This document shows, one piece after another, positions 1-64,000 of a stretch of DNA of 64,000 bases. The stretch is from Undaria pinnatifida. Taxonomy: Eukaryota; Sar; Phaeophyceae; Laminariales; Alariaceae. The translations under genes were made by a program, and so were the position numbers. The stretch is taken from the NCBI GenBank assembly GCA_012845835.1, contig JABAKD010000014.1:5670396-5734395 (forward strand), read 5' to 3'. Below the pieces are notes generated by a model that had not been told where the DNA came from, made no database searches, and worked only from the letters and a program-made list of their open reading frames with translations. The first letter of the stretch is position 1; every line of letters starts with the position of its first letter.

Positions 1-935
1 CGGCGACTCCCCTTACAGCTACAGTGTAGCTATCAGGGTCAACAGGATGATTTTAGTCAGTCTGTGCGCGGAAACTATAAAACCCGTTTCTGAGGGGGAC
101 AAAATCTGACAGCTGTGAAGGGAAAGCGGGGGCCTGGTTTTGATCAAAAGCGAGCGGGTTTGGAGGGGGGCGGGGGGGGGGGGGGGGGGGGGGGGGAAGG
201 GGCAATTTGTGCATGTAAGCTATAAATCCTTTCGAGGGGATAAATCTGACGGTTTTGGCACCAGTATATTATTGGGGGCGGGGGGGGGGGGGGCAGCTCA
301 ATATGTGCCTGGAAACTATACGTTATTTCGAGGGGATAAATGTGACATTTTTGGAAATAATACATCAGTTTATCATGTATATCCTGGGGTAAGTCGTACA
401 ATCAGTGAGTAAAGAGAGGGTGGAGTGTTCGAGGGGGTGGGGTTGGGATGGGTTGGGGGGGGAGGGTGGGGGGTGGGGACGGGGGGGGGGGGGCGGGGGG
501 GGGGGGGGGGGGGGGGGGAGGGCTTTAGGTGAGGGGTTTGTTACACGTGTGGTGCTAGGTCTAGGCGAAGGTGCGGGTGATGGGGAAGAAGGGGGCGTTC
601 GAGGCGGGGGGGGGGGGGGGACAGCGGCATGGATGGCTCTCGAAAGATAATGAGGTGATATCCTGTGCGTGAAGTGTTAATTAATGTGGCGGATTTTGAT
701 ATTTGGTGGGGCGTTTGAGTAAGGGAGAGCAAGAGGGGGGGGGGGGATTTTTAGGAGGTTTAGGTCACAAATAATATTCAAATACACTTCGGCTGTGAGA
801 TCAAAGATATGTAGCAGCTTGTTATACGCGTGGTGCTAGGTCTAGGCGATCGTGCAGGTGGTCGGGAAAGAGGGGGCGTTGGAGGCGGGGGGGGAGGGGG
901 GGAAACACAGCGGCATGAATGGCTCTCGAAAGATA
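1..935 (+). repeat. Dispersed repeat family H with long poly-G runs
   Basis: The first 125 bases are closely repeated at 57363-57490. The stretch at about 820-900 (TATACGCGTGGTGCTAGG onward) is repeated at about 57600-57675. Between the shared blocks lie G-runs of 10-25 bases at about 165-196, 279-293, 480-517 and 608-620. A reverse-strand fragment of the same unit is near 55675-55745. The open frames here only translate poly-G, so I call no gene. The function and mobility class of this repeat are unknown. Confidence 0.7.
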
Positions 936-954
936 ATATATATATACAATAGAA

Positions 955-1640
955 TCATGCAAAAAAAAGAGAAGAAAAAAATGTCGAATAATTTTTCCAA
1001 CGATTTTGTTGGGTTAAAGCAGCCCCGTCACTCAGAGAAAACATTTCAGACGCATGCTACGATAGAGGGGCAATAAGGTATACCTCTTTTTGGCTGAAAT
1101 GGTTTCTGAATGACGGGGCTCATTAACCCAAAATCGTCGGAGGTATTAAGGTATACCTCTTTTTGGCTGAAACGGTTCCTGAATGATGGGGTTTTCCTTA
1201 ACCAAAAATCGTCGGAGGTATTAACGTGTACCCCTTTTTGGCTGAAATGGTTTCTGAATGACGGGGCTCCTTAGCCCAAAATCGTCGGAGGTATTAAGGT
1301 ATACCTCTTTTTGGCTGAAATGGTTTCTGAATGACGGGGCTCCTTGACCCAAAATCGTCGGAGGTATTGAGGTATACCTCTTTTTGGCTGAAATGGTTTC
1401 TGAATGACGAGGCTCCTTGACCCATAAACCGTCGGGAAAAAAAACGACATTTGTTTTCCCCTGAAATTCTTCTCGTTTGTTTGTGTGACACCTAAGCCAT
1501 GATGGGATTTTTCACCCGGTATCGTGTACGTCGTAGCAGTTTTTTTTTCTCCAAATCAGTTTTTGGGAGAGGTCTTAAGCTCCCAAATTGAGGAAACCTC
1601 AGAAAAAAAGTGGTGCACACCTCTATCGTAGCACGCGTCT
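955..1640. mobile_element. MITE family A, copy with five tandem left-end segments
   Basis: A reverse-oriented left-end fragment (about 955-1066) meets a forward copy that ends at 1617-1640 with the family A terminus CTCTATCGTAGCACGCGTC. Between them the left subterminal block, which begins AAGGTATACCTCTTTTTGG, is repeated five times. The repeats start near 1075, 1148, 1223, 1296 and 1369, a period of 73-75 bases. There are no coding domains, as expected for a non-autonomous DNA transposon. Confidence 0.8.
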
Positions 1641-1649
1641 TCAGACAAG

Positions 1650-1920
1650 AAGTGGTATATATATATATACCTTTAATGCCTCTCTCTACCGTGTAGTTTG
1701 TTTTTGTTGAAACGTGCTACGGTAGAGGGGTGCATCCACCACTTTTTTTCTTTCCTGCAAGGTCCATAACCCTTTGAATGAAGAGCTCTATACCCCACTC
1801 CCCCTCCCCCCCCCAAAAAAAATAGTTTTTTGAGCGTAAACTGAAAGTGGAACAAAGAACTCGAGATGAACAAAACCCTCTCAATGGCCTCAGATAGCTG
1901 CTAGGAAACATGCTCTTACA
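1650..1920. mobile_element. Degenerate family A-like fragment
   Basis: CGTGCTACGGTAGAGG at 1711-1726 resembles the family A terminus. It is followed by a block (about 1727-1880) similar to that at 55545-55660. The interior differs from the standard family A body, so this is either a diverged subfamily or a composite. Confidence 0.5.
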
Positions 1921-2264
1921 AATGAAAATAATATTAGCAAAATAATACTGATAAGTGTATCATTCCCACACGGTTTTCGGTTAGGAACCCCCCCGTCACA
2001 TTCAGAAGATATGTTAGCCGTAAAAGTGCCGCCTCTATATCGTAGACACGCGAGCGTCTGGTCGGACCTACAAGCATTACCGGCCCGTCAATAGTAACGA
2101 ACTGGGATAGCCCACCTGCTAGATCCCCTGTTTGAGAAAATGGTGTATTCCGTATCATTACCTAGCTTTTTTTTCAACCGCCGCGCACGCATATTTGTTC
2201 TTCCCCCCGAAGCAGGAGGTATAGTGTTTATTTGCGGGGCTTTACGAGAGAGCCGGTAGCGTAC

Positions 2265-2670
2265 ACCGGTATCACATGTACACAATACTTTATAAAACCC
2301 GGTGTGTAACACGGGCACATAGATTGCCAGAATGATGAACGTAGGGGCGATGCCATTCCGATGTAAATCGAATATCTTTCCATACAGCAGCAGTAGTAGT
2401 AGTACTTAACAATGAAGTCGAATGATCGCACCATAATGCATCTTTGGTATCTTCCGCCAACCATTTGCCCATTTCCTTTCCCCACATCTTCGCCTTTCAT
2501 CATGTCTATTTATTATTGTTTTTACTCTCGGACAATGTAGCATCACTAGATGCCGTTCCGATGTGAATCGAATATCCTTCCATAAAGCAGCAGTAAAAGT
2601 GTATCAATGACCTTTTGCCAACCATTTCCCCATTTCCTTTGCCCACATCTTCTCATGTATCTATAGACTA
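2265..2670 (-). repeat. Dispersed repeat family M, two adjacent copies
   Basis: The block around GCCGTTCCGATGTAAATCGAATATCC with a CAG/TAG-rich tract occurs at about 2345-2500 and again at 2548-2665. It is shared in the same orientation with 6055-6120 and in reverse with 52460-52570. The minus-strand peptide is partly conserved between copies (tyrosine/cysteine-rich, then ER/GYxIYIG). No known domain is seen. The preceding 1934-2265 shows nothing recognisable. Confidence 0.6.
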
Positions 2671-2984
2671 CTTCCTTTCCCTACGATAGACGCGAACCAA
2701 CGAACTACCCAATATATATATATATGATCATTCTTTTTTTCGGGGATTCGGTCAGGAGTTTTTTTTCGTCTCGGCCTCAGTATACGATTCTCGGAACTGG
2801 AATTCTCGGTCAAATAGTCTTCGGGGGGCGGCTCCAACGCCCCTCGCCCTGCCGTATCCGTTCCGCACCTCGACGTAAACCCGGATAGATGCTGAGCGAG
2901 ACAAGCGAGAAGTGCGTTTTTTTTTTTATTCTGGGCGGTATACGCCCGAGCTATTCTTGGATCTTGGCATATATTATAAAAAAT
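2671..2984. other. No recognisable feature
   Basis: There is a short TA microsatellite near 2711-2724 and a poly-T run near 2917. No exon, RNA gene or copy of the repeat families defined elsewhere was recognised. Confidence 0.5.
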
Positions 2985-3060
2985 GAAAATGCACTCCAGC
3001 TGTGAGATCGAAGATTGTGTCGAAACTCATCTTTGCAAGCTATGTGTGATACTTCGATAT
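2985..3060 (+). repeat. Fragment of dispersed family K (short variant)
   Basis: The segment around CTCCAGCTGTGAGATCGAAG and CTCATCTTTGCAAGC also occurs at 57245-57320. It resembles the start of the longer family K copies at 38310 and 48410. Confidence 0.55.
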
Positions 3061-3254
3061 ATGTAGAACTTGAACGAATAATAAATACGGGACAACATTT
3101 CCAAACTGGCATAATTTCCAAATTGGCAACTAAATTTCCTCCCGACGATGCTTTTTTCATTGGCCGCCTCGAAGCGCTTGCCCTATCGTATCTACAACTT
3201 ACTGCTGTGTGTAGTTTCCTTTCGGTGCAGTGAGTATAGTGCTATACTGTACAT

Positions 3255-3720
3255 AGCCAACGAACGATGTGTCGTGAGTACGATTCTCACCCAGATCATA
3301 TTTGGTATTCAGGAGCGTGCTCGCTGGAGACGTTATGAATGGTAATGATAGTTGTTAGCGTTCTCCTGAGCACTACAACTGTAGTACGTGGAGAGGGGAT
3401 AGCTCCGGAGATCCCTCTTACGAAGTCGGTGATAAAAATAATAATAATTAACGAACCGGAAAACATACTTAGTTGTTTTTTTGCATAATAACCCCACTCA
3501 CTGTGAGTTTTACTGAGTCACGTGACAGTGGGTAGTGCTATGTGTCGTGAGTTCGATTCTCACCGACCTCATATTTTTCTTTTGCAAGCGTGCGCGCTGA
3601 CGACATCATGAATGGGTTTTTTGTTTGGTAGTTTAACATTCATATAGTAGCACTACCCACTGAGCTACTGAGTCAAGTGATTAAGTAGCTCCGTGGGCAG
3701 TGCTGTAGGATTTCTCGGTC
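3255..3720 (+). repeat. tRNA-like SINE remnants
   Basis: GTGAGTTCGATTCTCACC at 3548-3565 has the form of a tRNA T-arm with a B-box. A similar GTGAGTACGATTCTCACC is at about 3269-3286. TAGCTCCGTGGGCAGTGC near 3685 resembles a D-arm/A-box. No complete cloverleaf can be drawn, so these look like decayed tRNA-derived elements and not working tRNA genes. Confidence 0.4.
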
Positions 3721-3982
3721 AAATCACTTTGATCGAAGGCCGCCGTCCAAGCGAGAAGCGCGCGAAAAATTGTATTTTGAACGGTACTCTCCAGTTATTC
3801 TTCGGATCTCGATGTATGGAGAGGTCGATAAATAAAACTTGCAAGACATTATTTCCAAATTGGCGTCATATTTTGTGTCAGAACAAATAATAACATTACT
3901 GTAAAACCCCCCCCCATGGTACTGCAATAGGGATCATAGTAGAGCATTTCTTTGTTGAATTTCGGTAGGTACACGTACATAC

Positions 3983-4315
3983 ATGGATATAGACGTGGCA
4001 AGCGCACGCATGACTAGACTAAACGAGGAGGAGGTAGTAGTGATTACGATTACTGCGCCAGAAAAAGCCACACAGCAGCATTGCGAGCGGCTGCGTCCCC
4101 GGGGCCTCGAGGGTTGTATTATACAAGTTCTTCCTGTTGTTAAGCTGCGCCACGCGAAGGTGGTAGTAAGTAGACAGTATCCACGGAAGAAACCAGTGGT
4201 GGCATGCATTCGTCCCGGTATCGCATTGTTTGGTGTTTTTTTCCCCCGAGAAGACTCTTTGGAGAAATGTAGGCGGCGTGTGGATGGCTTGCTTTGTTGT
4301 TGCTGTGGTCCCTGA
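3983..4315 (+). CDS. Hypothetical 110-residue open frame
   Basis: The ATG-initiated frame has an acidic, valine-rich start (MDIDVAS, then NEEEVVVITI) and a basic middle, and it ends in a cysteine run. I recognise no domain. A 139-codon frame overlaps on the opposite strand, so the openness may come from base composition. It lies just upstream of a family C MITE. No splice partners or homologous copy are visible in the window. It could be an exon fragment or a chance open frame. Confidence 0.2.
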   Translation: MDIDVASARMTRLNEEEVVVITITAPEKATQQHCERLRPRGLEGCIIQVLPVVKLRHAKVVVSRQYPRKKPVVACIRPGIALFGVFFPREDSLEKCRRRVDGLLCCCCGP

Positions 4316-4492
4316 CTCCGTTGCTGTGGTCATTTGCCGGTCAAGTGCAAGCGGTCGCGTGTTGGTACGTAACTGACAAATACGTTTGTGTTGCTTCGTA
4401 CTTGACGTGCTCCTTGCTGCTGATTGCTGATTGATCATCTCTTCTATCTAGTGAGTTTTTTTTTTTTGGCACAGTTGACTTCTTTTACTTTC

Positions 4493-4742
4493 GAGTCTTA
4501 CTACGGTAGCCCCCCCCCAACTTTTCTTTAACGAAATCGCCTGTTTTGAAACCAGCTTCCGGCCGTATCTCCTGAAACACGGCGACCTTAGCCATCCCGA
4601 CGGTCATCGTTCGATACTCCTCTGCAAACAAGAAAGTATATGAAGATTGCGTTTTCATACCGTTCTTCCTCGTGCCGAGCTGTCGTGAAACCTTCGTGAA
4701 AGGAAATGGCTGTTTTGGGGGGGGGCTATCGTAGTATCAGTC
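4493..4742 (-). mobile_element. MITE family C copy
   Basis: It starts GAGTCTTACTACGGTAGCCC and ends with the near-complement GGGCTATCGTAGTATCAGTC. The interior (TTTAACGAAATCGCC, CGGCCGTATCTCCTGAAACACGG) matches the other family C copies in reverse orientation. It is about 250 bases long with no coding capacity. Confidence 0.8.
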
Positions 4743-4754
4743 TTTCCAGCTTTT

Positions 4755-5035
4755 GGACATACAAGCCGTGGTCACAGGTGTCGTCCTTCCCTTCCCCCCC
4801 CCCCCCAGTTATTGCCTTCATTTATTTTGGCGCACGGGGTTCAGCACCCACTGATCGTCGATTTTTCATCGAGTGTTGCTAACTCACGCTCTCGCGCTTT
4901 CCGCAAGTCAATTAGTACACAAGACGAAAATATATGTGTGAGTAAGCACTCGGGGGGATTCGAACTCACGAAGCTGAGATCTACAATACCAGGCTCGAAG
5001 ATAACCTGATACGCCACCGGGGCAGTGAGCGATGT
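4755..5035 (-). mobile_element. tRNA-derived SINE, family F, minus strand
   Basis: On the minus strand a tRNA-like head reads GGTATCAGG...GAGTTCGAATCCCC, with the B-box at about 4950-4966. It is followed by a body (TTGCGGAAAGCGCGAGAGCG, AACACTCGATG) and a G-rich tail with CACCTGTGACCACGGCTTG. The copy at 45760-46045 is nearly identical over this length. Confidence 0.7.
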
Positions 5036-5039
5036 AGAG

Positions 5040-5340
5040 CCGGTCGCCCCGGTGGTCTAGTGGGGTTACACTCGAATATACTACTTAATACGGAGTATAT
5101 GCTAGCGTTGGTCTTTGAGTTAAATAGCCACCGTTGTGAGCTTCGTTGGCTTGCTTTATTTATTTGCAGAAATAAATGGGAAAAAAAAGGATCAACTAAC
5201 TGCTGAAATCGCCTAGCGGCGTGGGTAGGTACAAATCGACGCGAATCAACGAGGGAATAAATTGCTGAATTCTTCTCGCGATAAAAATCAGGGCAGGTAC
5301 CGCAGTGGGGAGGGGGGAGGGGAGCCCGCCATATGCCCCG
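5040..5340 (+). mobile_element. tRNA-derived SINE, family F, plus strand
   Basis: CCCCGGTGGTCTAGTGGGG at about 5047-5065 fits a tRNA A-box. The downstream body (CGCCTAGCGGCGTGGGTAGG, CGACGAGGG-type motif, CTCGCGATAAAAATCAGGGC) and G-rich tail match the copy at 44405-44660. It sits tail-to-tail against the minus copy just upstream. Confidence 0.65.
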
Positions 5341-5401
5341 GATCTAAGATATACTACTGCATTGGGAGGGCGAGAGTAATGCGAGCATCACAATAAATGG
5401 G

Positions 5402-5677
5402 ATGGGAAAAAGAAAAGAAGCGAAGTGTATTGCTGCAGCTGCAATAACACGGCACCCAAGCAAGTTGCACCGATCGACTCGATCTGGACTGACGGCTGTT
5501 GTATCATGCAATTGGTCCATGTACAACTTCTCTAATTACACGTCGACGGCTGTTGTATCATGCAATTGGTCCATGTACAACTTCTATAATTACACGTCAT
5601 GCAATTGGTCCATGTACAACTTCTCTAATCACCCGCAGCGGACATGGTCAGTCACCTTACTGACCCCGGATGTTTGA
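5402..5677 (+). CDS. Hypothetical open frame with tandem repeats
   Basis: This is an ATG-initiated 91-codon frame. A 55-base unit starting at 5491 is repeated at 5546 and partly at about 5600. It encodes a repeated block of the type TAVVSCNWSMYNFSNYTS. The repeat length is not a multiple of three in every unit, but the frame survives. It may be a local duplication with no coding role. No family is recognised. Confidence 0.2.
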   Translation: MGKRKEAKCIAAAAITRHPSKLHRSTRSGLTAVVSCNWSMYNFSNYTSTAVVSCNWSMYNFYNYTSCNWSMYNFSNHPQRTWSVTLLTPDV

Positions 5678-6004
5678 TCGAGAAAAGCTATCATAAGAAA
5701 CGCACTCGACACGTCTCGTCGCCAGACTAAAGAGTCAGTCGGCGTGTGCCTGGATTTATCCGATCGAAATCTGATTTGAATGAAGCTCGGAATCGGCTTC
5801 ACATAAAAAAACGGTAGCTATTAGTCTAGTCTAATAGTAGTACATTGTTATGATTGTTGGTCAATACCGAAATCTTTGCAATACCTTACATACTGTACTT
5901 GCAGACTATGATTGTGTGTGGCGACGTATTTTACTTTACCCAAAGTATTGAATCGAACAATTCCAAGTGCTGCCCTGCCCTACCCGAAGCATGTGTGCCG
6001 GCAC

Positions 6005-6120
6005 CCATGCGGAGCCCTTGCATCTACTATTATTATTCTTTTCGTTGTTATTTTTGCCCTCCGGCAATGTTGCGTAGATGCCGTTCCGATGTAAATCGAA
6101 TATCCTTCCATAAAGCAATA
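6005..6120 (-). repeat. Dispersed repeat family M copy
   Basis: The block GATGCCGTTCCGATGTAAATCG followed by AATATCCTTCCATAAAGCA is shared with 2350-2390, 2548-2590 and, inverted, 52510-52570. Confidence 0.6.
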
Positions 6121-6140
6121 TCTAAATTGCGTGATTTTTA

Positions 6141-6545
6141 TTGCCTCGAGTGTGGTTGAATGATGTTTTACCCTACTATTCTATGTACAAACAAGGCAGA
6201 TCTTCTATTCCCCAACCCGCAGCCCTTGGCCCGAGAAAACAATTCACCATCCACCCTGACCTCTGGACCCTGTTTTACAGCGACATAAAACGAGACACCA
6301 ACACCCATAATAACTCAATACAGGGGCAGACCATCATGGTACCTGCAGGATGGGCTGGTTCAATTGCATTATACGAATTAAATCTATTTTTGATTTCTGA
6401 GATCCTATTGTAAATCCGATGTGGCGTCAAGGCTTTTATACGGACGAGCACCCGACGAACACGTGGGACGACGGTTCGGGCTTCGTGTTCACGGCCTCCG
6501 GCGGCCCCTGCAGGGGACCGTGGTTAACTACGTGTATGCCCCCGA
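6141..6545 (+). other. Two unassigned open frames, possible exon remnants
   Basis: The frame at 6141-6413 includes an ordinary-looking stretch (KQFTIHPDLWTLFYSDIKR). The ATG frame from 6419 begins MWRQGFYTDEHPTNTWDDGS and runs into the terminus of the next MITE at 6543. The amino-acid composition is protein-like, but I recognise no family and no clean splice sites join them. They could be exon remnants cut by the MITE insertion. Confidence 0.25.
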
Positions 6546-6804
6546 CGCGTTCCACGATAGAGAGGTGCACATGCACCGCTTTTTTCGGAGGTTCCTCACA
6601 TTAGGAGGCTTAAGACATGTCGTTCTTAACCCAAGAACTGATTTGGGAGAAAACCATCCCATGGCCTAGGTATATACAACGAGAAATCATGCCAACGAAA
6701 AATAAATAACAAAATCCGACAAATTTTGAGGGCTAAGGAGCTCCGTCGTTCAGAAACCATTTGAGACAAAAAAAGTGCTACACCTCTATCGTAGCACGCG
6801 TCTT
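6543..6804 (-). mobile_element. MITE family A copy
   Basis: It runs from GACGCGTTCCACGATAGAG to CACCTCTATCGTAGCACGCG. The interior is the reverse complement of the family body (GAGGAACCTCC-type, CCCATGGCCTAGGTA, AAGGAGCTCCGTCGTTCAG). It is about 262 bases long with no coding capacity. Confidence 0.85.
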
Positions 6805-6824
6805 TGCCGCACTAAGTGCGGGTT

Positions 6825-7100
6825 CACGCCCGGGTGGGACCAGGTCCCTGGCGCGTGATTGTTTATATCAGTGCGACTCCGCCGACTCATTTGGGTTTCC
6901 ATAATAGTTAGTTGCGGGGAAGACTGTCCAATACGGGATGCATTTTTTCCTTCTTGAGCGGCGCTCCCTCGACCGGAGGGGCCTGATTTGTCTCTCACTT
7001 GGCTCTCCTGGCTTGAGTCGGCAAATCGACTAGCCATCAGTTGGCTTCACTGGTCAGTCGACTTGCCAACTAAAGCCAGTTAGTTGGCTAACGGTCCCTT
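6825..7100 (+). repeat. Diverged dispersed repeat related to 62590-62820
   Basis: The segments TAGCCATCAGTTGGCTTCAC and GCCAACTAAAGCCAGTTAGTTGGC match, in reverse, the block at 62590-62820. Both sides have GTCGGC/GCCGAC motifs and a short spacer. It is probably an old copy of the same SINE-related element. Confidence 0.4.
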
Positions 7101-7525
7101 CCACTTTGGTTTGTTTGTGTTTTTATCCCTGGGGTATTCCTCCACTCCAGAGTGTCTGGAGCCTGTCCTGTGACCACGGACTTGATTATGCAAGTTAATG
7201 TGAGAACAACAACAACAACAACCTACCGATTAGTTATTAGCTATCAAATCCCGCCGACTCACAGCTGTAAAAAGGTTGCAGCACTATCTAGTAATATTCA
7301 TAGTATTAATAGTATTAACACTAGCCGCACGAAGCAGCCCGGATTGCTTGGGTAATATAGAGAGACACGGGTAAGGGATATATGCCCGAGCCGAACAGCG
7401 CATCAGGAGCAAAAAGACGTGCGACGGCGAAGCGGGTCGCAGCACGATACAAAATTATTGCTTGATTGTGCTTGTCGGCGGGCTGACTGCACGCTCTTCT
7501 TATTTAATACATGGTTGATACAGGT

Positions 7526-7610
7526 ACGCATGCTACGATAGAGGTATACCTTTTTTTGGCGATTTTTTTTCTGAGTGACGGGGCTCCTTAAGCCCAAATC
7601 GTCGGAAAAA
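7526..7610 (+). mobile_element. MITE family A left-end fragment
   Basis: ACGCATGCTACGATAGAGG is followed by the left body (TATACCTTTTTTTGGCGA, CTGAGTGACGGGGCTCC) and then breaks off. The right half is absent. Confidence 0.75.
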
Positions 7611-7637
7611 AATAGGCTGACTAATAAGATCAGTTGA

Positions 7638-8293
7638 TAGTCGTTCTACGGTAGCCCCCCCAACATTTCTTCAACAAAATCGTCGGTTTCGAAACCAACT
7701 CCTATGATACCGGCCGTATCTCCTGCAATACGGTGCCCCCTGCCCCCCCGACGTCATCATTCGATAGTCCCCTGCAAGCAAAATATATATGAAGATTGAA
7801 TTTTTCTTATTATCCGTCCTCATGTCGAGTAGTGGCCCTGAAACGTCCGAAAATCGACGTCATCATTCGATAGTCCTCTGCAAGCAAAAAAAATACTCCG
7901 GAGTATATGAAGATTGAATTTTTCATGTAAGAGTCATCCCACGGTAGGGGTTGCAGTTGTATGATTGCGCCAAAAAGTCCCTGGGCGATTGAGTTCCTCA
8001 TGTATATGTGAGGGACTGCTGGTCAATGAAGTAATTTCACTTGTGCATTCTATTTTTCGGACCAAGGCATCGAAGCTTGATCGTGTTGTGCGACCGAATG
8101 CCTTCGAAGTCATTTTTCGGGTGAGATATTGAGTTCCTCATGTGGGGAGCTCAGGGACTTCTTAGAAGATGATGCTGCAACCCTACCGTGGGCTAGCTCA
8201 TAATCCTTCCTCATGTCGAGCAGCCCTGAAACGTCCGTTAGAGAAAATCGCTGGGTTTTCTGGGGGCTAGATAATCGTAGGATCAGTCTTGAG
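7638..8293 (-). mobile_element. MITE family C copy interrupted by a family D MITE
   Basis: The left end TCGTTCTACGGTAGCCCCCC starts at about 7638. A 75-base internal segment (GACGTCATCATTCGATAGTC) is duplicated at 7768 and 7856. The right end, with GGGGGCTAGATAATCGTAGG, lies at about 8260-8293. Family D sits between the two halves of the ATGAAGATTGAATTTTTC / CATGTCGAGCAGCCCTGAAA block. Family C was therefore in place first. Confidence 0.8.
7931..8199 (+). mobile_element. MITE family D, nested in family C
   Basis: It begins GAGTCATCCCACGGTAGGGG and ends with the near-complement CCCTACCGTGGGCTAGCTC. The interior contains two facing GATTGAGTTCCTCATGT / GAGTTCCTCATGTGGGG blocks. It is about 270 bases, non-coding, and strongly palindromic overall. 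Confidence 0.85.
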
Positions 8294-8355
8294 AGGACCC
8301 GGGTCAATCATCAAAAGTTTCGGCCGAAAAGTGTCATGACAACCCCTTATCATAG

Positions 8356-8624
8356 GACTGATTCTACGATGACAGCCCCCCCCCCCCCCCCAAAGCCAGC
8401 GATTTTTTTTTTACGAACGTTTTCACTTGGCTGCTCGATTCGAGAGGAAGGATGCTTTGAAAAAGCTATGTGAACTCGTACGTTTTTTGCTTTGTACAGG
8501 GCTATCGAACGATGACGTCGGGGTGGCAAGGGGCAGCGTATTTCAGGAGATACGGCCGGGGGCTGGTTTCAAAACCGACGATTTCCTTAAAGAAAAGTTG
8601 GGGGGGGCTACCGTAGAACGACTC
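8356..8624 (+). mobile_element. MITE family C copy
   Basis: It starts GACTGATTCTACGATGACAG and ends GGGGCTACCGTAGAACGACT. The interior has GACGTCGGGGTGGC, TTTCAGGAGATACGGCCGGG and GTTTCAAAACCGACG. It is about 269 bases and intact. Confidence 0.85.
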
Positions 8625-8625
8625 A

Positions 8626-8801
8626 TAGCACGTCGTACACCTAGGCCACATGGGATTTTTCATCCGGCAGCTGTTTTATTTTTTCTCCCCAAATGAGTTT
8701 TTGGGCGAGGGACGTGACTTACTAAGCTTCTCCCCTAAAGCCAGGAACCTCAGAAAAAAGAAGTGGTAGTGCACCCTCCCTCTATATCGCAGCATGCATC
8801 A
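8626..8801 (+). mobile_element. MITE family A right-half fragment
   Basis: It includes CACCTAGGCCACATGGG, TTTTTCATCCGGCAG, CAAATGAGTTTTTGGGC and a degraded end TCTATATCGCAGCATGCATC. It abuts the family C copy directly, and no left half lies on the other side. Confidence 0.7.
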
Positions 8802-8819
8802 CTATACCACTGTCCAGAG

Positions 8820-9480
8820 TTTTTTTTTTTTTTTTGGTTGCAGCCCTGTATATGACCTGGGTTCCAAAGCGAAAATGTGTATGAAAACAACTCCCAGCTT
8901 GAAACCTCACGACCATCCAGCCGTCTTCAAACTATTAAAACTCTAATTCCAATAATTAACATAGTTTCGCCTGAAATTAACGTAGTTGGGTGCAGCTTCA
9001 GAGAGGGGGCGGAGGGGGGTGTCGACAATCGATAGACGATTTTTTTTCGGGTGCGCAGCAGGGAGGGGAACATGCCAAGACCAGCGGTTTCTGCGATGAC
9101 CACACCATGATGAGTCGCAGTCTGCCGGAGGGCGGGGTGTGAGTAATGTCCAAACTGCGATCTACCATGAAATTAGCTAATTTAAAAATGTTTCTATGAG
9201 GCTTAGTTTGGGTAGTAAGCAATATTGGTCAACCTTTTGCAAGTGGTCAAACGGACTAGTAGTACCTTCTAATTGCGGAACATGAACCACACGCCACGCG
9301 CGCGCGTCGAAAGAACAGCAACATGAAGGGTTTCGGGCTGGAATTTTCGTATTCGGGAAAATCGTGCCCACATACCAAAATTCAGTGTAGAAGAGAACGA
9401 GTCCCAAACTTTTTGAAGTATTTTCATATTATTTTGTTCGTTCCTGTAAACATTAGCCCCTGCTGATGACTTTTTTGCGC
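8820..9480. other. Mostly unassigned; a SINE E 3' fragment near 9195-9262
   Basis: AGGCTTAGTTTGGGTAGTAAGC followed by GCAAGTGGTCAAACGGACTA is the 3' end of family E. The remainder shows a poly-T run and no exon or RNA gene that I recognise. Confidence 0.5.
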
Positions 9481-9489
9481 AGTGCCTCT

Positions 9490-9945
9490 GTGTTAAGGAA
9501 TTAGTGGGGTATTAGTCCGTTTGACCACTTGCAACTGGTTAACCAATAGCTTACCCAAACTAAGCCTTATAACACTCTCCCCCCCTGAAACGGCGGGATA
9601 GCAGGTCGGCCGGATATACGGGCGGACCTGTCAATATATTCAAGCCGTTTCGTTTCCTGGGTATACCGGGGAGAGTATTTTTCAAGTTCGCCATGGGAAA
9701 ATCTGAAAAAGTTTATTATAGTGGATGTGCGGATCGAACCCACGACCCAAAAAACCCAGGTCCTGCCGACGACGCCATTTGTTAAGGAATTAGTGGGGTA
9801 TTAGTCCGTTTGACCACTTGCAACTGGTTAACCAATGTCCTGCCGACGACGCCATTTGTTAAGGAATTAGTGGGGTATTAGTCCGTTTGACCACTTGCAA
9901 CTGGTTAACCAATAGCTTACCCAAACTAAGCCTTATTATAACATC
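9490..9945 (-). mobile_element. tRNA-derived SINE family E, with a 72-base tandem duplication
   Basis: On the minus strand the head ends in GGGTCGTGGGTTCGATCCGC, a tRNA T-arm. The body is CTCTCCCCGGTATACCC...CCGGCCGACCTGCTATCC, and the tail is GTTTGGGTAAGCTATTGG...CCACTAATTCC. The tail block with TGCCGACGACGCCATTTG occurs at about 9767 and again at about 9840. Plus-strand family copy: 51328-51612. Confidence 0.8.
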
Positions 9946-10088
9946 TGTTCCCGTACCTGCTACTACTGTATGTAGTAATCTATTGGGAATGATCGCACTC
10001 TCACTGGCGCTGCCGTTATTTTTGGCGTGAAACACGTGTTTGTATCCCGGTACTATGAAAACTGTGTTGTTGTACTTCGAAGTACAAG

Positions 10089-11105
10089 CTGGGCCGGCCA
10101 AGACGCCGTGAATCAACCAATATCGCTGTGCCAAACAATCAGTTTTTGGAGTTCGGGGACCTGAAATTTTGACACGTGATCTAGAGCACGCCCATAAAAA
10201 AACACTACTTGTAGTTGCAAATCGCAAAAAAAAAAAAAAATGCTGGACTGTTCGTCCGTTTTATGATCATGGATTTCGTTCGGCCGGGCCCGTATGTCGG
10301 CAAGATTTTTTTTTTTTACAATTTCCAAGTAGTATTTGTTCAAGATTGCCCCAAATCGCGTGTCAAAATTTCAGGTCCGAACTCCAAAAGATGAGTGGAG
10401 CACAGCGACATTTTTTATTTTCTCCATTTTTGTCGAAAACACTTGACTTTTATATGGAATCGAGTTTTGGCTATATCTCTTGATGAGTGGCGAATTGGGC
10501 AATGAGACTTATATCGATGTTCTTCTAGAGCTATCCCACGGTAGGGTTGAAGCAGAAAGTCCTTGAGCTCCTCACATGAGGAGCTCAATATCTTACCCGA
10601 AAAATGACTTCGAAGGCATTCGTTCGAACCCGATCAAGCTTCTATGACTTCGTAGTCCTGAAAATAAATGTACTCGTAAAGTTACTTTATTGCCCGGCAG
10701 TTTCTCACATAAGGAACTCAATCGCCCAGGAACTTTGTGGCGCAATCATACAACTGCAACCCCTACCGTTGGATGACTCTCTAGTAGAGTCTTCAGCAGA
10801 GTGTCTACCAAATTTCACCTTGATCGGGAACGAAGATTTCTATACGCGGACATTTTTGTTTTGTTTAGGTTGGAAAAGTTGGTGTTTTTGAGTTTTCGCG
10901 GATATCTCGGCGAGATCGAGTCGGCAAAAATATAGACTATTAATAGCCTTAAAAAGTTTCATATAAAGTACTCCATACTTTTTTTTGCATGTGTGCAATG
11001 TGGTGTCAGGCGTAACGCTTCCAATTTTCAAGTCCTAAGTCGTAAAAGCGGTGGCGGCAGAGCTTTCTGAAAAAATGGCGTTTTTTTGGCCGGTCAAGCC
11101 TGTTG
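10089..11105 (+). mobile_element. Non-autonomous element family I, split by a family D MITE
   Basis: CTGGGCCGGCCAAG at about 10089 and TTTGGCCGGTCAAGCC at about 11088 form inverted ends. The inside contains a large imperfect hairpin: CCTGAAATTTTGACACG at about 10160 against CGTGTCAAAATTTCAGGTCC at about 10360. The same element, in the same orientation with rearranged parts, occupies 14455-15192. I see no transposase, so it appears non-autonomous. Confidence 0.65.
10528..10779 (-). mobile_element. MITE family D, nested in family I
   Basis: It starts GAGCTATCCCACGGTAGGG and ends CCCTACCGTTGGATGACTC. The interior has AATGACTTCGAAGGCATTCG and ACTTTATTGCCCGGCAG. CTAG flanks both ends and may be a target duplication. 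Confidence 0.8.
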
Positions 11106-12548
11106 TAGCACATCTCAGCCGTCGACGCAAGCACACAGTCAACCACCTACCTAGGTCCTGAGTGAGCACGAGAGGGTGTATTTTCGGATCGCCCGCAACA
11201 AAATACATCTTGGTATGGGTAGACTATATAGGGTTATAGACCTAAATCAGTCGTGGTGGGGATACTATATCATAGGCACAGCACAACAGCACAGCCGTCG
11301 CTAGGTTCTCGCGAACAGCAGGACACTGCCAACAACTGGTTTGTCGTTAATTTTTGTGTGGGCTGTTTCGTGAGTAGTAGTAGTGGATGGTAGACGGTAG
11401 TTAGTTCGTACGTTGTGTAGTTGAGCTCCGAGATTTAATTTTCCAGGTCCAAAAAGCTAATCGGGAGATCTCGATCGAGATTGCCTCAAAGAAAAAACCA
11501 GCCTCTCGGTCAACTGTAGTAGTCTCGGTTTGAGATTATTTAAAGCAACACCCAAGATCAACCCAGACATTTCTTTTCTTTTTTGTGGCATGCAAACGGG
11601 TGCTGCTGCTGCTGATTGTGTTGTGGTATAGATAAGATATGGCTCTTGCTTAATTTTATTTCGAAAGGTGCACATTAAAAACTCGTTTTCGCTCTCGTAA
11701 AAATACAAGGGTCCTGTCTTATCTTTCCGGCGTGCTTTCGAATCGAGCTGAAGGGGCGAGGGACGGTGGTGAATGGAATGCCATTCTGACGTCCACGGCC
11801 GATGGGGACGTGAGTCAGAGAAGATGACGGGCGGTAAACCTTCTTGCTCATGAAAGAAGGGCTGCGCCGCCACAGCGTTGCACAGCAGCAGCGGCGACAA
11901 GAAAAGAGTAGTAGGATAAACCTCGGATTCCCAAACTCTCTCAACAGTCTCGATCGTGTATCGCGTTGCTTTCAAGAGGGAAGCATCACTGACGGTGTGT
12001 GCTGTGTGCACTACTGTGCGTGTTTTCTGCACGTATGTGAAGAGACAGCCGTGTTAGCTCTGCCCAACGACGACGTCTATCTACTCCACCCTCTGTCTGC
12101 GTATTCGTACGATATGGAGTTCTGCAGATTCTTCTTCTTGGGCGCTTCTTCGCAATTGATACCGCCTTGCGAAGGTATACTGCTTTGCCGTAGAGAGACG
12201 GCGAGAGACACAGCAGCAAGCAGTGTACTCGTCCAAGACCTGTGCTTCGTCGCTCACAACTATGAGTACTACTGCTGCTGCTGTCGTGTCACAAGCTACA
12301 TACAGCAGTATTACTATACGAAAGAGACTTGTCTATCAATAGACTACATTTGCCTATATCTTGATGAGAGTCGCAAGTATGGGCTAGCCCATACTGATTA
12401 GGTTCCCTATCCCAAAAGAGCGAGAGTGTCTCGAGAGTGCGAGCAAGTGCGCCAACAACGAGGATAACGACACAATGACAAACTGAACGAATATGAACCT
12501 TGCCTTGTGCGCTCACATGGCGCATGGCGCAAAACCAGAACCAACGGG
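11106..12548. other. Unassigned region with overlapping open frames on both strands
   Basis: A plus frame (ATG at 11850, to 12401) and a minus frame (11457-12032, no ATG at its start) overlap. The plus product is cysteine-rich with serine/tyrosine-rich segments. The minus product has no visible domain. Neither shows a recognisable family, and both contain triplet-repeat tracts (CAG/CTG). The region lies upstream of the NADAR gene and may hold its promoter or 5' leader. Confidence 0.3.
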
Positions 12549-12998
12549 TTTCGAGGACGATAAACTACTTCGTATAAATATGCGCGGGCTCCAACATGTT
12601 GGTTAGAACCAAAATCCTTCAGTATAACTAAGAAACCCAAACAAAGGTTGTCCCGCTCTGCCGCTCTCGCGCGGCTTGCTACGGCTTGCTTGCACGTACG
12701 CCTCCCACCAGTAGCGCTCTCCACTCGCCCCATCCCTCGAGCAAGACCAGCTCGTGGATCGCCATGTTCCTGGAGGACGATACACCACTTCGTATAATAT
12801 AAATATGCGAATATGCGCGGCTCCAACATGTTGATGAGAACCAAAATCCTTCAGTATAACTAAGAAACCCAAACAAAGGTTGTCCCGCTCTGCCCCTCTC
12901 GCGCGGCTTGCTACGGCTTGCTTGCACGTACGCCTCCCACGAGTAGCGCTCTCCACTCGCCCCATCCCTCGAGCAAGACCAGCTCGTGGATCGCCATG
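12549..12998 (+). repeat. 231-base tandem duplication reaching the NADAR gene start codon
   Basis: Two near-identical units (for example ACATGTTGGTTAGAACC at 12595 and ACATGTTGATGAGAACC at 12827) are 231-232 bases apart. Each ends with AGCTCGTGGATCGCCATG. The ATG of the second unit is the proposed start of the zinc-finger NADAR protein. The first unit's ATG opens only a short frame. Confidence 0.85.
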
Positions 12999-15930
12999 TC
13001 TAGTTTTTTTTTCAGGCTGTTCCCCAGACGACCGCCCACGCCCGAACGGGTCTGTAGTCTGGCCGGCTGCTCGCGTCCCTGCTTCTTAGAACCTTCAGGC
13101 CGAGTACACGACTTCTGCGGCCTCACTCACGCCCGAGCCTTCGACAGCAAGCGAGCTGCCGACCTTGACCGTCACAGGCGGGCTGGTCAAGACCCCAGTC
13201 ACGGCCACAGTAAGCGAGGGGGCGGCCCGGTGCCTGCAGGGTGTTTCAACGAGAACGAGGAATACTGGACTGAGGAAATGGTGCTGTTTTGGCATCCTCC
13301 GTCGGTGTTTTCGCAGTGGACTCCTGCGGCTTTTGTCGTCGACAATGTAAGTCTCGTGTGCGGCGGCCCTCGTGCACGCGCGGTTACAGCAGCAATAGGA
13401 CCTCGTGAGGCCTCCTTGCCATCCTAGTACTGCAGCACTAGATTGCAAGCATCAGAGTTTTGGTGTTTGAGGGTGAAAGGCGTTGTCTGACCAGCCCCAA
13501 TAGACCACAGCTTCCATTTTGATTGGCCAACCCCGCTCCCACCTTCAATATTTTTGGGGCTAGGTTAGGGCATAGGCTCCTGGTTGGATTTGTATCTGAT
13601 CCTGTCGAGGCCGTAAGCACGCAAGCTCGGACCGTAATCCCGTGACTTGCAACTAGTGCTTGCAGTTCTAGGATTGCAAGGAGCTGCGCCCCAGCAATAC
13701 TGTAGTACAATAGCAGGATGTGGTGGCACCGCTGGCCGCTCACCCTATACAGACGGTTGATGCTTGTTTTGAGATCGCGCTCCTCAGGATTTTGGGTCGT
13801 TGGGCCTGCGAGGGATGACTCAACACCACGGTCGTACCCAACGTAACCCTGAGAGTTTTCCCTATGCTAGACCGCCACGTACCGTATAACACGTAAGGTC
13901 GCGTACCCCCTCGGACAGATCTCAAAGCTGGCTATCTCGACAACCGGGGGGTTGTTGCAATCGCCGCGCGATGCGCCAACAGGAAGTATTCGACAAGGTC
14001 TCTCGACATCCACTGTTTTCGTATGATAAGAGTTTGAGTTTCAACTGTTCAATCGGTCGTACTCACAGCTGACGTTTTTCAATTTTTATAAAATAGTATA
14101 GTGTAGACGCGTGCCACGATAGAGGTATACCCCTTTTTGGCGAAAATGTTTTTCTGAATGACGGGGCTCCTTAACCCAAAATCGTCGGAAATCGGCCATT
14201 TTTGTTTTCATGATTCTCGTCGTGTACCTAGGTTGTGGGATTTCTCGTCCGGTAGGCGTTTTATTTGTCTCCAAATCAGATCTTCGGGAGAGGTCTTGAG
14301 CTCCCAAATCGAGGAACCTCAGAACTAAAAGTGGTGTATGCACCTCTATCGTGGCACGCGTCTGTATCCTCCTGTTTAGTGTGGGAAAGTTCGGCTCGGA
14401 CATTCGTCCTAGGGTATGTGCTGTCTTGCGTGTTACCAGGTATTTTGCAATGCGGTGCAGGCTGGGCCGGCCAAAAGAAGGGACGATGTTTTTAGAAAGC
14501 TATGCCGACACCGCTGTTACGAAGTAGGACTTGACAATCGGAAGCGCTACTGATGCCACGTTGCACATGCAGAACAATATAATATGTATATATGTATATA
14601 TATGAAACCTTCTGAGGCTTTGTTTTGTCCGACTCGATCTCGCCGATATATCCGCGAAAACTCAAAAGCACCAACTTTTCCACACTGAATCCGTATAGAA
14701 GTCTTCGTTCCCGATCAAGGTGAAACTTGGTGGAAACAATGCTGAAGACTCTAGACGAATATCGATGTAAGTTTCATTGCCAATTCGCCCCCCATCAAGA
14801 TATGTCACCAAAACTCGATTCCATATACCTGGTATGCGTCATGTTTTCGACAAGAGTGGAGAAAATTAAAAATATCGCTGTTCCCCGCTCATTTGTTGGA
14901 GTTTGGAGCTGAGATTTTGACACGCGATTTAGAGAAAGCTCATCAAAACACAACTTGGCGAGCTCAAAAAATGTATGAAAAATTGCCGACATACGACCGG
15001 TCAAAAGTTGCCCATGATATTGAAATTGACGAAAAGTCAACGAATTTTCAGTTTTTTTTTAGCTCGCCAAGTAGTGTTTTGGCGTGCTTGCTCTGAATCA
15101 CATGTCAAAATTTCAGATCCGAACTCCGAAAAATGAGTGGGGCACAGCGATGTTGGTTTATTGTGAGCGTCTTGGCCGGCCCAGCGTGTAGTCTGAGTAA
15201 ACGTCGCAAGTGTGAATTCGGACGAAAACCGCGACCTGCAGGTGTCTTACTCCTGCGCGGAACAGTATATGATGGCGCAGAAGGCGAAACTCTTCGGCGA
15301 CCTTGACGCCCTCAGGCAGATCATGGCTACCGACGACCCGAGTGCTCACAAGAAATTCGGCCAAGGCGTGCGGGGGTACCACCAGGGCGCATGGGACTGG
15401 GAGAAAAAAGCCATTGTCATGAAGGGAAGCTACGAAAAATTCAATCAGAATCCCGATATGGCGCAGCATCTACTCGACACCGGGGAGAAGGTGTGTATAT
15501 ACCAGGTATGTGTGTTTTACATGTGTATGTGTGTGCGCGTGTGTGAAGCCCATGTACCAGCGCGTGACACCCACGTACGGAACCCTACACCGTTTACTTT
15601 TTATTCAAGCGGTTAGTGCCAATTAACTAACTGGCATAATACTACGAATGCACGGATGGTAGCAAATACCAGAGGATGATATTGGCTGCTGCTCCACGGC
15701 ACGGCGTGCTTTCCCGCAGCCTCTTAAAGCCTGCGCGGACGCTTTCCGATTGTTACCGCCACAAGCAGATCTTGGCCGAGGCAAGCCCGCACGACACTGT
15801 TTGGGGGATAGGGCTCAAGGCGGACGACTCCGCAGCTTGGACAAAGGCCACCTGGCGAGGGCAGAACTTACTCGGCGAGGTCCTACAGGAAGTGCGCACT
15901 CGCATCCTCATGGATTGTTGCTCCGGCTGA
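12996..15930 (+). CDS. Zinc-finger NADAR-domain protein (three exons)
   Basis: Exons are 12996-13346, 15242-15490 and 15769-15930. Both introns are GT..AG and phase 0, and the product is 253 residues. Residues 20-45 form a Cys/His finger (C20, C25, C41, H45; core GRVHDFCGLTHA). Residues about 90-250 are a whole NADAR domain: EYWTEEMVLFW, FSQWTPAAF, SYSCAEQYMMAQKAKLFGD, then ASPHDTVWGIGL and WRGQNLLGEVL. NADAR proteins related to YbiA cleave N-glycosidic bonds. Reported roles are clearing damaged riboflavin intermediates and removing ADP-ribose from guanine; which applies here is unknown. The domain fragments join exactly at the splice sites, which supports the model. The start is the ATG closing the upstream tandem duplication. 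Intron 1 (1895 bases) carries a MITE and a family I element. Further 5' exons cannot be excluded. Confidence 0.85.
13440..14105. other. Intron 1 of the NADAR gene, non-repeat part
   Basis: No exon, RNA gene or known repeat family is recognised in this part of the intron. Short minus-strand open frames are present but lack protein-like motifs. Confidence 0.5.
14106..14362 (+). mobile_element. MITE family A in NADAR intron 1
   Basis: It runs from GACGCGTGCCACGATAGAGG to CCTCTATCGTGGCACGCGTC, 257 bases with matching inverted ends. Both ends carry the same compensating GTGCCACG/CGTGGCAC variant. This is an intact copy with the standard body. Confidence 0.9.
14455..15192 (+). mobile_element. Family I element in NADAR intron 1
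   Basis: The inverted ends are GCTGGGCCGGCCAA (about 14460) and TTGGCCGGCCCAGC (about 15173). The inside shares the GATCAAGGTGAAACTTGG, ATATCTC/CGCGAAAACTC and hairpin blocks of the copy at 10089-11105. Its right end lies 49 bases before the exon 2 acceptor, so it borders the branch-site region. Confidence 0.75.
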
Positions 15931-17021
15931 GGGCGTTCCTGATATTACAGGCCGCCACTCTGGGCGAAAATATATAAGGATCGTTTGGGTATTCGCATTA
16001 TTTGTACTCTAACGGTCCTTACACTCCCGTTCAGAGTGGCAGTACGTATGCTTTTTTTCTACTCCTTTTTTTTCTTTTCCGGATCTTGGTTAGTATGCCT
16101 CCTGGTAGCGAATGGTTACATGGTGCTTTTTGGGCCTCCTCGAAGTGATGGGATATGGCCTCGCCGCAATGGACGGCTTGAGATTTGTGCGGTATCATAT
16201 CGGTATCATATTGCTCGTACCAGAGGTATGACTTGAACTCCTCGTCGGTGTTTACGGTCCGAGGCAAACGCGTTTTTTGTCGGTCTATTAGTAGTTAGGA
16301 CCCTATAAGGCCACTTTTTAGTCTTAATCAAGTATTCTTAGTGTGATAAATTCCTTGACGGCTTTCCTTGACGGCTGTCCTTGACGGACGTCCTTGACGC
16401 TCGCCTGTCAAGAGGCAAGAAAAGTGCCGTCGATCGCCGTCCTTGGTCCGAGGGTTGTGTGATATCAGCCCTCGCGTGCGAACGCTGTCCTGTCTTCCTG
16501 CTCAATAGAACTAGTTACCCTTGTGGCACCCGGATATGACGGTGAAGTTTGTGGTAGGTTTGGTCCCATCAACCGACTGCGAGCAGTTTGAGCGCGCAGC
16601 AGTACAAGCAGGATCATATGCGGCACCCGTGTCGTGCGTCTTCTTGCGTTGTAGCTCGGACGCCAAGTTTTTATCAGGCCCCAGTCCAGTAGTGGCCGAT
16701 GCGCATTCGTCGTTTTTCGTCGCCATTTTTCCCCCTCTTGTGAAATACCTATAAGGTGATAGCACGTATCTGCTTTTTGTTTGTTTGTTGTTTAGGTGTT
16801 TTTTTTTGTTTCTTTTGTGTGTTTTTAATGTTGTGGTTATTTTTTTCAAGGTCATTTGTCCGGCTCTGATCCGAGGAGACCTAGCGGTGTGGAAAACCCC
16901 CGTTGACTCTCTCGTAGGCGGAAGGCACGTGCACGCCATGTATATAGATACGCGATCATGCGCTGTCTTCGAGGTGTGACGCGGATGTAGGCGACAGAGA
17001 TTGGACGGCAAAAAAAAAAAG
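15931..17021. other. Unassigned region downstream of the NADAR gene
   Basis: Open frames occur on both strands: minus 16031-16267 (contains EEFKSYLWYEQYDTDMIP), plus 16521-16754 and minus 16511-17011. Some stretches look protein-like, but none matches a family I know and splice sites do not connect them. At about 16350-16410 there is a short repeat of (CCTTGACGGC). No firm gene call. Confidence 0.35.
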
Positions 17022-17364
17022 GACTCTTGCTACGATAGAGGTAGCACTTTCTGGGCAAAAACGTTTTCTGGACAATGACGGGCCACCTTAACCCAAATTC
17101 GTCGGAATTTTGTCATTCTTGTTTCGCGATAGTTTTTTTTTTCCCACACCTGAGGCCATGGGTTCGTTCTTCCGGTTATACTTTAACGCCTTCACTACTG
17201 GAAAGCCTTCTTGGGGACAATTTTACTTGAAGTTAGTAAAGGGAGGGATTTTGGGGCTTCACAGGGGTTGAGTTTGCTCAAAATCAGTACTAAGACGAGG
17301 TATAGAGCTCGTCAAGTGTGGTTCATCGGCAAATTACTGACGCACCTCTGTCGGAGCGCGTGTC
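17022..17364 (+). mobile_element. MITE family A copy with nested family B
   Basis: The ends CTTGCTACGATAGAGG (about 17026) and CCTCTGTCGGAGCGCGTGTC flank the family body. It is interrupted at 17183-17271 by an 89-base TTAA-bounded family B element. Confidence 0.8.
17183..17271 (-). mobile_element. MITE family B (about 90 bases), nested in family A
   Basis: It begins TTAACGCCTTCACTACTGG and ends CTTCACAGGGGTTGAG. The core, with GGGGACAATTTTACTTG and AGTAAAGGGAGGGATT, matches the intact copy at 47981-48070. Confidence 0.75.
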
Positions 17365-17859
17365 AAAACCGCGAGCCCATAAATGGTTAGGGTGGTCGTG
17401 AGCGCCACGACGACGAAGCGTGCCGCAGACCATATACCTGGTATAGTACTATTATCTCTAGTAAGTGTTTTGTAGTTAGTAGCACGGAGGGAGCATAGCA
17501 CAACAAACTCTTCTTTTTTTTTTCATGCGATTTTAGTGTGGAATAAAATCAATCGACAAAACAAGCGACTGTTGACAACTGACGTTGGCGTTTCAGTGTT
17601 TCTCTTTGCTCGATCGATTCGCTTGCGATGAGATTTTAGATTTCTCCGTCTCGAAGCAAGGGTCTGTATCCACATGAAAGACATGTATATAAACTCTACG
17701 ATGAATAATCAGAACGGGGGGCACTGGGGGTGTCCTGACTGTCGTCGGGTGAACCGAACGTCTTAATGTGGAAAACACACACAGTAGTTCTCGTGAGTAA
17801 AGACAGGCTGAAAAGAAAAGAGGTCCCGTGAGCGTGAGCTGGCAAAGTTCGATGAACAC

Positions 17860-18030
17860 CAACGAGCAGAAGACATGCTGAGGTATATTGGCGCAATTTT
17901 CACGACGGCAGGGTGCGGGGAGGGGAGAAAGGAAAGGTATCTACCTGGGATCACGGCTTGTCCAGAAGGTCGCTGAGGGTAAAACCTCGTTGGCGTTGAG
18001 CTGGGAAAGTAAACGCGATTCATGACCAAA
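17860..18030 (+). mobile_element. SINE family F-related 3' part
   Basis: The segment GGGATCACGGCTTGTCCAGA with AGGTCGCTGAGGGTAAAACC is shared with 48780-48830. A G-rich tract precedes it, as in other family F tails. The tRNA-like head is not recognisable. Confidence 0.5.
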
Positions 18031-18039
18031 ATATGCAGC

Positions 18040-18639
18040 GCGCCCCCCCACTCCCCCTGCAGCGACAATGGGGATCAGAAGGAGCGTCTGACGATGCTTC
18101 GAGAGAGATGTGGTACATTGCTCCCGCCTTCAGTATTTAGGCACTCACTGCCGGACTGCCGTGTGAGGTCGGGCGTAACGTGTGCCAAAGGCACGGCCCA
18201 ATAACGCCGCTCGCTCGTGGGGTCGAGTACGTCTACAACCATATTTTGGTGTTGTGCACACAAAACAGAGAACGATTGGTGTTCTTGGTGTTTATTTGTG
18301 GTTGCTATTTCAACATTTGATTGCACCAAATAGAAAAAGTGGGTTTCTGGTATTCCTTAGGTTTTTTAGCGCGGTTGTGTTTTATCACACGGGGTGAGAT
18401 GCATTTTTACCAATCCGCCACAGGAGACAGAACGGAAACGGCTCGAGGATGCACCGGCAGCAGGCTGTACGCGGCGGTTGCTGCCCCCTCCTCCCGCCGC
18501 GCCCTTGATTGAGCACCGGGCCGAAAACATGGCTCTGTCTGGCGCTGTTCGTTCGCCCTTCGGCGGGGGCAGGAGGCTAGTGCTTCGGTAGTACTTTCGC
18601 TAAGCGATGCGTACGACGGGTTAGTGTAAGGTTAGAGGT
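18040..18639. other. No recognisable feature
   Basis: Overlapping short open frames occur on both strands without motifs. No repeat family defined here was recognised. Confidence 0.45.
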
Positions 18640-18885
18640 GAGTCATCCCACGGTAGGGGTTGTACGTTTTGGGCCAAAAAGTCCCCGGGCGATTGAGTTC
18701 CTATGTCAGGAACTGCCGGTCAATGAAGTAATTTCACGAGCACAATATATTTTTGGGCTAAGGCATAGAAGCTTGGTCGGGTTGTGCGAACGAATGCCTT
18801 CGAAGTAATTTTTCGGGTGAGATATTGGGTTCCTCATGTGATGAGCTCAGGGACTCATGCTGCAACCCCTACCGTGGGATGGCTC
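18640..18885 (+). mobile_element. MITE family D copy
   Basis: It runs from GAGTCATCCCACGGTAGGGG to CCCTACCGTGGGATGGCTC, 246 bases, with the standard interior (ATGCCTTCGAAGTAATTTTTCGG). Confidence 0.9.
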
Positions 18886-18975
18886 AGGTGGGGACACAGA
18901 GTGCCCCCTGCAAGTCTGCCAATTGAGCAGGTCCTTAACGGTAGGTCTCCAGGCTTCAATTGGGTGTCATGCCAC
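18886..18975 (-). repeat. Family G 3'-end fragment
   Basis: GGGGACACAGAGTGCCCCCTG and GTCTGCCAATTGAGCAGGTC are the reverse complement of the ends at 34505-34545 and 51265-51305. It abuts the family D copy directly. Confidence 0.6.
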
Positions 18976-19110
18976 GGCAGGGATGCACGTAATTTTTCCA
19001 TGGGGGGTACTTCCTCACTGTGAAAAGCTCTTAATAAAATGTTGACTTTTTGAGAAAAAAAAAATGGCAGTTTAGTGCAACCAGATGAACAATGACGCAT
19101 GCTGTTATAC

Positions 19111-19465
19111 GACACGTGCTACGATAGAGAGGTATATCTTTTTTTGGCGAAAAATGGTTTCTGAATGACGGGGCTCCTTAACCAAAGATCGTCGAAAAAA
19201 AAAAAGCGCCATTTTTTTTTTGCCCCTGATTCTCGTTCTGTAAGCTAGGCCATGGGATACTTCATCCAAGCAGCAGTTTTCTCTTTTCTCCCGATCAGTT
19301 TTTGGGAGAGAGATCTTAACCCGTTCGTTGGAACCCCAAAATCTCTCCCTATACTAACTTCAAGTAAATTTGTGCCCCCAAAAGGGTTTCCAGTTGTAAA
19401 GGCGTTAAGCTCCCAAATTGTGGAGCCGCTGGAAAAAGTGGTGCGCCTTTATCGCAGCACGCGTC
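19111..19465 (+). mobile_element. MITE family A copy with nested family B
   Basis: GACACGTGCTACGATAGAG opens it and TTATCGCAGCACGCGTC closes it. A 93-base family B element sits at 19316-19408 after AGAGATC. Without it the element is 262 bases, the normal family A length. Confidence 0.85.
19316..19408 (+). mobile_element. MITE family B, nested in family A
   Basis: TTAACCCGTTCGTTGGAAC begins it and TTGTAAAGGCGTTAA ends it. The core CTCCCTATACTAACTTCAAG and GGGTTTCCAGTTGTAAA match the copies at 47981 and 54040 in reverse. Confidence 0.8.
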
Positions 19466-19539
19466 CTACGATAGAGATATATTACAAGTAAGGTATACCA
19501 TTTTTGGCCATTTTGTTGTTATGCTGGGATAACGAACTC

Positions 19540-19844
19540 GACCCGTTCTACGATAGAGGTATCACTTTTCGTCTGAAAAGGTTTCTGAATGACGGGGCTC
19601 CTCAACCGAAGATCGTCGCGAAAAAAAAAAACGCCATTTTTTTTTGCCCCTGATTCTCGTTGTGTTATCTAGGCCCGTCGTGATATTTTTTTATCCGGGG
19701 TTGTACTCACTCGTTGCAGTTTTATTTTTCTCCACAGTAAAATCAGTTTTTTTTTTTGAGAGAGAGAGAGAAGTCTTAAGCTCCCGAATTGAGGAAAACC
19801 TCAGAAAAAAAAGTGGTGCACCCTCTACCGTAGCGGCACGCGTC
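19540..19844 (+). mobile_element. MITE family A copy
   Basis: CCCGTTCTACGATAGAGG opens the copy and CTACCGTAGCGGCACGCGTC closes it. A poly-T plus (GA)n tract expands the centre. Non-coding. Confidence 0.8.
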
Positions 19845-20097
19845 AGTTTCTTAACCCCATCTCACCCCCAGCATCGTCGGAATGACATGTATGTGCTTGT
19901 TTCATTAGCGAGATTTTTCGTTTTGTGTAGGCTATACCAGGAAGACGGGGTTCCTTTTCATCGGATTGCGCTTTCGGTTTTCTTAAACATCATTTTTTGG
20001 GGGTTACTAAGATGGTATAGAAATAAGCTTATAATATTAAGCGAGGAACTGCATAAACAACGCGTGTGCACCTTTACCTCTTGATACCTCTATCGTA

Positions 20098-20488
20098 GAC
20101 GCGTGCTACGATATACGTATTAAGGTATACCGTTTTTTGGCGAAAATGGTTTCTGAATGGCGGGGCTCCTTAACCCGAAACCGCGTGCTACGATAGAGGT
20201 ATTAAGGTATACCGTTTTTTGGCGATTTTTTTTTCTGAATGATGGGACTCCTTAACCCGAAAACGTTGGAAAAAAAATAATAATACAAGTAGAAAGCATT
20301 TTTTTTTGCATGATTCTCACGAGTCGTGTACCCAGGGGCCATGAAAATTTTCGTCCTCGTGCGGTAGTTACTTATCAGGTATATTTTTCTCCAGAATAAA
20401 TCACTTTTTGGGAGAGGGCTTTTAAGCTCCAAAATTGAGGAAGCTTCCGCAGAAAAAAAGTGGTGCACCCTCTATCGTAGCACGCGTC
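20098..20488 (+). mobile_element. MITE family A copy with duplicated left end
   Basis: GACGCGTGCTACGATATACG at 20098 is followed by a second CGCGTGCTACGATAGAGG at about 20183, each with the left body. The right end CTCTATCGTAGCACGCGTC closes at 20488. A fragment of another right end lies just before, at about 20083-20100. Confidence 0.8.
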
Positions 20489-20774
20489 CGAAATTAATCG
20501 AAATTGATCGAAGTTAATCTCATGGCCCCGGCTTAAAGCATAATACCAACAAGAACGCGCGAATAACGTTCCACCGACATTGACTATATACAGCTCTCCT
20601 CAGTTTTGGGCAGCCCCGTATAAGTCATGTTGTTTTTGGCCAATAATTACTACCCCTGTCCAAGCACGCGTCTTGCCCTTGTGCCGCATCGATCAGCTCA
20701 CCCCAACCGGCGGTGCTTGCCTCCTGCGGACTGTCTGGGACCAAGGCTGCGGTGTGCGTGTGTGTGGGGAGGGG

Positions 20775-21050
20775 GTATTCAGTTTGTGCATGGTCGTAGT
20801 CGTATGACCATAGACCCTCGCATCCCTGCTATGCCGGGACGGAGCACGTGGGGTTTTCACCAACCAGGCAGACATTGCTTGCACCACGCGCGAAGCGCCG
20901 TGAGGTGTTCGGCGAGTCGCATGAAGGGTGAACTGCAACCTTCCAAGAACCGCTCGTAAGATGGACTTCGGCACCTTATGCCAACTTTCTTGCTTATGGA
21001 TGACAGCGCCAATGAGTTATCTTTTGTTTTCTGGTGTGGCTACGGTTGGG
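20775..21050 (+). repeat. Duplicated segment L, plus-strand copy
   Basis: From TTCAGTTTGTGCATGGTCGT through CATCCCTGCTATGCC, CAGACATTGCTTGCACCACG and GGATGACAGCGCCAATGAG, this matches 58685-58918 in inverted orientation at high identity. The plus copy has about 46 extra bases between CTGCAACC and CTTTCTTGC. No domain is recognised in any frame. Confidence 0.75.
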
Positions 21051-21309
21051 GGGGGGGGGGGAAGCATTTTAGGGAATATTTTTAGGAGTTGGGCCCTGGG
21101 TCACTCGTGCGAGTGGCGTCGCATTTCCTTTGCGGTCTTGAGCTGTCGTGCTGGTTTAGTTCATCGACATGAATTCGCAATGGCATGGAAACTTATGAGC
21201 TGCTCCAAAAAAAAACTTATGAGCTGCTCCAAAGAAAACGCCTGACGTATTAGTTTTTTCTTCAATTAACCCCGTAGTGTCAGGGTGTAAAAAGTCACCC
21301 GTGCGAGTG

Positions 21310-21888
21310 GACGCGTGCTACGATTTAGGTATTAAGGTATACCGCTTTTTGTCGAAAATGGTTTCTGAAATGACGGAGCTCCTTAACCCAAAAATCGTCG
21401 CAAATGTGTATGCCTTTTTTTTTTTTTGCATGATTCTCGTTTTGTATCTAGGCCATGGGATTTTTTCATCATCCGGTATCGTAGCAGTTATTATTGTGTT
21501 TTTTGTAGATTTATTATTTTCTCCAAATAAACCAGCTTTTGAGAGAGAGGTCTTAAGCTCTCCCAAAACTGAGGAACCCTTAGAAAAAAGATGGTGTAGA
21601 CTGATTCTACGATGATAGCTGCCCCCCCCAGAAAAAAAATCAGCGATTTTCTTTAACGAACGTTTCATGGCTTCTCGACACAAGGAAGGATACAAATGAA
21701 AACAAAGTATCCATAGTTTTTCTTGTGTGCTAAAAGGTCTATCGATCGATGACGTCGGGGTGTCGAGGGACACCGTATCTCAGGAGATACGACCGGGAGC
21801 CGGTTTTGAAACCGGCGATTTTGTTGAAGAAAAATTGGGGGGGGCTGCCGTAGTAAGACTATGTACCTCTATCGTAGCACGCGTCAGT
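21310..21888 (+). mobile_element. MITE family A copy split by family C
   Basis: GACGCGTGCTACGATTTAGG opens it. The body continues to GATGGTGTA at 21598, is interrupted by family C, and resumes at GTACCTCTATCGTAGCACGC, ending at 21888. GTA at both junctions fits a short target duplication. Confidence 0.85.
21598..21861 (+). mobile_element. MITE family C, nested in the right end of family A
   Basis: It begins GACTGATTCTACGATGATAG and ends GGGGCTGCCGTAGTAAGACT. The interior is the full family C body (CTCAGGAGATACGACCGGG, TTTTGAAACCGGCGAT). Confidence 0.85.
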
Positions 21889-21904
21889 GGCTCAAATCCA
21901 GTAG

Positions 21905-22505
21905 TGAAAATGGGTATATCATAACACAATAATACCGCAGCCTTGGCCCTGGCGTAGTTCATCAGTCGCGTACAACACGCCTCTTTCGGAAATCCCGGTA
22001 AAATGCCACAAAGGCTTTTTTCGATTATTTTAGGGGGCGTATATATCATAACACAATTATTATACCGCAGCCTTCGTCCTGGCGTAATTCATCAGTCGCG
22101 TACCACGCGCCTCTTTGGGAAATCCCGCTACGTAGAATGCCACAAGAAGGCTTTGAAATGTTTCAGGGGCCTTAGTAGCGCGAAAAAGGTCTCCACCATG
22201 GACCGGTATTCCAAGATCCTTTGGAGGAAGAAAAAGTTGTCTGCAAGTAGACCGATGTTCCAAGTTCCTTTGGAGGGCATTGCGCGAGAAAAATGTACCT
22301 CCCCCAAACCCAGGTCGATTTTCCGAGCTTATCTAGAGAGTTTGGCAAGAAAAGGGTATCTACCAAGGTCCGTAAGAGGGCGTAGTAGCTAGAAAAAGGT
22401 ATCTGATCAGACCGATATTTTCCAAGTTTTTTAGAGGACTCTTCGAAATAACAGGGTGTCCACCAGGCCGATATGCCACGTTCCTTTGAAAGGTTTAGGT
22501 AGAAC
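21905..22505 (+). repeat. Two tandem arrays (about 126 and about 60 bases)
   Basis: ATATCATAACACAA with CATCAGTCGCGTAC...CGCCTCTTT is present at about 21915 and 22041, a period of 126. From about 22165 to 22505 a degenerate unit of about 60 bases (AAAAAGGT..CCACCA....CCG.TATTCCAAG.TCCTTTGGAGG) repeats about six times. Non-coding. Confidence 0.65.
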
Positions 22506-22514
22506 AAGAGGTTA

Positions 22515-22776
22515 GACTGATTCTTGCTACGATAGCCCCCCCCTCAAAAAACCAGCGGTTTTCTTTAACGAACGTGTCATGGCTGCTCGACACGAGGAAG
22601 GATGCTAGATGGAAAAAAAGAAGCTTCATTTATGCTCTTGTTTGCAAAGGGCTGTCGATCGATGACGTCGAGGCGTCGAGAGACACCGTATTTCAGGAGA
22701 TACGGCCGCGAGCTGGTTTGAAAACCGGCGATTTCGTTAAAGAAAAGTTGGGAGGGCTGCTACCGTAGAATGACTC
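22515..22776 (+). mobile_element. MITE family C copy
   Basis: GACTGATTCTTGCTACGATAG opens it and CTGCTACCGTAGAATGACTC closes it, 262 bases with the standard interior. Confidence 0.85.
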
Positions 22777-23194
22777 GGTATATACCGGGGACCGATGCTC
22801 CAAGGTCCCTTTCAGGGCTTAACTCGACCGTTCACTGCCCCAGCGTCCACAGTTACTGCACTGCAGCTCTGACACCCTCCGCTGCTGTGCGATTTTTCCT
22901 TGCAATTTCGATTCGAGAGATTTTTCGTCTTGGCCCTCCCGTGACTAGAACATGAATTTAGTGAACGCTGAAACTCTGTGCTGGCTTTTTTGGGCAAGGC
23001 TGTCGGCGTGTGCGCGATGCCCTATATTCCACAATGTATGGGTACGCGGGGGCATATACCACTTTCTGTATGGGCACAGCTGCGATAGTGCGGCACTCTG
23101 CACTGCTGTCGACGCAACTGTCCCTTTATAGTGCGGTCGGTGTGACTACGGAATTTTTTCAGCTGTCCAGGCGTTAGGCGGTCTTCCTACTGCC

Positions 23195-23530
23195 GGTACA
23201 TGTGCTGCCCTTCCACAACGCTGCTAGGATAGGTGCTTCATTTTTTTTTGCAGCTGTCACGACGGATAATGTCCGTTGCGATGCGGTTTACTGTTGGCGG
23301 AGACGCTGAGCACTTTACTTTTGGTGCAAACGCTGCCTTTCTGCTGCTGCTCTTAGTACATGTGCTGCCCTTCACGATGCTGCTAGGGTCTATGCTGGCA
23401 TTTTTTTTCTCTGCACATGTTCGGACAGCTACTGCCCGTTACAGAGCGCTTACTACAGTTCGCGGAGATACTGCGCCTAACACAGCTTTTATTAGTGCAA
23501 GTGGGGATCAGCCCGTTTGATGCGGTACTT
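23195..23530 (+). repeat. Degenerate tandem pair, period about 160
   Basis: GTACATGTGCTGCCCTTC occurs at about 23198 and 23357. Both copies continue with CTGCTAGG, a poly-T run and ACTGTTGGCGGAGA / ACAGTTCGCGGAGA. It lies upstream of the clearer arrays leading into the gag frame. Confidence 0.6.
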
Positions 23531-23679
23531 GGGGGCAAACAGCCTTTCTATTCGGCTGCGGGCGTACACACCTTTTCTACAGCTGGTCTTGGCATTATAC
23601 TACCCTTTTTAAGGCGGTTGGTGTTGTCGTCATCCGTGGTCACGGGAGCAATTTGGCAGCAATCAGCACTACTGTAGGC

Positions 23680-24150
23680 TCGACCGTCCCTCTATAGTGC
23701 GGTCGGTGGGGGAACCGCCTTGTTCGGACGCTATTATACTACGCATCTCGATGCCGTTGGAATTGTCGTTACCTCTCAACACAGCAGCGATGATACAGCA
23801 ATCCGCACTGTAGGCGTGATCGTCCCCCTATAGTGCGGACGGTGGGAAAACTGCCTTGTTCGGGGGTTATACTGCCCATCTTCGTGCGGTTGGTATTGTC
23901 GGTACCCATGAGCACAGCAACGATAATGCAGCGAGCAGCACTACTGTAGGCGCGACCGCGCCCCTATAGTGCTGTCGGTGGGGAAACTACCTTGTTCGGG
24001 GGCTATACTGCCCATCTTTGTGCGGTTGGTATTGTCGGTACCTATGGGCGCAGCAACGATAGTGCATCGAGCAGCACTGCTGTAGGCGCGACCGTCCCCC
24101 TATAGTGCGGTCGATGGGGAAACTACTTTGTTCAAGCGTTGTACTCACCT
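23680..24150 (+). repeat. Tandem array, period about 133, 3.5 copies
   Basis: CGACCGTCCCTCTATAGTGCGG at about 23682 recurs at about 23818, 23952 and 24088. Each copy has GCGGTTGGTATTGTCGGTACC and ends with CACTACTGTAGGCGCGACC. It lies between the MITE at 22776 and the retroelement gag, so it may be leader or LTR-derived. Confidence 0.75.
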
Positions 24151-24179
24151 TGTCATCTGATTGGCATATGTACAACCAT

Positions 24180-24730
24180 ATACTGTGCTACCCCCCCCTA
24201 CAATACTGTTGAGGCGGATGCTGCCCATTTGTTTTTTGTATACGGTTGGCGGCGCGATCCTCTACTGTGCTACCCCCCCCTACACTACCGTTGGGGCAGA
24301 TGCTGCCCGTTTTTTTCATTCGGTTGGCTGCGCGATGCTCTACTGTGCTACCCGCCCTACACTCCTGTTGGGTGACCCTTTGCTGTGCTACCCCCTTACA
24401 CTGCATCTGGGTTAAATGCTGCCTGTTTTGGTGCGATGAGCGTCGGCTTGTTGGGCGAACCTTTAATGTGCTACCCCCTACACTGCACCTAGGTTTAATG
24501 CTGTCTGTTTTGGTGCGATGAGCGTCGACGTGTTAGGCGACCCTTCACTGTGCTGCCCCCCTACACTGTGCATGGGATGAATGCTGCCTGTTTTGGTGCG
24601 ATGGGCGTGGGCAACCCTTTACTGTGCTACCCCCCCCCTACACTGCACCTAGGTTAAATGCTGCTTGTTTTGGTGCGATGGGCGTGGGCGTTTGGGCGAC
24701 GCTTTCGTGTGCTACTACCCCCGCCTAGGT
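24180..24730 (+). repeat. Tandem array, period about 80, about eight copies
   Basis: CTGTGCTACCCCCCC-type starts occur near 24184, 24266, 24341, 24382, 24468, 24549, 24621 and 24707. They are followed by ACACTGCACCTAGG, TTAAATGCTGCCTGTTTTGG and GTGCGATGAGCGT. The open frames here follow the repeat and have no domains. Confidence 0.75.
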
Positions 24731-25160
24731 TGAATACTGCCTGTTTAAGTACGATGGGTGCAGACGTGCCTTTACTGTGTTGCACTCCTTGCACTGCGGT
24801 TAGGGTCAGTGCTGCTCATTTTTGGCCGCTTTTACTGCGGTTCGTGCGGGCGTTACCCGTATACCCTACGGTCAGACTGAGCGCTGCTTTTATGTTGCGG
24901 TTTTGGTGGATGGTACCCTTATCTTACCGCTGTCCTCATTTTATACCGCTAGTTGGCGTGGCTGCTACCATCACTGATGCTGGACGGAGTCGAGGCCCAT
25001 ATCTTGCTGTTTGCTGAAACACAGATATATCGCTACTTGCAGCAGGGACACCACAACAATATATCTGCCTCCATACCTTCTTTACGCGTCGTTCCCATCC
25101 CGCCACCTTCCCCCACACCCCCTCCTTCCGCTGCCCTCCCTACAGCTAACAAGCAACAAC

Positions 25161-26969
25161 ATGTCTACCAGTGAGGAAGCGGGCTACTCGCGGCAGACTG
25201 AGGTCTTCCACGCGCCCCAACCTGGATGTCCACGAGACACGGAGAGCTCGCTCGAGATCCCGCGACTCGAGACGGGGGGAATCACCGGAGGCGGGTTGCG
25301 GTGACGAGACAGAAGACGGACCACCATATCACCACCCGGACCCACCAACCCAGAGGGTCGACTCGCCGGTTCGCGCAGAGAACAAGACGGATCAACCTCC
25401 ACCGGACTCGGGGGCGTCTCGACGCCAGCTCTCGCCAGCCCCGGGGGAGCGCCACCAGCTGCCCCCCCCCGCTCTCGACGGGGCACCACCGCCGCCACCT
25501 GGGCTCTCCGCGCTCGACAGAGCGCAACCCCCAGGGCTCCCGGGACCTGGGCGCGCATGCCGGTCCCTTGGACTTGGCTTATGCGGCGGCGCGGGCCCAG
25601 TGGGCGCTCGACGACGCCAACCACATGATTCTTCGCGTGAAGCACGCCGACGTCGGTTTGACGGAGATATCGAGCAGGCGAAGACCGCTGCGCGGGAGGC
25701 GTCTCTGGTAGTGGAGAGGGCGCAACATGCCCTTGCCCAATCAGTTTCGTCGGCTGCGGCAGGAGCTACTGCGGCCCCCTCGCCTTCGATGCGCCCGCAG
25801 GGTGTCACATCCCAGCGACCACGACCCGGGGACGCCGCCTTTTTCAAGGGCAGCGTCGCGTGCATGGAGTCTGCACCGAGGTTAGAGTTCTCGCCAGCGT
25901 TGGCGACCGCGGTGGTGGAAACGGCCTCCGCCCTCCTCACGTCAGAAAGGTCGGCGTCGTGGCAAGTGGACGCCCTTTTAGTCGAAGCGGCCTGGACTCG
26001 CATGAATTGTACGCCCTATGCCGGCCAGACGAGAGCCGCCCCGACCCTTGCCCTCGCCAAGGCCCTGCTGATGGCCCACGACGAGCCCCCCGACCCCGTC
26101 TTCTGGTCGAACCCCGGAGGAAGAGTTGGCGGAACGCAACCGGGGGAAACAGCGACGCAGCGACAGTCGCGACCGCGGGGACCGCAAGCGTGGGGGTGGC
26201 AGCAAAAATGGTGGGGGTGGCAGCAAAAATGGTGGGGGTGGCGACCACCGCCACCGCGGCGGGGGTGACAGCGGTGGTAGAGGCGGGGGGGGCGCATCGG
26301 GTGCTGATGTGGCTGAGGGCGTCGCCGAGGGGGCAACTTTGGTCCAACAACAGGGGCAGTTGGCCGCAGCTCTGGCGGAGGCAACGGAGGGCGGAGAAAC
26401 GACGATGTGGCTGAGGGCGCCGCCGAGGGGGGAACTTTGGCCCAACAACCGGGGAAGTTGGCCGTAGCTCTGGCTGAGGCAACGGAGGGCGGAGAAACGG
26501 CGCGAGAGGACGTTCAGCGTGGGACTGCTCGTCAACCTCCTACCGCTCGTCTTCGTTCTCGAGCACGGACGACCACAGCGAGGTGGCCGTGATAGCAGGC
26601 AAGAGGTGTCAAGAGCCATGGCAGGAGGAGCATCTGGTCCTGAGGCTTTCACCCTCCTGTTGCGTCTGCTGATCACGCACTTCGACGGGGTTGACACGGA
26701 GGAGGGCTACACTAAGTTGCATACTTTTGGAATGTGTAACGGCATGCCTTTTTCCGATTTCAGCGGGGAGTTTCGCGTACTTATGCCGACCGCTAACGGA
26801 GAGTGAGCGTGTTTTGTCTCCGGGGACGGATGTGATGTTGGAGAAGGTTCGGGTAGCGGCGAATGGGCAATTCCCGGCTCTCATGCCTGCGTTGTACCCT
26901 GGTTTGAACGCAACGGACCCGCGGCCATACGCCTCGTTGGATGCTATAAGGCGGGCTTTTAGTGACTAA
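25161..26969 (+). pseudogene. Retroelement gag-like region, frameshifted
   Basis: An ATG at 25161 opens a short frame. Gag-like sequence then moves between frames. There is an alanine-rich helical, probably coiled-coil, stretch (LDLAYAAARAQWALDDAN near 25565, continuing as DIEQAKTAAREASLVVERAQ near 25665). A basic Arg/Gly region near 26130-26290 follows. A capsid-like segment lies at 26620-26969 (LLLRLLITHFDGV, then a frame change near 26805 into MLEKVRVAANGQFPALMPAL). A 92-base tandem duplication is at about 26315-26500. Position upstream of the zinc knuckle and pol domains supports gag. The product would be nonfunctional as it stands. Confidence 0.65.
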
Positions 26970-27327
26970 GCGCATAATAAGACTCCTGCCGTCAACGGCA
27001 AAACACTTTTTCTCTGCCTGTTTCTTCGACGGGAGCGCGGTCATCCGCCCCGTCGGGGCCCCGGCCCGCCGATCATGAGCGTGGCCAGGGCCGAGTGCCG
27101 CCCCAGTCGCTTTCGTGGCAGACGGGATCGAGCCATCATTCAACTGTCATGCCCATCGATGATTCATCTGACCCTTGGCTTGACCACACATCGAACTGCT
27201 GGCCACTAGAAGAGCATCATTATGCAGAAGTTTTCGCCGTTAATGCCTCGTTTAAGAAGACGACCCTCCACTTTGAAGCGGCCTCCTTTCACCTTGCGCT
27301 GATGCTCTCCGACACAACCCGGGGCTT

Positions 27328-27369
27328 TGCCTCAACTGCCACGAAGACAACCATTCCTTCAAGCATTGT
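27328..27369 (+). pseudogene. CCHC zinc knuckle of gag
   Basis: The translated motif CLNCHEDNHSFKHC is an exact C-x2-C-x4-H-x4-C knuckle, preceded by LRHNPGL. In-frame stops lie just upstream (for example 27274), so it is a remnant. Such knuckles in retroelement Gag bind the element RNA. It fixes this region as gag/gag-pol. Confidence 0.85.
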
Positions 27370-27399
27370 AGGCATACTTTCATTGCTGCGAGTGGCTGC

Positions 27400-28700
27400 T
27401 TGAACCCTGAACTTGGTCAACTTGGCGACGATGACGCACACCGACGTTGACGAACACGCATGGTCTGCTACCGCCGAGACGATAAATCTTATCGCCCGAA
27501 GAACAAGAAAAACGGTCGCCATTTTTCAGGTCAATCGCAAGGGTACCACCAGGATCAGAGCCAGGTAAACTGTCACAACGATACCACATACACGTCGGAT
27601 CACGATGGTGGTATCCCGCGCTCGCCCGCCTTTTCTGCCCCCGCTCTTTCTCCTCGAATGCGCTTTGGAGCCGCCCACAACCCGGGCAGAAATGCTTTCG
27701 TGCGCCAGCCTGGCACATTCCGTAACGGCAATCGACAGCTCGACGACGGTACGGCACTGTCGACAACACTGTCGGGGGGCACCTCTTTTGGTTTCAAAAG
27801 ATGTTCGTGCTCTGTCGCTAGCCTGTCCAACAACGCAGCACAGACTGCCTCTGAGAAGAGCCCACGGGCTCCTACGCCGTCTGCGGCTGATTCTCACGAC
27901 GTAGTACCGGCGGTGGGAACTAGCGTTTCGAGCGTGGCTCCCTCCAGCCAGTTTTTGTTTTTTCGACGGCGAGAACGCGCGCTTCCAGCGACGTTCCCCT
28001 CGGCCATGGTCTGAGTTCGGCGACGGGAACCGCGCTTCCAGCGCCGTTTCCCTCAACCGCGGCATAAACTCAGCAATGGGGGTACGCGCTCCAAACGCCG
28101 CCCCCATCAACCATGGCACGGGAGCCTGCGCTTTGCGCGCTCCTCCCCAGGCACGCGTCGCGCAACAATAAACCTGCGGCGACGGCGCGTCGCCTTTTTA
28201 CGCGAACGTGTTCATCCCCCCCTCTCCCTGACCAGGCGGTGGCAGTCGGTTTAAAGTGTGGGACGGTCGACCCTCAAACACTTTTTCTCACCACGAGGTG
28301 GTGGTCGATTTGAGGTGTGGGAAGGCCAACACTACAACACCGAGATCTTTTGCGAGGCTCAATCCGGTGTTTGCTCGCGATAACAGCGGGTGCTCTGTCC
28401 TTTTTTTCCATCAAGGAGGAGTCGACAAGATTAGCTACCTCGTTTCCCTTCACCAAAAGGCATAACAGAAAAGAGCCTCCTCGAGTAAAAACATTATTGC
28501 CACTTTCCCGAGCCCCGCTCCAGAAGACGCCCACAGGGTCTACGGACCCTGCTTCGTCTTTCATCACGCTAACCCACGCGTTTCAGGCTACGTCTGCCCC
28601 AGTGGCACAGAAAGAAGACCCGACACTGGGCGACGGGCCAGTGGTGACGCCACGGCCTCCAGCCTGACCAGCTGGACGCTATTCCCGTAAATTTACGGAA
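27400..28700 (+). other. Unassigned gag-pol spacer
   Basis: A 184-codon plus frame (27460-28014) and others are open, with Ser/Thr/Pro-rich composition. No aspartic protease signature (D-S/T-G) or reverse transcriptase motif was found in the three plus frames. Near 27985-28125 a block ending in CCGCGCTTCCAGCG repeats about three times. Confidence 0.45.
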
Positions 28701-28744
28701 GAATCGCGCATCTCGTCAAGCAGAAACAGCTCAGAGCCCCTGTT

Positions 28745-29345
28745 CCTTCGGGCGCAGCTAGAGCAGTTTTCTTGCGATTATACGCCAAAGAGCGAAGCGG
28801 CCACGACGCGAGAAACCGCGGGTTTGGACGCGCGTCGTGCTCTCGAGGCCTGGTGTTCCTGAGGGGGACACAACAGGCTCAAAGTGCCGAGGACTGGTGT
28901 TCCCAGAGGGGGACAATGCAGACCCAAATGTCCAACGAGGCTACCGACGGGTTGGTACGGTCGGTGTTGGACTTTTTTTCGTGTGTAGCGAGGGCGGCTT
29001 CTAACGAGGTTCCGCCAGCAAGTGAAGAAGACCCGAGGCAAGAAATCCCGGATTCGGACTCGCATCTTGCTCCCGAGGCCTGGTGCTCCCGCAAAGGGAC
29101 ACTACAGGCCCAAAGAGCTGAGGACTGGTGTTCCCAGAAGGGGACATCGCAGACCCACAAATGTCCAACGAGGCTACCGACGGGTTGGCACCGTCGGTTT
29201 TTGCCATTTTTCGGGCGCAGTTAGAGCGGATTCTCGCGTTTTTCTGCCAACGAGCGAGGAAGACCCGAGTCGAGAAACCACGGGTTCGGATTCGCGTCGT
29301 GCCCCCGAGGCCTGGTGTTCCCGGACGGGGACATTGCAGGCGGGG
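28745..29345 (+). repeat. Tandem array of about 200-230-base units coding EDPxxE...EAWCS repeats
   Basis: Three units share a segment translating to GSDSRRAPEAWCSRTGTLQA (variants PEAWCSRKGTLQAQRAEDW, EAWCS, AEDWCSQ) and TDGL...SVF/LDFF. Individual units fall in different plus frames because of indels. The array lies immediately upstream of the NADAR frame and has no counterpart in the host NADAR gene at 12996. Confidence 0.65.
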
Positions 29346-29377
29346 CCCCCAAATTCCAAAACGGCTTTTGATCCTCT

Positions 29378-29873
29378 CTCGAATACTAAACAGACAAAGT
29401 GGTGTTGTTCTGGCAGCCCCCATCCTATTTTCCACCGTGGTCCCCTTCGTCGTTTGCCGTGGACGACGTGCCATATTCTTGCGCGGAGCAGTACATGATG
29501 GCCGAAAAGACCAGGCTTGTCCAAGACCATCGAGCAGTGGGGCTCATCATGTCATCGCCTAGTCCAGCACACGCAAACGCATCAGCCGAGGCGTGCGCAG
29601 CTTTGACTCCGGTGTCGGGGATAGGGAGAAGCAAAACGCCGTGTTATCTGGCACCTACGCCAAATTCACGCAAAATCCAGCCATAAAAAATCACCTTTTG
29701 AGTTCTGACAACAAGATTCTGGCTGTATCCAACCCTCTAGATCCAGTGTGGGGCGTTGGTCTCGGGTAGGATGATCCCAGGGCCAACAACCCATGCCAGT
29801 GGAGAGGAAACATTAGCTCGGTGAGGCACTTTCTGCCGTTCGCGAAGCTATTCGCAACAGTGAGACCGGATAG
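29378..29873 (+). pseudogene. NADAR-domain reading frame inside the retroelement
   Basis: The sequence follows the NADAR domain from start to end: EY(stop)TDKVVLFW, SPSSFAVDDVPYSCAEQYMM, then after a frame change near 29570 GTYAKFTQNPAIKNHLL, NKILAVSNPLDPVWGVGL and QWRGN. After another shift near 29820 it reads EALSAVREAIRNSETG, ending at its own TAG (29871). In-frame stops at 29387 and 29767 show decay. Both junctions where the host gene has introns are contiguous here. Divergence from the host copy is large, so it is not a recent retrocopy of that gene. Families of this kind hydrolyse N-glycosidic ADP-ribose or riboflavin-intermediate bonds. What it did for the element is unknown. Confidence 0.85.
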
Positions 29874-30034
29874 GCGCACCCGGCCTCCCCTAGTCGGTTC
29901 CGCACCTGCACTGCGAATGCAAGAACCAATAAATCTCGTCCGTGCCGCGGTCGGGCCGTTAACAGCGGCAGGCGTTCGCAATGCTTCCCCTTCGGAGTTT
30001 CCGACCTTTTTCTCGGGCGCGTTGGCCAACTAAA

Positions 30035-30490
30035 ACCCGTGAAGTTTTGGAGATAGCTTCTGGCGTCGGTCCTGACCTTGCGCTGTCAGAACACGGCCCC
30101 TGTTTCGTCGGGAGTACTGTGATGCTGGACGACGTTTCGCTCACTATGAAATCGCGTACTTCAGTCGAGCAACGCTCGACTCGGAGAGGCACTGGACTCC
30201 TCTAGATTTGGGGACCGGCAGCATTGCTTGGGTTCCCAAACGCCTCCGAGGGTACTTGTGGGGAACAAAGTTCCGCGTATCCTCCGGCCACAAAACACAG
30301 GAGAGCATTGGCAAAGTGGGGACCCTCAATGCACGAGTCCAGCGGTAGCTTGAGTTCGTCACCGCGTTTGATTGCACACTCGAGTACCGCAAAGGCAGCG
30401 CCAACGGCATCGCCGATTTTTCTGGCCCGTTTTCCAGAGCCTGATACGGAGTACGACTGCAGTGGCTTGACAAACTTCAACTCCGTGGGG
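30035..30490 (+). pseudogene. Retroelement RNase H
   Basis: The translated order is LEIASGVGPDLALSEHG (normally TDASGVG), HYEIAYFSRATLDSERHW, TPLDLGTGSIAW, KRLRGYLWGTKF, QESIGKVG and TAFDCTLEYRKGSANG. This matches the Ty3/gypsy RNase H block. The usual first catalytic Asp position reads Ile-Ala-Ser, and an in-frame TAG at 30346 replaces the expected Trp codon after VQR. It begins only about 160 bases after the NADAR stop, with no reverse transcriptase between. Confidence 0.8.
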
Positions 30491-30589
30491 TTGACAAGCC
30501 CCAACCCCGTTGGAGATAGCGGTATCTACCTCCTACGGACCGGCGAGCTGCGCGCTCCCTCTTCGCCGATCCCAGGGGTCGGTTTGGGT

Positions 30590-30725
30590 GAACTCGTGCC
30601 CCGCACCGAAAGCACTGCTTTGGGTGGACTCGTCCCCCGCACCGAACGCACTGCCTTGGGTGGACTCGTACCCTCGCCGAAAGCACTGTCTTGGGTGGGT
30701 TCGTGCCCCGCACTGAATATGCTGC
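30590..30725 (+). repeat. 42-base coding repeat, about four copies
   Basis: A 14-residue unit of the type LVPRTESTALGG repeats about four times in frame (starts near 30594, 30636 and 30678, and a degraded one near 30700). It forms a linker between RNase H and integrase. Because 42 is a multiple of three, the array keeps the frame. Confidence 0.7.
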
Positions 30726-31247
30726 CTTGGGTGAGCTCCGTTTCACCTCTACCGCATTTCACGATTTTCGCACGCACGAGCCACGCATAAGGATTGACGG
30801 TCTTTGTGCTCCCCCGGGGAGATTCGTCGCTCGTGTTTCTGCCGCCGTCGCCACTACCGAAGGCTGTACCGGCCGCGGGTCGGTTTCACCTGCCACTGAC
30901 ACCGTTTTTGCTTCGGTTTCTGTCGTACCCATCGAGGGCGGCACGGGCTCCGCAGAAGCCCTGGCTGCAGCGACGCCCATCGCACAGCCGACACCCCTAT
31001 CAAGGAGTTCTGCACAGGAGACGAACTCCGCCGCGACCACCGGTTCGACTGTGTCCATCTTTGTCTTGCTTGGCGCACCAGCGCCCCCGTCGTCGACGAC
31101 GCGCCGACGAACAGCGAGAGCAACCGGTAATACACCCCGCTGTAGAATATGGGTTCGGACCCGGCGGGGCCCCTCGGCCATTTTCCAGACGGGGTTCACG
31201 CGTTATTCGCCTGCCGATTGGAAGCGAGAGCAGCAGGCTGAGCCGAC

Positions 31248-32464
31248 GTGTCATGCCATGATACGTTACATCTCTATCGACCGGCCATCAGTCCTGCCGC
31301 CCGACTTTTGGGCGTGCTACCCCTTGCACAATCGTCCCTCCCTCTCAAACATCCAGGAGCTCGCAAGGGTCGACTACATACAATCGACGACGACATCTTC
31401 CTACTCGTCCGTAACCCGACACTGCCGCCAACAAGGTCTGACAAACCCAACTCTGTGGGGCGAGCTGCTGGCTTGCTAAACGACGAGCCTGTTTGCATCT
31501 TCGTCCCCTTGCTCATGCGCCCTTGGATCATGCAAGCTTGTCACTCGGCGGCCTCTTGTCACCTTGGCCCCACGCGCACGTTGCGCATGCTGGAGCGGTT
31601 TTATTGGTGGATTGGCATGGATGTGTGCACCCGGTGGTGGCTTCGCCACTGCTTGAAGTGTCAAGCGCGGAAAACCCCACGGCTGACTGTCCGCTGGCTC
31701 ATCATCTCAATGCCTCTACAGGAGGCCCAGATGTCACCGTCAGTGTTGACTACTTCGTCCCCCTTCCGGTCACACCATGAAGCAACACCTGCATCCTGCT
31801 GTTCACCGACCGCTTCAGTCGTCGGGCCGACATGTTCCCCGTCACTGCCGCTGAGTTCATCGCGGAGGGTACAGCCAATATCCTGGTGAACCAATACATC
31901 CCCTTGTAGGGGTGCCCGCGCACCATACTCTCGGACAACGGACTGCAGTTCTGCTCCAAGCTTTCGCAAGCTGTATATCAGCTGTTGGGTGTGCCCAAGC
32001 TTGCTACAAGCTCCTATCATCCCAACTGTAACGGGGGCGTTGAGCGGGTGAACCACACTATGGCCCAAATGCTGGCTATGGTCGTCAACGAGCGACAAGA
32101 CGATTGGGAGTTGCATCTGCCCCACGTCGAATTCGCTTACAACAATTCCGTCAGCACGGCGACGGGTCTGGCGCCCAACGAGGTCCACATGGGCAGACTC
32201 CCACGGCTTCCCGTGACGGTTTTCGACGTCACTGGTGTGGTGGGACACCAGAATCTGGCCCGTGATCACCTAGTCTATTGCGACTTGGCCACCGACCGGC
32301 AAAAGCGCGCGAACGACATTGTCCGCGCACACCACGCCCTCACCGGTTCTCGTGTTAACCACAGAAACTCCTCCCTCGCCGACGCGATGCGTCCAGCACC
32401 TAACTTCGCTACGGGTGGTTGGGCATGGGTGTATAATTTTCCTCTACCATCCGCCAGGGTGTGA
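31248..32464 (+). pseudogene. Retroelement integrase
   Basis: The HHCC zinc-binding part is at about 31530-31670 (ACHSAASCHLGPTRTLRM, then WLRHCLKCQARKT). The catalytic core follows after a frameshift near 31715: SVDYF (Asp codon 31748), TILSDNGLQF (Asp codon 31934) and GGVERVNH (Glu codon 32042). The last two are separated by exactly 35 residues, the D,D-35-E spacing. Stops at 31778 (TGA) and 31907 (TAG) interrupt the core. The frame 31985-32464 continues with HVEFAYNNSVSTATGLAP, typical of Ty3/gypsy integrases. Integrase inserts element cDNA into the genome; this copy cannot be translated intact. Confidence 0.9.
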
Positions 32465-33370
32465 AGGCAAACACCGACGTCAAGGTACCCAAGGCCAAAC
32501 TCGCGCTTAACTGGACGGGCCTGTACAAAATTCTAGCAGTCGGTTTCTGTTCCACCGCCGAGACCCCGGACGGTTCGCCGCTCGGGAGCAACCTCCTCTA
32601 TTTGGAATCCCTTCCGACCTGCCTGGTTCGGACGCTCGTCGGCGTGTGGCCACCGAGCGCTGCAAGCCCTGCGCCAACGCCCACGACAGCGGGGACATGT
32701 ACAAATACCTACCGGCGGGGCTGACGCAGTACATGCTCAACAATGTTTCCAAGAAGTCCCCACCGTACCACGTCACTCAAGACGACGTTTCGACTCCCCT
32801 CCAACGGCTGGAGGTGGAGCAGATCACCGGTCATCAGTCGGTACGGGGGAGAGGTGGCGTCATCGCGGTGCTATACAAGACGCATTGGGCAAGACTCTCC
32901 GAACCTTCCTGGGAGCGGGAAATGGACCTCCACCTCTCCCGCCCCCACATCTTTCGGTATTGGGCCGGAACCCCGGACCAGCACCGCCAAACCAACCGCC
33001 GCTACCGCCGAATGCGGATCGGGGCGGCACAGCGCGAGCTCTCCCGCAACAACGGGGAACGTTTCCTAGCGTCGGGCTACGCCTGTGTTCCCCGCGCCGA
33101 TTGACTCCGTCGCTACCACGACCCGATACTTTCTAAGGGATCCCACGTTTGGTACACGAGAGACGATGGGTTATGGTGGCGTGGAAAAATCAGCGCGAGC
33201 ACTACAGAGGACAATTTTACCTGGTCCGCTTTCTGGACGACCCGAGACCGATTAAACTTCCTCTTCCCCCGGCGCGCTACACGACTTCCACGGGAGCCGT
33301 ACGAGGCTCTCTTGATGCCTGCAAGTTCACATCGCCAGTGCGTTTCCTAGGGGGATCCAACGTAACGTAG
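32461..33370 (+). pseudogene. Integrase C-terminal module and chromodomain
   Basis: ALNWTGLYKILAVG near 32505 is a GPY/F-like module. After a frame change near 32640, the frame 32646-33104 carries PPYHVTQDDV, RLEVEQITGHQSVRGRGG and AVLYKTHWARLSEPSWE, a chromodomain fold. DGLWWRGKISAST and YLVRFLDDPRPIKLPL near 33165-33265 (again split by a shift) suggest a further SH3/Tudor-like end. Chromodomains steer insertion of chromoviruses to marked chromatin. An in-frame TGA closes the chromodomain frame at 33104. Confidence 0.75.
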
Positions 33371-34265
33371 ACGAATCTCGAGGCGCGGCCGTGGCCAGTT
33401 GACTTTCAAGCCGCCACCGCTCCTCGATAGTTCTCCATTTTTTGGGGTTATGAGGCTTGAGTCTTTGTCTTTGGGTTGTTTGTGATGTTCTCAGAGTCTT
33501 GGTCTGGTTTTGGGGCGATTCTTTCCATCTTTTTTTCTTCTTGTTCTGCCTAACCCCGTGCTCAGTACCGGGCCAGGGTTTGGGTAAAACACCGCGACCT
33601 GAGGCGCAGGGCTGTCGATTTTTCGTCGTTGTTCAATTTCGCCCGGCCGACGCCCTCCTCAGCCCAGAGTCGGGGGGCGACCAGGGTACCCTTTTCGCGC
33701 GTAACGTGGTACGGGGCTATGTACGGGTCTGTGTGCCATCTTTTACCTTTTGTGTGTTGAATTTGTTCTACTTTGTTTTTCCGATTAAACACTTCCCCCC
33801 CTCGCGGGGCTGTAGGTGTTGCCACCTTCCAACCCGGGTATTTGTCGCTTCCTCGTCTAACCCCCCGCCATGCCGATGGCCCGCGGGAGTTTTTCGCATG
33901 ACTTCTCCCTTGCGTTAGAGCGCCTGTGTTCCCCTCCGTATCGACGAGGGGTCACCTCGCCATTGTGTTTTTTCTGTGGTTGGTTTGCCGTAGAGCCTTT
34001 CCTGCCCCCCCCCGCCACACCGGTGGTATGCGACAGGTTCTAGACCCTTTTCTGCCCCCCCGCCACACCGGCGACACGCGGCAGGATTTTGATGGGTGAC
34101 TTTTGCCTTGTTGCAGGGTCTGCGTGTCCTTCAACTGCTTTTCTTCGCGTGTTCCTGGCTCCATAGCCAGACCGTTAGAGGTGTGGGAGTGGGTTATGAG
34201 GAGCCGCATCTTCGACTCATGATCTAGTTCGTAGAACCGGAGTTTCCCTAAATCTCCCATATTTC
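33371..34265. other. 3' flank of the retroelement, possible LTR
   Basis: TTCCGATTAAACACTTCC near 33780 could hold a polyadenylation signal. A 68-base unit (GTTTGCCGTAGAGCC... CCTGCCCCCCCCGCCACACC) is repeated twice at about 33990-34085. I could not match it to any upstream block, so a paired LTR is unproven. Confidence 0.4.
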
Positions 34266-34274
34266 TGCATATGC

Positions 34275-34565
34275 GGCTCATCAGGGTGGGCTAGTGCTAA
34301 GATACAACCTCGAAAGGCCTTTAATTATCCGTATTTGAGTAAATTTGGATGGGTTTCGCATGATAAGGTGGGTGTTTTATATTCGGGATAGTCAAGAAAT
34401 AGATCGGAGGCACGTGCCTCCGGTCTCAGAAGCCATCCGGGACTCTGGTGGAAGCGAACAAAGCTACGACTACGAAGGCTACGAAAGTGAGTACTCTCCG
34501 AGGACCTGCTCAATTGGCAGACCTGCAGGGGACACTCTGTGTCTCCGCCCAGTAACCTTACACAG
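34275..34565 (+). repeat. Dispersed repeat family G
   Basis: From AAGATACAACCTCGAAAGGCC through TTGGATGGGTTTCG, AGATCGGAGGCACGTGCCTC and GAGTACTCTCCGAGGACCTG to the C-rich end, this matches 51062-51315. It contains the palindrome GGAGGCACGTGCCTCC. The mobility class is unclear. Confidence 0.75.
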
Positions 34566-34571
34566 TGTTGA

Positions 34572-34821
34572 GACGCGTGCTACGATATAGGTAGCACTTT
34601 TCGTCTGAAACGTTTTCTGAATGACGGGGCTCCTTAGCCCAAAATCGTCGGAAAATGGTATTTTTTTTTGCGTGATTCTCGTGGTGTGCCTAGGCCATGG
34701 GGTTTTTCATCCGGTAGTAGCAGTTTTATTTTTCTCCAAATCAGGATGTGGGAGAGGTCTTAAGCTCCCAACTTGAGGAAACGTCAGAAAAAAGTGGCGC
34801 ACCTCTATCGTAGCAGGCGTC
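34572..34821 (+). mobile_element. MITE family A copy
   Basis: GACGCGTGCTACGATATAGG to CTCTATCGTAGCAGGCGTC, 250 bases, with the standard body. It directly follows the family G copy. Confidence 0.9.
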
Positions 34822-34864
34822 TTGATCACCTGCGCCCTGCTTCTGATGACAGAATAGTGGTGTC

Positions 34865-35150
34865 CTTACCGTAGAGCTGTGTAGCTTGCCTCTACCTCGA
34901 TACGCCCCCCCTGCTGGCAATTTGTCTTCCTTGATTCACTTTTCATGTCTCGTGTTTTCCTTCTTCTCTGATTCTTTTTCTCCGCGGAATTGTGTACTCT
35001 ACGGTTTGCTTGGTGTGGCATGCGGTGTGGTGTGTTTCCGTGTGTTGTGTGTTCCGTGTGGTGTGTTTCCGCTGCGAGTCTTTAACTCATGCACCATTGT
35101 TGTGGGCCTGATACATACGTACACCGACTTCCGATTTCACGTTTATTTAT
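34865..35150 (+). repeat. Diverged duplicate segment (partner 36045-36322)
   Basis: CTCTACCTCGATACGCCCCCC with CTGCTGGCAA, a T/C-rich middle, then CTGCGAGTCTT...GGGCCTG...ACGTACnnnGACTTCCGATT is found in both places. No coding motif. It may be an unclassified dispersed repeat. Confidence 0.55.
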
Positions 35151-35365
35151 TTGTTGTATGGCGGATGTACGACTCGCTTCATTTGGCGCTATGATACGAT
35201 ATGTATGAAGTGTACTTTATCTTTTCTAAAATATATACGCGTGTGCAGCTTTTGGTATGATTTATTGCTGCTCTCGTTGTGTGTGTTCTGCACATCGAAT
35301 CGAAAATTCCACCCATCTACATCTACCACAACCAATGTTCATGTTCATCACCGTCGGCATCCATA

Positions 35366-35572
35366 CGCGGCGGGGGGGAGGGGGGGAAGGGGGAAAGGGA
35401 AGAGGGGGGGAGGGGAGAGGGGATAGGGGAGGGGGGGAGATATTACGGGGGGAGGGGGGGGAGGGGGAAAGGGGGGAGGGGGGGCGGGGGGAGGGGGCGA
35501 GGGGGAAGGGAGGGGGCGGGGGCAGGGGGGTAGCGGGGGAGGGGGGGAGGGGGCAGGGGGGGAGGAAGGGCG
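35366..35572 (+). repeat. G-rich purine tract with G-quadruplex potential
   Basis: About 200 bases consist almost only of G and A in runs such as GGGGGAGG and GGGGGAAA. Open frames through it are composition artefacts. Many four-G runs are present on one strand. Confidence 0.85.
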
Positions 35573-36044
35573 TTCTGCCCATGACACTGAAGTCTGTCTG
35601 GCCACCATCTTTCTGACGTATGTGTGCCTTCCCATGGCCGTAAGTAACCAGCGTAAGGCCGCCCGGACTTCTATACCTTGTTGTGATCTCACCTCAGTGC
35701 CCTTTATGCACTTTGATGTGCCTTCTATATGCTCAGTGCCGTTTTCAGGCAGTTTCTAGGCTCTGCTATTATGGTGTTTTCCCTTTTCTTTCCTATCTTT
35801 GCTTTTCTTTCCTTTTCTTGTATCCTCTTTTCTTTCTTTACTTTCCTTCCGTTCCAAATGACTTGAATATTTCGTAGTGATAGTACTGGCTGGTTGGTTG
35901 GCTGATATTTTCTGCCCCCGCCCCCCCTGCATGTGAGCTCATGTATGTATTCACTTACCACATGTAATATACACGTGATCGCCTTGCTAGGTTTTGGTTG
36001 CTTAGATCGGACTTAGATCGGACGCGATTTTTCTGTTTTGTTTC

Positions 36045-36322
36045 GTAGCACTGTGTACCTTTCCTTACCTCGATACACCCCCCCTGCTGGCAAGTCTACA
36101 TAACTCGTGACGTTCGTGTTATCCTTGCTTCGTGTTCTATTTCTCTCGTTTCCGTTTTTTGTTCTTCCTTATTGCAACTTTTGTTCTCCTCCTTCGGATT
36201 TGTACATAGGTTCGGTTTCCTGGGTGCCACCCGGTGAAGTCGGTTTCAGCTGCGAGTCTTGCAAGGTATGTACCAGTATGGGCCTGGCACGTACGAACGC
36301 TGACTTCCGATTGAACTTGTAA
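36045..36322 (+). repeat. Diverged duplicate segment (partner 34865-35150)
   Basis: CCTTACCTCGATACACCCCCC with CTGCTGGCAA, and CAGCTGCGAGTCTTGC then ACTTCCGATTGAACTTG, correspond to the upstream copy in the same order. Confidence 0.55.
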
Positions 36323-36329
36323 CTTTTTT

Positions 36330-37185
36330 TGCGGGTGTGCGACTTGCTTCACCTAAGATATATGTCATACGTGTACCACTTTTTTTTGGCGTGAGTGAAG
36401 CCTGTCCTGTGACCACGGACTTGATTATGTGAGATAACGTGAGAACATCAACAGCAGCAACCAGGGGACGTCGGCCTATATGCTGTCACTAGGCCCTAGT
36501 CATTAAGGCACGCTTCATATGGCGCCAAGGCATGTGGCTAAGGCCCGTAATCAGACGCAAGGCATGTTTTAAGCACGAATGTCGTGTTCAACCAATCCCA
36601 CTTGAGGTGGGAATTCCCAGATGTAGTGGACAAGGGCGATGTATTTGAAAAGCGTTTTTGGCCCACAGGGAGAGGAATTTCTTCATGAAACTGCCTAGAA
36701 TCTCTACTCTATCCCATATTGATGAGGTTTCTCGTCTAACGGCGCTGTGTTTGGACAAAATAAACGACAAGGTTTAAGTCTCCAAGCAGCCCTTAAGGTA
36801 CCCCGGTTTGGGGAAAAGGGCGGTAAGGATCAGTGAAAGGCGAGGGCTCTAAGTTCCACCATTGGGGCAAATCGTTCTGAAACCACGCTGAACGGCGCGA
36901 GCAAAGCGTCTCGATCAATGACAACGCGCTTGTGCCAGCCGCCACTGCCCAGGGAGAAAAAAAGTTGGGGGCTTAGATCGAGGCTGGGGCCACCCCAGGC
37001 GGTTCTACGTTATGTATCAATAATACTCCGGAGTATTATTCATCGGTGATATTATGTTTCAGTTCTTCAGTCGTCATTTAAAGTTTCCGTTTCATTGGGA
37101 AATGGTCGTTTTCTCCTGTTGTCGTATATTCATCCATTTGAAATCTGTAACATATCAAAAGGTGAGTACAGCATGACAATAAAAT
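36330..37185. other. No recognisable gene
   Basis: GAAGCCTGTCCTGTGACCACGGACTTGATTATG near 36395 is shared with 7160-7195, so it is probably a dispersed repeat. The rest (36480-37185) shows short open frames without motifs. Confidence 0.4.
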
Positions 37186-37189
37186 GTGG

Positions 37190-37665
37190 TACAAGTATTT
37201 AAGGTGTTGTACGGTATATCAGGTATGTGATATCAAGGTGATGTAAATGGGCTGGTACGGTATGTGGTACGGTACGTAACGGCAGTGGTGTGGTTGCGGT
37301 ATGTTGTAGTAGTGGGAGAAGAACCTAGTTGTTGATGGTTGGGTTCATCGGGGGTCCACGGTGTGTCGTTTCTTATTTATCTTGAAGTGTTAGCGTATAA
37401 ATTCGTCTTGAAATTAGAGTTGGGAAATGTATATCTTCAAACCAGTGCGAGAGCGACGCCGGGCGGGAAATGGGATGGTTTGTTGAACTATGGTATGTTC
37501 CGGTCTGGTATGGAGAGCGACCCTGGTCGGGAAATTAGGTCATGTGGTGTAGTATGGTTTTGCCCGGTATTGTCTGTTCCCAGATGGTTACGAAGTGGTA
37601 CGGTATTGTTTGGTATGGTATGGCAGCGTATGGGTACGGTATGATAGGGTATTGGTGTAGTATCT
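37190..37665 (+). repeat. GGTATG/GGTACGG low-complexity region
   Basis: Irregular repetition of GGTACGGTATG-like words is dense around 37250-37310 and 37600-37660. A reverse-strand counterpart with ACCATACCGTACC words is at 40285-40420. Confidence 0.6.
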
Positions 37666-38299
37666 ATAACGAACAAATATATCGTCCATCGGCGCACAAG
37701 TCCCAACAATACAAGGGTCTCACTTGTAACAAACCAATATATCGACCATTTGCACACAAGTCCCAACAATATACCCGGTAAGGGAAATTTTTAAATGCGG
37801 ACTGACGGACAGTCGGACGGACAAATCTGCCTTTCTCTACCAAATTAGACCCAGTTTTGCAGACAGACTGAGAAAAAGTGCCATTGAACTGGAGTATAAA
37901 ACACCGGTGTATCTTTTGATGGCATCCAGGCTTCTTTGCGGACAGACAGACGAACAGGCGGACGGACAATTGTACATTAATTATCGGCGGACAGAGACCT
38001 CAGTAAACTGAGGAACCGAAAAAAATGTGTTCGTTTCGTTTGTTCATTGGAGACCGCGCTTAGTTCGTGTCTGTTTTTGCAGCAAATCGACCGCGTCTCG
38101 AGTACGGAACACGTACTCCGAAGAGCAGACGAAACCACGTTCGACAACGAAGTGGTTTCAGGAAGTTATCGAAGCCTCCACGCGTTTCTATCATTCGCTG
38201 ACGCAGATTTGGACCAACAAAAAAAATCAAAGCTTCTGACAGCAAGCAAGTAACGTTCCATTTAGTTATAATTGTTGGCAAAAAATCGACAACGAAATT

Positions 38300-38510
38300 T
38301 TATAAAAAATGTTTTGAGGACGTCAGCCGTGAGTTCGACGAATTTCAGGTCAATACTCATCTTTGCAAGCTGCGTTGTTGGTACTTGTAATATACTATAT
38401 GGGTGAGCTTTTATTGGGAGGGGTCCTATTTTTTGTCCACTATAATGGTAAGTGTTGGTATTTTTACTTTAGGTGGGGAATTTTGAGCTAGATCTATTGT
38501 TCGATACTCT
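38300..38510 (+). repeat. Dispersed repeat family K, full copy
   Basis: From AGGACGTCAGCCGTGAGTTCG through GAATTTCAGGTCAATACTC, TTTATTGGGAGGGGTCC and GGTAAGTGTTGGTATTTTTAC to TGAGCTAGATC, it matches 48405-48590 at high identity. Shorter copies are at 57090-57210, 57735-57815, 58095-58320, 62945-63010 and inverted at 46115-46185. A translated stretch EFDEFQVNTHLCKLRCWYL is shared by two copies. Confidence 0.75.
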
Positions 38511-38542
38511 ATCAGGCATGGAGAACCAACAACCAGAAAGCA

Positions 38543-38734
38543 ATGAGCGAAAATTGGATGGGAAATAAAATACCTGTTGCTGAACCCTTCTACCGCAAAG
38601 CTTGTTCCCACATTAATTCCAAGTACTTCTTCCCCGAAAACATGGGTGCAGTTCTCAAGGGGTCAACATCAGTGTACGTAGCGCTCTACATATGTGCACA
38701 CATTGAGCCACATCCTGGCCAAAGGATGAGCTAA
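38543..38734 (+). CDS. Hypothetical 63-residue open frame with a 2A-like end
   Basis: The ATG-initiated frame has protein-like composition. Near its end the sequence LYICAHIEPHPGQRMS resembles the xDIExNPGP-type segment found at the N-terminal side of some non-LTR retrotransposon ORFs, but the key Asp, Asn and final Pro are absent. It follows a family K copy directly. It may be a LINE remnant or a chance frame. No endonuclease or reverse transcriptase follows. Confidence 0.3.
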   Translation: MSENWMGNKIPVAEPFYRKACSHINSKYFFPENMGAVLKGSTSVYVALYICAHIEPHPGQRMS

Positions 38735-39244
38735 TTCAAACGCGAGGATTACATAATGGCCGCCCAGCGCGCCGCAGAGCATATTCGAGACAAAACCAAC
38801 TGGGGTGCGAGCCCAGCTAGTCCAGCCCTCTCTTACTCAGCCGACCACCCACCCACAGCAACTCTAGGGTTTCCACGCACCGCATGTATGTTCCATGTCC
38901 TTGTTTACGCCCACGTGACATACCTCCCCCCCCCCTCCCCCCTTCTCCCCTGTCGTGCAACTGTTTTCGAGGCATCGGTCGTCCCTCCCACCCCGTTGCA
39001 TGATACGCGACAAAACACAATATGATACCCTGATAAGCTACAAAAACAGCCATGCACATGAACGAAAAGGCACAAAAACAATACACAGCAGGCCTCCATC
39101 AACAACATCCAATTTTTGATGGACAACGCCGTCGCATTCCATCCTATCCCATCCCATCCCGCCTTTGTCATGAAAACCGTCACCGCACAGCGGCGCGGGA
39201 CAAACACGGTCGCCCCCCTCCTCCCCCCCCCTCCCCCGGCGTTT

Positions 39245-39565
39245 TCAGCTGAGTGAACATCCCGCCGATAGGTTATGAGCCTCGGACCCTCCCCCCGGTA
39301 TCAGCTACACGGACATTCCGCTAATTGGTTATCAGCCTCGATCTCCACCCCATTAGCTGCGTGGACATCCTGCTAAGAGGTCAGGAGCTTCGATACTCCC
39401 CTCCCACGATCAGCTACTTCACATCCCGGCAATACGTTATGAGCCTCGATATGTGTAAGCACTGCAGAGCTGCCAGCCATCGGGTTCAGGAGACTCGATT
39501 TCCCCCTGCCATGATCAGCTGCGCGAACATCCCACCAATCGGTTATGAGCCTCGAAATTCGTGAG
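39245..39565 (+). repeat. Tandem array, period about 61, five degenerate copies
   Basis: Units of the form GAACATCCC.CCGAT.GGTTATGAGCCTCGA..CTCCCC......ATCAGCT.C recur near 39255, 39312, 39368, 39423 and 39526. Open frames on both strands follow the repeat. Confidence 0.65.
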
Positions 39566-40089
39566 CACTGCAGAACTGCCAGCCATTGATCGGGGACACA
39601 TCGAGTTAAGACCACTACGCCTAAGGCCGAGTTGTTGCCACCAATGCGAGCTTCCCCTCCACAGAGCTTGCCATCATCATAATCTGGAGCTGCTGAAAAA
39701 AAAGGTGGCGGTATGTATGTACCCCAGGTCCACACCGCAAAAGAGTTGAGGCAAAGAGCCGATCCAATCCCGAAAAGCCAGACCTCAAAATGCCAGAATC
39801 CGTGACCAGGCCACGCTCTTCCCGCAAGCCGTCGAGTCTGCAGCGGCGATATTTTTAGGGGAGGGGACGTGATCAACCCCTCGCCGTGCGCGCATGCACG
39901 CATGCTTTTCCCGTAGCCAGGATCCGAAAGTACCCAGCGTGTACATCTTGGCGCATTCAGGGTCGGGGCTGGACATTCCTGGGCAGGTACACCTGGGTGC
40001 CGCGCCTACCGTTGTCTAAGAGCGCACGACGCGCGCACATTTGGCCGCCGTACCTCTCTAGAAAATGGCCACCTTCCGTCCGCGCAGAG

Positions 40090-40420
40090 GCGTCCCCGAG
40101 ATAAAAATCAAATCGACTCCACTCAAATCAAACAAAGTCATATCAACTCAAATCAAGGAGACTCAATTAGACTCAATTTCACTCAAATCAAATCAAGTCA
40201 ACTCATATCAAGTCAAAAGCCGCCCTCCCGTCCCTCTATGCGGTGCACTGACTGCGCGGGTGTGTGCCTATCGCGCTCCGTCAGCCTACCGCACCGTACC
40301 ATACCATACCGCATCATGCCCTAACGTACCATACCGTATCAAACCGTACGGTACCATACCATACCGTACCATACGGTACCATACGGTACCATCCAATCTC
40401 CCACCGTTCCGGACCGTACC
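40090..40420 (+). repeat. Low-complexity CAAATCAACT and CCGTACCATA tracts
   Basis: At 40100-40220 words such as CAAATCAA and AACTCA repeat. At 40285-40400 ACCGTACCATACCAT words repeat. This lies about 60 bases beyond the 3' end of the E2 gene, in its downstream flank. Confidence 0.7.
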
Positions 40421-40478
40421 GCACCGGAACCCCGTGTCAACACGTCAACCCGCGTCAGCTAGCCCAAGATCAAAAGGG

Positions 40479-50339
<9,861 letters not shown>

Positions 50340-51050
50340 GGCTGCACACGGCTACGTTGCAAGCCCTGCTCCAGACGTCGCCTGTTACTTTGGGGAGCTT
50401 GTGTGCTTGCGACAGACGTGGCCCCGTTCCTTGATATCCTATTATCTGTTTTGATACGAAAACTACTATGGGCTATGAATGTTTGTTCCTATTCGTCCCC
50501 GTTCCCCTATTTTGCGCGTTCTTGTTTTTCACTCACTGTACTGCAGCGCCAACAATATGCGTTGCTTTGCTGTTCCCTAGCGTTATTCGGTCGGACGTTC
50601 GTGAGGTTACCAGTTTCAACACAATTTTGACTCATGCACGGAATGGTTTTAGGCTTTGGAAGCCGACTTTTGGTGCGCCGCAAGCCATTCCGGCAGCACT
50701 GATCCTCATCATCGAATGATATGACATGCGTGCGTGTGGCTTTTTTTACGAGCTATTGTTATAGCTGTGTGACAGACACTGATGGGGTAGTCTAAACGTT
50801 CGTTAATATTATACGTTGAGCCACCCCCAGGTACGATTAATAGTCTCTCTTTGATAGTCTCCACACAGCTGAGTGAGGCAGGATTTGGGACAATCAGTGC
50901 GGGGGGCTGTTGAACGTTTATGGCAGCTGCAGCTACTTACTGCAACTAACTGCAACTACTGCAACTGCATCTACACGGAAGGTTGTTGTTATGGATAGTA
51001 ATAGTAATATATATGGCAGGCGCGTATACTATTATATGGCAGTAATAATA
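50340..51050. other. Upstream flank of the E2 gene
   Basis: It presumably includes the promoter and 5' leader. Short plus-strand open frames lack motifs. A CAACTAACTGCAACTACTGC tract is near 50935-50965. Confidence 0.4.
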
Positions 51051-51061
51051 GTAGCAGTTGT

Positions 51062-51315
51062 TAAGATACGGCCTCGAAAGGCCTGTAGATATCCGAATTT
51101 GAGATCATTTGGATGGGTTTCGTATGATAAGGTTGGCGGTTTATATTCGGGGAAGTTAGGAATTAGATCGGAGGCACGCGCCTCCGATCTCAGAAGCTAT
51201 CCCGGGCTCTGGTGGAAACGAATAAAGCTACATCTCTACGAAGGAACGAAAGTGAGTACTCTCCGAGGACCTACCCAATTGGCAGACCTGCAGGGGGCAC
51301 TCAGTGTCCCCCACC
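51062..51315 (+). repeat. Dispersed repeat family G
   Basis: It matches 34275-34565, with the palindrome GGAGGCACGCGCCTCC and the C-rich end GGCAGACCTGCAGGGGGCAC. It is immediately followed by a family E SINE. Confidence 0.75.
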
Positions 51316-51327
51316 TATTAACTTAAC

Positions 51328-51612
51328 AAATGGCGTCGTCGACAGACCATGGGTTTTTTGGGTCGTGGGTTCGATCCCCACCGTCCACAACAATAAACTT
51401 TTCAGATTTTCCCCATGTCGAACTTGAAAAATACTCTCCCCGGTATGCCCAGGAAATGAAACGACTTGGATATAGACAGGTCCGCCGTATATCCGGCCGA
51501 CCTGCTATCCCGCCGTTTCAGGGGGGGAGAGTGTTATAAGGCTTAGTTTGGGTAAGCTAATGGTTAACCAGTTGCAAGTGGTCAAACGGACTAATACCCC
51601 ACTAAAGTCCTT
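51328..51612 (+). mobile_element. tRNA-derived SINE family E, plus strand
   Basis: The head reads ACAAATGGCGTCGTCG...GGGTCGTGGGTTCGATCCCC, with the B-box at 51367-51377. The body is ACTCTCCCCGGTATGCCCAG, CAGGTCCGCCGTATATCCGG and GCTATCCCGCCGTTTCAGG. The tail is GGCTTAGTTTGGGTAAGC... CGGACTAATACCCCAC. Four other copies or parts lie on the minus strand. No polyA tail is seen. Confidence 0.8.
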
Positions 51613-52439
51613 AACACAGTAGTAGTAGTAGCAGTAGTAGTATATAATAAACTGTAGTAGCAACTATAATAACACACATTCACCGTGAGGGAAGAGGGTA
51701 TATATAAATAATATCATGATGCAGCATTGGTACTGAATATAAATGATATAATATCATGACGCTACCATAATAGTTAAAAACATATTTTGAGGTCCAGAGG
51801 GGGGGAGGTGTTTCGATTGGTTGTAGCCGGAGGTGCAGCAGGTTCCGCGCGCTAGGTGTTTCGTTTTTGTAGCCGGTGGTGCAGGTACCGCGCGCTTTAC
51901 TACACTGTGCAAACTACTTACAGATCAACTATAACAGTTAACAAGAGCGAGCTTAGCGGCCATTTAGTTTTTGCTACAACAGTCACAGTGGACTAGACTG
52001 TATTAATAGTCGTGGGAGGTTCTACTTTCAGCGGCCTTCTGGATAGGCCGTCGCCATACATAGTAGGTGTCGCCCCTTCTCCCCCGCTATGTACTTGCCT
52101 TCGTTTTTATATCACGTATATATATACATTAATGATGGGTGTGGACTATGATGATAATAGTAGTAGTGTAGACGAAGCTATAGACAACCACGTTTGGGCT
52201 GGTCGATGTTACTTACCCCGGGTTAATTATTTTCTCAAGTTTTCAAGAGCTTTCTATGTTGTACCAGGGTATGTAGCGCCCAACATGTATAGCTCATACT
52301 ATTAGGTAATAACCAGAAATAACGCTGCTAGTAGTTTGTTCCCCCTTTTCCACTGCTGTGGCGACAACCGCGGGAGTTCAAGGCAACCACATCCGGAAGG
52401 GGAATCTTTTGTACCTGGTATGTACATGTGTAATTAATG

Positions 52440-52575
52440 CATGGAAGAATCCACTACTTTATGGTGCGATCGTTCGACTTCATGGGTGCTGCTACTACTA
52501 CTACTGCTGCTTTATTATGGAAGGATATTTGATTTACATCGGAACGGCGTCTACGCTATATTGTCGGAGGGCAAA
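52440..52575 (+). repeat. Dispersed repeat family M, plus-strand copy
   Basis: GGTGCGATCGTTCGACTTCATG, a CTA/CTG tract and GGATATTTGATTTACATCGG mirror 2345-2450. The region between 51613 and 52440 holds only a short SINE-tail fragment near 52045-52105 and microsatellites. Confidence 0.6.
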
Positions 52576-52849
52576 AAACATAATAATAATGGATATATAT
52601 GACATAGACCTCAAGCTCCTCGTCTTTGTGACTACTAGCTTACAGCGAGCGTAACGACATACCACGTGGCGCCGTGTCTGGGAGGTGAAGACACACACAG
52701 CAGGACAGCAGGAGCAGCAAAAAGCAGCAGAAAAATGCAGGGAAGGCTGGCAAATAAATGTGTCTATGCATTAATACGAGATCGCCCACACAACCCGGTC
52801 TTCTTGTTTTGTGTATGCTTTGAACTACACACAGACTGACGCATTATTA

Positions 52850-53077
52850 TTAGACAATCAGTCCCAGCCGTATACTTTCAGTGTTAGCATCAATCATCAA
52901 GAAACCTTCGTCTCGGCAAGACTTCTCACACCGGAGAACTATCCAATGACAGATAATCTGATGTAAGAAAACAGCGTCGCCTTCGATGGCATTGCACGTG
53001 ACGACATGCAGGGATTCTCCACCAATGAGAACGCATCTTTGAAATATGGACCAATCAAAAAATGACGGTGACGTCAT
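52850..53077 (-). CDS. Hypothetical 75-residue open frame
   Basis: The ATG-initiated minus-strand frame begins MTSPSFFDWSIFQRCVLIGG and has balanced composition. I recognise no domain. It lies head-to-head with the plus-strand frame at 53104, separated by about 26 bases. A TGACGTCA palindrome (53069-53076) overlaps its start codon. It could be an exon or a chance frame. Confidence 0.3.
   Translation of the reverse strand: MTSPSFFDWSIFQRCVLIGGESLHVVTCNAIEGDAVFLHQIICHWIVLRCEKSCRDEGFLMIDANTESIRLGLIV
53069..53076. promoter_or_regulatory. TGACGTCA palindrome (CRE-like)
   Basis: The 8-base palindrome TGACGTCA lies at the head-to-head start of two hypothetical frames and overlaps the minus-frame ATG. 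It is the consensus site of bZIP (CREB/ATF-type) factors. A single site this short may be chance. Confidence 0.25.
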
Positions 53078-53103
53078 CTAAGCCAAAAAAATGAATGTAA
53101 TGC

Positions 53104-53451
53104 ATGTACAGGAGACAGGACATAGGACAGCACAGATCACAGACCGTGAGAGATGAGAGTGTTCCAGCCAGTCAGTGTGCATACATGCACAATATATGGA
53201 AAAAATGTGCCCTTTTCGTTTTTGGGCACACTGTTCTAGTGCGGCCAAGGTTTTTCTGTCGCACTTTCGGCTGCGGGGCAAGCAAGGGGGCCGTCGATAC
53301 ATTAAGGCACATATTTGGATCCCAGCCACGCTCCGTGGCGGTGCTTGAAGCACTCAACGTCGCAGAGCTGTCTCTTCATGCCAAGGGGTTGTGTTCCGCC
53401 TCCCCGAGACAAGCAGGTGCGTGGAAAACCCCACATTTCTTTATTATTTAA
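53104..53451 (+). CDS. Hypothetical 115-residue open frame
   Basis: The ATG-initiated frame's second half looks protein-like (FGCGASKGAVDTLRHIFG, SVAVLEALNVAELSLHAKGL). No family is recognised. AG/GT dinucleotides at both ends of that part would allow it to be an internal exon. It is divergent to the frame at 52850-53077. Confidence 0.3.
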   Translation: MYRRQDIGQHRSQTVRDESVPASQCAYMHNIWKKCALFVFGHTVLVRPRFFCRTFGCGASKGAVDTLRHIFGSQPRSVAVLEALNVAELSLHAKGLCSASPRQAGAWKTPHFFII

Positions 53452-54033
53452 AAATAGTCCGCTCCGTTCTCACATTTTTTAGCCCGCTGCCCTTTCCCGC
53501 CCGCTATATAACATCTTCATCCGTCTAGTTTTTTTATCCTCGCAACAAGCTGCAGCATTCCTTTGTGACAGCCACGGACGATGCTTCTATGTGTTTATAT
53601 GTGTGCTTGCTTATACATGTGCATCACCGCAATCTGTGCTGTCACATATAGATCATAGGCACACAAAACGGTCAAGAGAGGCGTTTTTTCAACAACAGCC
53701 GCTGAGCCGCTGAGCCTCGCAGCCACAATATCATATGTCCTGCCGACGACGCCAATTTTGATGAGTCGTGGTGCCGGATAGGTGTGAGGGAAGGGACGCA
53801 GGGGTATCAGCTTCGCTTGGAGACAGCACCGGTTCTTCTTTGTAGATTTCTTATTATTGGCGTAGAACTGTGAGAAGCTGGAGGAGACAGGAAAGGAGGA
53901 GTGAGACCATGGGGGGGGTGGGATGAGGCTCACAGAGTTCCTTCCCCCCAACATTGCTGCTGTGCTCTCTTCTGGACCTTTACCTATGGAACGTACAAGG
54001 AACGTTCTCCTAGAAGTTCTATATTCCTATGAT

Positions 54034-54121
54034 GAGCGCTTTAGAGCCCCCGAACCCTTCCCTATACTAAATCCAAGTAATTTTGTCCCTAAAAACGGGT
54101 TTCCAGTTGTAAAAGGGTTAA
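54034..54121 (-). mobile_element. MITE family B, minus-strand copy
   Basis: CTTTAGAGCCCCCGAACCC starts it and TTCCAGTTGTAAAAGGGTTAA ends it. The core TATACTAAATCCAAGTAAT is the reverse complement of 47981-48070. The left TTAACCCC is lost. Confidence 0.8.
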
Positions 54122-54627
54122 GGCGCTTGCATCAATCTATCTTGTCCAGAGGAAGAACGTCATTACCGAGAACGCTCTTGTGGTATAAGCTAGCTAGTTT
54201 CTACGGGTTATCTTCTCCACTCAGAATATTCCGTTTGAGAGAATCTTCTTGTGGCCAATAGACCATGACTCTGCGGGCAATCTTACCGAATCTATTGCCA
54301 GCTACACTGACACTCTTCTATTACAATCAGCACCACAATGCCTACTACGAGTAGCCCGTACATATCATTGCAACGCCTCCTGTGCTCCGCCTTGTCGACT
54401 TGCAGCGCCCCCCGGATATCAAGTCGACTCCATCTCGAATGGAAACGATGTACACATATGATATGATACAGCAGTACAGAGAATGACTTTGTCTTGGATG
54501 ACATCATGTTGTCATGTTACCCAGGCGTTTTCCACGAATCACAAAAAAAAAATGGACCAAAATCACAAAACCGCAAGGGCACTAAATCCCATCAAATGGA
54601 TGGATATTAATAGTAGTAGTAACTGGT

Positions 54628-54920
54628 GTTAAAGTATTAGTGGGGTATTAGTCCGTTTGACCACTTGCAAAAGGTTAACCAATAGCTTACCCAAACAAAG
54701 CCTTACAACACTCTTCCCCCCTGAAACGGCGGGATAGCAGGTCGGCCGGATACACGGGCGGACCTATCAATTATTCAAGCCGTGTTTCATTTCCTGGGTT
54801 TACCGGGGAGAGTATTTTTCAAGTTCGACATGATGGGGAAAGTCTGAAAAAGTTCATTATGGTGGATGTGGGATTTGAACCCACGGCCCAAAAAACCTAT
54901 AGTCCTGCCGACGACGCCAT
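54628..54920 (-). mobile_element. SINE family E copy
   Basis: It runs from the tail (AGTGGGGTATTAGTCCGTTT) through TCTTCCCCCCTGAAACGGCG to the T-arm GTGGGATTTGAACCCACGG and CCTGCCGACGACGCC. It is close to 55014-55315. Confidence 0.8.
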
Positions 54921-55013
54921 TTGTTGAGGTATTAGTGGGGTATTAAGTCCGTTTGACCACTTGCAAAAGGTCAACCAATAGCTTACCCAAACTAAGCCTT
55001 ATTATAACATTTT
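54921..55013 (-). repeat. SINE family E tail fragment
   Basis: Only the tail block (ATTAGTGGGGTATTAAGTCC to CCCAAACTAAGCCTTATTAT) is present, sandwiched between two longer copies. Confidence 0.7.
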
Positions 55014-55315
55014 TGTTAGTCAAGGTATTAGTGGGGTATTAGTCCGTTTGACCACTTGCAAAAGGTTAACCAATAGCTTACCCAAACTAAGCCTTATAAC
55101 ACTCTCCCCCCCCCTGAAGCGGCGGGATAGCAGGTCGGCCGGATATACGGGCGGACCTGTCAATATCCAAGCGGTTTCATTTCCTGGGGATACCGGGGAG
55201 AGTATTTTTCAAGTTCGACATGGGGAAAGTCTGAAAAAGTTTATTAGTATGGATGGTGGGATTTGAACCCACGACCCGAAAAACCCATGGTCTGTCGACG
55301 ACGCCATTTGTTATG
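55014..55315 (-). mobile_element. SINE family E copy
   Basis: The full tail, body and T-arm (GGTGGGATTTGAACCCACG) are present, ending CTGTCGACGACGCCATTTG. A further tail fragment follows at 55316-55385. Confidence 0.8.
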
Positions 55316-55533
55316 GTTATTAGCGGGGTATTAAGTCTGTTTGACCACTTGCAAAATAGCTTACCCAAACTAAGCCTTACAACACTGGCATAATACCAAT
55401 ATGTACCAACAATGTCAGGCAAAAAAGGTGATCCATATTGCAGCGGCTAGCTGGGGGGCACCCCATTTCACACAGACAGGCAGTTACACCTGCTGCCCGT
55501 AGAAAGTACAGAGCAAGCATACGTTATCGAATG

Positions 55534-55961
55534 AGACACATGTGCTACACGGTAGAGGTGTGTGCACCATTTTTTTTCCGAGCCACGTAACCTGTTGCGA
55601 GGAGCTCTAAACTATACCCCTCTCTGTGAGGCAAAAACTGATTTTTCGATACGTTAAACAAGTAAAATCCGATGATGACGCAACGTCCCCTCCTTCCCCA
55701 CCACCCGCGCCATCACCTAGATAGACCTAGCACCACGCGTATCTAGCCAACCCGTTCATCTCTGTGCCACCTAAATAAAGCTGTTAAAAAACCCTTTTGC
55801 CCCAAACCCCCCTCCCCTCCCCATGACCTCTATCTAGGTATTGTACGAAAGAAAATTACTGCAAAAAAAAGAAAGGACATCCCGACAATTTTGGGTGAAG
55901 GAGCTCCGTCATCCAGATGTTATGTCTGCCGAGAAATGCTACCTCTATCGTAGCACGCGTC
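55534..55961 (-). mobile_element. MITE family A-like element with an inserted family H fragment
   Basis: GACACATGTGCTACACGGTAG at about 55534 and TACCTCTATCGTAGCACGCG at the right are inverted ends. The right body is family A in reverse (AATTTTGGGTGAAGGAGC). About 55675-55850 contains a reverse family H segment (TAGATAGACCTAGCACCACGCG). Confidence 0.6.
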
Positions 55962-56104
55962 GTAACAGAGTTGAGGGGTTTCCACATAAAATGTTGGCAA
56001 GGATTACCATGGAGAATGCCATCAACTTCCGTCCCTTCTCGAGGCACAAGCTCGGGCTTCGGTGGTACAAGAACGAGCGCATCTCTGTCCTCCACTATCA
56101 TCAT

Positions 56105-56222
56105 CTTGTCGAGCGATCGACACACACACGACGCGTATGAAAATACGTGGTGAGCTAAAGCTTTATTTTTCTCCATCCATCCGCCGGAGGATGAAAAAAA
56201 AAAAAAAAAAAAAAAAAAAAAG
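56105..56222 (+). mobile_element. Retroposon family J 3' end with long polyA
   Basis: GACACACACGACGCGTATGAA, GAGCTAAAGCTTTATTTTTC and CCATCCGCCGGAGGATG end in about 31 A. The upstream frame (55966-56110, with KMLARITMENAINFRPFSRH) might be element-derived, but I recognise no domain. Confidence 0.7.
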
Positions 56223-56579
56223 ATTCGTTGTGAGCCTTGCGAAAAACAAAAGTTGAATGATCTTTTAATTTATACACCACGTACGTGGGTTTTTCGGCAC
56301 AAACCGTTGAGCTCTCAACGTTGTATGTTCAAATAAATATGTTACGGTGTCCTTTTTAATTTTCTGGCCAGATGCTTGTCGCTTGAGCTATCCACCCACG
56401 ATCTGTCAACCCCCCCCGAAAAACGTCGGGGAAGCGGAAAAAAAAAATGCCAAAAAAAAAGCATCGCGCGGTAGGCCGGGGTAGAAGGTAGGTGCGGTAT
56501 CCACCCACGCACCTCTTCTTAAAGACTTCGTGTTTCAAGGTTCAAGTATTATTATTTCCTTTGCACACATGCTTGGCAA

Positions 56580-56775
56580 GGGTTTTTTTTCACCCGGGTT
56601 TTATATCGTTTTGCCTTGCCTTAAGCACCACACCTGTGTGTACCAACCGTGGTCACAGGGGTCGTTCCTTCTCTCCCCCCCGGTACGTGCCTTCGTTTTT
56701 GTCGGGCATAGGCTTCAGCATTCCCACCTGTCCGCCTTTTATGCTCGTTTCGATATCCAGCAGCAGCAGCATTAC
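56580..56775 (-). mobile_element. SINE family F tail/body fragment
   Basis: CCAACCGTGGTCACAGGGGTC, the C-rich tract, ACGTGCCTTCGTTTTTGTCG and GGCATAGGCTTCAGCATTCCC match 45785-45870. Confidence 0.6.
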
Positions 56776-57084
56776 TTGTACGTATCATGAATGTATCGAG
56801 GACAAAATGCCGAGGTTGCACGAGAGGCACCCATGATCTGCCCCCCCCAAAAAAAAAACTCTCAAATATATATATAGATATACTGTATAATAGTTGGCCT
56901 GATGGCACCGACGCCGTAAAAAAAATATAATTGATATTGGGGTTGGCGTTGGTTGGCAACGACTCCGACTCTGTAAAGCGTGCCAGTCACTGCGTGGGCT
57001 ACTTGTAGACAACCAGGGTACCGCTTTTTTTTTTCGGCGGGCCATCATGATGGTTATCGAGTAGATCATATGTAAAGAAAAAAA

Positions 57085-57320
57085 ATCAAGGACGTCAGCC
57101 GTGAGTGAGAGTTCGACGAATTTTGGGTCAATACTCATCTTGCAAACTGCGTTGATGGCACCTTCTTGTAATATACTATATGGGTGAGTTTTTTATTGGG
57201 AGGAGTCCTACTTAAAATATATATATATATATATTATAAAAATTGAAAGACACTCCAGCTGTGAGATCGAAGATTTTGTCGAAACTCATCTTTGCAAACT
57301 AGCTGTGTGTGATACTCCGA
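57085..57320 (+). repeat. Family K fragments (two)
   Basis: AGGACGTCAGCCGTGAG...CTATATGGGTGAGTTTT at 57088-57195 is a diverged family K start. 57245-57320 is the short variant also found at 2985-3060. Confidence 0.65.
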
Positions 57321-57361
57321 TCGCGCGTATTACTGGTTGTGTGTCCTCATTAAGGATATAG

Positions 57362-57720
57362 GTCGGCGACTCCCCTTGCAACTACAGTGTAGCTATCAGG
57401 GTCAACAGGGTGATGTTAATCAGTCTGTGCGCGGAAAATATATAACACGTTTTTGAGGGGGACAAAATCTGACAGCTGTGGAAGGAAATGCATGAGCTTA
57501 TCAAGTGAATCCTGTAAGTCGAATAACTGGTGAGGGGAGGGCGGAGTTTTCAAGGACTTGGGGGGGGGGGATCATGTCGCATAGACGTAGGGGTGTGCTA
57601 TACGCGTGGTGCTAGGTCTAGGCGATGGTGCAGGTGGTGGAGAAGGAGGGGGCGTTGGGGGCGGGGGGGGGGGGGGGCAAAGGGTTTTCAAGAGGTTTAG
57701 GTCTCATTTACATACCTGGT
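57362..57720 (+). repeat. Dispersed repeat family H copy
   Basis: It matches 1-125 and the 820-900 block, again with G-runs of 10-16 (about 57560 and 57661). The stretch 57735-57815 then resumes family K. Confidence 0.75.
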
Positions 57721-58034
57721 ATTATATATGTTGTGTTTTTTTCCATGACAATGGTTAGTGTTGGTATTTTTAGTTTGGTGGGGAATTTTGAGCTAGATTT
57801 AACATTATATCTATTTTATAAATTTATTACTACTGTAGTTTCCACTAATACTGCTCTATCATATCTATCGTATGTATGGAAGGTGGTTTATGTTGTTTTT
57901 TCCCCCGCGTTAATATCGGGAGGAGTACGAATACAGAGTAATACTATTAATAGTTATTTAATACTTGGAAGTATGTTAAAAATTAATACAGCATTCGAGA
58001 ATTAAAAGTCGGCGACTCCCCCCCCCCAATAAAA

Positions 58035-58065
58035 AACGACTGTGGGACTCGAACCCACGGTTCCA
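58035..58065 (-). other. tRNA 3'-half-like fragment
   Basis: The minus strand reads AACCGTGGGTTCGAGTCCCAC, a complete T-arm with B-box. No D-arm or anticodon arm is recognisable upstream, so it is not called as a tRNA gene. It may be a SINE relic. Confidence 0.4.
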
Positions 58066-58084
58066 AATTGATACGTTGTCACTC

Positions 58085-58320
58085 TAACATTTTATAAAAA
58101 TATTTTCAGGACGTCAGCAGCTGTGAGTTCGACGAATTCCGGGTCAATACTCATATTTTCAAGCTGCTTGTTGGTACTTGTACTATTCTACGTGGGTAAT
58201 TTTTTTCTCAATGGGAAGGGTCCTATTCTGTTGTGAAAAAAAATGCTTTTGTTCTCCACTATAATGGTGATTGTTGGTATTTTTACTTTGGGTGGGGAAT
58301 TTTGAGCTAGATCTAACATC
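58085..58320 (+). repeat. Dispersed repeat family K copy
   Basis: AGGACGTCAGCAGCTGTGAG...GGTCAATACTCAT and GGTGATTGTTGGTATTTTTAC...TGAGCTAGATC match the ends of 38310-38510, with an expanded middle. Confidence 0.7.
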
Positions 58321-58684
58321 ATATCTGTTTCATAAGTTTATTTCTGTAGTTCCCACTGCATTGCTCTATCTTATGTATGGTGGATGGTTTGCGGATGGAT
58401 AGCTTGGTCAGGGTTGTTGGTACTTTTGTGGTGAAGTGCGTAAGTAAGTTTTCTCTTCGTATCTACCTGGGGGTGGTCTTATAGTTTTGTTTTTTGCACT
58501 ATAAGGGCGGGTTTTGGCATACATCGGGAGTATGAGGACAGTAGTAGTGATCTAATAGATATCATGTAAAAGTCCCACCATTGTGCGGGGTGGAGAACCC
58601 TAACTCCGCACAAGCGGGATGATCGCATCACGTTGTGTGAATATGGTAAGGCACCCATGAGGCAGTTACATAGTAATACCCATT

Positions 58685-58918
58685 GCTGTCTCTGGAGTGG
58701 CCACACCAGAAAACAAAGTAATTCATTGGCGCTGTCATCCATATGCAAGAAAGGATGCAGTTCACCCCTCATGCGACTCGCCGAACACCTCACGGCGCTT
58801 CGCGCTTGGTGCAAGCAATGTCTGCCTGGTTGGTGAAAACCCGACGTGCTCCGTCTCGGCATAGTAGGGATGCGAGGGTCTATGGTCATACGACTACGGC
58901 CATGAACAAATTGAGTGC
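58685..58918 (-). repeat. Duplicated segment L, minus-strand copy
   Basis: It is the inverted partner of 20775-21050. It is flanked on one side by a poly-C/poly-A run at 58919-58940. It lacks the 46-base segment present in the plus copy. Confidence 0.75.
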
Positions 58919-58944
58919 CCCCCCCCCCAAAAAAAAAAACGCCG

Positions 58945-59335
58945 CAATCGCTCCCATCAGTACCTTCAAGTTCGCAATCCACGAAACGCAAAATATACCC
59001 CTTTGTGCTACCCACGTACGAAGCAGTATGTACATACAGCGCTTTCGCTCAGAAGTTCTTCTACCGCGCGCAAGCCGAAAACACAGGACCGCTTTCGCCG
59101 GGTCCCCTGGTCAATTTGCTGCACCTCGCGCGACCTCACAAGGTTTGCAGCTGATATGGGAAGCGTCATTTGCAGCTAACGCACCCTGCAATGAACAAGA
59201 GCAAATCTACGGGCTTAGCTATGACAGTATATAAACAGTACGAGTACGTCTGTTTATATACTGCCATATCTAGGGCTGGGGGCTTTGGTCACTTAATGTT
59301 TTAGGTGTCGGTGAAAAGCCAACCAACTGGCCTAG
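58945..59335. other. No recognisable gene
   Basis: A plus frame (58743-59234) stays open through segment L and beyond but has no motif. TATATAAACAGTACGAGTACGT with its near-complement at 59228-59265 forms a short inverted repeat. Confidence 0.4.
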
Positions 59336-59339
59336 TATT

Positions 59340-59462
59340 CATATAGCGCCAGCTAGCGTTGGGCTGCGAAAGCAACTGAGTTAAATCGACACACGACGCG
59401 TATGAAAATACGCGGAAGTGTGGTGAGCTAAAGCTTTATTTTTCCCCATCCGCCGGAGGATG

Positions 59463-59493
<31 letters not shown>

Positions 59494-59585
59494 TAAGCAC
59501 GTGGTAGTGTGGCGAGCTTAAGCTTTTATTTTTCCCCATCCGTCGGAGGATAAAAAAAGAAAAAAAGAAAAGAAAAGAAAATAAC
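59340..59585 (+). mobile_element. Two successive retroposon family J 3' ends
   Basis: The first ends CCATCCGCCGGAGGATG plus about 28 A (to 59491). The second (AGTGTGGCGAGCTTAAGC...CATCCGTCGGAGGAT) ends in an impure A/G tract at 59553-59585. GCTAGCGTTGGGCTGCGAAA at 59352 is also present at 45484. Confidence 0.7.
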
Positions 59586-59699
59586 ATTAAGCGCCAAATA
59601 AGCCAAAACTGCGCCAGTTAGGTGCAAAGGCGCAGAACACCGCAATTTTCCGCACACAACTGACAGCTGACCGTAACATCTAGCCAAACACGAACAAAA

Positions 59700-59862
59700 A
59701 TCTAGTACATAGTACAAGCGACTTATAGTCAATCAACTCACAGTCCCAGCCACAACCAGGTACTTCGAAGCATACCATAGAATCTAGTAAATAGTAGAAG
59801 CGACTTATGGTCAACCAACTCACAGCCCCAGCCGTACCAGGTACTTCTAAGCACGCCATAAG
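59700..59862 (+). repeat. Tandem duplication, period about 82
   Basis: TCTAGTACATAGTACAAGCGAC...CAGGTACTTCGAAGCATACC is followed by TCTAGTAAATAGTAGAAGCGAC...CAGGTACTTCTAAGCACGCC. Non-coding. Confidence 0.8.
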
Positions 59863-60032
59863 AGCACATAGTTCGTCGGGCATCGGGCATCGTCGTATAA
59901 CTCGTCGTGCGACCGCTGGGTGGTAAAAAACGCCGGATGGCCGAGGTTTCGGCAAATGCCAACTGGTCGGCAAAGCGAAGGAAGAAAAAAATATGCCTGG
60001 CAGTCAACAAAGAGGATATACATCGACCCCGG

Positions 60033-60290
60033 GACGCATGCTGCGATAGAGGTATACCTTTTTTTGGCAAAAATGTTTTCTGAATGACGGGGCTCCTTAA
60101 CCCAAAATCGTAGGATATTCGCCATTTTGTTTTTGCATGATTCTCGTTGAGTACGTAGGCCATGGGATTTTTCATCCGGTATCATGGCAGTTTCGTTTTT
60201 GCTCCAAATCAGTGTTTGGGAGGTCTTAAGCTCCCAAATTGAGGAGCACCCCAGAAAAAAAGTGGTGCGCCTCCATCGTTAGCACGCGTC
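60033..60290 (+). mobile_element. MITE family A copy
   Basis: GACGCATGCTGCGATAGAGG to CTCCATCGTTAGCACGCGTC, 258 bases, full body. Confidence 0.9.
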
Positions 60291-60685
60291 CCGGTGCCGC
60301 CAAGTAACGTCTAGATACATCCGTACCTACAACCTCCGGGTCCGTTTTCGAGAGCCTCAAGTCTGGACATTTTTCCGGACATCGAGCTGATCTCTCTCCT
60401 GCTCTCTCTCTCCCCCTATTCTACAATTAAAAAAAAGCGGAGAATAAATTACGCAACCAACTCCTAGCGGGGGAGCTGCGCAACCGCAGGCACCGGCAGT
60501 AGCACCCGCAGCAGAAGGAGCTGAGGACGCATCCTTTCTGTCGCGCCCTACCCCCCCCCCCCCCCCCCCCTCCCCCCTCATCACTGCTCCGTCTCGAAAG
60601 GGATATGCGTGGTCAACGGCCTAATGACTCCGTCAAGCAGCAAATGAGTACCCCCCCCCTCCCCCCTCCCCGGCCACCTCACGCC

Positions 60686-62260
60686 CTACATCTCGAAGCG
60701 CATTCTCCCAGCATCCGACGGAGTAACCGCACTACCACCGCCATCCGCCGCTAACACCCGCATCGTAGCAGAGCGGGAGGGAGCGCCCGTGGCCAATGCC
60801 TGTGATTTCCGAGGCCCCCATATGCTCAAGGGATGCGCTATGCCGGCTGCTGCTGCTGGCACGCCGGTTGCGACACCGGCTCCACCTGCTTTGACTGTTA
60901 CTACCCCAGCTACAACCCCGGCTACCCCGGGCACGCCGCCTCGCCCCATAAACGTTGCCTCCGCTGCCGCTGCCGCAGGCCTATCACCCTCTCCCCCCGG
61001 CACCGCCGCTCCCACGTTTATCCCGACAGCAGTCTCGGGCCGATGATCCTTCCCCTGCCTATCCAAGGCGTATGGCTCGTCGACCTTGATATCAACTGTT
61101 GCTTCAACGTCACGCGGCACCACGTCGAAACCCGTGTTCCGATTATCCCCGCCCCGCCGTTCCCCGCCCCGCCCCTCCGCGCCCTTCCCTTCCTTGCTCC
61201 GCCCGTCTGCACCTCTCTCCTCCTTACCCCGCCCATCCGCGCCTCGCCTTTCCGTGCCCCTACCCTCCGCGCCTCGCCTCTCCGCGCCTCGCCTCTCCGT
61301 GCCCCTCTCCTCCGTGCACCGTCCCTCCGCGTCCTTCCCCTCTGCACCCCGCCCCTGCGCGCCCCTCCCCTCGGAGCCACGCCGCTCCGCGTGCACGCGC
61401 TCGTCGCGCACCCGCTCCGTGCCCCCCCTCTCTGAGCCCCTCCCCTCTGCGCCCCTCCCCTCCGGACCCCGCTGCTCCGCACGCCTCCCCTCGGAGCTAC
61501 GCCGCTCCCCCCCTCTCCCCTTCCAGCCACGCCCGTCGGATTCCCGCCTCTCCCTGTCCCGCGCCTCGGCGCCCTGCCCCTCCGCGCCTCTATCCCCCGC
61601 GCCTCGCCTCTCTCCAGCGCCTCGGCTTTCCCCGTCCCTCCCCTCCGTTCTTCGTCTCTCCGAGCCCCGTCCCTCCGCATCCCGTCCCTCCGCATCCCGC
61701 CGCTCCGCGCCACGCCTCTCCGCACCCCCCCGACCCTCCGCGCGCCGATCCTGCACGTCTCGTCCCTCCACGTCCCTCCCGTCCACGCCTCGCCGATAAC
61801 CACCGAGCGACCCACCGCCGAGCGAGTCCTCCTTGCGTTCCCCGCCCGAACCTTTCGGTGATTCGGCTCCCGGTGCGAACGCCGGAGAGGGTGGCGCCGG
61901 CCACCGTCCCGACCTCCCTGGTGTCCCTTCGCGCGCCTCAGTGGTGTCAATGCTGTCCTCCACGCTGGGTGAGCGCGGAGCAGCCACCCGCGATGAACCA
62001 GAGGAGGATGGGGGGAGGCCTTTCGCTGTAGTAGCGGGCGGGGGAGTTGTTGTTCTCGACGGCGGCGGCGGCGGCGGCTGCGGCGACTGCGGCGACTGCG
62101 GCTGTCGCTGCGGCGATGACTGCCGTTGGCGGGCGCGGAGGCTCTCCCTGTCAGAAACGTTCTGGGCCCTCGCCTGTGCTGCCAGCTGCGATATGGTAGG
62201 CAGGGGGTCGGAGGCAGTAAATAGTAGATATGTGAGTCGGCAGGATTTCACGACTAGCAC
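60686..62260 (-). CDS. Arg/Glu/Gly-rich pentapeptide-repeat protein (candidate)
   Basis: A minus-strand frame of 524 codons is open from about 62260 to the stop at 60686. The first codon is GTG and no ATG precedes the repeat, so the true start is probably in an upstream exon; YLLFTASDPLPTISQL near 62225 may be just inside an acceptor. A predicted helix (ISQLAAQARAQNVSDRE) is followed by a Pro/Ser-rich linker. A block of about 235 residues of degenerate five-residue units follows (RGAEG, RGSER, RDAEG). A Gly/Ala/Val-rich C-terminus ends RMRFEM. The repeat is charged and probably disordered. Two plus-strand frames are also open over the repeat, a likely side effect of its 15-base period. No known family is recognised. 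Confidence 0.45.
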   Translation of the reverse strand: MLVVKSCRLTYLLFTASDPLPTISQLAAQARAQNVSDRESLRARQRQSSPQRQPQSPQSPQPPPPPPSRTTTPPPATTAKGLPPSSSGSSRVAAPRSPSVEDSIDTTEAREGTPGRSGRWPAPPSPAFAPGAESPKGSGGERKEDSLGGGSLGGYRRGVDGRDVEGRDVQDRRAEGRGGAERRGAERRDAEGRDAEGRGSERRRTEGRDGESRGAGERRGAGDRGAEGQGAEARDRERRESDGRGWKGRGGERRSSEGRRAEQRGPEGRGAEGRGSERGGTERVRDERVHAERRGSEGRGAQGRGAEGKDAEGRCTEERGTERRGAERRGAEGRGTERRGADGRGKEERGADGRSKEGKGAEGRGGERRGGDNRNTGFDVVPRDVEATVDIKVDEPYALDRQGKDHRPETAVGINVGAAVPGGEGDRPAAAAAEATFMGRGGVPGVAGVVAGVVTVKAGGAGVATGVPAAAAGIAHPLSIWGPRKSQALATGAPSRSATMRVLAADGGGSAVTPSDAGRMRFEM

Positions 62261-62404
62261 ATTAATCGGTAGGTGCCGTAAGCCAACTAACCGACTTTAG
62301 TCGTCCAGTCGGCTGTTTTTTGTTTTGTTTTTAGGTCTGCTCATTTTTTCTATTATGTTCGTACTTTTTTCTTTCTCCTTGTCCCTCCATACACGTAACT
62401 CAGA

Positions 62405-62820
62405 TCCGGGGTCACTTAGCAGGCTCTTTCCCCCCCCCTCCCCCCACTATGGTACGCGCCTTCGTTTCCAGCACCTTCTTCCCTCGCCAATTCGCGTCGA
62501 ATTGTGCCTACCCACACTATAAAGCGCTCTCTGTAGCTGGCGTCGTAAAAAAATAGACATCACTACACCGAGATTTGAACCTCTGACTGCAACTGGTGAA
62601 GCCAGCTGATGGCCAGCCGACATGCCGACTTAAGCCACGCGAGCGAAGCGAGCCAAATCAGCCCCCCATCCCCTGCTCAAAAAGGCGGATTGCATCCCGG
62701 GCTAAACAATCCTTCCTACAGGTATAAAAACCCAATATGTCGGATAGCCGGCACCTCCAGGGGACGACTGCCTGTTACTCTGACTAACTAGTTGGCGACT
62801 TAAGTCGTGCCGACTCACAA
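62405..62820 (-). mobile_element. tRNA-derived SINE (family F-like) with extension
   Basis: The minus-strand head GTCAGAGGTTCAAATCTCGG (about 62570-62589) carries a B-box. The body (GTGGGTAGGCACAATTCGAC, GCGAATTGGCGAGGGAAG) and tail (ACGAAGGCGCGTACCATAG plus G-run) belong to family F. The segment 62590-62820 repeats, diverged and inverted, at 6825-7100. Confidence 0.65.
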
Positions 62821-62944
62821 CCTTAATAAAGAGCCTTTGTCCGCTTTCCGCCATATTGTAGGGATACCTACAGTATATAGTATGTGCCTGGTACCTGGTA
62901 GCATTTGGCGTGCGTGCTCTTCACATGAAACCATTACTTGATGA

Positions 62945-63010
62945 AAAATATTTTAACAACATCAGCTGTGAGATCGACGAATTTAGGGTCGATAGTCATC
63001 TTTGCAAGGT
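62945..63010 (+). repeat. Family K start fragment
   Basis: AAAAATATTTTAACAACATCAG with CTGTGAGATCGACGAATT and TCATCTTTGCAAGG matches the family K start. Confidence 0.6.
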
Positions 63011-63114
63011 GCTACCTCAAAAAAATGGACCTCAAAAGGGCTAACCGCGCTATCAGAGCGGTGCTGCCTGCGAATACCCCGTAGCAAATTCACCTCTTCG
63101 CAGTGGGCAGCGTA

Positions 63115-63530
63115 CTCTTCGCGGCGTGCGATGATAGCGAGGACCTGGGTGTCGCTGTCCGCTATCGCCTTCTGCGGCAGGTAGAAGTGGCGTGATTTGA
63201 AGGAAAAATACAAGGCGGGGATGGGGGACGGCCACTCAGAAATATGCAAGAACAGCTCACGCGGGGGGCGGGGGGTGTTGTCAATAGTTTTTTGCTTTGC
63301 AGTCAATTTCACCATTGGATCGACTACGCATCCCATACGAGACGGAGATGGGGGTGAGGGGCTGGGGGGGGGGGGGGGGGTGCGAAGACCTGGGAGTCAG
63401 TGTCCGCTACCACCCAATGCGGCAAGAAGAGCAGCGCGATCCCAAGGAGAAGAAAAAAAAGTTACTGCAAGGGCGGCAAATCAGAAAGACGAAAGGGAAG
63501 AGCTCACGCGGCGGCGAGGGGTTAACGTAG
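63115..63530 (+). repeat. Diverged tandem duplication (period about 255)
   Basis: GCGAGGACCTGGGTGTCGCTGTCCGC...AGCTCACGCGGGGGGCGGGG (63138-63275) corresponds to GCGAAGACCTGGGAGTCAGTGTCCGC...AGCTCACGCGGCGGCGAGGG (63382-63520). One plus frame of each reads like a basic helical stretch (DLKEKYKAGMGDGHSEICK; DPKEKKKKLLQGRQIRKTK). It may derive from a DNA-binding helix, but the evidence is thin. Confidence 0.5.
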
Positions 63531-63686
63531 ACTTGCTGGAGACGCGCAGACAAGGTCGGAGAAAGAAAAAACGCCATCCGCGGTTTATCAGCTCCGCAGA
63601 CGTCGACACCACATGCATATAGTCGTAGGGTGCGGCCTGGCAAATGCGGGGGACGCGACGTAGTGGCCACCATAAATGCAGCAAAA

Positions 63687-63888
63687 GAGTAATCTCACGG
63701 TAGGGGTTGCAGTTGTTAGACTAAAGGTTTGAGATACTGGCGCAAAGAAACATTGGCCGGGATGCGCGAAACGAACGTCTTCGAAGAGTCATGTTTCGGG
63801 TGATGTTGATGATATTGAGCTGCTCCTCATGTTAGGAACTCAGAGAAAGTTCTTAGAAAACTTCCGTTGCACCCCTAGCGTGGGGTAA
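63687..63888 (+). mobile_element. MITE family D, shortened copy
   Basis: GAGTAATCTCACGGTAGGGG to CACCCCTAGCGTGGGG. The interior keeps CGAACGTCTTCGAAGAGTCATG and GAGCTGCTCCTCATGTTAGG. It is about 200 bases, so part of the left body is missing. Confidence 0.8.
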
Positions 63889-64000
63889 CAAAAAACAGCA
63901 GTACGCATACAAATGACGCCCCCCGTGTCTTTCAAGGCAAACAACGAATGTCTCGCCTATAAATAGTCGCATCAGATTATGGGGAAACACTGCTGTACCG

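What the first reader, a model, noticed from the sequence alone, without database searches (positions are those of the whole stretch)
29378..29873. A NADAR-domain gene carried inside a Ty3/gypsy element, between gag and RNase H
Seen: a full NADAR domain ending at its own TAG lies between a CCHC gag knuckle and an RNase H/integrase/chromodomain set, all on the same strand. Known: NADAR proteins are N-glycosidases, linked to riboflavin-intermediate cleanup and to removal of ADP-ribose from guanine in DNA. Inference: the element may have captured a domain that protects its cDNA from a host DNA-modifying defence, or it may be passive gene capture. I know of no established retroelement class with NADAR.
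Basis: partly seen in the sequence, partly recalled or inferred. Interest (0 to 1): 0.88.

Follow-up and report, generated by a model that had tools for sequence, protein, structure and literature searches.

The report
NADAR-carrying Gypsy retrotransposon in kelp
A jumping gene of a farmed kelp carries an enzyme domain (NADAR) that in other organisms removes ADP-ribose from guanine; such NADAR retrotransposons were already described in another brown alga in 2025, the copy here is dead and belongs to a stripped-down family, and a closely related cellular NADAR gene sits nearby in the same stretch of genome.

Summary
The NADAR segment is real but broken: two Pfam-significant pieces in two frames, with frame breaks and a stop. 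The host is Undaria pinnatifida by assembly statistics. Its genome holds many NADAR-bearing Gypsy copies: 22 of 150 scored hits lie in stop-free frames of 2000 aa or more; in the one dissected, gag ends at a TGA and the next frame reads NADAR - protease motif - RT - RNase H - integrase. Two intact copies have identical LTR pairs and 4-bp target duplications. The window copy belongs to a non-autonomous family in which protease and RT are deleted between NADAR and RNase H (same junction in all 40 scored copies, the window's included); NADAR is broken in 30 of 30 of these examined and drifts neutrally. NADAR in Gypsy Pol is published for Ectocarpus (PMC12477816), so the kind is known. Added here: kelp occurrence, moderate evidence for purifying selection, kept catalytic residues, the RT-less derivative, and an apparently intact three-exon cellular NADAR gene at 12996-15930 that groups among the retroelement NADARs. 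That fits exchange of NADAR between host and element better than recent uptake from bacteria; direction is unresolved, and the enzyme's role is inferred.

The parts
22820..34564 (+). Non-autonomous (protease- and RT-deleted) Gypsy element; 5' LTR not found, so the 5' end is truncated or replaced
   Evidence: Collinear blastn matches to an intact relative and to a full-length RT-less copy
26468..28011 (+). gag remnant with CCHC knuckle (CLNCHEDNHSFKHC within 27277-27447)
   Evidence: Stop-free frames; same motif in the intact relative; no Pfam gag family
29390..29872 (+). Broken NADAR domain (PF08719), two frames
   Evidence: Pfam E 2.5e-9 (29390-29683) and 7.1e-13 (29563-29766); frame breaks and stops
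29871..29873 (+).
   Evidence: 1 of 30 copies has a stop there
30146..30151 (+). Junction of the protease-RT deletion (about 2.09 kb missing relative to the intact relative)
   Evidence: blastn L012 851-1630 to window 29362-30146 and L012 3718-4172 to window 30151-30630; uninterrupted match across it in all 40 scored copies, window included
30148..30345 (+). RNase H (RT_RNaseH) remnant
   Evidence: Pfam E 1.8e-9
31503..31676 (+). Integrase zinc-binding domain (H2C2)
   Evidence: Pfam E 1.8e-13
31910..32461 (+). Integrase core and downstream part
   Evidence: Pfam rve E 0.093, under cut-off; 921 protein hits, an Ectocarpus one at 68%
32811..32948 (+). Chromodomain-like stretch, not significant by itself
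   Evidence: Pfam Chromo E 0.12, below cut-off
34295..34564 (+). 3' LTR
   Evidence: 84% to the LTR of an intact relative
12996..15930 (+). Separate, apparently intact cellular gene: zinc-finger-like motif plus NADAR, exons 12996-13346, 15242-15490, 15769-15930
   Evidence: tblastn pieces 63/57/63% to the element NADAR; GT-AG phase-0 introns and open 253-aa reading; GC3 0.69 against 0.48-0.50 GC in introns

Best explanation
The segment is the decayed NADAR domain of a Ty3/gypsy LTR retrotransposon of the kelp Undaria pinnatifida. In the intact relative NADAR is the N-terminal domain of the pol frame, after gag and before the protease, and its active-site residues are largely kept. Most likely it works as an ADP-ribosyl-guanine hydrolase that travels with the element's proteins and cleans the element's RNA or cDNA of ADP-ribose (inferred, about 0.4; not tested). 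The window copy no longer does this: it belongs to a non-autonomous derivative that lost protease and RT, keeps LTRs like those of the intact family and was probably moved in trans by it (inferred), and its NADAR has been a drifting passenger. SHOWN: domain identity, order in an intact copy, shared deletion, shared NADAR break, neutral pattern in the derivative, kinship with Ectocarpus elements and with a cellular NADAR gene in the same window. INFERRED: enzyme activity, substrate, trans-mobilisation, packaging.
For: Genome search: 1454 first-look candidates, 150 scored, every listed row over the Pfam cut-off; 99 of 150 have no stop inside and 22 of 150 lie in stop-free frames of 2000 aa or more (table, recounted). 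Two family-A copies have identical LTR pairs (267 of 267, 269 of 269) with 4-bp target duplications TATA and CTAC. Order in one dissected copy: gag with CCHC, one TGA, then NADAR - RT - RNase H - H2C2 - rve, with a protease motif LLDTGS between NADAR and RT in a sister copy. The window's deletion junction is spanned without interruption in all 40 scored copies, window included (1173 candidates). One full-length RT-less copy is about 13.05 kb with LTRs 267 of 269 alike, TSD CAAA, and LTRs about 97% like family A. NADAR broken in 30 of 30 RT-less copies, window included; singleton changes at codon positions 72/64/63. Intact copies: NADAR dN/dS medians 0.40 (76 pairs, dS 0.02-0.2), 0.35 (24 pairs, 0.6-1.5), 0.27 (59 pairs, 1.5-9). 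Of the eight ligand-contact residues in the passage I saw of PMC11543638, family A keeps seven (R93 is K), by my reading of the alignment to 8bau with a numbering offset of two. NCBIfam TIGR02464 at 153.5 and 148.4 bits, cut-off 73.7. An Ectocarpus protein joins NADAR, RVT_1, RNase H, H2C2 and rve in one chain (P0243). Publication PMC12477816 (passages). Host: contig C34 has 16,510,065 bases, exactly the scaffold N50 of the published Undaria assembly, and G000 has 511.1 Mb against 511.3 Mb.
Against: Within-family codon-position tests for NADAR are not significant (A: ratio 0.63, p 0.058; B: 0.86, p 0.46), so constraint rests on deeper comparisons, where synonymous sites near saturation. The 23 copies were picked for open frames. 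NADAR changes faster than RT (A to B 48% against 81% identity). Some copies differ at active-site positions (L062 and L065 at the E43 place, L066 at the K50 place). No Pfam protease match was found, and rve in the intact copy scores 32.5 bits, just under its cut-off of 32.6. The family-C copy L064 gave no RT match in its 2.5 kb and the family-D copy L068 only 77 of 159 residues. No activity, expression or packaging data. Only one RT-less copy was followed end to end.
Confidence: 0.85

Rival explanations
1. Passive cargo: NADAR was captured by chance and is carried along without a function for the element.
For: In the RT-less family NADAR is broken in 30 of 30 copies and drifts neutrally; within-family tests on intact copies are not significant.
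Against: NADAR precedes RT in two diverged kelp families and in Ectocarpus; the columns of E43, K50, R79, E125 and D130 are invariant across the six kelp sequences aligned; dN/dS is below 1 in the deeper comparisons.
Confidence: 0.15
2. NADAR serves as a structural or nucleic-acid/NAD-binding part of the element's polyprotein (spacer, packaging), not as an enzyme.
For: It sits between gag and protease and evolves faster than RT.
Against: Active-site residues are largely kept and it scores above the cut-off of an enzyme equivalog-domain model.
Confidence: 0.15
3. NADAR acts on riboflavin intermediates (as the TIGR02464 name says) and helps host or element metabolically.
For: TIGR02464 match above cut-off.
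Against: No metabolic reason for a retroelement to carry it is apparent (judgement); NADARs tested in the passages I saw act on ADP-ribosyl-guanine (PMC11543638, PMC11833690, PMC11125620).
Confidence: 0.08
4. Origin by transfer from bacteria straight into the element, as the Ectocarpus paper suggests as possible.
For: The closest bacterial NADARs (a planctomycete and a Polyangia bacterium) reach 59% to family A, near the 61% of the cellular kelp gene.
Against: The cellular gene groups with 19 of 22 element rows in a clade with support 96/96 that holds none of the 11 bacterial rows, and element rows without it are rejected as one clade (p-AU 0.036; with it p 0.349).
Confidence: 0.2

Closest known systems
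Gypsy-12_Ec32 lineage of Ectocarpus (PMC12477816; passages read)
   Same: Ty3/gypsy, NADAR of the YbiA family at the N-terminal part of Pol, putative chromodomain at the integrase end; an Ectocarpus protein in the database shows the same chain of domains
   Different: Kelp host; the intact kelp pol frame is 2473 aa; the window copy lacks protease and RT and its NADAR is broken; NADAR 61% and RT 72% identical between family A and Ectocarpus P0243
NADAR-bearing ORF1 of Tx1 LINEs of the Pacific oyster (PMC12477816; passages read)
   Same: Retroelement carrying a YbiA-family NADAR
   Different: LINE, not LTR; not compared here
8bau (named in PDB as NADAR domain-containing protein; taken as the P. 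nicotianae NADAR by residue numbering) and E. coli YbiA 2b3w
   Same: Alignable over the NADAR core, active-site glutamates and lysine in the same places
   Different: Cellular proteins; E 8.9e-15 and 2.4e-4 to family A
Non-autonomous LTR-element derivatives in general (recalled)
   Same: LTRs kept, essential enzyme genes deleted, probably moved in trans
   Different: Here gag, NADAR and integrase remnants remain and only protease plus RT are deleted
Cellular zinc-finger-NADAR gene at window 12996-15930
   Same: 61% identity to family A NADAR, the best among the 84 rows compared
   Different: Three exons, own stop, zinc-finger-like N-terminus, no retroelement domains

Membership tests
NADAR (PF08719), YbiA subfamily | Profile match above curated cut-off | tested here: met
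   Window pieces 38 and 49.6 bits, cut-off 35.1; intact relative 176.9 bits
NADAR (PF08719), YbiA subfamily | Subfamily glutamate (E125 of P. nicotianae NADAR) in the last strand | tested here: met
   Met by the intact relatives: invariant in six kelp element sequences by alignment to 8bau. Not kept in the window copy nor in 8 of 30 RT-less copies, the window's among the 8
NADAR (PF08719), YbiA subfamily | ADP-ribosyl-guanine hydrolase activity | not testable with these tools
   Needs a bench assay
Ty3/gypsy LTR retrotransposon (intact relative) | Order protease, RT, RNase H, integrase | tested here: met
   RVT_1 5.1e-27, RNase H 2.1e-30, H2C2 2.4e-12, rve 1e-7 (0.1 bit under cut-off); protease by motif LLDTGS only, no Pfam match
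Ty3/gypsy LTR retrotransposon (intact relative) | LTR pair and target-site duplication | tested here: met
   Two copies
Ty3/gypsy LTR retrotransposon (window copy) | Reverse transcriptase present | tested here: not met
   Deleted; junction at 30146/30151. It is a derivative of such an element, not an autonomous one
Ty3/gypsy LTR retrotransposon (window copy) | Two LTRs | tested here: not met
   Only the 3' LTR found
NADAR-Gypsy lineage of Ectocarpus | NADAR ahead of RT, RT kin | tested here: met
   RT tree groups family A with Ectocarpus, 97/94; same domain chain
NADAR-Gypsy lineage of Ectocarpus | Chromodomain at the C-terminus | tested here: inconclusive
   Pfam E 0.12 in the window, none in the intact relative tested

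The most novel reading that the evidence does not exclude
NADAR has been exchanged between brown algae and their Gypsy elements. Most boldly, the kelp's own three-exon zinc-finger-NADAR gene is a domesticated retroelement NADAR (it nests inside the element clade), or the elements took NADAR from such host genes more than once; either way host and parasite share an ADP-ribosyl-guanine hydrolase, which points to guanine ADP-ribosylation of nucleic acid as a contested step in retrotransposition.
Probability: 0.3. Interest if true: 0.78.

Novelty: new member of a known kind. Interest (0 to 1): 0.47.

Why it matters
If the element NADAR is active, it would be direct evidence that ADP-ribosylation of guanine in RNA or DNA bears on retrotransposition in a eukaryote, an open question. 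The kelp data give a testable set: intact young copies, a derivative family in which the domain is broken, and a cellular homologue next door. They also question the published suggestion of uptake from bacteria.

Tried and rejected
NADAR as an independent insertion or separate gene inside one copy: rejected, it has the same place in many copies and is in the pol frame of intact ones. Chance match: rejected. The TAG as the domain's stop: rejected. A second capture for family B on the strength of RT 81% against NADAR 48% identity: first thought likely, then left open. The RT tree puts A with Ectocarpus rather than with B (A, B and D as one clade: p-AU 0.026); 22 element NADARs held together fit better than the free tree on the 84-row set (p-AU 0.771); but on the 44-row set with the cellular gene, elements alone are rejected (0.036), elements plus gene are not (0.349), and B and D lie outside the supported clade of the free tree. 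A solo LTR at 51059: on a second look it continues into the leader, so it is the 5' LTR of another fragment. Rfam (gathering threshold) and tRNA scans of the window: no match. Viral contigs with one element protein as query: no relative; with an alignment, 97 relatives. Copy number of the cellular gene: not obtained (genome search did not complete). Structure prediction was not run.

Full report
1. What is there. Two stop-free pieces of the window match Pfam NADAR above its cut-off: 29390-29683 (38 bits, E 2.5e-9) and 29563-29766 (49.6 bits, E 7.1e-13), in two frames. The neighbours are RNase H (30148-30345), integrase H2C2 (31503-31676), a sub-threshold integrase core (E 0.093) and a sub-threshold chromodomain (E 0.12), with a CCHC knuckle upstream, read by eye.

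2. Host. The genome G000 has 511,146,479 bases in 68 contigs and one contig of 16,510,065 bases; the Undaria pinnatifida assembly paper gives a scaffold length of 511,280,173, 114 scaffolds and a scaffold N50 of 16,510,065 (PMC7058681, passages). I take the host to be this kelp; contig numbers differ.

3. Other copies. The NADAR family search of the genome gave 1454 first-look candidates, 150 of them scored and every listed row over cut-off; 99 of 150 have no stop inside, 22 of 150 lie in stop-free frames of 2000 aa or more, nine of them of 2473 aa (recounted). In one (C30:12054764-12070223) the LTRs are identical over 267 bases with a TATA target duplication, in another (C18) identical over 269 with CTAC (the first comparison gave 273 of 274 for C18 because it ran past the LTR end). 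Pieces of the first give NADAR (5e-52), RVT_1 (5.1e-27), RNase H (2.1e-30), H2C2 (2.4e-12) and rve (1e-7, 0.1 bit under cut-off); Pfam found no protease and no gag family. A protease motif LLDTGS follows NADAR in the C18 copy. Gag with its CCHC knuckle and the 2473-aa pol frame that begins ahead of NADAR are in the same reading frame, separated by one TGA in both copies looked at. NADAR is thus the N-terminal domain of the pol frame.

4. The window copy is a derivative. Window DNA 29390-30450, which spans NADAR and RNase H, matches without interruption in all 40 scored copies, the window's own included; the 39 others are 91-92% identical (1173 candidates). Against the intact relative about 2.09 kb with protease and RT are missing. 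One such copy was followed to both ends: about 13.05 kb, LTRs 267 of 269 alike, CAAA duplication, LTRs about 97% like those of family A. Movement in trans by family A is an inference from this. Of the 30 copies with fetched DNA (the window's included, of the 40), none has an intact NADAR frame; all 30 share a frame break before the C-terminal helix and a change at the W89-equivalent; 8 of 30 lack E125 and 18 of 30 lack D130. Singleton changes fall evenly on codon positions (72, 64, 63; ratio 1.08, p 0.55), the picture of neutral decay. The window lacks a recognisable 5' LTR.

5. Selection in intact families. For 23 copies chosen for open NADAR frames (of the 150), pairwise dN/dS of NADAR has medians 0.40 (76 pairs, dS 0.02-0.2), 0.35 (24 pairs, dS 0.6-1.5) and 0.27 (59 pairs, dS 1.5-9); 64 pairs were saturated, and the other 30 of 253 fell below dS 0.02 or in no bin. 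RT, open in 18 of the 23, gave 0.33 (57 pairs at dS 0.02-0.2) and was saturated in 77 pairs. Against this, codon-position tests within families are not significant for NADAR (A 0.63, p 0.058; B 0.86, p 0.46), while RT in family A is (0.32, p 0.006). I conclude moderate evidence for purifying selection, weaker than on RT. By my reading of the alignment to 8bau (numbering offset of two), family A keeps seven of the eight contact residues in the passage I saw of PMC11543638 (E43, K50, R79, W89, E125, D130, W133; R93 is lysine); the six kelp sequences share the E, K, R, E and D columns, but copies L062 and L065 differ at E43 and L066 at K50.

6. What is known. PMC12477816 (passages read; supplements not read) reports that the families of one of four Ectocarpus Gypsy lineages all carry a YbiA-family NADAR at the N-terminal part of Pol, suggests possible horizontal transfer because blastp hits outside Ectocarpus were almost exclusively bacterial, and suggests RNA processing as the role. 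The word Undaria does not occur in its main text. Searches for NADAR with Gypsy and integrase (1 paper, this one), YbiA with retrotransposon (1, this one) and DUF1768 with transpos (2, judged irrelevant from the listing) found no other; the NADAR-retrotransposon search listed 20 of 104 papers, of which I opened only this one. Biochemistry: NADARs remove ADP-ribose from guanine in DNA (PMC11543638, PMC11125620) and RNA (PMC11833690) (passages).

7. Relatives. Integrase piece: 921 of 970 candidates at E <= 1e-3, best 120 listed, a named Ectocarpus protein at 68%. NADAR: 467 of 617 candidates, best 120 listed. With a 988-aa query limited to NADAR: 29 of 338, among them Ectocarpus chains that join NADAR with RT, RNase H and, in P0243, integrase. 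Prokaryote scan: 168 relatives, best 80 kept, best 59%; viral contigs: 97, best 80 kept, best 54%. Trees used 28 of 80 bacterial or archaeal loci, 25 of 80 viral loci and 25 proteins. Ten unnamed proteins are counted as element rows: seven show the LLDTGS protease motif, three (P0246, P0252, P0264) only by kinship to them; Pfam sees only NADAR in those scanned apart from sub-threshold matches. In the RT tree family A joins Ectocarpus (97/94), B and D join two unnamed proteins.

8. A cellular NADAR gene in the same window. At 12996-15930 an apparently intact gene of three exons with GT-AG, phase-0 introns encodes 253 aa: a zinc-finger-like motif (by eye; no Pfam match) and a complete NADAR. GC3 is 0.69 against 0.48-0.50 GC in the introns. 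It differs from the named residues at R79 (by eye). Its best match among the 84 rows is the element NADAR of family A, 61%; the best bacterial row is 55%. In a careful tree of 44 of the 85 rows it lies in one clade with 19 of 22 element rows (96/96); elements alone as one clade are rejected (p-AU 0.036), elements plus gene are not (p-AU 0.349). On all 85 rows by the quick method its nearest rows are element ones and the held clade of elements plus gene fits better than the free tree (p-AU 0.639). Families B and D fall outside the supported clade in the free trees. So NADAR has probably been exchanged between host and elements; direction and number of events are open. One regular expression for the zinc-finger motif, which finds the gene itself, found it in none of the 269 proteins held. 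Expression and copy number of the gene are unknown.

9. Mechanism and verdict. Best reading: the domain travels as part of the element's polyprotein and removes ADP-ribose from guanines of its RNA or cDNA, about 0.4 for this step; the rest of the identification about 0.85. The kind is already in print; kelp occurrence, the RT-less family and the cellular kin are additions.

Noticed in passing
window 12996-15930, + strand: Apparently intact three-exon cellular gene with a zinc-finger-like motif and a complete NADAR, closest among the rows compared to the retroelement NADARs.
   Followed up: partly
window 51059-51342: A further family-A-like LTR (95%) followed by the start of the leader, i.e. 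the 5' LTR of another element fragment.
   Followed up: partly
L011 7674-7676 and the same place in the C18 copy (L010): Gag and the long pol frame are in the same frame, separated by a single TGA, which may mean stop-codon readthrough; seen in two copies only.
   Followed up: partly
L064 (C35:10869546-10872056): A diverged copy (NADAR 69%) in which the stretch between protease and RNase H is short and no RT match was found: possibly a second, independent RT loss.
   Followed up: no
window 23671-24715 and L011 2830-4886: Arrays of 82-136-bp tandem repeats in the long 5' leader, of different extent in the window and the intact relative.
   Followed up: no
window 28769-29344: Three repeats spaced about 230 bp, upstream of NADAR.
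   Followed up: no
window 60686-62296: 536-aa open frame on the - strand made of arginine/glutamate/glycine-rich repeats over a GC-rich 15/30-bp tandem array; no search made.
   Followed up: no
P0259, P0265, P0267: Proteins that join a microbial-type PARG domain and an ADP-ribosylglycohydrolase with a C-terminal NADAR (Pfam scanned for P0259 and P0265; P0267 from the precomputed column).
   Followed up: no
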